Assembly (NCBI RefSeq): GCF_963576615.1
Contig: NC_088717.1
Location: forward strand, 29,491,213-29,555,212
DNA from: Watersipora subatra
Taxonomy: Eukaryota; Bryozoa; Gymnolaemata; Cheilostomatida; Watersiporidae
DNA length: 64,000 nucleotides
Reading direction: 5' to 3'
Below, piece after piece: positions 1-64,000 of this stretch (the first letter of the stretch is position 1; each line of letters begins with the position of its first letter). Below the pieces are notes generated by a model. It did no database searches. It worked only from the letters and a program-made list of their open reading frames with translations, and was not told the DNA's origin. The position numbers and the translations under genes were made by a program.

Positions 1-353
1 GATTGCAGATGAAACACTCAAAAGAAAAGTATGTGAGAAATGACATCACTAGTTGCTATAGTTGCTATTATAGTTGATATCGACTATCACTTTCAAGTGC
101 AGCACGTTTCTATTCTGTCGATCTGTTTGCAACTAATGACATCATAGCTGCGCTTTCGCTTGACCTGAGAGTTTTAACAGCAAGATTATTGATTTTAACA
201 TTGAAACATCCTGGCAGTCTGATCACCTCAAGCATTAAAAACAATCGCAAATGATAGAAAAATCTTTGCACTTTCCTATAAAATCAAGTAATTCTTTGTG
301 CAAGCTCATCTTTAAGAGCTACATTCCAAATATTTCAATAAACTGTTTTGGCG

Positions 354-423
354 CAGATTTCGATCAGATTTCGATCAGATTTCGATCAGATTTCGATCAG
401 ATTTCGATCAGATTTCGATCAGC
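354..423. repeat. 11-bp tandem repeat, about 6 copies
   Basis: The unit CGATCAGATTT repeats without interruption. The flanks at 1-353 and 424-782 show no coding signal; the 67-aa open frame at 251-454 is created by the repeat. Confidence 0.85.
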
Positions 424-782
424 TGCCAAAATATGCCAGTCTATATGGCTCTGACATCTAACAAAGTATTTATCTCAACCATAGAATGTGTCTAATTTTA
501 GAAGAGCAAATTTGATGGGAATAGCGAGTCGGAGCTTAGCACAAGTCTAAAGGCAGCGATATGCGATGCACGGCTAGTGCCAAAACTTTACTTCAAGCAA
601 CAGCTGCCCGTTGTGTAAAATAGAATGAGAACATGGGAAGTACGGCATAAAGAATATAAATAAATAAATTTACATTTGAAAAGCATTAATTATGCATTTT
701 ATGCTAAACATAAATGAGCAATGGTGCAACAATGCCACATGGCATTGTAATCAACACTCTGTTTACTAATATTATTAACTAT

Positions 783-1205
783 TACTGCTGCTCCCACGCT
801 GTCTATATATATATCTTTACTATTACTATTACTGCTGCTCTCACGCTGTCTATATACATCTTCAATATTACTGCTGCTCTCACGCTGTCTATATATATTT
901 TTACTATTACTGCTGCTCTCACACTGTCTATATATATCTTTACTATTACTGCTGCTCTCACACTGTCTATATATATCTTAATTATTACTGCTGCTCTCAC
1001 CCTGTGTATATATATCTTAATTATTACTGCTGCTCTCACGCTGTCTATATATATCTTTACTATTACTGCTGCTCTCACCCTGTGTATATATATCTTTACT
1101 ATTACTGCTGCTCTCACCCTGTGTATATATATCTTTACTATTACTATTACTGCTGCTCTCACGCTGTCTATATATATATCTTTACTATTACTGCTGCTCT
1201 CACGC

Positions 1206-1207
<2 letters not shown>
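783..1207. repeat. Minisatellite of about 39 bp, about 10 units
   Basis: Each unit contains TACTGCTGCTCTCACGCTGT followed by a short TATATATC tract and TTTACTAT. Units vary by TA number and by CTGTCTA/CTGTGTA variants. The open frames on both strands here are low-complexity translations of the array. It runs straight into a TA microsatellite and then into an inverted-repeat arm starting at 1288. Confidence 0.9.

Positions 1208-1268
<61 letters not shown>
1208..1268. repeat. (TA)n microsatellite
   Basis: About 30 consecutive TA dinucleotides. This is a likely unstable site and possibly misassembled. Confidence 0.95.
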
Positions 1269-1270
<2 letters not shown>

Positions 1271-1287
1271 TTACTATTACTATTATA

Positions 1288-1950
1288 GTCAGGTATAATG
1301 GCAGTGGCTCAAAACCTGGACAGTTTCTGGGTCGTTTTGTAGAGGTGGAGCTTAATCCGGAAATACAAATGTTTTGTCGGCACTAAGCGACGAGGTTTTA
1401 AGCAAGTGCCAATGTTTAGTATGTTAGAAATTGAGTCTGTAATCTTTTTATTTTTTGTAACAAAATAAAGCATAAACATCTTTTTATGCAAATCTTTAAT
1501 TAAAAATATGAGATCTTTCATCAAACTAGCGTAACGTAGTCACATAGCTGTTTATCGTAGTTTTGTCGTGTTAAGACGAAATAGTAACATGCTCACGAAA
1601 TGGAAAAAATCTTCTCAAAAATACATAATTAATTATTCTGTATTCGTTTATACAGTGAATATGAAAGATATGTTACATACGTTGTAATATGATTGCACTT
1701 TTATGTATGTAACGTAGTATTACATAAGTTATTGAATATTTGTGATTATGTTCTAACCAACTAAAATGCACATTGAAACAATTGTCTACTTTGCTACCAT
1801 TCTGAGAGCTAAAGAAGATTCTATTTCATTTTAGTCTAACTATTTATGTTAGCGTATCATGACACAAAGATTGTAAAAAGGCAACAGAAAAAATTAGTCT
1901 ATTTTATCTTTACTGCAAACACCGACTTCTCCAACAACTAACTTTATTTA
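1288..1950 (+). repeat. Left arm of a diverged long inverted repeat
   Basis: This arm matches the reverse complement of 7391-8089 over about 660-700 bp, with many substitutions and small indels. Shared landmarks include GTCAGGTATAATGGCAGTGG, AATTAATTATTCTGTATTCG and CAACTAACTTT. It looks like two oppositely oriented copies of an old dispersed repeat; the family is not identified. The 5.4 kb between the arms contains minus-strand exons that seem to belong to the plus-strand gene beyond the right arm. Confidence 0.85.
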
Positions 1951-2707
1951 GATTTTGAACTTGACCGGCTCTGTAGGTATTCATTTGCCAGCTTGCTTAT
2001 ATATTTATTATTTAAGTACAGCAATGTGTGACCAAAAAATTTTTCTTGACTTGTTGGGCAAAAAATATTTTCTTGTTGTTGGCATGATGATGTATTTTCT
2101 TGCTTCAATATAAATAATGCATGTGGCAATTGTTGTGCATCCTTGTTAGCAGCTCTCCCGTTACCTCCACAAGCACAATGTAGCCAATTCTGAAAAATCA
2201 GAGGGCAGCACACAAAACCTTTAGCATGATGTATATCTATTGGCATTGCTGACGTTATACAGCATACATTGTTTGAAAAGTCGATGCGCAATGACAAAAT
2301 GTCTGGTGATGGACCACTGGAACAATCATAGGAAGTAGGTTGTTTCAGTTATCGGACGAATCTATCATAATAAATTGTTAAGTTTAATAATTTTACTTTA
2401 TTTGATATAAAATGAAAATGTTGCACATAACTTAATTACTACCACATCAGCACCAAAGCCATAAAAGGCCTTTAACAAGCACAAATGAGAACAAAATAAC
2501 ACAGTAGAAAAGGGCCACATATACTACATGTTGATATGTGAAAATAAGTGAATATAAGTCTGGGTTATTTAAAAAAAAATCAGTGTTGAAAATCCTGAAT
2601 GTTGTATGTATGCAGGTATGTTTTAATTTGATCAATATATTTACTCGAAATTGAGCACAGTACAAGCTGAAACAGTTCAAGTTTTTGCATATAAAAGTAT
2701 TCCTATC
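1951..2707. other. Non-coding stretch, one unsupported ORF
   Basis: Nothing recognisable is seen. A 117-codon open frame on the minus strand (1944-2297) has no motif I know and no clear splice or start context, so it is not called as a gene. Confidence 0.4.
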
Positions 2708-2834
2708 TAGAACAAGTTTGTTCTCTATGGCTGCAGATGAACTGGCAATGAGGGGAGGGCACGCCAGATGCCATCTGGCGTGCACTCCCTTCATTGCCAG
2801 TTCACCAACAGCTATAGGGAACAAACTTGTTCTA
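2708..2834. repeat. 127-bp near-perfect palindrome
   Basis: Two 63-bp arms match at 56 of 63 positions without gaps around a single central base at 2771. The outer end reads TAGAACAAGTTTGTTC and the centre GCACGCCAGATG-C-CATCTGGCGTGC. The two similar ORFs on opposite strands here arise from the palindrome. It may be a foldback MITE; the one-base loop argues against a microRNA precursor. Confidence 0.9.
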
Positions 2835-3376
2835 TGCCTATTTAGATATTGCATGTATTATAAAGCCTCAGGACTCAGAAAGCATTTTTGCTCTGTCATT
2901 TCTTACTCCCTGCAAACTCCTCTTGGAGATCCTTGATCTAGAATAAAGACAATCATAGCATGTGTATTTACATCCCCTTGAACTTGTAAAGTACTGTGAA
3001 TGCAGTATTCAAGTGGCATTGTTTTGAGATGATTTTTGACTTTGACAGGAATATTATTTGTTAATTTAATGAAGCAGATTGGAAAGTTACATTGGACATT
3101 GTGATTAGCTGGAAGTTAATTTGGCGATCTCAAAGAACCGGGCAAATCTGCTTTTGCTAATTCCTGACTTTATTACTGTTTTTACAATAGTTTTATTTCA
3201 CAATTATTTTCTGGCTTCATATATCTTCTCCAATCCTACACTGCTCCACCGACTTAGCCCATAGAGTTGACTTGTAGAAGACAACAGCGAAATTAGTCCA
3301 AGTACTCAGTCTATGAATCGGATGGTGTTGTGGCACCTTGTTATCAACTTCTCAAAGAGTTGATAACAACTCCAGA
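2835..3376. other. Non-coding stretch
   Basis: No coding or repeat signal stands out, except a short hairpin near 3340-3368 formed by ATCAACT and AGTTGAT next to the following foldback element. Confidence 0.4.
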
Positions 3377-3640
3377 GATGCTCCCAAATCCTGATTAGAG
3401 ATTTGCAAATCACATCAAATCACCAATCATGAGATTGGCATCAAAGCACCATGAAAATGGATTACCCAGCTTGTAAATTAAATCAAATTAAAACCATCAA
3501 TTACATAATGGATGATGGTTTTAATTTCATTTTATTTCAAAGCTGAGTCGTCACCCTCCTAAGTGATTTGATTTGGATCAAAACGCATGCCAGCGATTTG
3601 ATAAGCTTTACAAATCTGGAATCGGAGATTTGGGAGCATC
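3377..3640. mobile_element. Foldback (MITE-like) element, about 264 bp
   Basis: The ends are GATGCTCCCAAATC and GATTTGGGAGCATC, and the inverted similarity runs inward to TTAAAACCATC at 3489 and GATGGTTTTAA near 3514. The whole segment can fold on itself, with imperfect arms of about 110-130 bp. No coding capacity is seen. The family is unknown. Confidence 0.75.
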
Positions 3641-4338
3641 GCTGCACAACTCTCTCCAATTCAGACACTGAGCACTTACACTAAAGTGACACGAAAGCAT
3701 CATGCAACAGGGTTCTAATTTTAAAACTGAGTTACTGAATATTACCACTCACCGGGCTGTTAGATATGAAAGTAACATCAGGTGTCTCAGTTACATCTAT
3801 AATGCTGTCGTTTGTGGCGTTTTGTAGATGCTCCCCACATCTATGGAAGCTCGCATAGCCTCTGCTCTTACTCCTACCCGTCCTGAGCAAGCACTGCGTT
3901 TCCTCCTTATCTTGAGCTATAAATCAAAATGCTCGAGGCATTGAACGTTTGGCTGGGTGTGAACAGGCAACTTAACAAATATCGCAGTTGGCAGCAAATA
4001 ATTTGTTTCTAAAACCTAATCCTGCCTACACAAGGGGTTCTTCTGCATTATCCTACTATATATTCATGTTTTTCTAGCTACTAATCTAGGGTTATAAAGG
4101 GCTTGAAGATCCGCCTACCAATGAAATTCCACATTTAACCATAATTAATATTGCACAATTTGCCTAAAATTTTATTGCTGGTTATGTGAGTATCTTCGTG
4201 TTACTATCAGATGTATTGTCTTGAGGATGCGGTCTCTTTGTTCGATTCTGTGACTAAAAATATAAATAATACGTAAATTACGTATAGCGACACCATGTGA
4301 CAACATATATGGATTTATGCACATGTATAGCATATTTA
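3641..4338. other. Non-coding stretch
   Basis: No exon with good splice sites or recognisable motif was found on either strand. Confidence 0.35.
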
Positions 4339-4450
4339 TATGGCGCCTTACAGTGCCTCGCGTTGCATGTTTGCAACTCGAGTTGTACAACTCAAGTTGC
4401 CGTGTTGTACAACTCGGCCTGGGTTTTTGATGAACTCGAGTTGTGTTATG
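4339..4450 (+). mobile_element. Truncated MITE copy
   Basis: It begins TATGGCGCCTTACAGTGCC and matches the reverse complement of the right half of the complete element at 4849-5091, including the CAACTCGAGTTGTACAACTC palindromic core. It lacks the second terminus. Confidence 0.7.
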
Positions 4451-4848
4451 CAAAACTAACACTGGTTCGTAAAGAAAGCAAAGTGAGTAATTGGGGTGTC
4501 TCATTTACAGAACATTTACAGAACTTTAATAATAATAATTTAAATATATATTCACATTTAAATTATATATATTGGTGGTATTTGCGCATATTTGTTTCTA
4601 TAAATATAATGAGACAAAAACAATTGTAGAATGTAAAAAGCAAACTAAAAAACAATCTATGTGGGAGCTGGGCCACTTCTTTCTCAGATGAAAAAAAGAG
4701 TTATCTTTCTAGAACCTGACAAGAAACTGAATGAAAACCAGAAATGAACAAACATAGGAATTATGTCAACGACGTTTAATGATGCACACAAAAAATTCCA
4801 TATAAAAATATACCGTAGCTAGAGAAAATGAAATGATGAGATTTTTAG

Positions 4849-5091
4849 TATGGCGCCTTACAGTGCCATACCAGCCAACTCTCACGCATTGGGCGTCAGA
4901 CTCACGCAATCACCCCAAAGAAAAAATGAAAATGAGTGAGAAATGCATGAGATTTTTGCCCCAAGCCGAGTTCTCAAGCCGAGTTGTTGTTGAAAGAACT
5001 CGGCTTGGGTTTTGATGAACTCGAGTTGTGCAACTCGAGTTGTGCAACTCGAGTTGTGAACGCGCAACGCGAGGCACTGTAAGGCGCCATA
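4849..5091. mobile_element. MITE with GGCGCCTTACAGTGC termini
   Basis: This 243-bp segment starts TATGGCGCCTTACAGTGCC and ends GGCACTGTAAGGCGCCATA, perfect inverted termini of 18-19 bp. Internal GCAACTCGAGTTG palindromes repeat three times on the right side. There is no coding capacity. The superfamily cannot be assigned from termini alone. Confidence 0.8.
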
Positions 5092-5826
5092 ATATTTATA
5101 TTTGTGGGCACAATCTAACCAAATTCAAATTGACAAAAGAGTCCAAACAAAGGCTTTGTTGCCAGGGCTCTAAAATAAGCATTCATTTCATCTTGCTTTT
5201 AATGATTGCTTTTGCAAATTTTAGGTGTGAAATATTAAATGTAAAATAAAATATTACGTCCAAGTTTAAGCAAAGGTGTGAACTGCGATGTAATGCTATC
5301 TGGCGCATGTGTGAGGCCTCGGGATGAGAAATCCTCAAGAAAAATGAGACAGATTGCCGTAAACTTTACTGGCTATTGGGTTAAGTCCTTGTTTCTTTGC
5401 AATTCTACCGAATTTCTATGAGAGTGTAGATGAATTAAAATAAGAGAAAGTGTTTTTGAACTTTGATGTACTGTGAGACCGAAAGCAAAGTATCGAATAC
5501 AGCTTAGACATATCCAACCCTCACAGTAGTGTAGACTTAAATTTACTGCATTCTCTGATTTCAGGCTTACAAGAACATAAATGTGCACGCGTGCTTTTGT
5601 TACAAGATAGCTGTTTCAGAAATAAGACAAATTAAAATCCATAAAAGTAATAAATATTATTTATCATCTTTATGTAAAATCCATACTATACTATCTGTGC
5701 ATTTGCAAAGACATGAAAGGATAGCCCTGTCTAAATATATTGGACATACAATGACCGAGTTTTGCTGTCCAAAAATATCCCTTATAATAGCCTGAGTAAA
5801 ATATTCTTGGTGTACCGGTAACTTAC
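5092..5826. other. Non-coding, intronic to the minus-strand exons
   Basis: This lies downstream (on the minus strand) of the exon ending at 5827. No acceptor with a matching continuation was found here. Short open frames lack support. Confidence 0.35.
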
Positions 5827-6822
5827 CCTCCGCTGTTCTTTGTACTTTTCCTTCTGGGTTTGATGTCTTTCAGGGCCGTACATGCAGCCATACTCTTTTT
5901 CTTCGCCATACATACATAAATAGCCTTGACTGTCATGAATGACCTTCTTTCCTCTCCAAATATTTTCACCTTGCTAAATTAGAGCAGATAAATTTTAAAA
6001 TTAAGAAACATGGTACAGAATTTTTAGATTCATTGGCTGAAGACGTTGTAGGTTTTTAGCCTTACTTGATTGCTAACACTCAATTGAGAACTAACTGCTG
6101 CATGTATATGATGCTTGATACATTTATTGCTTGCTTGATTGTAGTTATTAATATACAATGATTTTTAATGTCATTTCAGTTGCATGCCAGTGCTTGTACA
6201 TTGAAGCCCATGTATATCTTCGAATGAAGGCTGCACTATAAGCTTGATTGTAATCCACTGCATGTCTGTATATACATGAATATCCACTTCGTTAAATTAA
6301 GCTTAAGAGTTGAGTGCCCATAGAGAGTAATCCTTTATTGCTGAGAGGTAGATGGTGTGTATCCAGTGTGAGTTGCTAGTGAACTGATGAAAGTTGTGTC
6401 AACTCTGCTTCAAGTAGGACCTGTGACGTCATAGATCACATAGTACAAAAACAAACCAAAAAGGGCCTCATAAAACTGCAGCATAAAAACATATAAGCTA
6501 CTATTGACATGTACTTCTACTGCACAACAACCAAGCATAGGCCTACACTTTACAATCAAGGTTACACTTCGCAATCAAGGTTACACTAAAATATCCGAGG
6601 TATAAAATGTTCATTTTCAACACAAGATCACAAATTAGGCAGTGGAGAAAAAGTGCTTTAAGGATATGAGATTACCTTCAAAAAGTCTTTCATGCTTGTT
6701 GAATATGCTGTCCTCATGGTATGTGTAAAACTTGTTGCCATATTCGATTTCATGGGCTTTGATGGCTTGCTCAGCCTCTTCTAACGATGAGGCAAGAACA
6801 AGTGGCATAATGCTTAAATGCA
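5827..6822 (-). pseudogene. N-terminal exons of a MULE-like gene (detached)
   Basis: Two minus-strand exons are seen. Exon A (6822-6676) follows acceptor TTTTTTGCAG, contains the stretch SSLEEAEQAIKAHEIEYGNK and ends GAAG before GTAATC. Exon B (5969-5827) follows CAAG, contains ENIWRGKKVIHDSQGYLCMY and ends CGGAGG before GTAAGT. Codon phase is continuous between them (G|GT making Gly), and exon B ends in phase 0. The next expected exon is not found further down the minus strand. The plus-strand exon at 10036 starts in phase 0, and its content reads as a natural continuation (C/H residues, then KNTGCPA). The block lies between inverted repeats at 1288-1950 and 7391-8089, so inversion of a once-contiguous gene is inferred. 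A second, independent gene copy is the alternative. An ATG occurs at the start of exon A, but the true first exon is unknown. Confidence 0.6.
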
Positions 6823-6879
6823 CTGCAAAAAATATATTTGTTAGGCCCTTAGGCTCCTCGTAGAAGTTGACTTTTGTCA

Positions 6880-6931
6880 GCAATCATGTCATTCAGCTAT
6901 CGAGCCTTCGATAACCTACCGACATGATTGC
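6880..6931. repeat. Small stem-loop
   Basis: The arms GCAATCATGTC and GACATGATTGC are perfect 11-bp complements enclosing a second hairpin (CTATCGA/TTCGATA). It lies just upstream (minus sense) of exon A. Function is unknown. Confidence 0.6.
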
Positions 6932-7390
6932 CGACTACAGGCACGGGAGGCCTGTAGGTAGGCCTATATAGAAGATGAAATGACGGATACAAAAAGTCAG
7001 TTATGGATACATGATGACCCACTGAGGTCTTCTTTTAAGGTTGAAGCAATATGAATATGCAGTGCATTTCAATTAATTTTTTAAGACAAATTGCAAACAG
7101 TAACCGACTCTGACTACTGAGGACTACTGATCACAGGCAGGCTCTCTAGTCCGAAAGTATAACTGCCCTGCATTGCAGGAGACTACAAAAATTTGATTTA
7201 CTTTGCCTCTTCTCCTACACTTCTTGTGAGCCAAACAGATGAGATACAGCCTAGGCCTGGCAGTGCTACTGACAACGCACCATTGTAGTAACAAGTTCAA
7301 ATAAAATTTGAGATACACAAATAAATGGTTGTTCCTTAGGTAGCTCCATACTGTCGTTGTTTCAAAAGGTACTACAGTTGAGACTTAGTA

Positions 7391-8089
7391 GTAATACAAA
7401 GTTAGTTGTTAAAAAAGTGTGTGCTTGTAGCAAATACAGTAAAGATAAAAAACTGATGTCTTCTGTTTTCTTCATTTTTACAATCAATGCCCAACGAGAT
7501 GCTAATATTAATATTTACAGTGAAATTAAATAGAATCATTTTAGGCTCTCAGAATGGTAACAAAGTGGACAATCGTTTTAATGTGCCTTTTATTTGTTCA
7601 GAACATAATCGTAACTTTTCAATATTTCATGTAATACCTTACATGAAGTACAATGCCTAAAGTTACAATGCCTTACAAAAGTGTATTCATATTAAAAAAA
7701 TATAAAACTATTTTTCAAGTATAACCGAATACAGAATAATTAATGGTGTATTTTTGAGAAAATTTTTTCCGCTTCGTGAGCATATTACCATTTATTCTTA
7801 ACAGGAAAAAACTACAATAAACAGCTATGTAAGTACTTTATGTTATTTTGCTAAAAGAACTCATATTTGTAATTAAAATTTGCTTGAAAAAGATGCTTAC
7901 ATGATATTTTGTTAAACAAAAAGATAACTACTCGATTTCTCAACAACTAAACATTTGCAGTGGCTTAAAACGACTAACTGTGGCTCAGTACGGCTAACTT
8001 TAAAGCTTTTGTATTTCCGGATTAAGCTTCACCCCTACAAAACGACCCAGAAACTGACCAGGTTTTGAGCCACTGCCATTATACCTGAC
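7391..8089 (-). repeat. Right arm of the long inverted repeat
   Basis: This is the reverse complement partner of 1288-1950. It ends ATACCTGAC at 8089, matching GTCAGGTAT at 1288. It separates the minus-strand N-terminal exons from the plus-strand remainder of the MULE-like gene. Confidence 0.85.
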
Positions 8090-10035
8090 CAGCCTACGTA
8101 GGCGAGAGGAAATTAGCACCCCAAATGAGAACGCACGCGGGAGTTAGGAATAACGGGTTGTTGGGTTTACCCACTGAGTACGCTCATTATGGCGTTCTAA
8201 ACTACGCAACTAAACTCGTACACTAAACTTGCATCTTCCCCATCTTGGAGAAAAGATTCTTTCAGCAAGCTTGAATCAGACACCTATCATACCATGAGCA
8301 CTGACCACACATATCATTGTAAAAAACCAGCAGCCAGTCACCAAGAAGTGGGAGTATCAGAATGGGACAGCATTTGTAAAGTAAGGCATGACATTGATAT
8401 GTGCAAAATTAGTATACCTGACTAGCACATAGAAACAAAGAACTACAAATTATACATAGTAGGCTATAGCTAACGCAGTTGCCCTTCCGAAACAAAAGCT
8501 ACGACTCATGACTGGCATATCCTATGAACTAAGTATTACCATCTAATTATACATACTTCAACGGAACCAATGCTGATGTAAGAGTGAATAATTTAACCTT
8601 GAAAGACACACAGCATTGGATCCCTTATGGCTCAAATAAAGGTAAAGACAGCCTACCAGTTTCTAGGCACTGCCTCTGAGTGGTTGATTTTGGAATAAGA
8701 AATCTGCAGCTCCCAATCTCGTGAGCTCCAGGGACTTGAAGTTGGACAACACTCAGAGGTAGACGTACCGACGAGTCCTGCAACAAGTCGCAAGCCTAAG
8801 TAGTTTGGTGAGTTCATGTGCTCTCTAGTTGTCTATGATTTATAACCTGTAAATACTTATCATAACTAATTAACAGGATAATTAGATAGAGCAACATGAA
8901 CTGAAAACAAGGCTCAAGCGACTGTCCTGTGTGGTCTGTCTGTCAGTCTGTCTGTCGGTCTGTCTTTGATCTTCAGTTAAGTCAGGGGAAGAGTAGAGCA
9001 GAGATATAATCATTTGATTTTTAATTTTGTATATAACCACATTGTATCAAAATCAATCTCAAACTACTTACTCTACTTGCACTTTGTGTTAACTAACTGA
9101 ACACTGAACTAGATTTTGCTTGCTCATACCAAAGACAAGCCAAGGAAAACCTTTTCTCATACAATTGCTTCACAGAATAAATATCATATGCCTGCCAAGC
9201 ATATTATATTATGAATCCGTCTTTTAAGTCAAGCCTACTCTGTCCAAATTACATGTGGCGCTTCGTAAATGAGCTCGTCTTTTAGAACGTACTTCGCTTT
9301 AATATGACACCTGGTTTGTCAAAATCCCCCAAAATTCATGCATTTCATTTGCCCCATTACATTATTTTCGGGGAGGTTGGTGGGCATTTGCCGCCAGCTA
9401 CTCACTACATTGGTCAAACTAGTAATGACGAAGCAACTATATAGTGTATCTTTGCTATTAATCATGGTCTGAGTATGATTGTGATGTGTTCACCAATGAA
9501 GGTATTTGATGATACTTTTTGTTCTTAGAATATCCTACCTGAAGGTTTTGCCTACCACCTTCTAAAGCACGAGATGGTCCGAGTAACCTCCAAGACGACC
9601 TTTGTCTTCTCTGTAAAGTAACTAAAATCAAAATCCGATATCTTGGCTTAGAAGGCCTCGTTTCAGGCAAACAACAGATGGCGCACAAAGGAAATCAGGA
9701 AGCCTACAAAAAGACTCCTGTTTCGTGTAAGTTAGCACAAGTATAATAGGAATGGAAATAATCTAGTGTACAAGTATAATAGGAATGGAAATACTCTAGT
9801 GTTGTTAAACCAAGTTTATCACCAGCCTACAAAGTATAACTAGAAGTGCTGGTTGTGACTCAAGAACAGATTCAACCGTTTTCTAACCTCACCGCACTCG
9901 AAAGACACAAGACCCGAGTCCAACACACTATACAGTTGTGAAAGAAGAACCTCAAAGGCATTGGATTGGTGCAAGTATAGTATACACTGTCATGTTTGTA
10001 CTCTGTGTATCTAATATATTACTTACCTTTTTCAG
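8090..10035. other. Intron or intergenic sequence
   Basis: It contains a short (TGTC)n tract near 8935-8970 and a 32-bp direct duplication around 9733-9800 (AGTATAATAGGAATGGAAAT). A minus-strand segment at 9537-9605 sits between AG and GT but has no recognisable protein, so it is not called. Confidence 0.4.
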
Positions 10036-11247
10036 CTTAGAGCTGTTTGTCAGCATCAAACACAGTATCAAAACAAACATAGCTGCAAAAATAAGCAGAA
10101 GAGGAAGCGAAAATATTCCAACATTAAAAACACTGGATGTCCAGCCACGCTCACAATAAATTTAAAGCCAAAGGGAAACATGTAAGTTAGAATATAGCGA
10201 GTCTCTCTTAATTGCTTTAGGATTTATAAAATTTGAGGTAATGCCTGTATTTCAAACCAAAATCGGTTATCAAAATCAATCGGTAACATAACAATTAAAT
10301 AAAACATTGTTACCCCTGATTCTATGCCTCTAAGAGAATTTTGTAACTTGTTAAGCGACTGTTGGACTGAATTCATCAGATTATTTAATAGAAAGAAATA
10401 TTTTCTGTTTCAAGGGGATCTAGTAAAGCAGTGGTTAAGCTCAATTTGGCCCACAACCACCAAACAGCTTCTGCTGCTTCATATGGAAAGAATCGTGTCT
10501 CTGAAGAAACCACTAGAGCACTAGAACAGCTTTTTGTTGATGGACATTTTCCGACCTCAGCTTTAAGTCATTTGAAAATGACTGTTGAAGTGGATGTTGT
10601 CAAACTTGCGGACAGGTCAATCATCCCATCATCCAAGTTCTGCTCAAGGTATATAATTTGTGTGAAGGAAAGGCCAGTTGAACATTGTTTATACGCTCTG
10701 CGTACATTGTCTGACCCACAAATTATTTGGTAACTATTCAGATTGCTGGCAATTCTCATGTTTTGCTTTTTTAGACTTTATAACAAACTGAAAAAAGTCA
10801 AATATGGTGAATTTCAAAAGACAACCGCAGAGATGAGAGAGGCTCTACAAACAAAATTGGAGAATGAGGATGTCAAGTTTTTGACATGTCTAACAGAGAG
10901 CGGCCAAATGGTTGTCTCTCTGATAACTCCACTGATGGAGCGCTCACACAATTTAAGGTCAGCTTCTAAACATTACTTTGGCTTTACATAGGTATAGTCT
11001 ATGTACAGCATGCACTTACTAGATAGGATATAGGATTTAGTGACCCCAACCACTGATTATATTCCTTTATTAATAGACATTCAGTGTCATTTATTGTTAT
11101 TTATCATTTAAATGTGCCTTTATGTTCAAACTGGCAGTGAAAATAACATGCATGGCACATAATCTGTTGCAGAGAGTCTGCAAAGATAGTGTTTTTAAAT
11201 GCTAGTGGTGGAATGGACGGTCGCTAGACCCGCCGCTTTTTACTTCT

Positions 11248-11325
11248 GACCCATTGCCATGGAGGAGTTGTCTAACCCACTGCCACGGAGGAGTTGTCTA
11301 ACCTACCGCCATGGAGGAGTTGTTG
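11248..11325. repeat. Three copies of a 28-bp repeat
   Basis: CCATGGAGGAGTTGTCTAAC-type units repeat three times within an intron of the MULE-like gene. Confidence 0.75.
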
Positions 11326-12304
11326 TCCCTTTAGGTATGAATAAAATTTAAACACAATGTAATTCTTCATTCACTAATAACAAACTGATTTGATGTTATT
11401 GTTCAAGACAATGCATGCTATAGTTGCAAAAAGCCATGAAGGATTTGAAATGCTAGAACATCGAAAAACCCAAACTAAACATTGTGATTTTATTGCAGGT
11501 GCATTTCTGACCACAAGTAAAAGTGAAGATGCCATCACCATGGGGTTAGACCAGATCAAACAGCTTGCTGACAGGTCTGGCTTCTATAACAGAGGTTTGT
11601 CATTATTATTTTTTTAAAGATAATTCATCTGAAACTATAATTCATTGAATGTTGGTACCCAAGAAAACAATGTAGGCTGAGAGACAGATGAAAAAAATCT
11701 CCACTCTGCTTAGTGGTTAATGAGTGAACTTGGTAGTATCTAGAACAATGCATTTCACAAATCACATAAAAACTTCTCTTGGCAATCAGCGTTTTGGTGA
11801 CAAGGAACCCATCTCTGCCCTTCTTCTTGTTTGGCATGATCAACACCCATCGTTCAACAGTTTTAGGCCTAGTTGGACCAAGGTTGTTTATGGTTGATGA
11901 CTCAAAGGCAGAACATGCGGCCATTAACACCGTTTTTCCAGAAAGTCGAGTGCTGCTTTGCACATTCCACATACAGCAAGTGGTGTGAAGATGGCTGTGG
12001 AACAGCCACAACAAGATCTACCTGAGAGATCGTAACACATGCATGGGACTGTTTCGTAGGCCTCTCTATAGCGATAGTGAATCTGAATACATGAAAATGT
12101 AAGTATAATTTCTAATGCTATGTATTTGATATTTCCATTATTCAAAAAGCAATTTTCATATACTTACTGATATTTTGGAGTAAGAGTACTAAATGGAGCA
12201 GCAATGATTACTCTGTATGGTTAATGAAAATAATAAAAGCAGAATAACAATACCAATCTTTGGTGTTGTTATGTAGAGGTTACAGTGTTTATTTGGTGTA
12301 ATTT

Positions 12305-12362
12305 TAGCCTAACTATCATTCCCCAAACCCCAAAGGGAGGGTTGATGACTAATAGTTAGGCT
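12305..12362. mobile_element. Tiny inverted-terminal element, about 58 bp
   Basis: It starts TAGCCTAACTA and ends TAGTTAGGCTA with a C/G-rich centre. A diverged relative with the same terminal words lies at about 14969-15022, also in an intron of this gene. Possibly a micro-MITE. Confidence 0.5.
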
Positions 12363-12455
12363 AGGTGTAATTCTTTGTAATTTATCTGGCATACTTTAAA
12401 TGTATATTTGATGATTTGAAAAGCAGCCATTTACAGCTTCCTTAATGATTTATAG

Positions 12456-12587
12456 CCATAAGAGTGACCATTCGTGTCTGATATTCGTGTCTGGCAAAAT
12501 ATCCAAATTATGCCAATTATCTTGGCGTGTTACATGGCAGGCCAAGTCTTTGGGCTTTGTGCTTCCGCCAGAACAGTCTCACAAGAG
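12456..12587 (+). pseudogene. MULE-like exon with 13-bp frameshifting duplication
   Basis: The exon contains ATTCGTGTCTGAT (12470-12482) followed immediately by a second ATTCGTGTCTG. The length is 132 nt. Removing one 13-bp unit leaves 119 nt, exactly what is needed to join the phase-2 donor at 12098 to the phase-1 acceptor at 12983. After the duplication the frame reads YPNYANYLGVLHGRPSLWAL, a clear MULE segment. The duplication is therefore a secondary disabling event. Confidence 0.75.
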
Positions 12588-13406
12588 GTGGCTATTAAAA
12601 TAAGCTTGTTGCATGCAATTCACTGTTCACTGTTCCTTGCTTCTGCTCTTCACCTTCTTAGCTTTTTAGGTGTATACATGGGTTATGGTCAATTGAATGT
12701 GGTGTTGCATTGCATGTCATACATATAGTGTATACCACAAAGTTCAATGCTTGGCATGAGTCTGCAATTGATATTACATGTATGTATGAGAAGAAACTGT
12801 ATGAAATGTTAATGTCCTTTCATTTGTCTAGTTTATACTCATTAATACGTCTAGTTTATACTCATAAGCCTGAATTGTATGGCCTTATAACTTTATTATA
12901 TATTGCCTCTTGTATGATTTTATGCAGGCCTGTGCTGCCAAATTATTACTTTTATACTTAACATCTATGTTCGATCTGTAAGGTAACAACACCAACAATT
13001 TTGTGGAGGCAGCATTCAGACTTCTCAAGGACACAGTTCTTCATCAAGCTAGAGCGTTTAACTGTGTCAATTTGACTGAGTATCTGATCACAAAATTTGA
13101 GATATCAATTTGTAACAGACTTCTTGATATTGCCCATGGCAGGACAGAGCTGAGACACAGAAGGAAATGACCTGCAACTTCCTCAGCAATAATAAAGCAT
13201 GTGAGTAGCAAGTGGTACATGAGGTAGATTAGTTCAATTTCTGTTATTGAACATAACTTTAGAGTAGGGTAAGTTGATTTATATGGGAGATGTCTTGTGT
13301 CAGATTTCTTGATATTGCCATTAAGCGTTCCTCAAGTATAGTAAGTTCTGCTGCAACAATGACCTTACGGTTTTTTATGTATATATAACTTACTTGGTCT
13401 TTGCAG

Positions 13407-13617
13407 AAGGTGGTTGACCAGTATGAGGTTGTCATAGGGAAGACCAAGAGACTCGTCCAAGCTGACCTAAGTCTGTGTAGCTGCACTCATGGCAACACAG
13501 GAAACCTCTGTAAGCACCTGTGGGCTGTGATGGAGAGTGCATTTGAACGTGGACCAAATGAACACCACTATAAGCCACTCCAGCACCAAAGGGAGGATTT
13601 GTTTTGGCTTTCAACAG
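13407..13617 (+). pseudogene. SWIM zinc-finger exon
   Basis: Acceptor TTTGCAG, donor ACAG|GTGATA. The frame carries ADLSLCSCTHGNTGNLCKHL: the CxC...CxH signature of SWIM domains with all four metal ligands present. SWIM fingers bind nucleic acid or protein and typically lie C-terminal to the MULE catalytic core. This exon itself is intact. Confidence 0.85.
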
Positions 13618-15978
13618 GTGATACCACAGGACTAATTACTGTTTAAAATGATAACAAGTCAACTAGTTTGCTTAGCCTTGTTAGATGTAAAGTTTGACTA
13701 TTCACAGTGAACTCTCATAAAACATCCTAAACTATTTTACAGGTCAGAAAGCACAGAAAGGCTGGTTGGGGCCGCTCCACCATAATACTTTTATAAATAA
13801 TAAAACAATTAATACAGAAGGAGAAGTAGAAGAACATCTTGAATATGAAGAGATTGTTAGAAGGTACTGGCCTAGTATTAACCATCAACGCTTCGTAAAA
13901 TGGAGTGGTCATGTATGACTAACAAAAGTCAGCCATAAAGCTTACTATTACTAAAGATTGGAACTTTTTGAGACCAAGAATTCATTCGAACCACTTGCAG
14001 TATGAAAGTATAACTAATCTTTTTCAACTAGAACCTACTTGTGTTATACAATATAAAGTTTGATCGTATGTGGGTATGATTACTCAAACACTAAAATTCA
14101 TTAGGTGGCTTGATATATTACATTTGTGAACAATTGTTTTGTTTTTATCATTTTAGCGAGAACAGTTATTCAGAAGTGGAAGTGATACTAAAGATTTCTG
14201 AACTACAGCGCCAGAAATGGTAGGCCACGAGACAAGGCACATGATCATCATATTCATACATGTTTTTCATTTATAAGCTATTTTGTCACACATGCCTGTT
14301 ATGACATGTCAGCAATCATCATGGCATAACATACCTGATGGTTATTATTTGCCACTGTAGTGATATGATAAAATCACGTCAGAAGCCCCTTGTCCTATGT
14401 TCTCTGTTCAACAAACTTACCACCTTCTGCTTCTCGCTTCATTACTCCAGTGGTGTGTTTACTCTCCTGGTCAGTTTATTCAGTAATAATTTCTGCTTCT
14501 CAAATGATTGTACATTTTATGATTCATGCAAGAGTACATACTCTGTGTGAACAATGATGATTCAATAGTTAAAAGACAAGATTACATAACACTGGGAGAT
14601 ATTACTGTTTATAATAGGCACATCATGTACATCTATTGAGTTTTTTTAAGGCAAGCAGCTATTGATACATTCCACAAGGAGATGTCAGATAAACTCGAAA
14701 ACTACTATGAGGCGGCTATGTATGGTCCGGCCTTTGAGACCGGTGGAAGTCAAACGGTAGAAGTCGACTTCCATCAAACGGTGGAAGTCCCGTACAGTCC
14801 CGAAGTTCCGTTGTCTTTAGGAGAAGGATACAGTTTTACGCAAAAGAGGTGAATTTTAGGGTGAATTGGCAGGGTGTAGTATTACCATAGTTTAGGTAAC
14901 AAGTCAGTCAGTTATACATTAATGTACAAGCATGCCTCACATGGTATTCAATATTGATAGCTGTTTGATACATGCCTAACTATTAGACCCACCCCCCTCC
15001 CTAGCGGTTTTGGGACTAATAGTTTAGCTGGTGTCAGACACTCCTCATCGGATATTCTGGATGAATTTTTGTGATTAATCGAGGTATCATCAGATTTATA
15101 CCATGTAAGACATAACACAAAACATATTTCACATGAAAAAGAACAAATATCATAATAATTACAGGACTAAAATTGTAGTGCAACCTTCAGCAGTGGCCAG
15201 AAGAAAAAGGCCACTCGGCACATCAACGAGCCAACGTAGAGGTTTCTGTAGGATGGCTGCTGAACATGCCTATGGGAAGGAAACCAAGAAGAACCACCCT
15301 GCCCCACACAGTTTATCATTTTGTGTGGAAAGAACCATTTCTTTAGGCAAAACTCACTCCAAGAAATGATACCGGTATGTTTATAGGTATAGAATAGTCC
15401 ATGGCTGTGACTTGCGCTTTTAATTAACTGTACACACCAGAATTTATAAATGATGGTGTCTTATGAATGATAATGGTTTCTTGTTTACACGTCCAAAGCT
15501 CTGTGAGAATGTCAGCAGACCATGCATTTTTATTAACGAACGTTCGATCCACATTTTTGAATGGAACATAAGTGTAAAATATTATAAATCTAAAAAACCA
15601 TTTCGTTAAATCTTTTATCATTCAATCAATTTTATTGATCAGTTTTAGGAATTACCTTTCATTATTGTTGATAAGATGCTTGTGAGTACATCTCAAGTCT
15701 CATTTGTTAGTCTCAATGGCCAGCACTTACTTTTGGATACTTTCTGTTAGTAACACTTTTTTTGTTATTATTGTAGTAAATCTTATGACACACTGAATGA
15801 TGATCAGTTGCCAGTGGCTCAAGAAGATATCATTGCTACATCAGAAAATGCTCCAGCATCTCCCATATATGACATGAAAGCTCACCCCTTTGCATTATTT
15901 TGTTTTATTATTTTTGGTGTGTTAGGTGTGAGACTTCATTATCGTACAGTCTGAATAGCATCTTACTGAGTATTTCCA

Positions 15979-15984
15979 AATAAA
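15979..15984 (+). terminator. AATAAA polyadenylation signal
   Basis: A canonical hexamer 25 nt after the TGA at 15952-15954 of the MULE-like gene. Confidence 0.6.
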
Positions 15985-17089
15985 GTTTTTATATATTAAA
16001 ACTTATTGAAAGAATACAATGAACATTCTGGATATACATTTTAAGTGTTTTCAAACTTAATCTCACATTTTATCCCCTAATCCGCCACATCATAAAGCGG
16101 ACATGATTCCTGGATGAGCCACAAACATGAGTCTTTTTAATGGTTAGCACCAGACATTGTTAGTCAAACTCAACTAATTTATGCTGTAGCAATAGTGAGG
16201 ATTATGACGCTTTTGGATTTGTAAAAAGATATAAAGACACAGCCTGGCCAATTGTCCTATTTATATTTATTGATACAGCTTGATGATAAAACTGAGCCTC
16301 TTGATGCAAAAGTTGATGCCTGCATTTGCGCCAAGAATTGTCTATATAGGTCACAGCTGACTTGATTTGATCAAGAATTATTGATTTGATATTGTTACTT
16401 ACTATTACAACTGATCTATTTCAAAAGTCACATGATGAAATGCGGATGTGTAAGTGAGTTGTGGCATGTAAAAATTCTGCATCAGTTGTACAGCAGCAGT
16501 GCTATTCATCACAGTAAATAGATCCTTATTAGATCAGCCAAACCAAAGGCGTTTTTGTAGCTTACCACCCAAAGTGAGAGTATAAGTTCACTCCATTCAA
16601 TGGTACACACAAAAACTGAGTTAACTTTTGTTCTTGGCGTTGAGAAAAAATATGATCAGCTCCCAAAATTTACATAATCTGCAGCGACATTGCATTTTTC
16701 TATAAACAACTGCTCAGTCATGAACTGGAGTTTGGAAGACAGTGCAAAATATCAACAAAGCTACTTCCTTGTTTTGATCAGAGCCGTATAGTTTCACAGA
16801 GTTTCGTGGCCAGCGGAAGCGTTTATGGAAGCTCTATTTTTATATAAGTTATAATTGAGGCGCCGCAACATTAACCAACAAATATTACTCTCATTGGCAG
16901 TTGCTTTAAAGTTGATTGTTGTATGATACACCATTTGAAAGAGAACAAAATTTTCCATAATAAGCTACAACTGCTTTTGTAAAGAAATAAAATAAATGCA
17001 AAAAAGTGTGATGTTCAGAGCAAGGTAAAAAATATTCCATCAGAGATCAGTACGTATGTCGAACGGGTTTGTTTGGAAACAACATCGTT
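15985..17089. other. Intergenic sequence
   Basis: No exon, repeat or RNA gene was recognised between the MULE-like poly(A) signal and the UBXN7 5' region. Confidence 0.4.
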
Positions 17090-17300
17090 GTTTCCGGTTC
17101 TTGATGCAGGACTTTGATGCTATACGGCTTTGGTTGTGATAACGTCATATATCGCGGTACAATCGCTCCTTCTTGACTTCTCTCACGAGAGTTTTTGGGA
17201 CGCTAATATCCTCTCGCGAGCTGTAGCAGATTGCGGAACATAGGGCCTTCGGAACATAGGGGCTTCGGAACATAGGGCCTTCGGAACATAGGGCTGTCCC
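17090..17300 (+). promoter_or_regulatory. Candidate UBXN7 promoter / 5' UTR
   Basis: Upstream of the UBXN7 ATG at 17429 lie CTCTCGCGAGC (17211-17221), which contains 9 of 10 bases of the TCTCGCGAGA metazoan promoter element, and a one-mismatch copy TCTCACGAGA (17181-17190). GTTTCCGGTTC near 17091 resembles an ETS site. The transcription start is not visible; the assignment rests on motif content and position. Confidence 0.45.
17234..17297. repeat. 16-bp tandem repeat, 4 copies
   Basis: TTCGGAACATAGGGCC-type units repeat four times in the UBXN7 5' region, directly after the CGCG motif. Confidence 0.8.
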
Positions 17301-17428
17301 CATATAATTCAGTGAGTATACATAATTCAGTGGTTTCGAGGTTTCATACCGCCACCGCGATTCCTTGTTAACCATTTATAATCCTGTACTTATGGGAACA
17401 ATATTTTACCTGACTCATCTGCAAACAA

Positions 17429-17468
17429 ATGATGGATGATGTTATAGACCAATTTTGTACAATCACTG
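17429..17468 (+). CDS. UBXN7: UBXN7 exon 1 (start of UBA)
   Basis: Encodes [14 protein letters not shown], matching the QFTTITG segment of vertebrate UBXN7. Two ATGs are adjacent; the first is taken. The donor is ACTG|GTAATT, phase 1, joining GA at 22011 to give Gly. Confidence 0.85.
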
Positions 17469-20400
17469 GTAATTTGCTAGTTTGCATATATTGGAACTTC
17501 CTGTCAGTTTTCGAGTTGTCAATTATATTTTTCGTTCGTCATTTTTATGCACGCATTCTCTTGGGCATCTAAGTTTCTCAGTAAATTGGTGAATATCTCT
17601 TAGGAGAATACTAGCTAGGTACATTCATATTCTAGAGCCAGCTTAAGCGTAATAGCTATATTATAGAAAAAGATGTAGGCGTAATCAAAAAAGTTATGTT
17701 TACTTAAACAAACATTTTTGAATTACGCTATCATGCGTGTTTAGGGAGAAATGTTATGCATAACTAATCCGAATCCACAAACATTAGTGTTGAATTTGCT
17801 TTGTCATCTTAGGTTATTTTTATTATGTTCAATTTGTGCACTTTGCTTAGCTTGGGTGAACTAATTAGATTATTACTGGTTCAGGTACTCGGGAAGGTGT
17901 TAAGCTGTTGTAGGTAATACTGATATTTACCAGTAAGAGTTGCGATACGTCAGACAATTCTATAAGTCGAACAATTAAAATACACGACTAAAAACAAGTT
18001 GAAACGATAATATTGATGACAAGAGATTAAAATAGCCAATAAAAGTTACACCCTTAGTCGAACGGCCGCATGCTTGTTGCTCGGTCCTGTAAGGCTGCGA
18101 GTCTCGACAGTCAAATGAGAGTCATAATAGTCTTTAGATATATGTAGAGGCGTGGCATTTAAGAAAGTGAAGCAGAAGAGGCTCATCTGATGATGGAAAA
18201 GGTGGCTCCATAGGCAGGGTCAGTAGAGGTTCTGCAGGTGCAAGAGGAGCCTGATAGAGGCTTCACAGACAGAAGGGAGAGAGAGGCACCAAAGACAGAG
18301 GAGAGAGTAACTCCACAGGCACAGGAAATTGCCTCAGCAGGCAGGAGGAAAGAGGGAGCCTCAGCGGCCCCTTAGGAGAGAGACTGAGTCATTGGAGCTG
18401 TTCTCTTTTATAGAAGTCTCTATTAACCTGTGAGAAAGTGTTTAGGCGCTCAAGTGTTTAGGTGCTCAGGTTCTGTTCTTTATGTTGCAGAGGGTTAGCA
18501 ATCGGGTGGATTTGTCTTAAGTACATCTTACGGGAGTGTAATGGTTGGAAAGGATTAACTCCAATAGTTTTGGTCGTGTCTGGTAGATGTCTAATTTCTT
18601 TACAATGGTTTTCTGGCACATAAGTTGATGTTCTTTTCCTCACGGTTTACTTCCACTGGAGGTTTCTAATCTGCTTTTAGATGGGTATATGATGACTGTT
18701 TTTCCTGATGGTCTTCTGATGTACCAGGTGTTCTTTGCTCATTGTAATATTTCGCATCACTCAGGTGTTTAGGCATTTCTCCATTATGCTATCTGCTTTT
18801 GCTATTACTTCCATATGACAATGCTACACAAATGCGTTAGTCTCTTTAAAATTCATGTCTGCTGCTGTTGAATTTTAAAAGCATTAAATTTTAATTAGGT
18901 TTTTTCCTGGGTGAACTGAGCAGTTTAATGAAGTTGACATAATTCGCATATATCGATTCGAGACGTCTGCTAGCATTCGCCCATCTATTACTTAAATAAG
19001 ATCATTTTCATTGGCAAGTAGCTCTATAGAATTTTTTGTGTTTTACAAACGGGTAAGATTCACTTGTACACCTTACCCATTACTCCGTGTTATCCTTTAA
19101 CATTATACTAATTGACACAACTTAACTAGGGGAGATGGGGGCATATTGGGACATAGGACATATTGACACTTCACAATATTTGTTATTTGTCTTCTCTCGG
19201 TAGCAGTAATTTTTAGTCAGGTTATAGGAAATGACATCATTGGGCAGCCATATTGAAATCAAGAGCCAGAGACAAAAAGCTACAATTTGGTAAGTGAAAA
19301 CTTTTTTTGAGATATAAAAGTAAATTAGAACCTTATACTGGATATTGTGCTCAGTAAAAATGACCAGGTACAAAGCTTAGATTTTTAAATAGAGAATAAT
19401 TTAATGGTTAAGGTCTAAGTGGCTTGTATCAGACAATGTTAAAAGTTGAGAAATTTTTGTCACACAACTTTTTTGTGGTAGGTGTGCCCACGGGGCATAT
19501 TGGGACAACATAGATGGGGCATATTGGGACATGTCCCAATATGCCCCATATGCTGTTAGCACGCCTACATATTAGTTGTTTTTACAGATCATGGTTCGCA
19601 ACAGAGCCCCTACAAAGAGAAACAGACCAGATGATACTCATATCCATGACGCTGTCCAATCAGTTATAAATAAAACACTAACTCTGAGAATGGCTGCGGA
19701 GTCTGTGGGTATGACTAAATCCACCCTGGCCCGTGCTGTGGACAAGGCAAGAAAAGCTCAAGAATGTGGTGACACTGTAGCTACGTTTCAACCAAGGCAT
19801 GGACAACCTCGCATTTTCAGTGACCGTGAAGAAAGCCTATTGGTGGACTACATTATCAAAGCTTCCAAACTGCATTCTGGACTGACCAAGAAGATGGTTA
19901 GAGAATTCGCTCACGAATATGCATGCCATTTAAATAGAAAGCAACCAGAAAATTGGAAAAGAGATAACATGGCTGGTGCTGACTGGATATATGGATTTTT
20001 AAAACGACACCCTAGAATCTCTGTGAGAACACCAGAAGCGACAAGTTTGACTCGTGCGACCAGCTTTAACAAAACTAATGTCCAAATGTTCTTTAACAAT
20101 CTCGAAGAGGTTATGAAACGATACAAACTTTCTCCAAGATATATATATATATAACATGGACGAAACAGCCCTCACAACTGTCCACAAGCCCGAGAAGATT
20201 CTTGCACAGAAAAACATTAAGCAAGTAGGACTTTCAACTTCAGCAGAGAGAGGAACTCTTGTGACCCTAGTAGGTTGTATCAATGCACAAGGTGGGTCGA
20301 TTCCTCCATTTATGATTTGGCCAAGAGTGCACTTTAAAGAGTCGATGTTAAATGGGACACCACCTGAGTCTGCAGGTACAGCACACCCGACTGGCTGGAT

Positions 20401-23400
20401 GAACCAGGATATATTCCTGCAGTGGCTAGCTCATTTTGTTAACTGCACTCGGTGTTCTAAGGAAAAACCTGTTTTGCTGTTAATGGACAACCACATAAGC
20501 CACATCTCCATTGCTGTGATCAACTATGCTAAAGAGAATGGAGTGATATTGTTAACTTTCCCTCCTCACTGCAGCCACAAACTACAGCCTTTAGATAGGA
20601 GTGTATATGGGCCATTGAAGAAGTATTATAATGGGAGTTGCAGTAGATGGATGATAAATCACCCAGGACGTACCATATCAATTCATGATATAGGTAGTCT
20701 TATTGGTGATGCATATCCAAAGGCATTTACACCCTCCAACATCACATCTGGATTTCGTGTAACTGGTATATCCCCATACAATTCTGATGTGTTTGGGGAG
20801 GATGAATTTCTTCCATCCAGTGTCACTGACCGACCCTTAGCAAATGAAGCCTTCAGTCCTCGTCATTCACCTGGTGCTCTACCGAATAGCTCTTATGAAG
20901 ATTGCCATCAACTCTCTACATGTGCATCTACTAGCTCTGTTGTAGCAAATGAAAAGACATGCACCCCACATGAACTTAGACCATTTAAAAAAGCACCCCC
21001 ACGTAAGCTAGGTCAAGCTAGAAAGAGAGCCAAATCTGAGATTTTAACCAATACTCCTGTAAAGGAAAGAATTGAGACAGAATACACTGCTAGAAAAAAG
21101 CTATCCAAGAAACGAAAACCATACCAGATTATTCATGAAGAGTCCTCTGTCAGTGAGGATGAAGAGGCACTAGTCAAAAAGCTGGCAGAAGAAAGCTCAG
21201 GCGATGAGCTGCAACTCGCAGATGAGAGTGACATGGAACCCACGGATAGCATCAAGCCTGGTGACTATGTTTTAGTCAAGTTTGAAAGAAAGAAAGATGT
21301 TAGGCCTAAACACTTTGCTGGTCTAGTCACTAGCACTGATGACTCTATCATTACAGTGTCATTCTTTAAAACAGTCCAGGGCAGTACTAATGTGACATTC
21401 ATTAAGGCTGAGGTAGACGATATTGCAGATGTTGACAAGTGTGATATTGTCATGGTGCTCCCCTCTCCCAATATTACTGGTGGCACTAGCAGACTATCAG
21501 AACGAATGTTATTTGCTGTGGATCTGACTAAGTTTTTTATGAACTAACCTCATGTAAGCAGTTCACATAGATATGGTTTGGGTTTTATGCAAAATATATA
21601 GTCATTAATTATCATGATGCGACCCCATTGTTTTTGTATAGTCCCAAATTGCCCCGACCTTTGTCCCAATACGCCCCACCATTGGGGCGTATTAGGACAG
21701 GTGACACATTTTTTTCAAACGCTTGTTGCACATTCTCTGTTCAAACAACAATGTTTTTAATTGTCTACAAGATAAAGCACATGTTATTATAACCTATTGC
21801 AGCATCAAATCCAGCCGAAGTAAAATTCTCTCTTTTTGCAGTCATAAAATTAAGAAAGTGTCCCAATATGCCCCCATCTCCCCCTACTTCTCAAGCTGAT
21901 ACGCTATTAATTAGTATTAGAAAAATATGTTTCCAATGAATTGGCATTTTTGACATCTGATGCTCAGTTTTTTGTGAGGCATATATTGGGAGCATTTAAC
22001 TTTTATGTAGGAACAGCTGACCCGGAGGTGGCCAAAAATTACCTTGAGGCCTGCAAGGGAAACCTAAACAGCGCCATATCCATGCACATAGATAGCTCAG
22101 TGGTAGATTCCATAGGCCCAAGGTGAGCCACTCAGTCTACACATAGATAGCGCAGAGGTAGATTCCATAGGCCCAAGGTGAGCCACTCAATCTACACATA
22201 GATAGCTCAGAGGTAGATTCTATAGGCACAAAGTGAGCCACTCAGTCTACTCATAGATAGCTCAGAGGTAGATTCCATAGGCCCAAGGTGAGCCACTCAG
22301 TCTACACATAGATAGCTCAGAGGTAGATTCCATAGGCCCAAGGTGAGCCACTCAGTCTACACATAGACAGCTCAGAGGTAGATTCCATAGGCCCAAAGTA
22401 ACTCCAGTCTAACTCTAGGTAAGGTAGTGTAACTCATCTAACCCGCAATGGATTTTGTTGTGCACAGGTTCAATAATTTTACGTGTATCAGAATTTGGAA
22501 CCCTTGTTGCAATGGTCTTAGTCTGAATTTCTCCTTCATTGAGTAATATAACAGAAGTTCCAATACGCCATTAGCGTCATAACGGCTTTAATATCTCTAT
22601 TGATAACCTGCACCTGACCATGTTTATACCAGATCTTCGGAAGGAACATCAACTGATCTTGATGCAGTCCGTGCACCTATACCGCAAAAACAGGAAATTC
22701 TTGTTGAGCATGATGGGTACCTGCTTGCCAATCAACGCAAACGGAAGAGGACTTCCAATCCTAATTCAGTTTTTGACAAATTCAGAGATTTTCAAGCAGA
22801 AGCTAGTGAGTTTTACTATAGAATTTTTTCCATAAATGTTAATTCTATTTAAAAACTATAACTGTGGTGAGACTTTATGTAAACTGTTGACCTCAGCTCA
22901 TCTTTGCCCTCCTACATATATTTGTTTCCTATCTTTCTTGATCCATTAGTTTTGCTATTCTTGCCATATGCTTGCCATATGCTTGCAACATGCTTGCCAT
23001 ATGCTTGCCACATGCATGCCACATGCTTGCCATATGCTTGCCATTTGCTTGCTATATGCTTGCCATATGCTTGCCACATGCTAGCCGTATGCTTGCCGTA
23101 TGCTTGCCATATGCTTGCCACGTGCTTGCCATATGCTTGCCTTATGCTTGCCATATGCTTGCCATATGCTTGCCATATGCTTGCCACATGCTTGCCATAT
23201 GCTTGCCATATGCTTGCCATATTCTTGCCACATGCTTGCCACATGCTTGCCACATGCTTGCCATATCATTTCAAAACTCAAATAAAATGAAGCTATTATT
23301 TATGTTTTCATTACTGTTGAAGAGTTGTTGGTTGATCTTAGAACTTACTGTATTTAAGCTGTATAGTATACCTACAAAGGAAGGATTTTACAGCTATTTT

Positions 23401-26400
23401 AGGATATGTTGATTGTAAAACAAGTATGGGAAGTTGATCATTTGTTTTTACTTTTATTAGATTATAGAATTATCAGATACTTTTGGATATTTAGTAGGTA
23501 ACAAATAGCATGCTTGCAATGGCATATTTAGTAGGTAACCAATACCAATGCATTGCTTTGTCAAAATTTTAATGTCACTTTAGATGAAATAGCAATAACA
23601 TTTTGTAATATATAACTGTCTATGTTATTATCTGAGGAAATGTTATAATAGTAGATTGTACATCAGCAGGAAACACTATTCATTATGTTGTTTTTAGGGG
23701 AACAGGAAAGTTTGCTGAAGAATGGAGCAAATCAGGTGGCACTACCTGCCCATCTTATTAGACTTGAAGATCTGTTTAGACCGCCTCTTGATATTATCTA
23801 TCATGGATCTCTTATCTCTGTGAGTTGATATAATCTATCATGGATCACACATCTCCGTGAGTTGATATTATCTATCATGGATCACACATCTCCGTGAGTT
23901 GATATTATCTATCATTGTTCACACATCTCCGTGAGTTGATATTATCTATCATGGATCACACATCTCCGTGAGTTGATATTATCTATCATGGATCACACAT
24001 CTCCGTGAGTTGATACTATCTATCATGGATCACACATCTCCGTGAGTTGATATTATCTATCATGTATCACACATCTCCGTGAGTTGATATTATCTATCAT
24101 GTATCACACATCTCCGTGAGTTGATATTATCTATTATGTATCACACATCTCTGTGAGTTGATATTATCTATCATGTATCACACATCTCCGTGAGTTGATA
24201 TTATCTATTATGTATCACACATATCCGTGAGTTGATATCATCTATCATGGATCACACATCTCTGTGAGTTGATATTATTTATCATGGATCACACATCTCC
24301 GTGAGTTGATATTATCTATCATGTATCACACATCTCCGTGAGTTGATATTATCTATCACGGTTCACACATCTCCGTGAGTTGATATCATTTATCATGGAT
24401 CACACATCTCTGTGAGTTGATATCATCTATCATGGATCACACATCTCCGTGAGTTGATATCATCTATCATGTATCACACATCTCCGTGAGTTGATATTAT
24501 CTATCACGGTTCACACATCTCCGTGAGTTGATATCATCCATCATGGATCACTCATCTCCGTGAGTTGATATCATCTATCATGTATCACACATTTCCGTGA
24601 GTTGATATTATCTATCATGGATCACACATCTCTGTGAGTTGATATTATCTATCATGGATCACACATCTCCGTGAGTTGATATTATCTATCATGGATCACA
24701 CATCTCTGTGAGTTGATATTATCTATCATGGTTCACACATCTCCGTGAGTTGATATCATCTATCATGGATCACACATCTCCGTGAGTTGATATTATCTAT
24801 CATGGATCACACATCTCTGTGAGTTGATATTATCTATCATGTATCACACATCTCCGTGAGTTGATATTATCTATCATGTATCACACATCTCCGTGAGTTG
24901 ATATTATCTATCATGTATCACACATCTCCGTGAGTTGATATTATCTATTATGTATCACACATCTCCGTGAGTTGATATTATCTATCACGTATCACACATC
25001 TCCGTGAGTTGATATTATCTATTATGTATCACACATCTCCGTGAGTTGATATTATCTATCATGTATCACACATCTCCGTGAGTTGATATTATCTATTATG
25101 TATCACACATCTCCGTGAGTTGATATCATCTATCATGGATCACACATCTCTGTGAGTTGATATTATCTATCATGGATCACACATCTCCGTGAGTTGATAT
25201 TATCTATCATGGTTCACACATCTCCGTGAGTTGATATCATCTATCATGGATCACACATCTCCGTGAGTTGATATCATCTATCATGTATCACACATCTCCG
25301 TGAGTTGATATTATCTATTATGTATCACACATCTCCGTGAGTTGATATTATCTATCATGTATCACACATCTCCGTGAGTTGATATTATCTATTATGTATC
25401 ACACATATCCGTGAGTTGATATCATCTATCATGGATCACACATCTCTGTGAGTTGATATTATCTATCATGGATCACACATCTCCGTGAGTTGATATTATC
25501 TATCATGGTTCACACATCTCCGTGAGTTGATATCATCTATCATAGATCACACATCTCCGTGAGTTGATATCACCTATCATGTATCACACATCTCTGTGAG
25601 TTGATATTATCTATCATGTATCACACATCTCCGTGAGTTGATATTATCTATCATGTATCACACATCTCCGTGAGTTGATATTATCTATCATGGATCACTC
25701 ATCTCCGTGAGTTGATATTATCTATCATGGATCACACATCTCTGTGAGTTGATATTATCTATCATGTATCACACATCTCCGTGAGTTGATATTATCTATC
25801 ATGTATCACACATCTCCGTGAGTTGATATTATCTATCATGGTTCACACATCTCCGTGAGTTGATATTATCTATAATGTATCACACATCTCCGTGAGTTGA
25901 TATCATCCATCATGGATCACTCATCTCCGTGAGTTGATATCATCTATCATGTATCACACATCTCCGTGAGTTGATATTATCTATCATGGATCACACATCT
26001 CTGTGAGTTGATATTATCTATCATGTATCACACATCTCCGTGAGTTGATATTATCTATTATGTATCACACATCTCCGTGAGTTGATATTATCTATTATGT
26101 ATCACACATCTCTGTGAGTTGATATTATCTATCATGTATCACACATCTCCGTGAGTTGATATCTATTATGTATCACACATATCCGTGAGTTGATATCATC
26201 TATCATGGATCACACATCTCTGTGAGTTGATATTATTTATCATGGATCACACATCTCCGTGAGTTGATATTATCTATCATGTATCACACATCTCCGTGAG
26301 TTGATATTATCTATCACGGTTCACACATCTCCGTGAGTTGATATCATTTATCATGGATCACACATCTCTGTGAGTTGATATCATCTATCATGGATCACAC

Positions 26401-29400
26401 ATCTCCGTGAGTTGATATTATCTATCATGTATCACACATCTCCGTGAGTTGATATTATCTATCACGGTTCACACATCTCCGTGAGTTGATATCATCCATC
26501 ATGGATCACTCATCTCCGTGAGTTGATATCATCTATCATGTATCACACATCTCCGTGAGTTGATATTATCTATCATGGATCACACATCTCTGTGAGTTGA
26601 TATTATCTATCATGAATCACTCATCTCCGTGAGTTGATATCATCTATCATGAATCACTCATCTCTATGAGTTACTATTATTTATAATGAATCACTCATCT
26701 CTTGAGTCTGATATTAGGTACAGGTCATATTTAAATTAAGATGTCTTTCACAAAAAGTTCCACCGATCGCGTTTTCGAGTTATTATAACCAATTCAAATT
26801 CATTTTCAGTGAGCAAACTCACTGCAGTTTAACCGTAAATCTCATGTACCACTGAGCAAAGAGATAATCTTTGACACGCTTGTGGGATTTGGGAGCTTCT
26901 AGTTGACCTTGGTTGATCTGATTGCTGTAGGCACAGGCCAAAGGAAAAGCGGAGAAGAAATGGGTGCTGGTAAACGTGCAAAATACTACTGAGTTTTCTT
27001 GTCAGGTCCTAAATCGGGACATCTGGAAGAATTTGTCCATTCGTGAGATTGTAACCAATCACTTTATTCTCTGGCAGGTATTTTGTGGTGATGCATTTAG
27101 TTGTTTCCCAAAACACACTTTTAAGGCTGGTTCACACTATATCGCAGTATTTCGGCCTTGATGCCACAATACTTTGGCAATCGTCGATGATAACAATGTT
27201 CCTATTATCACAAACCCATCCCCGTTTGTATCAGGAAATACTCCATGACATTTATCTTTTTAAACTTTCGCGAAGAAACCTCTTTGTATGCGGTAATCAA
27301 AAACTAGTCCCGCAGCGACTATCATAAACAAATATGAATAGATCACGGTATCCCCGACCGTGAATTGCCATCGCCGGAATGGTTATCATTTAAAAGGCGA
27401 TTGTCGATGCTCGGCGAAGCATCGGGAAAGTTTGACCGCTACAAACTTTTTCGACGTGTCCACGATGCTTAGTCGATGACATCAATTCACGGTTCACATA
27501 ATCGACGACCAACGCCGAAATGACAACGCCGAGATACGGCAATATAATGTGAACTAGCCTCAAGGTTGCTAGTCATAATGTAGAGTTTTTTGTAACACTT
27601 TCATTAGTTCATACCTCAGTTATTAAATGTTTTTTTACTCGTTGAGATTATTTTTTTTGGTGCTGCAGGGTTTTTATTTAAATGCATATATTAAATTTTT
27701 TATGAAACTTCTCAGTTGTACATGTCATCTTTATTCTGTTATACACTTGTATTATTATTATTATTCTATTATATGTTCATTCTCTTATATTATTAGATTA
27801 GTTTACACAGAAGTTTAGTAGATCTCATCAGGATGTATCGGTATTTATCATTTGCGATTGTTTTCGATGTTTGAGGTGATCCGACTGTCAGGATGTTTCC
27901 CTAATGATAGAAAATACCGATACTTTTCTTATAAGCTCATCTTTAAAACGCCATAAAAGTATTATATTATTCTGTAATAGCTGTGCTACCCGGCATTGCC
28001 CGGGTAATAAAATTTTTTTTGGACAGAAAATGGATTTGTATTTAACATATAATATAACATTTGTCATTCTAACTTTCAAACTACATATCATGAGAAAAGT
28101 GTTTTGCGTAATTGAAGTAAATTTAGAGAGAAAATAAAAACAACTGTAAAGGTTGTTAAGACTTTGTCAAACAACTTTTAAACTTCATATCATGAGAAAA
28201 ATGTTTCGTGCAGGTCAAATAAATTTGAAAAAATAAAACGGCTATAAAAAGGTTAAGATGTAAATGTGAAATTATTAGCCAGTAATCGCTAAATTAAGTC
28301 TGTTTTGCAACGATTACAATACAAGATGATTCTGTAATGATACAATTAAAACGAACTGAGAAAACAAAATAAAAATCCTGAATATGTAGAATTAATAACA
28401 ATTCTTGCATAGAAGTGTGTCTATAAAAAAGTTACTGTTCCACCAGAAGCTATCCATCAAAACTTTGAATTCGGCGATACTGGTACCTTTCGACATTAGT
28501 ACAAATGTAAAAATGAAATATTGTACTGTCTTTCTGTTAATGGAACGGTGAGAGAATGTAGAGGCTTTTTCCACGATGAGGATATAATTGTCTGCGTGAT
28601 AAGAGTTGACCTTGACCCCAGATATAGTAATCGAACCTTATAAAAAATATTTCTTAACAGGGGCATCGTAACGCGTCGCTGCATCGGTAAAATCGTCAGC
28701 GTGCACTATAGCTATAGCTGGAGTGACAGACAGATCCACGTGCATATACTTTGGGAAATATATATATAGATTATTAGTTTACCATTCTATACCCTAAATG
28801 CACTCTTTAAATTGGTTTCAACTTAGTTACAAAATAACTGCTATGAACAGCTTTCATTGTTTGTTCATAGGTAATCAGACACGCTGATTCCAATTTTCTA
28901 CTCAAAATAAAGATTGGCTCCATTTTTGTTTTTAAAGGCTTTTGTACAGTAGTACAGGTGTCGCAATCTGCACAACAAGCCCCGCTCATAAATATGTGAC
29001 ATAAGCTAGCTTGTTAGGCACGGAAGTTGGGGATGTTAAGTCCGATCTAAAATTATAGAGATGGGTGTCTTAAAATTCGTTATTCTCTGAATTCAGCCCT
29101 CAAAATAATCTCAGTCTTTTCTGAAAGAGAGATAAGCTATTTAACATTGCTTGTAGCTTGTTACAGGATGTTTAATCGGCTGAACGCCGAGAAAAATGCT
29201 CAAAAAGTGCGATAACAATGCTAGCTTGTGATAAAATCGATATGGTTTAAATGATGAAGTGAGGTACAGTACTTTTCGGACTATTAGCTGCTACTTTTTT
29301 TTGACGAATTGAGCCATGCGGCTTATATAAGGGTGCGGCTATTCTGTGGTTTTTTCTTTCACCGCTAGGGCGCATTAACCAGAATTTTTGGGTAGTGCGC

Positions 29401-32400
29401 CTCTAGCGGTGAGAGAAAATATGAAACGATGCCTGACGGTCCTGTTTCGTTAGGCGCTGGGTTAAAAAGCATCGGTAAATACGAAACATTGCCGTTAGGC
29501 ACTGTTCCGTTTTAAACAGCAAACCTGCTGCCGCGTTAAAAAGCACCATCCTGAGTTCTGCGGTCTATACAAAGGTATGTATTGTTTTATTATCGTTTTT
29601 TTTAAATAAAGTAGATGCGGCTTATATGGGGGTGCGGTTTATAATCTGAAAAGTACGGTAATAATAGCTGTTTCTCTCAGAACTATTATGCTATCAGGGC
29701 TAAGCTTTGGTTTCCACCTCATTTACTCATGTGCATTGGCTAAAGTGTGTGCAAGCTTTGATGTTTTCATCTGCCTTTCGGTGATCAGCTCCTTGCTGAC
29801 ACACTTTGCTGACACACCTTGCTGTCACACTTTAAAACCAAGTATTTCAGCAAGGTGCAGCTCATTCTTTTGTATATCATGGCGCAAGTGCCTTCCTCTT
29901 ATCTTTTCTCATGAAACGCGTACCTGTTCTAAACATAAATGTAATTGTTCACAGTGATACCCAATCTTTCTACAGGTGTATCATGACAGTGTTGAGGGTC
30001 AAAAGTATATGCAATTTTACCCGGTAACAACATGGCCGTATGTTGCCATTGTGCACCCTGTCACCGCTGAGCTCCTCGAGTCCTGGAGTTCTCTGACATT
30101 AAGAAGTTTTCAGAAGGCAAGTTCCTAGACTTACAGTGTATGTAGTTTATGCATAGATAATAGCTGTGCTACCGGCGTTGCCCGAGTAATAAGAAAGTTT
30201 TTGGACAGAAAATTGATTTGTATTTACCATATAACAATATTTGCCATTCTAACTTTCAAACTACATATCATGAGAGAAGTGTTTTGTGTAGTAGAAATGA
30301 ATTAAGAGAAAATAAAAACAACTGTAAAGGTTTCAAACAACTGTAAGTTTAAAATTTTATACCTTGAAATAAATTAGAACGAAAAATAAAAATGTAAAGG
30401 TGTTTAAATGTAAACGTGAACTCATTAGAGAGTAATGGCTAAATATAGTCTATTTCGTTACAATTAAATAATAAAATAAAAAAAAAATTATTTGGTATGC
30501 AATTATATGATTTCAGTTCAGTGTTGGCAGGCGAAAATTGGCATGCGAAAATATCGTAGGCTATAGACGTACATAAAGTGGTATAGAAACCCATAGTATT
30601 TATCTAATGCAATCACCTCCTGGTAAAAATCATCATCATTAAAAATAGTACCAAAATACTATATTAACCTTAGTAATTATAAGTACCTACAATGACTTTT
30701 GTGCATTTTGCGGTTATGATCTGCAGGATATAACATTACAATGTACTATGTGGAGAGTTCTTACCTTTGAGACAGACGTGTAACATAAACGCTGAATATA
30801 ACTTAATTTAATTCACTAAACACATACTTGAAGGAAGCTTTACTATGTATTTTATTAAACTTTAAAGAGAAATTTTATTATTTACATTAGCGAATTGTGT
30901 TTATTATAACGAATGCGGATAGCTTGCCATGGCGAGTTCAATGACTTGTATCTTTTAATAAGGTATATAATCGGTACACTAATGGCCAAATTTCAAGTTC
31001 GAGATAAATTATTGCTGATTTCGTGGGCCGAACAAATTTTCCCTAACGAAAAAAAGACGAAGAAGCATTGTGTTGCATATAATTAGATCCCAAAATATTT
31101 TAATATAATTGTCCGCGGGAGAAGAATTGGCCTTGATCCTAGATATAATAATTGAACTTATGAAAAAAATTTCTTAACAGCGGCATCGTAACGTGTGGCC
31201 GCATCGGTAAAATAATCAGCGTGTGCTATAGCCGGAATCCATAGCCGGAATGACAGACATACTTTGAGATATATATATATATATATAGATGACAGTTAGT
31301 TGTAGCTCAATGCAGCCTCGTCTGGCATCAAATGCTTTCCCTTCACTTATGCTACTTTATATCTCATAACAAGAAGCACAAAAATATATAATTATAGATA
31401 TACGTGTATAATTACATGTAGGCCTATATATAAATGTATATGTATACATGTAGTGATGATAATAATGTTAGCACCACCGTGCATTGTGAGATGCTTTAAT
31501 ACTGACTTAGGAATTGTTCAGTGCTTATGTAATGAGCACCCTAAACTATACATCAAATGAAAGCTTAGGATGCCGAGAATAAACTACCGAAACTACTTTG
31601 GCAGATATAGCTTCGATATAGCTTTGATTTGGCAGATATAGCTTTGATATAACGAGATTAGCTATAGATGCATGAACAATATAAGACATACAATTATGAG
31701 CCACAACACATCAACGCTAAGCGTAACACCAACAGGAGAGAACACCCAAGAATGTAATTGCTGCCAACAAACTTGCCTGCAAGAAGGAAAATGCTTAACT
31801 CGATCACTTGTATACTAGGTAGCATTGACCACTGCAGACACTACACAAACTAACACCCATGTTGGGCTCACAGAAGGCACATTTAAGACACGCTACACCA
31901 ACCTGTTGATAAGGGACTATCAACAGAGCTATCAAAACATATATGGCAATTAAAAGACAATAACATTAATTTCAGCATGGATTGGAAAGTTTTACGAACT
32001 GCATCCTCTTTTAATAATATCTCCGGGAGTTGTGAGCTTTGTCTTTGGGAAAAGTTTTTTTATAGTTTACAAACCACATTTATCATCTAACAAAAGAAGT
32101 GAAATGCTTTATAAGCCTAGGCATGCCACAAAGTTTTTATTAAACTATTGTGCCACTTAACAACATTTCCTAATTATATAGCTTTAACACCATGATTTTA
32201 CAAGCTATATCTGCAAGCTAGGCCTATATCCGTAACTCTTAGTAATCCCTTCTAATCATTTCAACCATCTGACTATGTATACCTTACATAGAGCATATTC
32301 TATTCGGCAAATTTTATCTGATGAGTGCAGTCGGTCTAACTGTACAAAACTAAATAGTAATAAAATGTTGCCAACCTTTTAGTTCTACGGTTTAATACAT

Positions 32401-35400
32401 TTTACATATGCTCTGCCTAGCATTGAACACTTTTCAGAAGAGGTTGCACATGGCAATTTCACTATGTATATATATACATATATATATATATAATTTGAAG
32501 GTCAAATAGTTTACTTATCTTTCAGCTACTGTCAGTTTCCTGCTGGCGCATTCTTCAGGCTGTAAGCTTCAACAGTTGAAGCTTACAGCCTGAAGAATGC
32601 GCCAGCAGAAAACTGACAGTAACATAACATTGGAGCGCATACACACATACAGGTGTGTGTGTGTATGCGCGCGTGCGTTGCTTGATTTGTTGCTTATTAT
32701 TCTTATTCGCTTCTTTTCAGGACCTTCAAGATTTCATACGACTACATGGCAGACCCAATGACACTAATGCCTCCACACTGACAGCAGCAGCCAACTTGCC
32801 TGTCAAGGTTAGCTTTTTTCCTTTGCTACTCATAATATCGAAAAACTTATTTCTAGCTACACCTACTAGCTACACTTATTAGCTTCACCTACTAGCTACA
32901 CCTACTAGCTTCACCTACTAGCTACACCTACTAGCTACACCTACTAGCTTCACCTACTAGCTTCACCTACTAGCTTCACCTACTAGCTTCACCTACTAGC
33001 TACACCTACTAGCTTCACCTACTAGCTTCACCTACTAGCTTCACCTACTAGCTTCACCTACTAGCTTCACCTAACCTAAAAACCTTTAGTTGTTTTTATT
33101 CTCTCTTAATTCATTTCAACTACACAAAACACTTCTCTCATGATATGTAGTTTGACAGTTAGAATGGCAAATGTTGTTATATGTTAAATACAAATCAATT
33201 TTCTGTCCAAAGACTTTCTTATTACCCGGGCAACGCCGGGTAGCACAGTTAGTCTACTATATAAACTGCAATAGTTGTCTGTCTGTGTATGTGTCCGCCT
33301 TATAGAGTACCATACTTTTCGGACTATTAGCCGCTACTAGGTATCTAGAGCGCATTAATGGGAATCTCCGGATAGTGCCCCTCTATACATAACCTATTCA
33401 TCGTTTTCAGTTTTCACCCACAAATTACGTCATATTCGGTTAGTTATCTGCGTATTTTTCCAGTGCCCAACGGTACTGTTTCATTTTAAACAGCAAAGTT
33501 GCTGCCGTGTTAAAAAGCACCGTCCTGAGTTCTGCGGCCTATACAAAGGTGCCCATACAGCTATACAAATGTACTACTCATTAAATAAAATAAATTAATG
33601 AGTAGTAATTTACATGTGATTAATATTTACTGCCAACGTGTACCAAGAAGGTCATGTGAACGTTTGTTTCTTGGGGCCACTGGAAAAAACGCTGTTCTCA
33701 CCTACTACATTTATACATCAGGTGAGTACTTTAAAAGGTGAGTCCTTCTCATTCAATGTTATATTGTCTATGAATTGCCACACCTCCACTACATAACTAT
33801 TTCACTTGCGTCCGTGTATAAATTTAGCTATCGGCCTACTTCCAGCCATTATGCCGATATTGTTTCATGATATGTATACAACATGTTTTCAATTTCAAAC
33901 TCCATCTAGAATGTTTGTTTTGGTTACATATTTCAATTTGCCAACATGTTAACAAACACTGCTATGCAAAAAATTCATTGTGTCTATACTTTGTGCATTG
34001 ATAAAGCGATGTGAAGCTACGAAGCTAGAATGATCCTTTACAATGTTCCTTATTCTTACAAAACCATTACTTCCACAACCATCAGAGTTGGCGCTGCTAT
34101 TACTATTTTAATTATTTGTGTAATCACAAAAATCTGAATCGGTTATAATGTCATCAACATAAGTAGTTATTTGTTTTCTAACTCGGACGCGTTTGATGAA
34201 CTTACACAAAAAATCCTCGTTTTCAAGTTGGAAATTCCCAAACAAAGATTAAAATATTAAACTTTAGGCTAATTTTATAGAGAAATCTTTGGACAACACT
34301 GTCACTACCATAAAAGTCCTAAAGACTGTTAGTTATGTTATCAACGAATAATAAAATTCAGTTACTAGCAATTGCTGGTAAAGTCGCAAAAATGCGTCTA
34401 CGCGGTCGACCATATAGGGTATAACACATAAATCAGTCTACTTCAGTGAAATGATTGAAAACGTTGGATTTGCCACTGTTTGTGATAGTAAACACGTTCA
34501 TTTCCTTCCGCAGCCGAGTTAGTTATACTTTTTTTCAGCTACGAGTGCTAAAGAACTACAGCTTCTACAGAACTTGCATGGGTACTGCTACTGCGTTTTA
34601 CCTACTAAGTTTCTACATCAAAAAAGTAAGCACTTCCTATTCAATGTTGTAGTGTATTGTCTATGAATTGCCACACCTCAACTGCTTAATAACATTGGAT
34701 TTTCCACTGTTCGTGATAGTGGGACATGTTCATTTCCTTCAGCAGCTGAGTTACTAATTTTTTTTCAGCTATGAGTAGGCCTACTGTAACTTACTACTAA
34801 AGAACTTACACGAGTACTCCGAGAGTTGTGATAGGCGATGGTGAAAAGAAAGAGAGCAGCTGGTATCGACTTACTGTCACCCTGCTTTAGCCATGACCAG
34901 CTGTACGTCGCCTGCTCAAAAGTAGGCACAAGCCGAAAACTGTTTGTTCATACACCCGACAGAAAAGCAAAAACTGTTGTCTATCCGCAAGTGTTACATT
35001 GAACTAACATTGTGTTATTGTTATGTCATGCTATTGTTCTTCATGTTCTGCTATACCACATGCAGCATTTTCTAACATAATTTTCAGTATATATATATAT
35101 ATTTTCATGCATTCGCTTTCCTTATTGTATCTCATAAAAAGGCTATCATGTTGGCGTTATGTTTGAAGAATTTCAGTTTGCCTAGCAATGTCAATTTCAT
35201 TATCAGTTCTCTGTACACAAATAGGGCAACTCCGATTTGAGTGGTTTGAGACTGATGCATTGTAGACTAGCTGTAAAACGTATTGCAGATTTCCATTGTT
35301 TACCCCAACATTATTGACGTATATGACTGCGTATGTGTATGCATAGTGTGATCAGGGTAGAAAATTTCAGTAGACTGTATATTTAGAGTTGTTTTACAGT

Positions 35401-38400
35401 ATGAAAGACAACTCTCAATAAACCTCTTGCTGTACAGGAATCTGTTCCCGTGGATGGGTAATGCAGCTAGCGGTTTGGGACTGTGGCGTCTCTCGGGGAT
35501 GCGCGGGAGAAATTTTCGCCCCGAGTGCAGCGAGAGTCTCCAGGCACGGTTTTCCAGATGAATGAGTTGGCGAGTGCGAGGCAATTGATTGCAAAGCGAT
35601 TGAGTGCTAGGCGATTGATTGCGAGGTGATTGATTGCGAGGTGATTGATTGCGAGTGTGAGGCGATTGGTTGCGAGGCGATTGGTTGCGAGGCGATTGAT
35701 TGCGAGGCGATTGGTTGTGAGGCGATTAGTTGCGAGGCAATTGGCTGCGAATGCGAGGCGAGTGTGAGGCGATTGATTGCGAGGCGAGTAGGAGGTGATT
35801 GCGAGGCGAGTGCGAAACGATTGATTGCGAGGCGAGTGCAAGAGCGCGATTGTCAACTGCTCGGCGGGTAAAGACTGGTCAACTGAGGCGGGAGCTTAGC
35901 GGCAGAAATGCGCGATCGTCAACTGCAAATATAGACGGGTATGAGCGAAGGCATGAATCTAGACACATGAATCTAGAACATTTACTAGATTTTACACGCA
36001 TCTAGCTGTGAAACACATTGCAGATTTCCATTGTTTTCCCCAACATTATTGACAAGTATATGTGTATGCATACACTAACCAGGACAATTTCAGTAGACTG
36101 CATATTTGGAATTGTTTTACAGTATGAAAGACAACTCTCAATAAACCTGCGTGAATCTGTTCCTGTAGGCGGGTAATGCAGCTAGTCTACTATATAAACG
36201 GCAGTTGGTATCTGTCTGTGTGTGTGTAATTGTGTGTCCGCCTTATTGAGTACCGTACTTTTTGGACTATTAGCCGCTACTTTTTTCTGACGGTTTGTTA
36301 GCCATGCGGCTTACATATGGGTGAGGCTATTTTGCTGTTTTTCCTTTCACCACTAGGGCGCATTAACGGGAATCTCCGGTTAGTGCGCCTCTATACATAA
36401 CCTATACATCGTTTTTACACAAAAATCATGTGATCTCTGGAGTACTCTGGTTAGTGCACCAGCTGAATCAATATGGGTAGTATAAATAGATAATAAGAGT
36501 GGTCATTACTTTTTTCGATACGGTCGTACGAAGCAAGCTTAATTAATATGAGTAAGTAGTAAAATTAAATTAGTAGTAAATATTAGTAGTGAATTAAATA
36601 AAATTTATTACTCATTAAATAAATCAATGAGTAGTAAATTACATTTAATCAATATTTATTGCCAATGTGTACCAGGAAGGTCACGTGAACATTTGTTTCT
36701 TGAAACCACTGGAAAAAAACGCTGTTCTCACCTACTAAATTCATACATCAGGTGAGTACTTTAAAAGGTGAGTCCTTCTCATTCAATGTTATATTGTCTA
36801 TGAAGTGCCACACCTCCACTACATAACTATTTCACTTGCGTCCGTGTATAAATTTAGCTATCGGCCTACTTCCAGCCATTTTGCCGATATTGCTTCATGA
36901 TATGTATACAACATTTTTTCAATTTCAAACTCCATCTAGAATGTTTGTTTTGGTTACATATTTCAATTTGCCAACATGTTAACAAACACTGCTATGCAAA
37001 AAGTTCATTGTATCTATACTTTGTGCATTGATAAAGCGATGTGAAACTACGAAGCTAGAATGATCCTTTACAATGTTCCTTATTCTTACAAAACCATTAA
37101 TTCCACCACCATCAGAGTTGGCGCTGCTATTGCTATTTTAATTATTTGTGTAATCACAAAAATTTGAATCGGTTATAATGTCATCATCATAAGTAGTTAT
37201 TTGTTTTCTAACTCGGACGCGTTTGATGAACTTACACAAAAAATCTTCGTTTTTAAGTTGGAAATTTCCAAACAAAGATTAAAATATTAAACTTTAAGCT
37301 AATTTTATAGAGAAATCTTTGGACAACACTGTCACTACCATAAAAGTCCTAAAGACTGGTAGTTATGTTATCAACGAATAATAAAATTCAGTTACTAGCA
37401 ATTGCTGGTAAAGTCGCAAAACTGCGTCTACGCGGTCGACCATATAGGGTATAACACATAAATCAGTCTACTACTGTTTCTACATGGAAAAGGTTAGTAC
37501 TTCTTATTACAATATTCTTTCAATTTGAATCTCCATTTAGAACATTTGTTTCTTGCAACTACTGAAAAAATGCTGTTTTCACATATGTTCTCCATCATAT
37601 GTTCCATCACATATGTTCTACATATAAAAGCCGACCTGCTGAGCCGACCCAGCAGCGACTCAAACGGCTCGGAGCAGCCGCTACAGCGACCAAACGTGCA
37701 GAAACCTCCGAGCAGATGCAGCGGTGACAAGAACAAGATGCACTAGCTACAACAGCTGCTCGGCGAGCTGAATTTTCAGAGCACATGTGACGGCGACAAG
37801 AGCAAGATGCACCAGCTACAGCAGCTGCTACCAGGCGCCATGTATGGGCAGAAAACTTCGCACTTGACTACACTCCTGCAACACAGTATAGGCCTATAGG
37901 GTCGAATTTTTCTATGGGACGAATGCCCAAAAATGCTCCAGATGTAATGCCTTACATTGGAAAGGCAAGAGGCCATATATGTAGTTTATATAGTAGATTT
38001 TATTGATAATAAATTTTATTAACACAACCACATTACTGTTGCACAGTTTGTATATACCATGTCAAAACACAGGCTATAGATGAAGAACTGGTGAGTCATG
38101 ATTAGTGTTTTAAGCATGTAGAAGTCTCAGTTCAATAAATGCTGGCGATAGCTTAGCAGTGCAATAGCAAAATATTTTCTAGAATTTCTTATAATATGTA
38201 AAACCTTTCAATACTGCCAGTTTGAAGAACTTCAGTTTGCCAAGCAATGTCAATTTCATTATCAGTTCTGTGTACAAAATTAGGACAACTCCGATTTGAG
38301 TGGTTCGAGACTGATGCATTGTCGACTAGCTGTAAAACGTATTGCATATTTCCATGGTTCTCTCCAACATTATTGACATGTATGACTGCATATGTGTACA

Positions 38401-40637
38401 CAGTCTAATCACAAAAATTTCAGTAGATTGCATATTTGGAGTTGTTTTACCGTATGAAAGACAACTCTCAATAAAACTTGCTTTACGTAAATCTGTTCCC
38501 GAACACAGGTAATATAGCTAGTAGATTATCATAGGAAGCACTGAGAGTTGTTGAAGCTATCAATTATAATTTTTTGCTTGAGGTAGTGAGGCATCTTGGC
38601 TGTGAGGCACCTTGGCTGTGAGGCACCCTGCTTTCATAATTGTCACGAGAATATTTCATTTGAGTGTTTTTAGCACACACGCCCAGCAGTGGATGCTAGT
38701 GAGGAGTCACAACTGGAGGCAGCTCTCCAGGCATCGTTAGAGGAAGTGAAGCGGAAGGAGACACAGGAGCAATTGTTGGATGGTGACAGCTCTAGCAGTT
38801 CGAATATGAAGAGTGACTCTGATGATGAGGTTTGTTCTTTAGTACCATAACTAGTGTTGTTGTTCGATTGTTATATTTAATAAATTAATATATAATATAA
38901 ATATAATTATTATTGTCAATTGTATATCATATTGTCGCCAATTGTATGTACGGTTTTGCTAGTAATGTGTTGTTGTAGATTGTATCCATTTGTAGACAGC
39001 TGTGGACAAGAAGCGCTTGACATCTGGCTTCCCTACTACAGAGTCGATGGAGAGCTGTCTACCATCCATTCCTAGTACTCCACCTTCCAACAAAGATGCC
39101 AGGATCGACGGCTTCTGGACAGACCATATTTCGCAGGAAGGTAAACGCACCAAATACATGTATTTATGTCAGTTATCTTTCTTTCAAACATGTAACGGAG
39201 CATATTTAGATGTGGGGTGAGGAACGAAACAAACCATGGATGATCTGCGGAACAAACTGCTGCTACTTATCGCTTCATTGTTATGATTACATGATTACCT
39301 TGACATTTGTAAGGGGCAGTTTGACAGTATGGATTTGCTGGTATTTATAGGTACAGACATAAGTATTCTATTCAAAAAACCAGATATGTCTAGGTGTCAA
39401 TGGGAAGTCAAGTCGAAGTCTACTATCAAGGTACGCTTCATCCGCTCTTTTGTTCGACTCTCTTCCCAGTTTTGATTTTTGTTTTACATGCACCACTTGA
39501 AAACTGAAGTTGTGTGGTAGACTATTTATTCACAGGCTCCATCGCAGTTTGGCTGCAGCTGTTTCATACTGAGCTAAGATTACAAAATCTAGAGGCTAAT
39601 TGAAGAACAACTGGCAGCATTTCACTTTCTATTACAGCCATCCAACCAAGCTCTTTTCATAGTTACTGTTGTCTCCGCATATTTGTAGAATCTTCAACAG
39701 TTTTGAACTGAAATAGTGATCTAAGTGAAATAGTGATCTGTTCCGGTTTATGCAATGAATATATAATATTATGGTAAAGAATATGTTTGTGGAATAGTAT
39801 ACTCTGATATTAATTGTCAGCAAACCTGTGTGCTGTTGGAGCGGATGACCTACTCATCTTTGATATATTTATATGTAAGTAATGACCTATGATATATCTA
39901 TATGTAAGTACTGACCTATGATATGTCTACATGTAAGTAATGACCTATGATATATCTATATGTAAGTACTGACCTATGATATATCTATATGTAAGTACTG
40001 ACCTATGATATATCTATATGTAAGTACTGACCTATGATATATCTATATGTAAGTACTGACCTATGATATATCTATATGTAAGTAATGACCTATGATATAT
40101 TTATATGTAAGTACTGACCTATGATATATTTATATGTAAGTAATGACCTTTGATATATCTATATGTAAGTACTGACCTATGATATGTCTATATGTAAGTA
40201 CTGACCTTCATGCCAAGGTTACTGTTAATGTTTTAATAATTGCTGTTATCATTTTACCAGTTTGTTTTTACAACAGTTTATGGCACAACAGAACTATGTC
40301 ATCAGCTTTTACTTTCCTTTGTTTAGTTTTTTTAAACGTAAAACAGGCTTCTTGATCCTTGTTTATTAGCATTTGTGTGGCTCTGCCAGTCCGCAGTTCT
40401 GCTTTCTTGCGCTATATCCAGATTGGTCGTTATTCAGGGGTCATCCTAGTTCGACCAATAATGATTGTTCTTTGCTAGGCTCTTATTCTCTATGTGGAAA
40501 GCTTGGGATTCAAGCGTGATGCATATGAAGTCATGGCCAACTTTCCTAGTCGAAAAATTTCCAGACTGCCTCTCGACAAAACATTGGAAGAGTGTAAATT
40601 TCAAAAGCAGGAAACCTTCTATATACAGAAGATGTGA
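17429..40637 (+). CDS. UBXN7: UBX domain-containing protein 7 (complete gene)
   Basis: Eleven exons: 17429-17468, 22011-22122, 22633-22805, 23698-23819, 26931-27077, 29976-30116, 32721-32807, 38674-38829, 38996-39140, 39351-39430, 40479-40637. They join with consistent phase at every junction to 1362 nt, 453 aa; human UBXN7 is about 489 aa. Domains: UBA (about aa 1-45), UAS thioredoxin-like (about 125-260), UIM (about 283-300), UBX (about 376-453). The family are adaptors of the AAA-ATPase p97/VCP: UBA binds ubiquitin, UIM binds neddylated cullins, UBX binds the p97 N domain. The first ATG follows an in-frame TGA at 17411. All introns are GT-AG except intron 6 (GC-AG). The UBX p97-contact loop reads NFPSRK where vertebrate UBXN7 has FPR. 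Introns hold the Tigger-like element, splice-site minisatellites and Helitrons. Confidence 0.93.
19494..19550. repeat. Left subterminal repeats of the transposon
   Basis: GGGGCATATTGGGAC occurs at about 19494 and 19516, and inverted at about 19534. The last two form a perfect palindrome (17-bp arms around AT). The same word is the core of the TIR. Probable transposase-binding sites, or promoter operators just upstream of the ORF. Confidence 0.75.
19591..21547 (+). pseudogene. Pogo/Tigger-like transposase, one frameshift
   Basis: The first part (19591-20154) has a psq-type helix-turn-helix (about aa 15-60) and a CENP-B-type HTH (about aa 70-145, including [13 protein letters not shown]). The second part (20156-21547, another frame) has the DDE domain: [14 protein letters not shown] and [13 protein letters not shown] give the three expected acidic positions. 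A Lys/Arg-rich stretch, an acidic stretch and a C-terminal GDYVLVKF domain follow. The break lies in a (TA)n run at 20139-20153: removing two TA units gives RYIYN directly before MDET, as in active relatives. Start ATG 19591 is chosen; the frame is open upstream only through a TTG. Conceptual length is about 650 aa. All three catalytic acids remain. Confidence 0.9.
21640..21700. repeat. Right subterminal repeats of the transposon
   Basis: GTCCCAAATTGCCCC, GTCCCAATACGCCCC and inverted GGGGCGTATTAGGAC lie together between the transposase stop and the right TIR, mirroring the left subterminal set. Confidence 0.75.
22011..22122 (+). CDS. UBXN7: UBXN7 exon 2 (UBA)
   Basis: Acceptor TTTTATGTAG. 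Encodes [20 protein letters not shown], the UBA core (compare LEACNNNLEMA in vertebrates). Donor CCCAAG|GTGAGC, phase 2. The last 38 nt and the donor are the first copy of a 55-bp tandem array. Confidence 0.92.
22085..22405 (+). repeat. 55-bp minisatellite containing exon-2 end and 5' splice site
   Basis: About 5.8 copies, period 55 (starts 22085, 22140, 22195, 22250, 22305, 22360). The first copy is exon 2 plus donor. Later copies are almost identical and most keep CCCAAGGTGAGCCACTC. Reading past the true donor meets TGA at once (CCA AGG TGA), so use of a distal donor would truncate the protein. Confidence 0.93.
22633..22805 (+). CDS. UBXN7: UBXN7 exon 3 (linker)
   Basis: Acceptor TTTATACCAG, donor GCTA|GTGAGT, phases 2 in and 1 out. 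It contains [14 protein letters not shown], the most conserved linker motif of UBXN7, and [11 protein letters not shown]. Confidence 0.93.
22963..23268. repeat. 11-bp minisatellite (CATATGCTTGC), about 27 copies
   Basis: In intron 3, starting about 160 bp after the donor. CCATATGCTTG and CCACATGCTTG variants alternate. It produces open frames on both strands with no coding meaning. Confidence 0.93.
23698..23819 (+). CDS. UBXN7: UBXN7 exon 4 (start of UAS)
   Basis: Acceptor TGTTTTTAG. Encodes [20 protein letters not shown], matching LADLFRPPIDLMHKG of the vertebrate protein. Donor TTATCTCT|GTGAGT, phase 0. Its last 27 nt are the founder copy of a 37-bp array. Confidence 0.93.
23793..26716 (+). 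repeat. 37-bp minisatellite of exon-4 end plus 5' splice site, about 79 copies
   Basis: The unit is GTGAGTTGATATTATCTATC followed by ATGGATCACACATCTCC. The first copy is the true exon-4 end and donor (23793-23825). Nearly every unit keeps CTCCGTGAGTTG, a U1-complementary donor word. Variants such as ATGGATC/ATGTATC, CTCC/CTCT and ATTATC/ATCATC recur as higher-order blocks. Extending exon 4 to any later donor meets TGA immediately (GTG AGT TGA). Confidence 0.95.
26931..27077 (+). CDS. UBXN7: UBXN7 exon 5 (UAS)
   Basis: Acceptor TTGCTGTAG, donor TGGCAG|GTATTT, phase 0 at both ends. Encodes [20 protein letters not shown] and later NHFILWQ, matching the thioredoxin-like UAS core (WLMINIQN, CLNRDVW, EHFIFWQ). 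Confidence 0.95.
27124..27561. mobile_element. MITE with long imperfect TIRs
   Basis: The left end AGGCTGGTTCACACTATAT and the right end ATATAATGTGAACTAGCCT are inverted, with further internal inverted blocks (TTTCGGC, TCGTCGAT, TCACGGT). About 438 bp, non-coding, in UBXN7 intron 5. The superfamily is uncertain. Confidence 0.75.
27977..28770 (-). mobile_element. Non-autonomous Helitron, minus orientation
   Basis: The 3' end (minus sense) shows the hairpin ACCCGGGCAATGCCGGGT about 11 nt before a CTAT-type terminus at about 27977. The 5' end is TCTATATATATATTTCCC at 28770, followed by TGTCTGTCACTCC. This matches Helitron architecture and other copies in the window. About 790 bp, no helicase. 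Confidence 0.75.
29275..29660. mobile_element. DNA element with ACTTTTCGGACTATTA termini
   Basis: The left end TACAGTACTTTTCGGACTAT and the right end (inverse) TACCGTACTTTTCAGATTAT are TIR-like. GCGGCTTATAT and GGGTGCGG blocks sit near each end. Related left-end sequence occurs inside the Helitrons at 33305 and 36250. Family not named; non-coding, in UBXN7 intron 5. Confidence 0.65.
29976..30116 (+). CDS. UBXN7: UBXN7 exon 6 (UAS)
   Basis: Acceptor TTTCTACAG. Encodes [17 protein letters not shown], almost identical in pattern to VYHDSEEGQRYIQFY. The donor is CAGAAG|GCAAGT, a canonical GC donor. No GT donor nearby keeps the phase-0 junction to GAC CTT at 32721. Confidence 0.93.
30169..31287 (-). 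mobile_element. Helitron, longer non-autonomous copy, minus orientation
   Basis: The 3' hairpin (CGGGCAACGCCGG) is at about 30180 and the 5' terminus TCTATATATATATATATA at 31287, with CTGTCATTCCGGC inside. Internal sequence (30640-30800) recurs at 58880-59060 and 62990-63200. It starts about 50 bp downstream of the GC donor of UBXN7 exon 6. The rest of intron 6 (31288-32526) shows no further clear element. Confidence 0.75.
32527..32621. repeat. 95-bp near-perfect palindrome
   Basis: The 47-bp arms surround one central base (32574), with one mismatch. The centre is GTAAGCTTCAAC-A-GTTGAAGCTTAC. It lies 100 bp upstream of UBXN7 exon 7. Structurally like the 127-bp palindrome at 2708, but unrelated in sequence. 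Confidence 0.92.
32721..32807 (+). CDS. UBXN7: UBXN7 exon 7 (end of UAS)
   Basis: Acceptor CTTCTTTTCAG, donor GTCAAG|GTTAGC, phase 0 at both ends. Encodes [18 protein letters not shown], corresponding to the last UAS helix (DVTSFLDQVTGFLGEHG region). Confidence 0.85.
32870..33072. repeat. 13-bp minisatellite (CTAGCTTCACCTA), about 15 copies
   Basis: It begins about 60 bp after the exon-7 donor. CTAGCTACACCTA and CTAGCTTCACCTA variants are mixed. Confidence 0.9.
33078..33252 (+). mobile_element. 3' end of a Helitron, plus orientation
   Basis: This matches the complement of the 27977 and 30169 3' regions. It ends with hairpin ACCCGGGCAACGCCGGGT, an 11-nt spacer and GTTAG at 33252. The 5' part is missing. 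It abuts the TC start of the next Helitron with no intervening base. Confidence 0.8.
34862..35002 (+). pseudogene. Helitron (PIF1-like) helicase C-terminal remnant
   Basis: The frame reads [20 protein letters not shown] and continues to VVYPQVLH and TGA at 35000-35002. SPCFSHxQLYVACSxVG followed by a ...VVYP...VL end is the C-terminal signature of PIF1-family helicases encoded by Helitrons. Nothing upstream is intact. Confidence 0.8.
35580..35865. repeat. GATTGCGAGGC-type minisatellite
   Basis: Degenerate 10-15-bp units (GCGATTGATTGCGAG, GCGATTGGTTGCGAG) lie between two copies of the Helitron 3' end. Open frames on both strands are by-products. Confidence 0.85.
36186..38521 (+). mobile_element. 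Degenerate Helitron with helicase N-terminal remnant
   Basis: Starts TCTACTATATAAACGGC immediately after the CTAG of the previous element and ends AATATAGCTAG at 38521, followed by T. The body shares 36600-37500 with the preceding Helitron at high identity. The 3' 300 bp matches 35150-35470. Confidence 0.8.
37630..37980 (+). pseudogene. Helitron protein N-terminal repeat remnant
   Basis: The frame contains [20 protein letters not shown] and a second [14 protein letters not shown] copy, resembling the Arg/Glu/Ala-rich N-terminal repeats of invertebrate Helitron/PIF1-like proteins, then [14 protein letters not shown]. Two TGA codons interrupt it. It supports the Helitron assignment together with the C-terminal remnant in the neighbour. 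Confidence 0.5.
38674..38829 (+). CDS. UBXN7: UBXN7 exon 8 (UIM)
   Basis: Acceptor GTGTTTTTAG, donor GATGAG|GTTTGT, phase 0 at both ends. Encodes [20 protein letters not shown]: a ubiquitin-interacting motif with acidic start, Ala and Ser at the key positions (compare DASEDSQLEAAIRASLQET). An acidic Ser-rich tail follows. Confidence 0.95.
38996..39140 (+). CDS. UBXN7: UBXN7 exon 9 (linker before UBX)
   Basis: Acceptor CCATTTGTAG, donor CAGGAAG|GTAAAC, phase 0 in and 1 out. It is Pro/Ser-rich ([20 protein letters not shown]) without a known motif, as expected for the variable linker. Confidence 0.8.
39351..39430 (+). CDS. UBXN7: UBXN7 exon 10 (start of UBX)
   Basis: Acceptor GTATTTATAG, donor ATCAAG|GTACGC, phase 1 in and 0 out. 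Encodes [20 protein letters not shown], aligned with the first UBX beta strands, though divergent from vertebrate LMLRYPDGKREQITL. Confidence 0.75.
39821..39874 (+). CDS. UBXN7: Possible alternative 18-codon UBXN7 exon
   Basis: Acceptor TAATTGTCAG and donor TTATAT|GTAAGT bracket 54 open nucleotides, phase 0 at both ends ([18 protein letters not shown]). Including it would insert 18 residues in the UBX beta-grasp between exons 10 and 11. No homologue is known to me; it may be a cryptic exon. Its donor is the first unit of the next array. Confidence 0.3.
39863..40208 (+). repeat. 29-bp minisatellite with GTAAGT in every copy, about 12 units
   Basis: The unit is GTAAGTACTGACC followed by TATGATATATCTATAT. 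Every copy has a perfect GTAAGT donor word. It starts at the end of the possible alternative exon in UBXN7 intron 10. Confidence 0.93.
40479..40637 (+). CDS. UBXN7: UBXN7 exon 11 (UBX C-terminus, stop)
   Basis: Acceptor TCTTTGCTAG, phase 0. Encodes [40 protein letters not shown] and ends YIQKM-TGA (40635-40637). It aligns along its whole length with the end of vertebrate UBXN7. The p97-binding loop is FPS-R rather than FPR-R. Confidence 0.95.
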   Translation, partial: ALILYVESLGFKRDAYEVMANFPSRKISRLPLDKTLEECKFQKQETFYIQKM

Positions 40638-40864
40638 TTTGATATACTTTATCAGAGCTGCAGTATTATTTGAGAGTGGAAACATCACTGACAGGGCAGC
40701 ACTGTACTCTTCATGATTGTGCATCTTATGAATGATACGTGAGCATGGCAGCACCATGACACGAGAGCGTATTTATGTAACAGACCCAACTAAAGTGTCC
40801 ATGGTCTACATGCAGTGCATTTTGTCTATATATTTTTACTGGATATTTAGTGGCATAAATATTC

Positions 40865-40967
40865 TTATAGCTTGCTAATAATATTGCTTACCGCTATATT
40901 GGCTAATAATATTGCTTACGGATATATTGGCTAATAATATTGCTTACGACTATATTGGCTAATAATC
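40865..40967. repeat. 25-bp tandem repeat, about 4 copies
   Basis: ATTGGCTAATAATATTGCTTAC-type units in the UBXN7 3' region. Confidence 0.8.
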
Positions 40968-41081
40968 AAGTCAGTTTTTGCCATTTTCTCTCTAAGAGAA
41001 TTTGTACAGTGCGGTTTCATATCAATCTTGCTGCTGTAAATTATAACTGCCTTTTAACATGTGTTGAACAGTACATGAGAT

Positions 41082-41087
41082 AATAAA
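41082..41087 (+). terminator. AATAAA, candidate UBXN7 poly(A) signal
   Basis: The hexamer lies in GAGATAATAAATGATC about 445 nt after the UBXN7 stop. No closer canonical hexamer was noticed. Confidence 0.5.
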
Positions 41088-41918
41088 TGATCTCCTGTCC
41101 ATCGTCCCTGTCTCGTCGTCCTGTTGTCCTATACTCATTACACTTGCAGAACGCGGTTATATATAACCGCAAGTTGGTGTTATCCACATGATGGAATCGA
41201 CTAAAATCTGCACGACAAGCGAGATTTAGTACTTGGAAATATTCACAATGTTTCCATGATGTGATTAATCGTCATGTAGGAACAATACGCCAAAAATGCT
41301 GTGCAAGCTATTCTATTCAGTGGAACATGTCATCGGTTCCTTATTTCGATTTGAGCAGTTGCAAATGCACCGCTATGACCTATGATGGCTGCTATGAGCG
41401 CAACGTGCAAACACTTATGGCGCAATAACTCAATGTGTGCACAACTCCAAATCTGCATCATCCACTTCATGTAAACGCAGTGTATTTTTTGTTGAGTAAG
41501 ACTATGTTAGCCTCACCTGCTCCTACATATTGGATCACCCTTACAATAGGCATCTTGCCAGCCATTTATTATCTCTTCGATTTGCATTGTATTCCTTTCG
41601 CATAGCATCCTCGGGGGTCATTTTTAACATGATTGGTAGACTAGACAGAGCAATAGAGATTATGTACTATATAGAACTATAGACTATGTAGTGGTAAAAA
41701 TAGGCTATGTAGTGGTAGACTATAGACTAAATAGTGGTAAACTATAGATTATGAAGTGTTAAACTATAGACTTTGTAGTGTTAGAAAGTTATGTACCAAC
41801 AAATGAACAAAAATAAACCATTCAGCATGAATTAAACTAACTTACATGAGCTTGACAAAGAGACATGTTCTGCGTATGAGTGTACGAGTTGCTAGTCATA
41901 ATAAACCTCTCTAGATAG

Positions 41919-42345
41919 TGATGGCCAAGGTAGGGATGGTCAAGGTAGGTACGGTCAAGGTAGGATGGTCAAGGTAGGTACGGTCAAGATAGTGATGGTC
42001 AAGGTAGGTATGGTGAAGGTAGGATGGTCAAGGAAGGGACGGTCAAGGTAGGGACGGCCAAGGTAGGGACAGTCAAGGTAGGGATGGTCAAGGTAGGGAC
42101 GGTCAAGGTAAGTATGGTTAAGTTAGGAACGGTCAAGGTAGGGATGGTCAAGGTAGGCATGGTGAAAGTAGGAACGGTGAAGCTAGGGACGGTCAAGCTA
42201 GGGACGGTCAAGGTAGGGACGGTCAAGGTAGGGACGGTCAAGGTAGGGACGGTCAAGGTAGGGACGGTCAAGGTAGGGACGGTCAAGGTAGGGACGGTCA
42301 AGGTAGGGACGGTCAAGGTAGGGACGGTCAAGGTTGGGAAAGGTC
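41919..42345. repeat. 15-bp minisatellite (GGTCAAGGTAGGGAC), about 28 units
   Basis: The purine-rich array lies between the tail-to-tail UBXN7 and CHM genes. The period is a multiple of 3, so it is open on both strands (VKVGT and TVPTL repeats). No start context or similarity supports coding. Degenerate repeats of about 20 bp (GTAGTGGTAAACTATAGACT) precede it at 41655-41790. Confidence 0.93.
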
Positions 42346-42704
42346 AAGGTAGAAATGCGAGAATGACAATTTTGTCCGGTTTACAAATTAATCGCTGCAA
42401 ATATATTTAAAAAAATAGATAACATTGGTATTACTAGTACAAATAACATTGTTGGTATAGATAACTGACACCAACAGTCTAGAATTAACTACAAACATTA
42501 AATTTCAAAAAATTAACAGCATTACAAATCTGAGAGATACTATGTGTGTCCATGAAATAACAAGCTAGCTTTTGCACGATAAATCAGGGCTATGGTGCAA
42601 CATTATAACCATATTCTGCGGGTCAATTTGCTGAGACTGCTAAGACAGACCCAGCTTGGGAAGCAGTTCGCGACTTCTGACAAGCTTCAACAGAATAATC
42701 CTTT

Positions 42705-45512
42705 TCATTGCATACCCTGATCGGTGCTCCTTTCTTCAGCCGAATCCAACTTACTATCTGTCTCGCAGAAAATAATATTTTCTGGGTCAGGAGGTCGTGG
42801 TAAAAACTCTTCACCAGGACAAACTAGAGAAAATATTTGTTTTGCCTAAAAAGATAAGAAGACAATAATCAGGTTGGCGTCAGAGAAAGCTCTAGCGTTA
42901 ATTCATAGACATGTTCTGTTTTTCTAATCAGCCAACCTTTTTGCTGACGTTTTGGCATGATTTATCTGAATGTAATCGTCATAGGGCACATTTGTTTAAT
43001 TTGACGTTATACTAATAGATATAAAATATTGTAGATTAATTCCAAATATAACTGAATAATCATAGTATTAGGCTATGGGCAAAACAATGAAACACAAATC
43101 TTCTATAATTTAAAATTTGTATCAAATTTAGGAAATTGGTTAGAATCTGTTGCAATGCGGCAAAATCTATACATCATTTGATCAAATTGGCTGTATGTAG
43201 ACTAGATTAGGCAACTTTTTTCAAATAAGTTTTGTGAATGTTCATTGCAAGAAGAAAAAACGCATGAAGGCAGCCAGATAGCGTACAAGGCATCTATATG
43301 ATGGCGTACAAAGCATCTATATGATAGCGTACAAGGCAGCTAGATAGCATACAAGGCGCCCATATGATAGCGCACAAGGCATCTATATGATAGCGTACAA
43401 GGCGACCATATGATAGCGTACAAGGCGTCCATATGATAGCGCACAAGGCATCTATATGATAGCGTACAAAGCATCTATATGATAGCGTACAAAGCGTCCA
43501 TATGATAGCGCACAAGGCATCTATATGATAGCGTACAAGGCGTCCATATGATAGCGTACAAGGCATCTATATGATAGCGTACAAGGCGCCCATATGAGAG
43601 CGTACAAGGCATCTATATGATAGCGTACAAGGCATCTATATGATAGCGTACAAGGCATCTATATGATAGCGTACAAGGTATCTGTATGATAGCATACAAG
43701 TCGTCCATATGATAGCGTACAAGGCGCCCATATGATAGCGTACAAGGCATCTATATGATAGTGTACAAGGCATCCATATGATAGCATACAAGACATCTAT
43801 ATCATAGCGTACAAGGCGTCCATATGATAGTGTACATGGCATCTATATGATAGCGTACAAGGCATCCATATGGTAGCGTACAAGGCATCCATATGATAGC
43901 GTAGAAGGCATCCATATGATAGCGTACAAGGCATCCATATGATAGCGTACAAGGTATCTGTATGATAGCATACAAGTCGTCCATATGATAGCGTACAAGG
44001 CGCCCATATGATAGCGTACAAGGCATCTATATGATAGTGTACAAGGCATCCATATGATAGCATACAAGTCGTCCATACGGTAGCGTACAAGACATCTATA
44101 TCATAGCGTACAAGGCGTCCATATGATAGCGTACAAGGCATCTATATGATAGCGTACAAGGCATCCATATGGTAGCGTACAAGGCATCCATATGATAGCG
44201 TAGAAGGCATCCATATGATAGCGTAGAAGGCATCCATATGATAGCGTACAAGGCATCCATATGATAGCGTACAAGGCATCCATATGATAGTGTACAAGGC
44301 ATCCATATGATAGCGTACAAGGCATCCATATGATAGCGTACAAGGCATCCATATGATAGCGTACAAGGCATCCATATGATAGCGTACAAGGCATCCATAT
44401 GATAGCAACAGGTTAGTAACGCTGCTACTCACGCGTGAGACAGAGTTATCCGAGCTGATGTCAGCTCCAGGGCCAGGGGTTACCAACAGATTCTCATACG
44501 CTCGAGTCTCAAGTAGCTTTTCTTCGCTGTAGTCTGGTAGGTTGAAGTAACATGCAAGCATAAGCCTAGGTTTACCCGCTTCCACAGCTGTAAAACATTC
44601 AAACTCTGTCATGGACAAAAATGAGATATGCTGAGATCAGTCCGAGATACAAACAAAAGTAATTTCAAACTTTACTAAATGCTCATCCATGAAAGACTAC
44701 ATACCTAAACATATAGTATATAGGAACTCTGTATTTACAAGTACATACATGTATATACATATAGTATATAGGTATTTACAAGTACACACATGTATATACA
44801 ATAGTGAATACCTTTAATGACAAGATAGTTGGTATGTGTGTGAATATAAGATATTATGAACAGTGAATACCTTTAATGACAAGATAGTTGGTATGTGTAT
44901 GAATATATGATATTATGAATAGTGAATACCTTCAAAGACCAGATAGCTGGTATATGTGTGAATATATGATATTATGAATAGTGAATACATTCAAAGACCA
45001 GATAGCTGGTATATGTGTGCGTATACTCCTGAACACACACTCTATACCTACCATCTATATATGTACAACTGTATATCTATATCTTTATACATCTATACGC
45101 TTGAGACAATAGCATTCTCTAGTGAGTCCTATTAATACCTCTATTAATACCTCTATTAATATTCATATTATTAGTGAGTGCTATTACTCACTAATAATAT
45201 TTAGCACTCACTCTTGCTAAACAGTCGTTCTACATATGGCTCCAAATCCTGTCGAGCTACACCTTTGCTTGAAGTGGTTAGATGGCAAACCCCTGTAATG
45301 ATGGATCATTTACTTTCATACAGTTGTTTTTACAACATAAATAACAAATATCTCTTCAAATAACAAGCACTACAAAACTACAAGTTGCATTATCATCCAT
45401 AACCTATTTAAGATATGGAATATCAGATGAGAAGAAACATCTAAAATTGGTTGACTCACGCACCCTTATTTCAGCATAGCCAGATGTGCAGTCAACAAAC
45501 ATCATAGAATAT
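42705..45512 (-). CDS. CHM: Rab escort protein, C-terminal exons
   Basis: Four minus-strand exons: 45512-45460, 45292-45212, 44587-44433, 42845-42705 (stop TGA at 42707-42705; a donor GTATGC at 42715 offers an alternative). Phases match at each junction: 1, 1 and 0. Motifs: CHLTTSSKGVARQDLEPYVE, GKPRLMLACYFNLPDYSEEK, AKQIFSLVCPGEEFLPRPPD, PENIIF. These parallel the vertebrate REP segments HLTCTSSKTAREDLE, LWALYFNMRDSSD and ICPNEDFCPPPPNPEDII. REP presents newly made Rab GTPases to Rab geranylgeranyltransferase and belongs to the GDI superfamily. N-terminal exons (FAD/GDI-like fold) are not identified and probably lie beyond 45.5 kb on this strand. The last intron contains a 23-bp minisatellite starting 28 bp from the donor. 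Confidence 0.88.
43272..44405. repeat. 23-bp minisatellite in a CHM intron, about 49 copies
   Basis: The unit is GATAGCGTACAAGGCATCCATAT with CATCTATA, CGTCCATA and CGCCCATA variants. The several 60-158-aa minus-strand open frames are translations of the array; the longest also runs through the real CHM exon at 44433-44587. Confidence 0.95.
44806..45012. repeat. About 63-bp tandem repeat, 3.3 copies
   Basis: AGTGAATACCTTTAATGACA, a GATAGTTGGTATGTGTGTGA-like block and ATATATGATATTATGAAT repeat within the CHM intron. A duplicated ACATATAGTATATAGG block precedes it (44708-44800). Confidence 0.85.
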
Positions 45513-48500
45513 CTGTGGGCAATCAGTCATATAGAACCCCTTATTTCCAATATACAGTAATGCTCTGTGTTGACTGTTCAAATGAATAGTTGTCCCATTT
45601 ACTTCTAGCGTTAAGAAATTACTCATCTCACAGATCAACCATTTTCCAGCCATTTCCAGCGTTCTTGTCCAACCAAATTTGCCCAAATTCTTATTGCTAT
45701 GTAAGCTGTCCTCCATCTGAGAAGATGGACACGCAATACACCTTTTGTGCCCGATGTGACTTAACACAAAACCATCAATCAGAAACAATCACCTGTATTA
45801 GAATTTGAGCAAACTATCAAATGGCAATTTCATAAAGGAGACTCAAAATATCACAATAGTCTGTAGAGAACAACCACAATCCAAAAAGAGACAGTCAATA
45901 GAGCGAAAAAATGACTCAAACTGAAGAACTAGAAACGCTTTGCAGCAATTTTCAATGCTTTTCAGCGATACCAACAGCAACACAAAAGTGCAGCGAAAAT
46001 CTCAAATGAAAATGGAAATACAGCAGGAGTTTCATTCCATTAAATCGGTATTTAGAAAAGAACATATTAAGTTTGTGTTTTTTCAAATGACATTTAAAAA
46101 GAATTTTTGTCTATTTTTGAACATCAAGCTTTCGAATGTCAGCTTTGTGAGAAAATATAAAACTCTGGCTCAAGGAATATGTTTCGTAAGGTTCATAAGC
46201 GATACACGAGTTGCTAAATGGTGGACTGCTAGCCAATTGCGAAATGAAACCTGATAGTTTGGCTCTCAGCCAATCACTGGACAAAAAGAAATAAACAGCA
46301 TTCTTTAATCCTACAACATTTCAAGCTATCTTTAAATCAATTTGTGACCAGCTGATGATTATTGTTTGTTTAATGATGTACATATTACTATCATTATTAT
46401 TATCAGTCAACTATAACTAGAAATTCCCCTGTCATACAGCCCACGACCTGATAATGGAATAAGTGATAACGGAAAAAAGAAATGGCAGTGCTGGTTGTTG
46501 AAAAAGTAGTTGTCAGCAGGAATTGGTAGAGTATAGTGTAAATGAAAGTTGTTCGAGATGACATAAAATAAATTTGAGGGAGCACGACTTCAAAAAGGTG
46601 TAAATAACAATTTCAACAAATATAGAAAAATTAGATAAGTTCAGTGTTCTGTTAAAGGTCACGCAATCTAGTCTCCGCTCTTTTACGTTGTAGGATTTGG
46701 TCATTGATAGCTAATCGAGTGATGCGCTCCCTAGCGAAGTTGTTAACTTCTAGATTAAATTGTTAATTAAAGCTGTAGGCCTAACCTACTGTAATGTATA
46801 TAATTTAACAACAACAATAAGGAAATATGTTTATTATAACTCTGAAATGCAAAATTAGAAGTAAAATGGCAAGCTACTGCGTACTGAAATGGAATTCGCC
46901 CAGGTTAGGGGCAAATAATTCCCACTTAAGTAATTGGGGTCCTTTTCTCAGTGATTATTTAATCTGGTTGTCTTACGAGCCTACGTTAAAGATTCAGTAG
47001 CAATAACCAATGAACAACACCACCATCAAGATCAAGACAAGTCGAATTATTATTAAGCACCACATAAATACATCATATAAACGTTAGCTTACCGGGGTTA
47101 CCAGGGTTACCGTTAATACAAAATAATGTAAAGGAAAGTCGTTAAAGCAAATAAATCACCGAAACACAGTAAATAGTAAAAGAGTTAGAGTGAATAAATA
47201 AAGTCCTGACACAAAAACAGAAACGTTTCCTAGCTCTGCCAATTCAAAAGTGTCTCTAAACCCTAAACACAACAAATCGGTCCTAGCTTTTGCGAGACTT
47301 TCTTAAGAAAGCTAGCCTTAGTGCAAAGGCAGACTACTGCGGGAACAGGGCAACTAACCAGTGGTTGTGGGTTCACGGTCAGCAAGCCAAAGAATCGAAT
47401 CTCACTGACTCGCTAAATCCGGAAATCCATAACAGTACTATACACAGTTTGAAAGTTGGTTGTGTTGAATGTAGAATACATAGTTTTGATAGCGATCTTT
47501 AACAAAAAGCAAGTATGAGCGTTCACGCGTCTGGAAGTTTTCTGCAAACTGCAGCAAAATATAAAAATGTTCTCGTCATAAAGGGGCATTGTAGTTCGGT
47601 CCTAGCTTGTACATAAGTTGTAAAGAGTTTCGGCTAACGCCAAATAGGTAATTTAATGACACCTTCGGTGATTGGACAAAAAACATAGGCTGATAAATTT
47701 CATATCACAATTTCGTACCTGTAAAACCGTCTACGCCTCAAACGGTCTACGTTTATTACAGAAACTTTTGAATAAATTCGATTACAAGTAAACCATGCCA
47801 TAGACTGGTGAAATGAACATGGTTTTTTCGTGAAATGCGCACTGCTAAATAGTTCTACTATCTGTTGCACGGCTTTATTGGCGTATCGTAGGCCGGTCTT
47901 AACTTTTATTAAACCAAGCTTTTCAAGCGTTTTGTGGCAATTTTCGGCCAAATTAATCTGTCTATTTGTGTATAATCCGATCAGATGGGTAAGTTTTAAG
48001 ATACTGTCGACAATTTACAAAGACTTGGTAACATATTTAAATAGGCTTATATGTGTTTTGTATCGTTATTATACTTTAAAGACTCTAGAAAATGATGGTG
48101 AAATTTGTTGATGAGATTTAGAAACAAGGGTTTGCGATGTTGTTGATGAAAAATTTTTATAAGTTGTGTGCACATGCATTTATCATAAAACTCAAAACTT
48201 CACTCCGCTCGTTTGGTCGTGGAATTACTATTTGTTAATATCATTAGCAAAATATTATAATTGAATTTTTATTAACCCTTTGACCATACTTTTATTTTTA
48301 GCCAATTATGTTCACTAATGAATTACTACTACTTAATTATTATTTATAGTAGTAAAATAATAATAATCTATAATTAATCTATATATATTTCTCGAAGTTT
48401 GTCGTCCGTTTTTGGTATGTCCAGCTATAGCTATTAAAATATTGGAATAAAGAGTCCATACCGAAGAAGATTTAATCTCGGACCTTCCGTTTGCCAGTCC

Positions 48501-48751
48501 AATGCCGTACCAATTAGGCCTTAGAGAGCCGATATATGTCGCTATATGGGAGCAAATACCCAACAATTTTGCATACTACACAAGGTGATTGTGTAACATC
48601 ACAGAGACTAATAGCTCTCATTAGTAAGCTTACTCAAATTTTCCATCGGCAATGTGCCAGGCTAATAGCAAGTGGCAGGCAACTCTCATTACTTGTCATT
48701 GTTTACAAGCTGTTGTTTAATATCCTGGCAAAGCCGGCAAGCACAGCTACT
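45513..48751. other. Probable upstream CHM intron / intergenic
   Basis: Several open frames (for example minus 45492-45788 and plus 45940-46254) show no motif. I could not identify REP N-terminal exons. A Helitron-like 5' end with a tRNA-like segment occurs at about 48377-48751 (TCTATATATATTTCTCG start, CAAGCACAGCTA end). Confidence 0.4.
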
Positions 48752-49608
48752 CTTTATATTTCTCAAAGTTTGTCGTCTGTCTGTATTCCGGCTATACATA
48801 TAGCTATAGCGCACACTGATTATTTTACCGATGCGACCACGCGTTACGACATCCCTGTTAAGAAATATTTTTTGTAAGGTTCAATTACCATATCCGAAGT
48901 CAAGGCCAATTCTTCTTGCGCGGACAATTACATCGTCTCTGTGGGAAGAACCTCCGTAAAATAAGATTGTCTCCGTATTCAAAGTTTTGATGGATAGCTT
49001 CTTGTGGAACAGTAACCTTTTTTATACACAAACACTTCTATGCAAGAATTGTTATTATTAATTCTACATATTCAGGATTTTTGGTTTTTTGTCTCAGTTC
49101 GTATTAATGGTATCATTAATACCGAATTAATATTAATTACTGTATCTGATTGATGTACTATTATTATTGTATTTAATTACCGAACTACCGAATCTTATTG
49201 TAAAATAAGATTACAATAAATTACAATTACAAATTACAATTATTACAATAAAACTACCGTTTTATTGTAATCGTAGCAAAACCGACTTAATTTTGCTATT
49301 ACTTGCTAATTATCTCACATTGATATCTAAACCCTTTTATAGATGGTTTATTTTTTGTAATTTATCTGACCTGCAGAAAATTTTTTATTATGATATGCAG
49401 TTTGAAAGTTGCAGTTGTTTGACAAAGTTTGAAAACCTTTACAGTCGTTTATATTTTCTCTTAAAGCATTTCAATTACACAAAACACTTTTCTAATGATA
49501 TGTAGTTTGAATGTTAGAATGGCAAATGTTGTTATATGTTAAATACAAATCAATTTTCTGTGCAAATACCTTTTTATTACTCGGGCAACGCCGGGCAGTA
49601 CAGCTAGT
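48752..49608 (+). mobile_element. Non-autonomous Helitron, plus orientation
   Basis: Starts TCTTTATATTTCTCAAAG with GTCTGTCTGTATTCCGGC inside and ends with hairpin CTCGGGCAACGCCGGG, a spacer and GCTAG at 49608, followed by T. The body is the reverse complement of 27977-28770 in content. About 857 bp. Confidence 0.75.
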
Positions 49609-49763
49609 TTATATATATAAATTAATCTAAGTGTTTATCTTTTTGTATTTTTGTCTTGTTAAATCTGTATCCAGTTATAGCAATTAAAATCTCGCAATGA
49701 ACAATCCACACGACACGGATTTAATCTTAGGACCTCCAGTTCTACAGGCAGTGAACTTAATCA

Positions 49764-50616
49764 TTAAAGGTTGACTTGCAAGAAAATTCACATTACAGTT
49801 ATTTGGTATCAAAAGATTCACCATGTCTTACTCTGCTGTGTTGTAGGCGCCAAATATGTGGAAATGTGATTACAAGCTCTTAAAAGCTCAAAAACAAAAA
49901 GCCACCGTAGATTGGAATATCTTTATTTCGATGACATAACCATGAAATTTGGTTATCGTCTTGTCACGTATGTTCTCACGTGAATTGAAAGGCCAATAAA
50001 AAGCTCAATATAAAACTTATCGTAGTACTAGTTTATGACAAACACTTCGGGTTTTACCGAAGACCCCGTATCAAATATAGATGCTCGGTACTTCACAGTT
50101 TTTTTTCGGCATTATTCAATCATCAAGTCGTAATCTGATCATGTGACCCAATACTTCGAAAATAATTTTTGCAGCATTTACAGATTATCAGACAATGATA
50201 TGTACTCCTTCGAGCTAAGGTTAAAAAGTTTAACGATTTTTTATGGTAAGTTATAAGATATCAGTGCTAAAAGTGACATCATTACAATGACGATAGAACA
50301 GACGCGTAAGAACAATAGACATAGTTTTATCAAATGCGTGAAGTATGTTTGTAAAAATATTTCGACGAATAAAGTTGCAGGAAAGTGTAAACAGAAACCA
50401 TCTCTCACAACTACATCACATTTGAGCCGTTTTGGAAAGGGAATCCAAACTACGGCGGTCTCGTGTGGCTGCGATTAACTGTTCGTTTTTGAGCCTTTAA
50501 GAGGTTGTAATCACCTTTCCACATATTTTGCACCTACAACACAACAGTGTAAGACATGGTGAATTTTTTCATATCAAATAACTGTAATGTGAATTTTGTT
50601 GCAAGTCAACCTTTAA
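49764..50616. mobile_element. 853-bp inverted-repeat element with TTAA ends
   Basis: Left TTAAAGGTTGACTTGCAAG and right CTTGCAACAAG-like inverse ending GCAAGTCAACCTTTAA form imperfect TIRs of about 150-170 bp. TTAA at both tips suggests the TTAA-specific piggyBac or Kolobok superfamilies. No transposase is present; the 63-aa frame at 50287-50478 has no recognisable domain. Confidence 0.8.
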
Positions 50617-51899
50617 GCTACATGGAATACGATGAATTCATTGGGCGAACAGTTATTACATTGGTTAAGATACTTACGCGTGAAGCGCTCACTTGGAGTT
50701 AATAACTAGCACTACTGACAGTTAAGCATAACGATTATTAAGCTGGCCCAAAACATGGGTAATGTTTTAGTAAAGATTTTAGTAAAAATATAGCTTTCCA
50801 GAAAAGTTACTCAAATTAATCAGGTAATTTTTCTATTACCTGTACATTCGGATGTACAATTCATAATAATAATAATTACATAGTAATTCGTCAATTATAT
50901 TTAGCAAACACGGAATGAAAAATAGCTAGTGGTAGATCTTATTATCATCACTATTGTCTCATCACAACGATTAGTAAAGAGGGACGCAGAAGTTCACAGT
51001 CTATGCTCCTCGCTTCTTTTCTTCCTTAATCTTTCAAGAATACTTTCAAGGGGCAAACCACAGAGGGTGTAGGCTAACAGAGGGTGTAGGCTAACAGAGG
51101 GTGTAGGCCACTAACCACAGAGGGTGTGGGCTCTGTAAACTTCGGTAAAGCATTTTTTCAAAACTTTACACCGTAAACTGTACTGTATACTGCATACTAT
51201 AAATAAAAACTGGTAGATATAGACCGTGTTTAATTTTAATAAAGGTTTTCTGTTTATGATGATGGAAAAAGAAAACAAAAGTAAACATTTCGTATGGTTT
51301 GCTCTTAAAACCTCAAAAACATTAAAGATTATGATACAATACCAAAAATTGCAGAAATCGACAATGAAAAAAATGCAACAGATCAGTTACATCAAAAACC
51401 GTAGGATAAAGAAAATATAAACAGCAATGGCACGTTGACTTCACATCTTTGAAGGAGAATCCTCCTCCAAAGCAATTTAGGGTAACTCGACCGGAGGGTA
51501 AGTCTCCCTAGCAGATCTCTTCGATAGAGGAGACGTCGTCCTCGATGGTTCCTCCCATTTTGTAAAGAATTTATGAAGCATAAATTGCTTCTCTGTTTGT
51601 TAACGAATGTTTCCATGCTGTTTCTGGAGCAATTCCAATGCGCATGTTCCGGTTTGGTCGAGAACCTATATGTTCAAGATTCGAAACGAACAAATCTCAA
51701 AATCTTTGGTCGAAAACTGAGTTGGTCGAGAACCAAAGCGCTTGAGTGTGTTTGACGAAACAACTCTAGTGTGTTCCGTCAAGCATTTGTTGCAAGGCAT
51801 ACACAGGCATAGCACCTCACAGACTTAGAACATTATGATACAATTCTAGGCTACGTATGTTTACTAAGTGCAGACAACTCTGATAACTCTGAACAGACA
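50617..51899. other. Non-coding, with small tandem repeat
   Basis: A 20-bp unit (CAGAGGGTGTAGGCTAA) repeats about four times at 51055-51132. Short open frames at 51226-51420 and 51392-51616 have no motif. Confidence 0.4.
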
Positions 51900-52297
51900 C
51901 TAACTTAGGTTGAGCTCATCCTTGGGGCAGACATAAGCAGCAGGCCCAAGTTCTATGACAGTGATAGGGTCTCCGGATGAATCAATGGCGGGGATACTGA
52001 GGAGAACAGCCTAAAACAAAAAAAGAACAGCTGTTGACATGCACATTGAAAGTAAGAAAAAGCGAATGTAGAGAGAATGAATAGCCATGACTCATTCAAG
52101 CCTCATACAAATTAGCATCGCTTATACACACCTCTTCCTTCTCAGCTGTGGGACTAAGACTACCGCAAGCTATGATAATAGCCCTCGATAAGAACTTGGC
52201 ATCGGATTCATCAACTCCCTTGGGCAGATATCCTGGATTGCATATCAACCACTTGCATGTTATCTTTGACCCTTCATTGCAGACAACATGAGATACT
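51900..52297 (-). CDS. Probable nucleoplasmin-fold protein, two exons
   Basis: Exon a (52297-52132; acceptor CCTTACAG, donor GAAGAG|GTGTGT) encodes FLSRAIIIACGSLSPTAEKE. Exon b (52010-51900; acceptor GTTTTAG, stop TAG 51902-51900) encodes AVLLSIPAIDSSGDPITVIE and ends KDELNLS. Phase 0 joins them. The pattern (hydrophobic strand, xLGPxAKExExxVV, GxPIxVxxLxxG, xxLDL) resembles the nucleoplasmin core, a pentameric histone chaperone. The core normally continues after this point, so either a donor at GTTAGT (51905-51900) leads to another exon or the protein is truncated. Upstream exons were not found. Confidence 0.5.
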
Positions 52298-53043
52298 CTG
52301 TAAGGAAGGACATTGTAAAATTACATAAAGCGATGCCGATGGGCAAATGGAAAAGTGCTAAAAGAGACAACACAACTATGAAGTTTTCTTAGGAGCCGAA
52401 AGATTCACGAATCAAGCTATTTTGAAGATTCGAAACTAGGATATTTATATCATTAATCAAGTATTGAGGAAAAGCTGTCTATTCATAGAATAGTTAGTAT
52501 ACCTGTTGACAACAGCCTGCTAAAGCTTTGTAAGAGCAGAACCTATTGCAGCTATAATAGGAATTGTCTTTCCATGAGCACTTAAACAGAACGAAAAGTT
52601 GGGCAGTTAGATAACAAGATTCACCGAATCTGATGTAGAACATATAAAAATATTTACTTTCAATGCCAAGTACGGATTAAGAATAAAGAACTTGTGCTAA
52701 CTTCCATAAAGATTCAGCAAATTTATTATTGCAACAGAACGTCATTACATAAAGATTGGGGCTATTTAAGGAATGGGGTGAATGCATTACAGTGAGTGTT
52801 GCTGTGGTCGGCTGTGCTTTATAACTAGTTCTAACAAACATAGAATACAGGCCCACAAGACTCACATAATACGTAATAAGTCCTGTAGCGTGCACTAAAT
52901 GTGAATAAAGTATAATCTTTATGTACATGTACATACGTATGTACATACGTATGTACATACATAAGAACATACACATGTATGTACATACGTACGTACATAC
53001 ATTCCTACAGGAACATATGTACAGCCTACAAGTGGCTTTAGTT
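52298..53043. other. Intron or intergenic, with ACGTAC microsatellite
   Basis: TACATACGTATG-type units with alternating purine-pyrimidine runs occur at about 52918-53000. No exon recognised. Confidence 0.4.
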
Positions 53044-53160
53044 ATGTACTAGCTGTGCTACCCGGCATTGCCCGGGTAATAAAAAGTCTTTGGACAGAAA
53101 ATTGTTTCCATTTAAAATATAATAACATTTGCCATTCTAACTTTCAAACTACATATCACG
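53044..53160 (-). mobile_element. Helitron 3' fragment, minus orientation
   Basis: CTAGCTGTGCTACCCGGCAT at 53049 is the inverse of a Helitron CTAG end with hairpin, preceded by A. Similarity stops near CATATCACGTGAAG at about 53160. 53161-53946 shows nothing further beyond a TCAACTCTATTG/CAATAGAGTT hairpin. Confidence 0.7.
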
Positions 53161-55624
53161 TGAAGCATCAACTCTATTGCTAGCCACAATAGAGTTAACC
53201 CTTAATAGAGAATGATTGTGTTCATCCGCGACTAAATTAGTCCGCAAATATTCATGAAAAAGGCCTTTTGCGCGAAACTCAACTCCGCGAATAAATTAAT
53301 CCTGTCGGGTAATTACGGCCAAACTAACAAAGTATTAGTGATAAGACACATAACAAAGGAAACCACAATGTGCAAAATATATATAAAAGTAATTATATGC
53401 GAGTATTAAAAATATAAGAAATAAATTCATGGCCCGGAGTCTGCCACAATATAACATTACCATAGCAGGCTAGTACCATTTAATTTACTAACAAATAAAT
53501 ATTAAGACAAGCAACACTTTTTTACCAATTAGATACAACCACAATTATTTTGCAGCCAAATATGAAGACATGAAGAGAGTCACTAACATAAAACTCGTTT
53601 ATACAATACAAAGACGCAAGCTCGGTGTCGATGTAGTCATAAGCGGCCATGTTGTTAGTTGTTTGAGCATGTTTCTAGGTAATAGCAACAAAGTTAGTTA
53701 ATTCTTTATTTTAAACAATCAACAAGAAAAAATAAAAATTGCCTCTATTTGCAGGCCTGATATTACAATTGATTTATAAAATAAATTTATATTTCGCTCA
53801 CATATGTGCATATATTAATTCATGAGTATACTTATGTAGCACTATATAATTGTATTGTCTTTACGTAAATGAGTTTTAATAGTATAGGCGTTCTGTTTTG
53901 TCGATGAATTTAATAACAGTGTCCCATTTCATAGTGTTTGGATGCATCAGTTGTCGAGGAGTACTATGGTCTGAGCATTGGTAGAGGTAGTGTGTACTAG
54001 TTTCGTCTTCCAACAAACATGTGCATGTGGGTGTATACTGTAGGTTGCTCCAATAGTATAGTGGAATAGTTGCAGCTTGCTATGACCAGTTAGCAGATCA
54101 CACAGTGCAGCAAGTGCTTTCCTTGCTGTGTCAAGAGGTAATGGGTTATTGAATAAATGGTCGACTGGGAGAGTTGCAATTAGGCCTAGTGAGCAATTCC
54201 CATTAATTGGTTGCATCTTCCATCATCTCAGCCATTGTGATTTCATAAGATTGTTAATGTTTGTTTTACTGAGTTATTTAGAGCCAATATTATCAACTTC
54301 TACATTTTTAGAGATTATCTTCCTGATATCAGCTTTTAATGCTTTTAATGTTTTTAATAGTGAGCTGTGAGGAAAAACAGTAATGATGTGCGACATATCT
54401 GACTTAATCAGATACCGCATTATTTGTAGCCTTTTTCTTGTCATTTGAATATTTATCGGAGGTACCCTAAAAATAACGTGTGATGATTCTAAACATGGAT
54501 TTAAAGATGTGGTTGCGTCAAAAAAATTCAATTTAATGAAATTAAGACCCATAAAAGGATAAAACATCAGCTACAATTTGATGCCATTTTTGTCTTTGTA
54601 GACCAACCCTGTCCAGAGATATATGCGTTTGAATGAGTCCCTCTTTTAAAAAGCTCACGTTCCAGCGGGTGCTTCTTTCGTGACGTCACAAGCAATACAT
54701 CTGAAAAGAAACCACGAGCGATAAATATGAGGTCGCTTCCTTAGCCAATCATCAGCGCGAAATTATTATATAGGCCGTAATAAATGTTATTACTCGTAAA
54801 ACAGGTTGTCTGTGATCTCACATTTAGAGATTCTACTCTATTATTAAATTGCATGGACATCGATATTTACTGAATTAATTAACATCGTTACTTTAATCAA
54901 TTACTCATTCGACACATTTTATTGGCGAACAACATAATTGTAAAAATTGCTGTGAAGGTGACTCCGAGTTTTCTTGGCTTCAGGTAGTTAAAGTTCTATG
55001 GAGGAAGATCGGAGAATGGAGGTAAATTTATCTTTTACTTTGAGTCTCCTATAGAGTTTCCTGTTGAGTTGAATTCAGATTATATTTCCCTGTTTGAGGC
55101 TAAAATGTAATTTCCTGCGCGTGCGAGATACATATGTACAGTGAGTTCTTGACGGCTTCTTTTTAATCTTTAGCATCTAGCAATACAATGGCTTAGATTG
55201 ATGAATACACTGAAGGCAATATTTTAGTACTCATTAATACATGTACTAATTAATAAAATTATAACTTTTGCTATCACTAATCATCATTTTATATTTTTTT
55301 ATCGGTTCACCTAGCTACATTTGCTTGAAATTTTCTGTGGCAGTTTTATCTAGTAAATTGGATTTATGACTTGACTTTAGATGTTCACTTTTCACTTATA
55401 GAATGTGAAAAAAACCGATTGATCAATGCAAATCTTTAACTTCCAGAACCAAAGCATCGAATCGTTGGCTTGGCGTACTTGTGCCTTTGTTAAACATTTA
55501 TTCATTTTTAAAATTACACTCGCAATCTATCAAACTCCCAATTTGAAAGCTTTTAGTAGATACGCTTTAGAATGACATATCTATGAATGACATATATTTA
55601 TTGCATTTGTTTTACTGATTACAG

Positions 55625-55746
55625 GATGTTTATGTCGTCCCACCAGCCAAAGCAGCTTTGTCAGTGTGGAAACTGCCATAAAGGGGAAAGAGAGACTTGA
55701 ATGTGTGCTGCATAAACCATGATGTTATGTTTGAGTTGTTGCAGTA
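55625..55746 (+). pseudogene. Possible P2X7-type intracellular cysteine-domain fragment
   Basis: The frame gives QPKQLCQCGNCHKGERE, and after a one-base shift DLNVCCINHDVMFELLQ. CxCGxC...CC is the spacing of the P2RX7 C-terminal-type domain common in invertebrate genomes. Only this short piece is seen, so the call is tentative. A CRE-like TGACGTCA at 54680 and a short ATG exon (54998-55021, donor GAG|GTAAAT) lie upstream, but the phase does not fit. Confidence 0.3.
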
Positions 55747-55904
55747 GATGAATTTGTCTTATTGTATCAGCTACAACTATGTGAGTGGCCACGACTTGAT
55801 GAATATTTTTAATAAAAGCTTTATGCCGAGATGAAAATCTTTTTGCTTGTAAAAATTATATAATAAAATTATATTGTTGAAGATAATGTAAAACATGATT
55901 TGCA

Positions 55905-55985
55905 GAATATTGTAGTGAATTGGATACGGTATATGGATGTCCGCAGAACTGGAGAATGTGAGTTCAAATCCAGTTTGCAGCAGAC
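55905..55985 (+). mobile_element. tRNA-derived SINE-like segment
   Basis: GAGTTCAAATCC resembles a pol III B box, preceded about 40 nt upstream by an A-box-like TGGATACGG. No complete cloverleaf is apparent, so it is called a degenerate SINE head rather than a tRNA gene. Confidence 0.35.
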
Positions 55986-58161
55986 TTCTCATCCCAGACT
56001 TATATATCCCTATGTATATTCTTTTCAAAGACGTGCTGCTTATTTTACTTACGGTAGTAAGAAACTAGTTTTCGGTGTGGGCAATGATATACAGCCCAAG
56101 GAAAGGTGACAGACATAATGTGGGCTGGGCTTTTGGGAGGCTGTATATCGTTAGTGTGGGTAGCGGCGGAACTGTGCTGATACAAAGACCTTGTACTACA
56201 TAGTTTGCTTGACAGAATTACCGTAGACCGTTAGAATTGGTAGTTGGTACTCAAATGTTTACACAGCATTTGGAGAAAATGAGTATGACAAATTTTCAAT
56301 TTTCGTTATTTGAGGCCTTTGAAACATTCATAATAATGCATCTGTAGCTGGATTTAAAAATTTATTTCAGCCAACATGAGCAAATACAAAATAAGATATA
56401 TGCCAGTAGAGCCGCGTAGCACTAGACTTTTATCGCAAATAGCCGATGTGAATACGAGATATATTGACAGATAAATACCGCGTGACATCATTTTGGGCCA
56501 GTCTGGGCATGTTCTTTTGGCCTGAGCGTTTTAAGGCGATCAGATTTTTTCGATTTAAATCTTCAAATATCTCGGCAATGAGATCGCCTAACACAACAAA
56601 CAACATATCAACTGATAGAGAAAAAAATGCTTTCTTTTAAGATCAACTCAAATTTGACGCAACCACATCTTTAAATGAGCTCCAAAAAGGAGTTTGAAGT
56701 GAGGATCTAGTGAGACTTTTTCAGTCAAGTTCCAAAGAGAACATGCATGTAAAGCCTTGGGAATAATTGCATGAGTGGGAATCTTTTTTGCTGTTTGACA
56801 GCTCATTCCTGAACACAAAAACGGCTTTAACATGATCATTTTTGTATGCACCGATTTAACGCTGTTGCTAATCTGTTTCTTAAATTCTAGACCCTTATCT
56901 ACCCTGATTCCATGTACTTTTGTGGAGTCTACAATTTTAATGTTCTGGTTTCCCATGACTGGGAGTTGAAGATGACCATAGAAAACTACTAATTTTATTC
57001 TTTGGTAGTTAATTTTTAATTGCCATTTTGTCATCCATTCTTGGATAATAGTGCAATTTTTGCTACATGCGTCTTGAATCTCTGATGACGAATGATCTGA
57101 CATCAGTATGGTACAATCGTGAGAAAATTGCAAACCAGTGCCTTCTACTTGTAGTAGCATATGTATGTATATAATGAAAAGCAATGGAGACAAAACACTG
57201 CCCTGTGGAAGTCCTATTGTACATTTTTGTGGTATGTGTATATAGTTGTTTACCTTCAATTGAATATTTCTTGTGGTGAGAAATGATTCAGCGGTCCTCA
57301 AGAAGGCACCAGAGACCCCAAGGACAGCTAATCTAGACATCATCCCTTGATGCCATACAGTATCAAAGGCCTTTTGAAGGTCTCAGAAAATGGCTGCAGT
57401 GTGTTCCTTCTTTTTAAAGCATTTTTGTGTTTCTGATATTAGTTGAAGAAGGTACATCAATGTTTCTCTGCTTTTTTCGGAAGTCAAATTGTGAGTTTGG
57501 TAATAATATATTATTTTCTATGTTACCTCTTAGTTTTTGTCCTAGAATCCTTTCTAGTGTTTTTCCCCACATGGGAACTGATGGTTAAGGGACGGCATGA
57601 TCCTACATCAGTGTAGTCTACTTTGCTAGTTTTCCTAAGGAATATTACCAAGTTTGACTTGTCCCATGGCCATATTTGTGTGTTGAGAACTGCGTTGAAT
57701 AAGCAGTGTAAAGCTATGAGAAGAAATGGACTCGATTGTTTTAGCATCCTTGGGTGAATGCCATTGCAGTCTGCACTTTTTCTTGATGATTTCAGCTTTC
57801 CCAGAGCAAGTTCTATCTCTGCCGTTACGTGTTCATTAAGTGAGACAGATTTCTCTACATTTTCAGCTAGAATAGCTGGATTTGTTTTTGGTGGAAATGG
57901 CATTGCGTTCATATTTAGGTGACCACCTCCAATCATATGGTCAAAGAGATATTTTGCCTTGCTTTCATCACTGTGTAGAATATTGTCATGGTTATCTTTT
58001 AAGTCACCTATTAAGCGATCTTCCTGGTGATAGAAAACCTTCTTGAATGTTTTCCAAAATTTGGAATTGTCTGCTGAGTTTAGTTCAGTAGATTGTTTTT
58101 CAATGTACTCACTTTTAGCTTTGTTCAGTTCGAGATTGAATTGCTCCTTGAGAAAATCCAT

Positions 58162-59079
58162 CTTTGATCCATTAGCAACAATTAAGTAATAGCAACAAAA
58201 GTGATTTCAATATTATTTAATATTTTACAGCCCATTTTTTGTTTATATTTAAAAATATTTTGTTTATATTTTTTTCGGTATATTATACATGTATTTTCAT
58301 TTTTTTAAAAACATCACAATCATATTTCAACTTTAGAATGATAGAAATGTAGGATTGACACTTTATTGGAACATAAAAGCAGAAAAATATCCTCCGTACT
58401 AAGTAGCGCATTTTCATACGTTGCTGGAAGCATAACAAGAAAGTGAAGGGCAATATGTGCCAGAAAGAATTTGCCTACTACCACAGCACATCATCATTAA
58501 GATATCATTTAACTTATTCTCATCCTACCACTCAGCAATCATAACCATCTGTCACAGACAATAACTACTACTACTGTATGTAGGCAGAGGGCATCTCTTC
58601 ATTCGGATAATGTGAATTAACTGTGCTGCCTCAACTCTTGGCTGGCTTAATTATAGACTTTCATAGACTATTTTCATACTCATAATATTACAATGTAACT
58701 TATGTACATTGCACATAACATGTAATCCTGTTAGCAATAATTGTCTCAAATATAATTAATTTATATATAGCTGTATTATTTGTTTTCAAATATGCAAGTT
58801 TTTGCTAGATTGTTTCTAAGATTAATCGAAGATTAACTGGTTCAGCCCAGTTATTAATCGCGATTAACTTTTATAATCGTTGTGCAGCTCAATTAAAAAT
58901 AGTACCAAAATACTATGTTAACCTTGGTAACTATAGGTACCTACAACGACTTAAGTGCATTTTGTGGTCATGATCTCCGAGATATAACATTACAATGTAC
59001 TACCTGGAGAGTTCTTACCTTTGAAACAGATGATCAACCGAAATGCTGAATTTAATTTAAACGAATTAAGTTTACTAAA
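58162..59079. other. Non-coding, ending in Helitron-internal sequence
   Basis: From about 58880 the sequence matches 30640-30800 inside the Helitron at 30169-31287 (AAAATAGTACCAAAATACTA). Nothing coding is seen before that. Confidence 0.5.
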
Positions 59080-59275
59080 TACATACTAGAATTAGGTTTA
59101 CTAAATACATACTAGAATTAAGTTTGCTAAATTCATACTTGAATTACGTTTACTAAATACATACTAAAATTAAGTTTACTAAATACAAACTTGAATTAAG
59201 TTTACTAAATACATACTAGAATTAAGTTTACTAAATTCATACTTGAATTAAGTTTACTAAATACATACTAGAATT
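59080..59275. repeat. About 26-bp tandem repeat, 7-8 copies
   Basis: ACTAGAATTAAGTTTACTAA plus ATACAT-type units. Confidence 0.9.
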
Positions 59276-59352
59276 ACGAAGACGGAAAAAGCATCGCGTT
59301 TCATAGAGTTGATAGAATTTATAGAACTTCCATTAACACGTCAATTAGCGTG

Positions 59353-59467
59353 GAAATACCTATAAATACCTATAAATACCTATAAATACCTATAAATACC
59401 TATAAATACCTATAAATACCTATAAATACCTATAAATACCTATAAATACCTATAAATACCTATAAAT
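59353..59467. repeat. 10-bp tandem repeat (ACCTATAAAT), 11 copies
   Basis: Uninterrupted array between the 26-bp and 41-bp arrays. Confidence 0.95.
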
Positions 59468-59598
59468 TACAGCGCTATAAATTATCATTAGCTATCATAA
59501 GAATTAGGAAAACGCAGTGTGGCTGGGACAAAGTCTTCGGAGCAGCGGAAATAAATTAGGAGAGCAAATGTTGATGTGAAATAAATGGCAAGTATTAA

Positions 59599-62228
59599 AA
59601 CTACGAAACAGATGATGTTGTAATGATACAATTGATACAAACTGAGAAACAGATGATGTTGTGATGATACAATTGATACAAACTACGAAACAGATGATGT
59701 TGTAATGATACAATTGATACAAACTGAGAAACAGATGATGTTGTAATGATACAATTGATACAAACTGAGAAACAGATGATGTTGTAATGATACAATTGAT
59801 ACAAACTGAGAAACAGATGATGTTGTAATGATACAATTGATACAAACTGAGAAACAGATGATGTTGTAATGATACAATTGATACAAACTGAGAAACAGAT
59901 GATGTTGTAATGATACAATTGATACAAACTGAGAAACAGATGATGTTGTAATGATACAATTGATACAAACTGAGAAACAGATGATGTTGTGATGATACAA
60001 TTGATACAAACTGAGAAACAGATGATGTTGTAATGATACAATTGATACAAACTGAGAAACAGATGATGTTGTAATGATACAATTGATACAAACTGAGAAA
60101 CAGATGATGTTGTAATGATACAATTGATACAAACTGAGAAACAGATGATGTTGTGATGATACAATTGATACAAACTGAGAAACAGATGATGTTGTAATGA
60201 TACAATTGATACAAACTGAGAAACAGATGATGTTGTAATGATACAATTGATACAAACTGAGAAACAGATGATGTTGTAATGATACAATTGATACAAACTG
60301 AGAAACAGATGATGTTGTAATGATACAATTGATACAAACTGAGAAACAGATGATGTTGTAATGATACAATTGATACAAACTAGGATACAGATGATGTTGT
60401 AATGATACAATTGATACAAACTGAGAAACAGATGATGTTGTAATGATACAATTGATACAAACTGAGAAACAGATGATGTTGTAATGATACAATTGATACA
60501 AACTGAGAAACAGATGATGTTGTAATGATACAATTGATACAAACTAGGAAACAGATGATGTTGTAATGATACAATTGATACAAACTGAGAAACAGATGAT
60601 GTTGTAATGATACAATTGATACAAACTGAGAAACAGATGATGTTGTAATGATACAATTGATACAAACTGAGAAACAGATGATGTTGTAATGATACAATTG
60701 ATACAAACTGAGAAACAGATGTTGTTGTAATGATACAATTGATACAAACTGAGAAACAGATGATGTTGTAATGATACAATTGATACAAACTGAGAAACAG
60801 ATGATATTGTGATGATACAATTGATACAAACTGAGAAACAGATGATGTTGTAATGATACAATTGATACAAACTGAGAAACAGATGATGTTGTAATGATAC
60901 AATTGATACAAACTGAGAAACAGATGATGTTGTAATGATACAATTGATACAAACTGAGAAACAGATGATGTTGTAATGATACAATTGATACAAACTGAGA
61001 AACAGATGATGTTGTGATGATACAATTGATACAAACTGAGAAACAGATGATGTTGTAATGATACAATTGATACAAACTGAGAAACAGATGATGTTGTAAT
61101 GATACAATTGATACAAACTGAGAAACAGATGATGTTGTAATGATACAATTGATACAAACTGAGAAACAGATGATGTTGTAATGATACAATTGATACAAAC
61201 TGAGAAACAGATGATGTTGTAATGATACAATTGATACAAACTGAGAAACAGATGATGTTGTGATGATACAATTGATACAAACTGAGAAACAGATGATGTT
61301 GTAATGATACAATTGATACAAACTGAGAAACAGATGATGTTGTAATGATACAATTGATACAAACTGAGAAACAGATGATGTTGTAATGATACAATTGATA
61401 CAAACTGAGAAACAGATGATGTTGTAATGATACAATTGATACAAACTGAGAAACAGATGATGTTGTAATGATACAATTGATACAAACTGAGAAACAGATG
61501 ATGTTGTAATGATACAATTGATACAAACTGAGAAACAGATGATGTTGTAATGATACAATTGATACAAACTGAGAAACAGATGATGTTGTAATGATACAAT
61601 TGATACAAACTGAGAAACAGATGATGTTGTAATGATACAATTGATACAAACTAGGAAACAGATGATGTTGTAATGATACAATTGATACAAACTGAGAAAC
61701 AGATGATGTTGTAATGATACAATTGATACAAACTAGGAAACAGATGATGTTGTAATGATACAATTGATACAAACTGAGAAACAGATGATGTTGTAATGAT
61801 ACAATTGATACAAACTAGGAAACAGATGATGTTGTAATGATACAATTGATACAAACTGAGAAACAGATGATGTTGTAATGATACAATTGATACAAACTGA
61901 GAAACAGATGATGTTGTAATGATACAATTGATACAAACTGAGAAACAGATGATGTTGTAATGATACAATTGATACAAACTAGGAAACAGATGATGTTGTA
62001 ATGATACAATTGATACAAACTGAGAAACAGATGATGTTGTAATGATACAATTGATACAAACTGAGAAACAGATGATGTTGTAATGATACAATTGATACAA
62101 ACTGAGAAACAGATGATGTTGTAATGATACAATTGATACAAACTAGGAAACAGATGATGTTGTAATGATACAATTGATACAAACTAGGAAACAGATGATG
62201 TTGTAATGATACAATTGATACAAACTGA
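59599..62228. repeat. 41-bp minisatellite, about 64 copies
   Basis: The unit is AAACTGAGAAACAGATGATG followed by TTGTAATGATACAATTGATAC. Copies are nearly identical; variants are CTAGGAAAC for CTGAGAAAC and GTGATG for GTAATG. All three minus frames lack stops, which explains ORFs up to 723 codons; no coding is claimed. Related single-copy sequence exists in Helitrons (28322-28366 and 63650-63690: GATGATT..TAATGATAC..ACTGAGAAAAC), so the array probably grew inside one. Confidence 0.95.
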
Positions 62229-62469
62229 GAAAATCCAACAAAATCGTTATTTCGTGGTAATCAGTACAATTGCCAAATTTCCATTTCAAAATAATCTATT
62301 GTTGATCTCCTTTTGCCGAAAAAAAATTAGCCCTAATACGGCGAGGACGAAAAAGCCTCGCGTTTCATAGAGGTAAAATATTTCGTAGTTTAAATTAATA
62401 TGTCATTTTGAGGTAAAACGGAAAAGGATGTATACTTTAAGTAGTAAGAGCGAGCAGCTGATGGGAAGA

Positions 62470-62545
62470 GCTTCCGTGGTCTCGGGGTTAAAGCGTTGGA
62501 TTATTTAACTGCGTTCGCAATCCTTGTGAGTTCAAGCCCAGCTAC
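62470..62545 (+). mobile_element. tRNA-like SINE head
   Basis: TCCGTGGTCTCGGGGTTAAA (A-box-like) and GTGAGTTCAAGCCC (B-box-like) are spaced as in a tRNA, with an anticodon-like stem between. Acceptor-stem pairing is poor, so a SINE or tRNA pseudogene is more likely than a functional tRNA. AT-rich sequence follows. Confidence 0.45.
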
Positions 62546-63302
62546 ATGTTGAATTTTAATTTTAAAATTTTAATAACTATAGCTAGACATTTCGAAAACA
62601 GATGACAAAAAACAGATGAGAAATACATAGATATATAGATGGTTTGCAGTGACATATAAACGGGATTTAGGCAGTATCGGTTAAAGATTATGCATGCACT
62701 CAATTCCAGTAGATACAACCGTTTGCCAAACAATGAAGACGAACTAAGAAGCCAACAAAACAAGATTGAACTCAGGGCTCTTTATTTTTGATTGTACCTG
62801 TTTTTCTTGTTGACTAGCAACTGAGAAACAGTCCTCTCAAGTATATAAACTCCTCCAAACACAGCAGACATTCTAAAACACATGATCCATTCATTTTAAT
62901 CCATTCCAGGGTTGGCATCGAATGGTAAAAAAATCGTATGTTGGGGTATAGAAACATTAGTAATTATATAATGCAAACATACTCTAGTAAAAATCATCAA
63001 TATTTTACACCAGTACATTGAAAATTAGTAATAAAATAGTATGTTAACTTCAGCAACTATAGTTACCTACAGGAACTTTAGTATATTTAGTGTATTTATT
63101 GGTTATAATCTGCATTTAAATGACACGTTACTATGTGCAGTAGGTACCGCAGAGAGTTCTTACCTTCAAGACAGACAGACGTACGTATAACAAAAACTTT
63201 GAAATCACCTCAAATAAGTTTAACTTACTAAACACACACTTATAGCTAAGGTTCAGTATTTTAAACTATTTTACCGAATTTCAACTTTTTCACTAAACTA
63301 AC
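62546..63302. other. Helitron-internal and unassigned sequence
   Basis: 62990-63200 resembles 30640-30800 and 58880-59060 (AAAATAGTATGTTAACTTCA, AGAGAGTTCTTACC). No gene recognised. Confidence 0.45.
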
Positions 63303-64000
63303 TGTACAACCCGGCATTTCCTGAGTAATTAAAAAGTCTTTGGACCAAAAATTGATTTGTATTTACCATATAACAATATTTGCCATTCTAACTTTCAAAC
63401 TACATATCATGAGAGAGGTGTTTTGTGTAGTTGAAATGAATTAAGAAAAAATAAAAACGACTGTCAAGGTTTTCAAACCTTGTCAAACAACTGTAACTTT
63501 CAAACTTCATATTATGAGAAAGATGTTTTGTGCAGGTCAAAAAAAGTTACAAAAAATAAAACAATTATAGAAGGGTTTAGATATAAATGTGAAATAATTA
63601 GCAAGTAATAGCTAAATTAAGTCGGGTTTACTACGATTACAACAAAGGATGATTCACTAATGATACCACTATTACGAACTGAGAAAACAAAATAAAAAAC
63701 CTGAAAATGTTGAATTAATAATAAGTCTTGCAAAGAAGTGTGTGTTTAAAAAAGATCACTGTTCCATTAGAAAATATCCATCGAAACCTTGAATTCGACG
63801 ATACCATTGTCTCGATACTGGTACAAATGCAAAAATGAAATATCGAACTTTGTCAGGCCGAGAAGGAGAGAGAATGTCGAGGCTCTTTTCACAAATACAG
63901 TACACTTGTCCACATGAAAAGAATTGGCTTTAACCCCAGATATTGTAATTGAACCTTACCAAAAATATTTTTTAATAGGGGCATCGTAACGTGTAGCAGT
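63303..64000 (-). mobile_element. Helitron 3' portion, minus orientation, cut by window end
   Basis: Begins with TAACTGTACAACCCGGCATT (degenerate CTRR end plus hairpin) and follows the 27977-28770 copy in order up to AGGGGCATCGTAACG at the window end. The 5' terminus lies outside. Confidence 0.75.

Follow-up and report, generated by a model that had tools for sequence, protein, structure and literature searches.

How does an intron come to carry 77 near-identical 5' splice sites directly behind its own, and do they do anything for the gene? The question is raised by a UBXN7-type gene of Watersipora subatra, which lies in the stretch of 64,000 nucleotides analysed here (the window). One of its introns begins with a 37-bp minisatellite whose first copy lies across the exon-intron junction. 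A U1 snRNP sink and a poison-exon switch had both been offered as possible functions. We think it likely that the array is instead a 'mirage' minisatellite, in which a segment across the junction was duplicated, grew by slippage or unequal exchange, and was tolerated because of its place behind the first donor. The coordinates of the features are given in Table 1.

The founder junction and its copies

TRF finds 79.2 copies of the 37-bp unit with 93% matches and a score of 4890. Splitting the array unit by unit gives 79 copies; 77 are exactly 37 bp long, copy 65 has 34 bp and the last copy is degenerate. This agrees with the original prediction of about 79 tandem copies, which was also right about the end of the array at 26716 but started it at 23793, 5 bp after the TRF start of 23788. 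The tandem run of GTGAGT donor words described there is real as well, with 77 of them between 23788 and 26740. In the TRF register copy 1 runs from 23788 to 23824 and places 32 exonic and 5 intronic nucleotides on the two sides of the junction 23819/23820. Written across the junction, the end of the coding exon and the start of the intron in this copy are TTGATATTATCTATCATGGATCTCTTATCTCT|GTGAG. The sequence of the later copies is ...ATCACACATCTCC|GTGAGTTG..., and among the 77 full-length copies GTGAG follows a C in 60 and a T in 17. The copies at the edges are the most diverged from the consensus (4 edits in copy 1, 5 in copy 78 and 8 in copy 79).

The predicted protein carries a UBA_4 domain (Pfam PF14555, E 7e-7) and a Thioredoxin_7 domain (PF13899, E 1.4e-11), and a single frame runs through exons 2 to 5 across the junctions 22122/22633, 22805/23698 and 23819/26931. 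When the first donor is joined to the next exon, a stretch of 74 residues aligns with human UBX domain-containing protein 7 (2dlx, E 3.2e-22) and needs no gap. The domains and this alignment support the original assignment of the gene to the UBXN7 type, and we conclude from the alignment that the first donor is the one predicted to yield the normal protein. Later exons of the gene were located by tblastn with a human UBXN7 query and by reading the sequence; exons 2-11 are placed, and the exon numbers are relative.

Table 1. Features in the window and junction arrays at other loci of the genome; the gene names at L051, L054, L055 and L071 are presumed from resemblance.
Feature	Position	Strand	Basis
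UBA-like exon (approximate start) whose end recurs in the 55-bp array	21953..22122	+	PF14555; tblastn; frame
Donor-spanning minisatellite, 55 bp x 5.7, copy 1 over junction CCCAAG|GTGAGC at 22122	22085..22396	+	TRF; frame
UBXN7-type exon between the 55-bp and 37-bp arrays	22633..22805	+	tblastn; frame
UBXN7-type exon (exon 4 of the original prediction), last 32 nt in copy 1 of the 37-bp array	23698..23819	+	In-frame model; gap-free 2dlx match over junction
Minisatellite, 79 x 37 bp, 77 GTGAGT donor words, copy 1 over exon-intron junction	23788..26716	+	TRF; unit split
3,111-bp intron, about 93% of it array, with acceptor TGCTGTAG at 3' end	23820..26930	+	In-frame model
Next exon, Thioredoxin_7/UAS part, donor GGCAG|GTATTT	26931..27077	+	Pfam PF13899; 2dlx; sequence reading
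L051, MAP3K-like, donor-spanning, 111 bp x 2.7			
L054, DCLK-like, donor-spanning, units 33-64 bp			TRF rows
L055, NLK-like, donor-spanning, 32 bp x 12.1			
L037, 45 bp x 7, array starts exactly at first intron base			
L071, GSK3-like, acceptor-spanning, 48 bp x 2.6			

The 37-bp register alone is silent on which copy came first, so one could argue for the reverse order, with an intronic minisatellite present first and the donor then shifted upstream into its first copy. We believe this is very unlikely. The exonic copy is the ancestral source because it encodes conserved protein: the residues before and after the first-donor join match human UBXN7 in one gap-free alignment. The 55-bp array likewise starts inside the conserved UBA exon, and DNMT1 has the same arrangement. 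The original prediction that a real junction is the founder copy, and that the minisatellite has grown out of a splice junction, is upheld by this alignment, which is unbroken across 23819/23820.

Tandem arrays are often mis-sized, and the copy number could be wrong or the whole array could be an expansion made by the assembly. We give this very little credence, since the units of the array fall into 28 types whose order is non-trivial and includes a recurring block, and many more arrays of this kind occur throughout the assembly. Copies 13-18 recur as copies 66-71, and copies 53 units apart have a mean distance of 1.17 versus about 2.0 to 3.1 at the other listed lags from 1 to 59. This points to a block duplication within the array. 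The unit is not a dispersed element either, because the 14-bp junction word ATCTC[CT]GTGAGTTG is found at 82 places in the 783.7-Mb assembly, 73 of them in the array and only 9 elsewhere. The idea of an introner-like dispersed element was considered and is ruled out, as these 9 places are all that the word has outside the window.

Later donors, stop codons and U1

If the array is a mirage, the history of this intron would be simple. A segment over the exon end and 5' splice site of the gene would have been tandemly duplicated and would then have grown to 79 copies inside the intron by slippage or unequal exchange. New copies would be added behind the original exon end while the first donor kept its place, and the growth could be tolerated because the new copies lie behind that unchanged donor. 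Splicing from the first donor to the next exon would remove the entire array and leave the mRNA unchanged. Use of any later donor would lead at once to a stop codon, and so to a truncated protein or to nonsense-mediated decay.

The stop was part of the original prediction, which read GTG AGT TGA behind any later donor, and translation bears it out. With the exon extended by 1, 2, 5, 20 or 70 units, all five products read ...HGSLISVS and then end, the frame being closed within three codons. The stop sits in the first added unit, so the result is the same for any number of units. A one-unit extension in the 55-bp array reads ...IGPR and also ends.

These stops could be taken to mean that the array is a regulatory switch, in which the tandem donors take part of the splicing, a poison extension lowers UBXN7 output and the copy number sets the level. 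Every later donor tested leads to a stop within three codons, and so does the first extension of the 55-bp array. The array donors also match the founder in strength (-5.8 or -5.5 versus -5.5 kcal/mol), and the donor is almost unchanged in 77 of the 79 copies. However, introns in general commonly close the frame soon past a donor that goes unspliced. The sameness of the donor block is itself within chance: of the 18 variant types only one lies in the donor part of the unit (12 positions), and shuffles give no significant sign of selection on this part (p = 0.19). Unrelated arrays on the exon ends of other genes look alike too. We therefore find the poison-exon switch of the original prediction unsupported and regard a regulatory role of this sort as unlikely.

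Another function that had been offered, a U1 snRNP sink, fares worse. It would treat the 77 GTGAGT words in a row as a sink or a local U1 platform, for example one shielding intronic polyadenylation sites, and in pairing with the U1 5' end each array donor does surpass about 97.5% of 12-mers taken at random from the window. But the pairing is weak in absolute terms, with six base pairs and -5.5 to -5.8 kcal/mol (64 positions). The founder donor reaches -5.5 kcal/mol, the donor of the UBA exon two exons upstream -9.6, and a perfect site -14.5. U1 is very abundant in animal cells, so one intron could hardly titrate it. Nothing in these sequences points to selection for U1 binding, because the array donors are as weak as the founder and the sameness of their donor part is within chance. 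We consider a sink or platform extremely improbable.

We return to the reading of the array as a mirage. The founder junction, its copies, the reading frame and the stop can be seen in the sequence itself; the use of the first donor, the near neutrality of the array and the mutational mechanism that produced it are what we infer. The array is probably harmless, the first donor remaining usable, and 77 equal competitors downstream could well cause some mis-splicing.

Arrays on other exon ends

The 55-bp array is a second donor-spanning array in the same gene, which brings to 2 of 9 the located donors (exons 2-10) that lie inside junction-spanning arrays. None of the 9 located acceptors (exons 3-11) does. 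The original prediction mentioned neither this second array (22085-22396) nor the precedent of the amphioxus 'mirages'. An array with donor-like words at 39861-40207 of the window was rejected as junction-spanning since it is mid-intron.

Elsewhere in the genome we took the first 9 donor-word arrays among the AGGTRAGT matches listed, L015-L023. L018 begins at a DNMT1 exon end, where 38 residues align without a gap to 3pt9 (E 3.6e-15). L019 starts at the end of an open frame for which no match was found in Pfam or the PDB. L021 was rejected because it starts some 50-60 bp past an exon end, and L015, L016, L017, L020 and L023 were rejected because no exon is evident upstream; L022 was left unassigned. 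Outside this group L038, which starts 30 bp past its donor, was rejected as well.

A sample not selected for arrays consists of the surroundings of 60 exons, 40 of kinases and 20 of DEAD-box proteins. The kinase exons were hand-picked from 142 matches before their sequence was seen, on stop-free and mostly short frames, with some fitting ones skipped; the DEAD-box exons are the first 20 matches that lack a stop and whose open frame does not exceed 160 aa. Donor-spanning arrays are present at 3 of the 60 exons (95% interval 1.0-13.9%), all of them among the kinase exons, and an acceptor-spanning array is present at 1 (L071, also in the kinase set), exon boundaries having been fixed by eye only where an array was nearby. 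At one more kinase exon, L037, the array and the intron start at the same base. No spanning array was found among the 20 DEAD-box exons. A poor array close 5' of its exon, L080, was left out of the count. At L055 the later copies examined have lost the donor GT (CAG|ATTGGT), which looks as if donor competition mattered there. The unrelated units on these other exon ends suggest that arrays such as ours may be a general by-product of repeat growth.

Are donors then hot spots for minisatellites? This genome is rich in them. In 11 evenly placed 10-kb stretches (110 kb) there are 25 TRF arrays with a period of at least 9 and a length of at least 60, which make up 17.5% of bases; in the window the share is 15.8%. 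Random seeding, calculated from 1,404 bp of unit lengths in the 110 kb, predicts 0.77 spanned donors in 60 versus the 3 observed (binomial p = 0.042; p = 0.0145 for the 40 kinase exons alone). Donors and acceptors, at 3/60 and 1/60, do not differ significantly (Fisher p = 0.62). We believe the donor excess in this sample is weak, with too few cases for a hot-spot claim.

The genome-wide counts lead to the same caution. We counted three words in a row on both strands, with gaps of 4-34 (14-44 for AAGGTRAG); single large arrays supply most of the matches. The donor word AGGTRAGT gives 5462 triplets versus 587 for its reversal, AAGGTRAG gives 3774 versus 340, and CAGGTAAGT gives 395 versus 75, nearly all places among the matches listed for the last lying within one array. 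The acceptor word TTTGCAGR gives 166 triplets and its reversal 320. Of the controls, AGTGRAGT gives 1791 and its reversal 2002, and AGGARTGT, which has the composition of the donor word, gives 3384 and its reversal 697. The donor word thus far exceeds some of the control words but not every one. A donor-specific enrichment is not established, and it is this last control, whose matches genome-wide amount to 62% of those of the donor word, that weakens the claim most. In the first 3.48 Mb of C1 the arrays told apart by eye among the matches listed number 9 for AGGTRAGT, 2 each for AGTGRAGT and AGGARTGT, and 0 for TTTGCAGR. Over longer stretches, again among the matches listed, there are 8 AGTGRAGT arrays in 30.4 Mb and about 17 AGGARTGT arrays in 51.3 Mb, which makes the start of C1 look array-rich for these words also. 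Ranking the six-mers of 62 array units, a set that takes in the window's own arrays and also L010, which overlaps the 37-bp array, shows nothing unusual about donor words: among 1101 six-mers, GTGAGT, present in 6 arrays, ties with rank 20, and GTAAGT, present in 3, ties with rank 128.

Intron lengthening and known systems

What would it mean if such arrays are widespread? It is possible, though we hold this only tentatively, that junction-spanning minisatellites in this genome are a standing class found at several per cent of exon ends, that the choice of donor is positional and that copying of its own exon end is a way for an intron to become longer. It would in that case be usual for an intron to have tens of intact donor copies right after the real donor, and 5' splice-site choice would have to rest on position and not on donor sequence. 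The chosen donor might be the one nearest to the exon's own acceptor, or the first transcribed. With 77 near-identical tandem donors in the same local context, this one intron is a natural experiment on that choice. That such arrays turn up on other exon ends suggests a common route of intron lengthening through boundary minisatellites. In animal genomes rich in repeats they may also be a systematic trap for gene prediction and for work on copy-number variation.

A minisatellite that multiplies a splice donor beside its exon is also known from human IFI6 (6-16), reportedly from the work of Turri et al. 1995. The passages of PMC4526556 used here describe downstream units of that minisatellite serving as donors for several mRNA species, whereas in the 37-bp array later donors would lead to a stop codon. 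A model of intron gain mentioned in the part of PMC3087553 drawn on here, in which AG|GT sites are duplicated in tandem, has the tandem duplication and the donor-like junction in common with our case. It differs in that here an existing intron has been lengthened and no new intron is seen. Intronic minisatellites are also reported for earthworm metallothionein, in passages that are silent on junction spanning.

The closest relatives of the array are the amphioxus mirages, for which the original paper is said to be Canestro et al. 2002. The literature searches made found no genome-wide survey of them. The portions of PMC3087553 and PMC3902484 that we draw on know boundary minisatellites from a handful of lancelet genes; a COX1 search aimed at the host of the present array gave no match. 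They use the name mirages for tandemly repeated exon-intron boundaries of Adh3 and the globins (PMC3087553), add the further cases TnC and PGBD5 (PMC3902484), and report that either boundary can be affected, that the length is unstable and that regular splicing is reportedly undisturbed (PMC3087553, PMC3902484). As described there, the copies in Adh3, the globins BflGb6 and BflGb9, TnC and PGBD5 are minisatellite-like, carry splice signals and have the authentic boundary at the edge of the cluster, and both 5' and 3' boundaries are hit; L071 is the acceptor case here. The 37-bp array likewise has the size of a minisatellite, an authentic exon-intron boundary in its unit and a splice signal in its copies. 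It differs in scale, with 79 copies compared to the 6 and 3 units given for the amphioxus BflGb6 haplotypes (PMC3087553), and unlike the mirages in those accounts the UBXN7-type gene of Watersipora subatra has two donor arrays in one gene. The 37-bp array is a very long case of a known but little-studied type of repeat.

Arrays within the UBXN7-type gene and its window

One added unit of the 55-bp array in the UBXN7-type gene leads to an immediate stop, as it does in the 37-bp array. The exon of this gene at 29976-30116 seems to be followed by a GC donor, CAGAAG/GCAAGT. On the minus strand of the 41-bp array, open frames reach lengths of up to 737 codons, although 41 is not divisible by three.

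Repeat arrays and transposon remains (bare positions refer to the window; C1, C3 and C4 are contigs of the same assembly)
Feature	Unit and copies	Position	Strand
Transposon remains: Tc5-type DNA-binding domain (PF03221), then 476-codon frame		19576-21544	
Second donor-spanning minisatellite, UBXN7-type gene	55 bp x 5.7	22085-22396	
Array, TATGTAAGTA in every unit	29 bp x 12	39861-40207	
Transposon remains: reverse transcriptase (PF00078)		56651-57382	-
Array	41 bp x 64	59598-62232	
DNMT1 exon end and donor (VVIDDVK/GTGAGT)	25 bp x 6.5	L018, C1:1457400-1463600	-
NLK-like exon end	12 tandem repeats	L055, C3:66857907-66858690	-
GSK3-like exon start, acceptor-spanning	48 bp x 2.6	L071, C4:7418419-7419103	-
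Array, ACA/GTGAGTTG in every unit	37 bp	L013 (C3:64744065-64747250), 1-889	

Arrays in mid-intron and upstream of a UBX-domain exon

The 29-bp array lies in the middle of an intron and there is no exon end there. The 37-bp array of L013 has a UBX-domain exon downstream, and its 5' end lies beyond the locus examined.

Arrays across splice boundaries at other loci

The real acceptor of the GSK3-like array is its last copy. At the NLK-like exon end the donor GT is missing from the later copies displayed, which read CAG/ATTGGT, whereas the later copies of the UBXN7-type array retain it.
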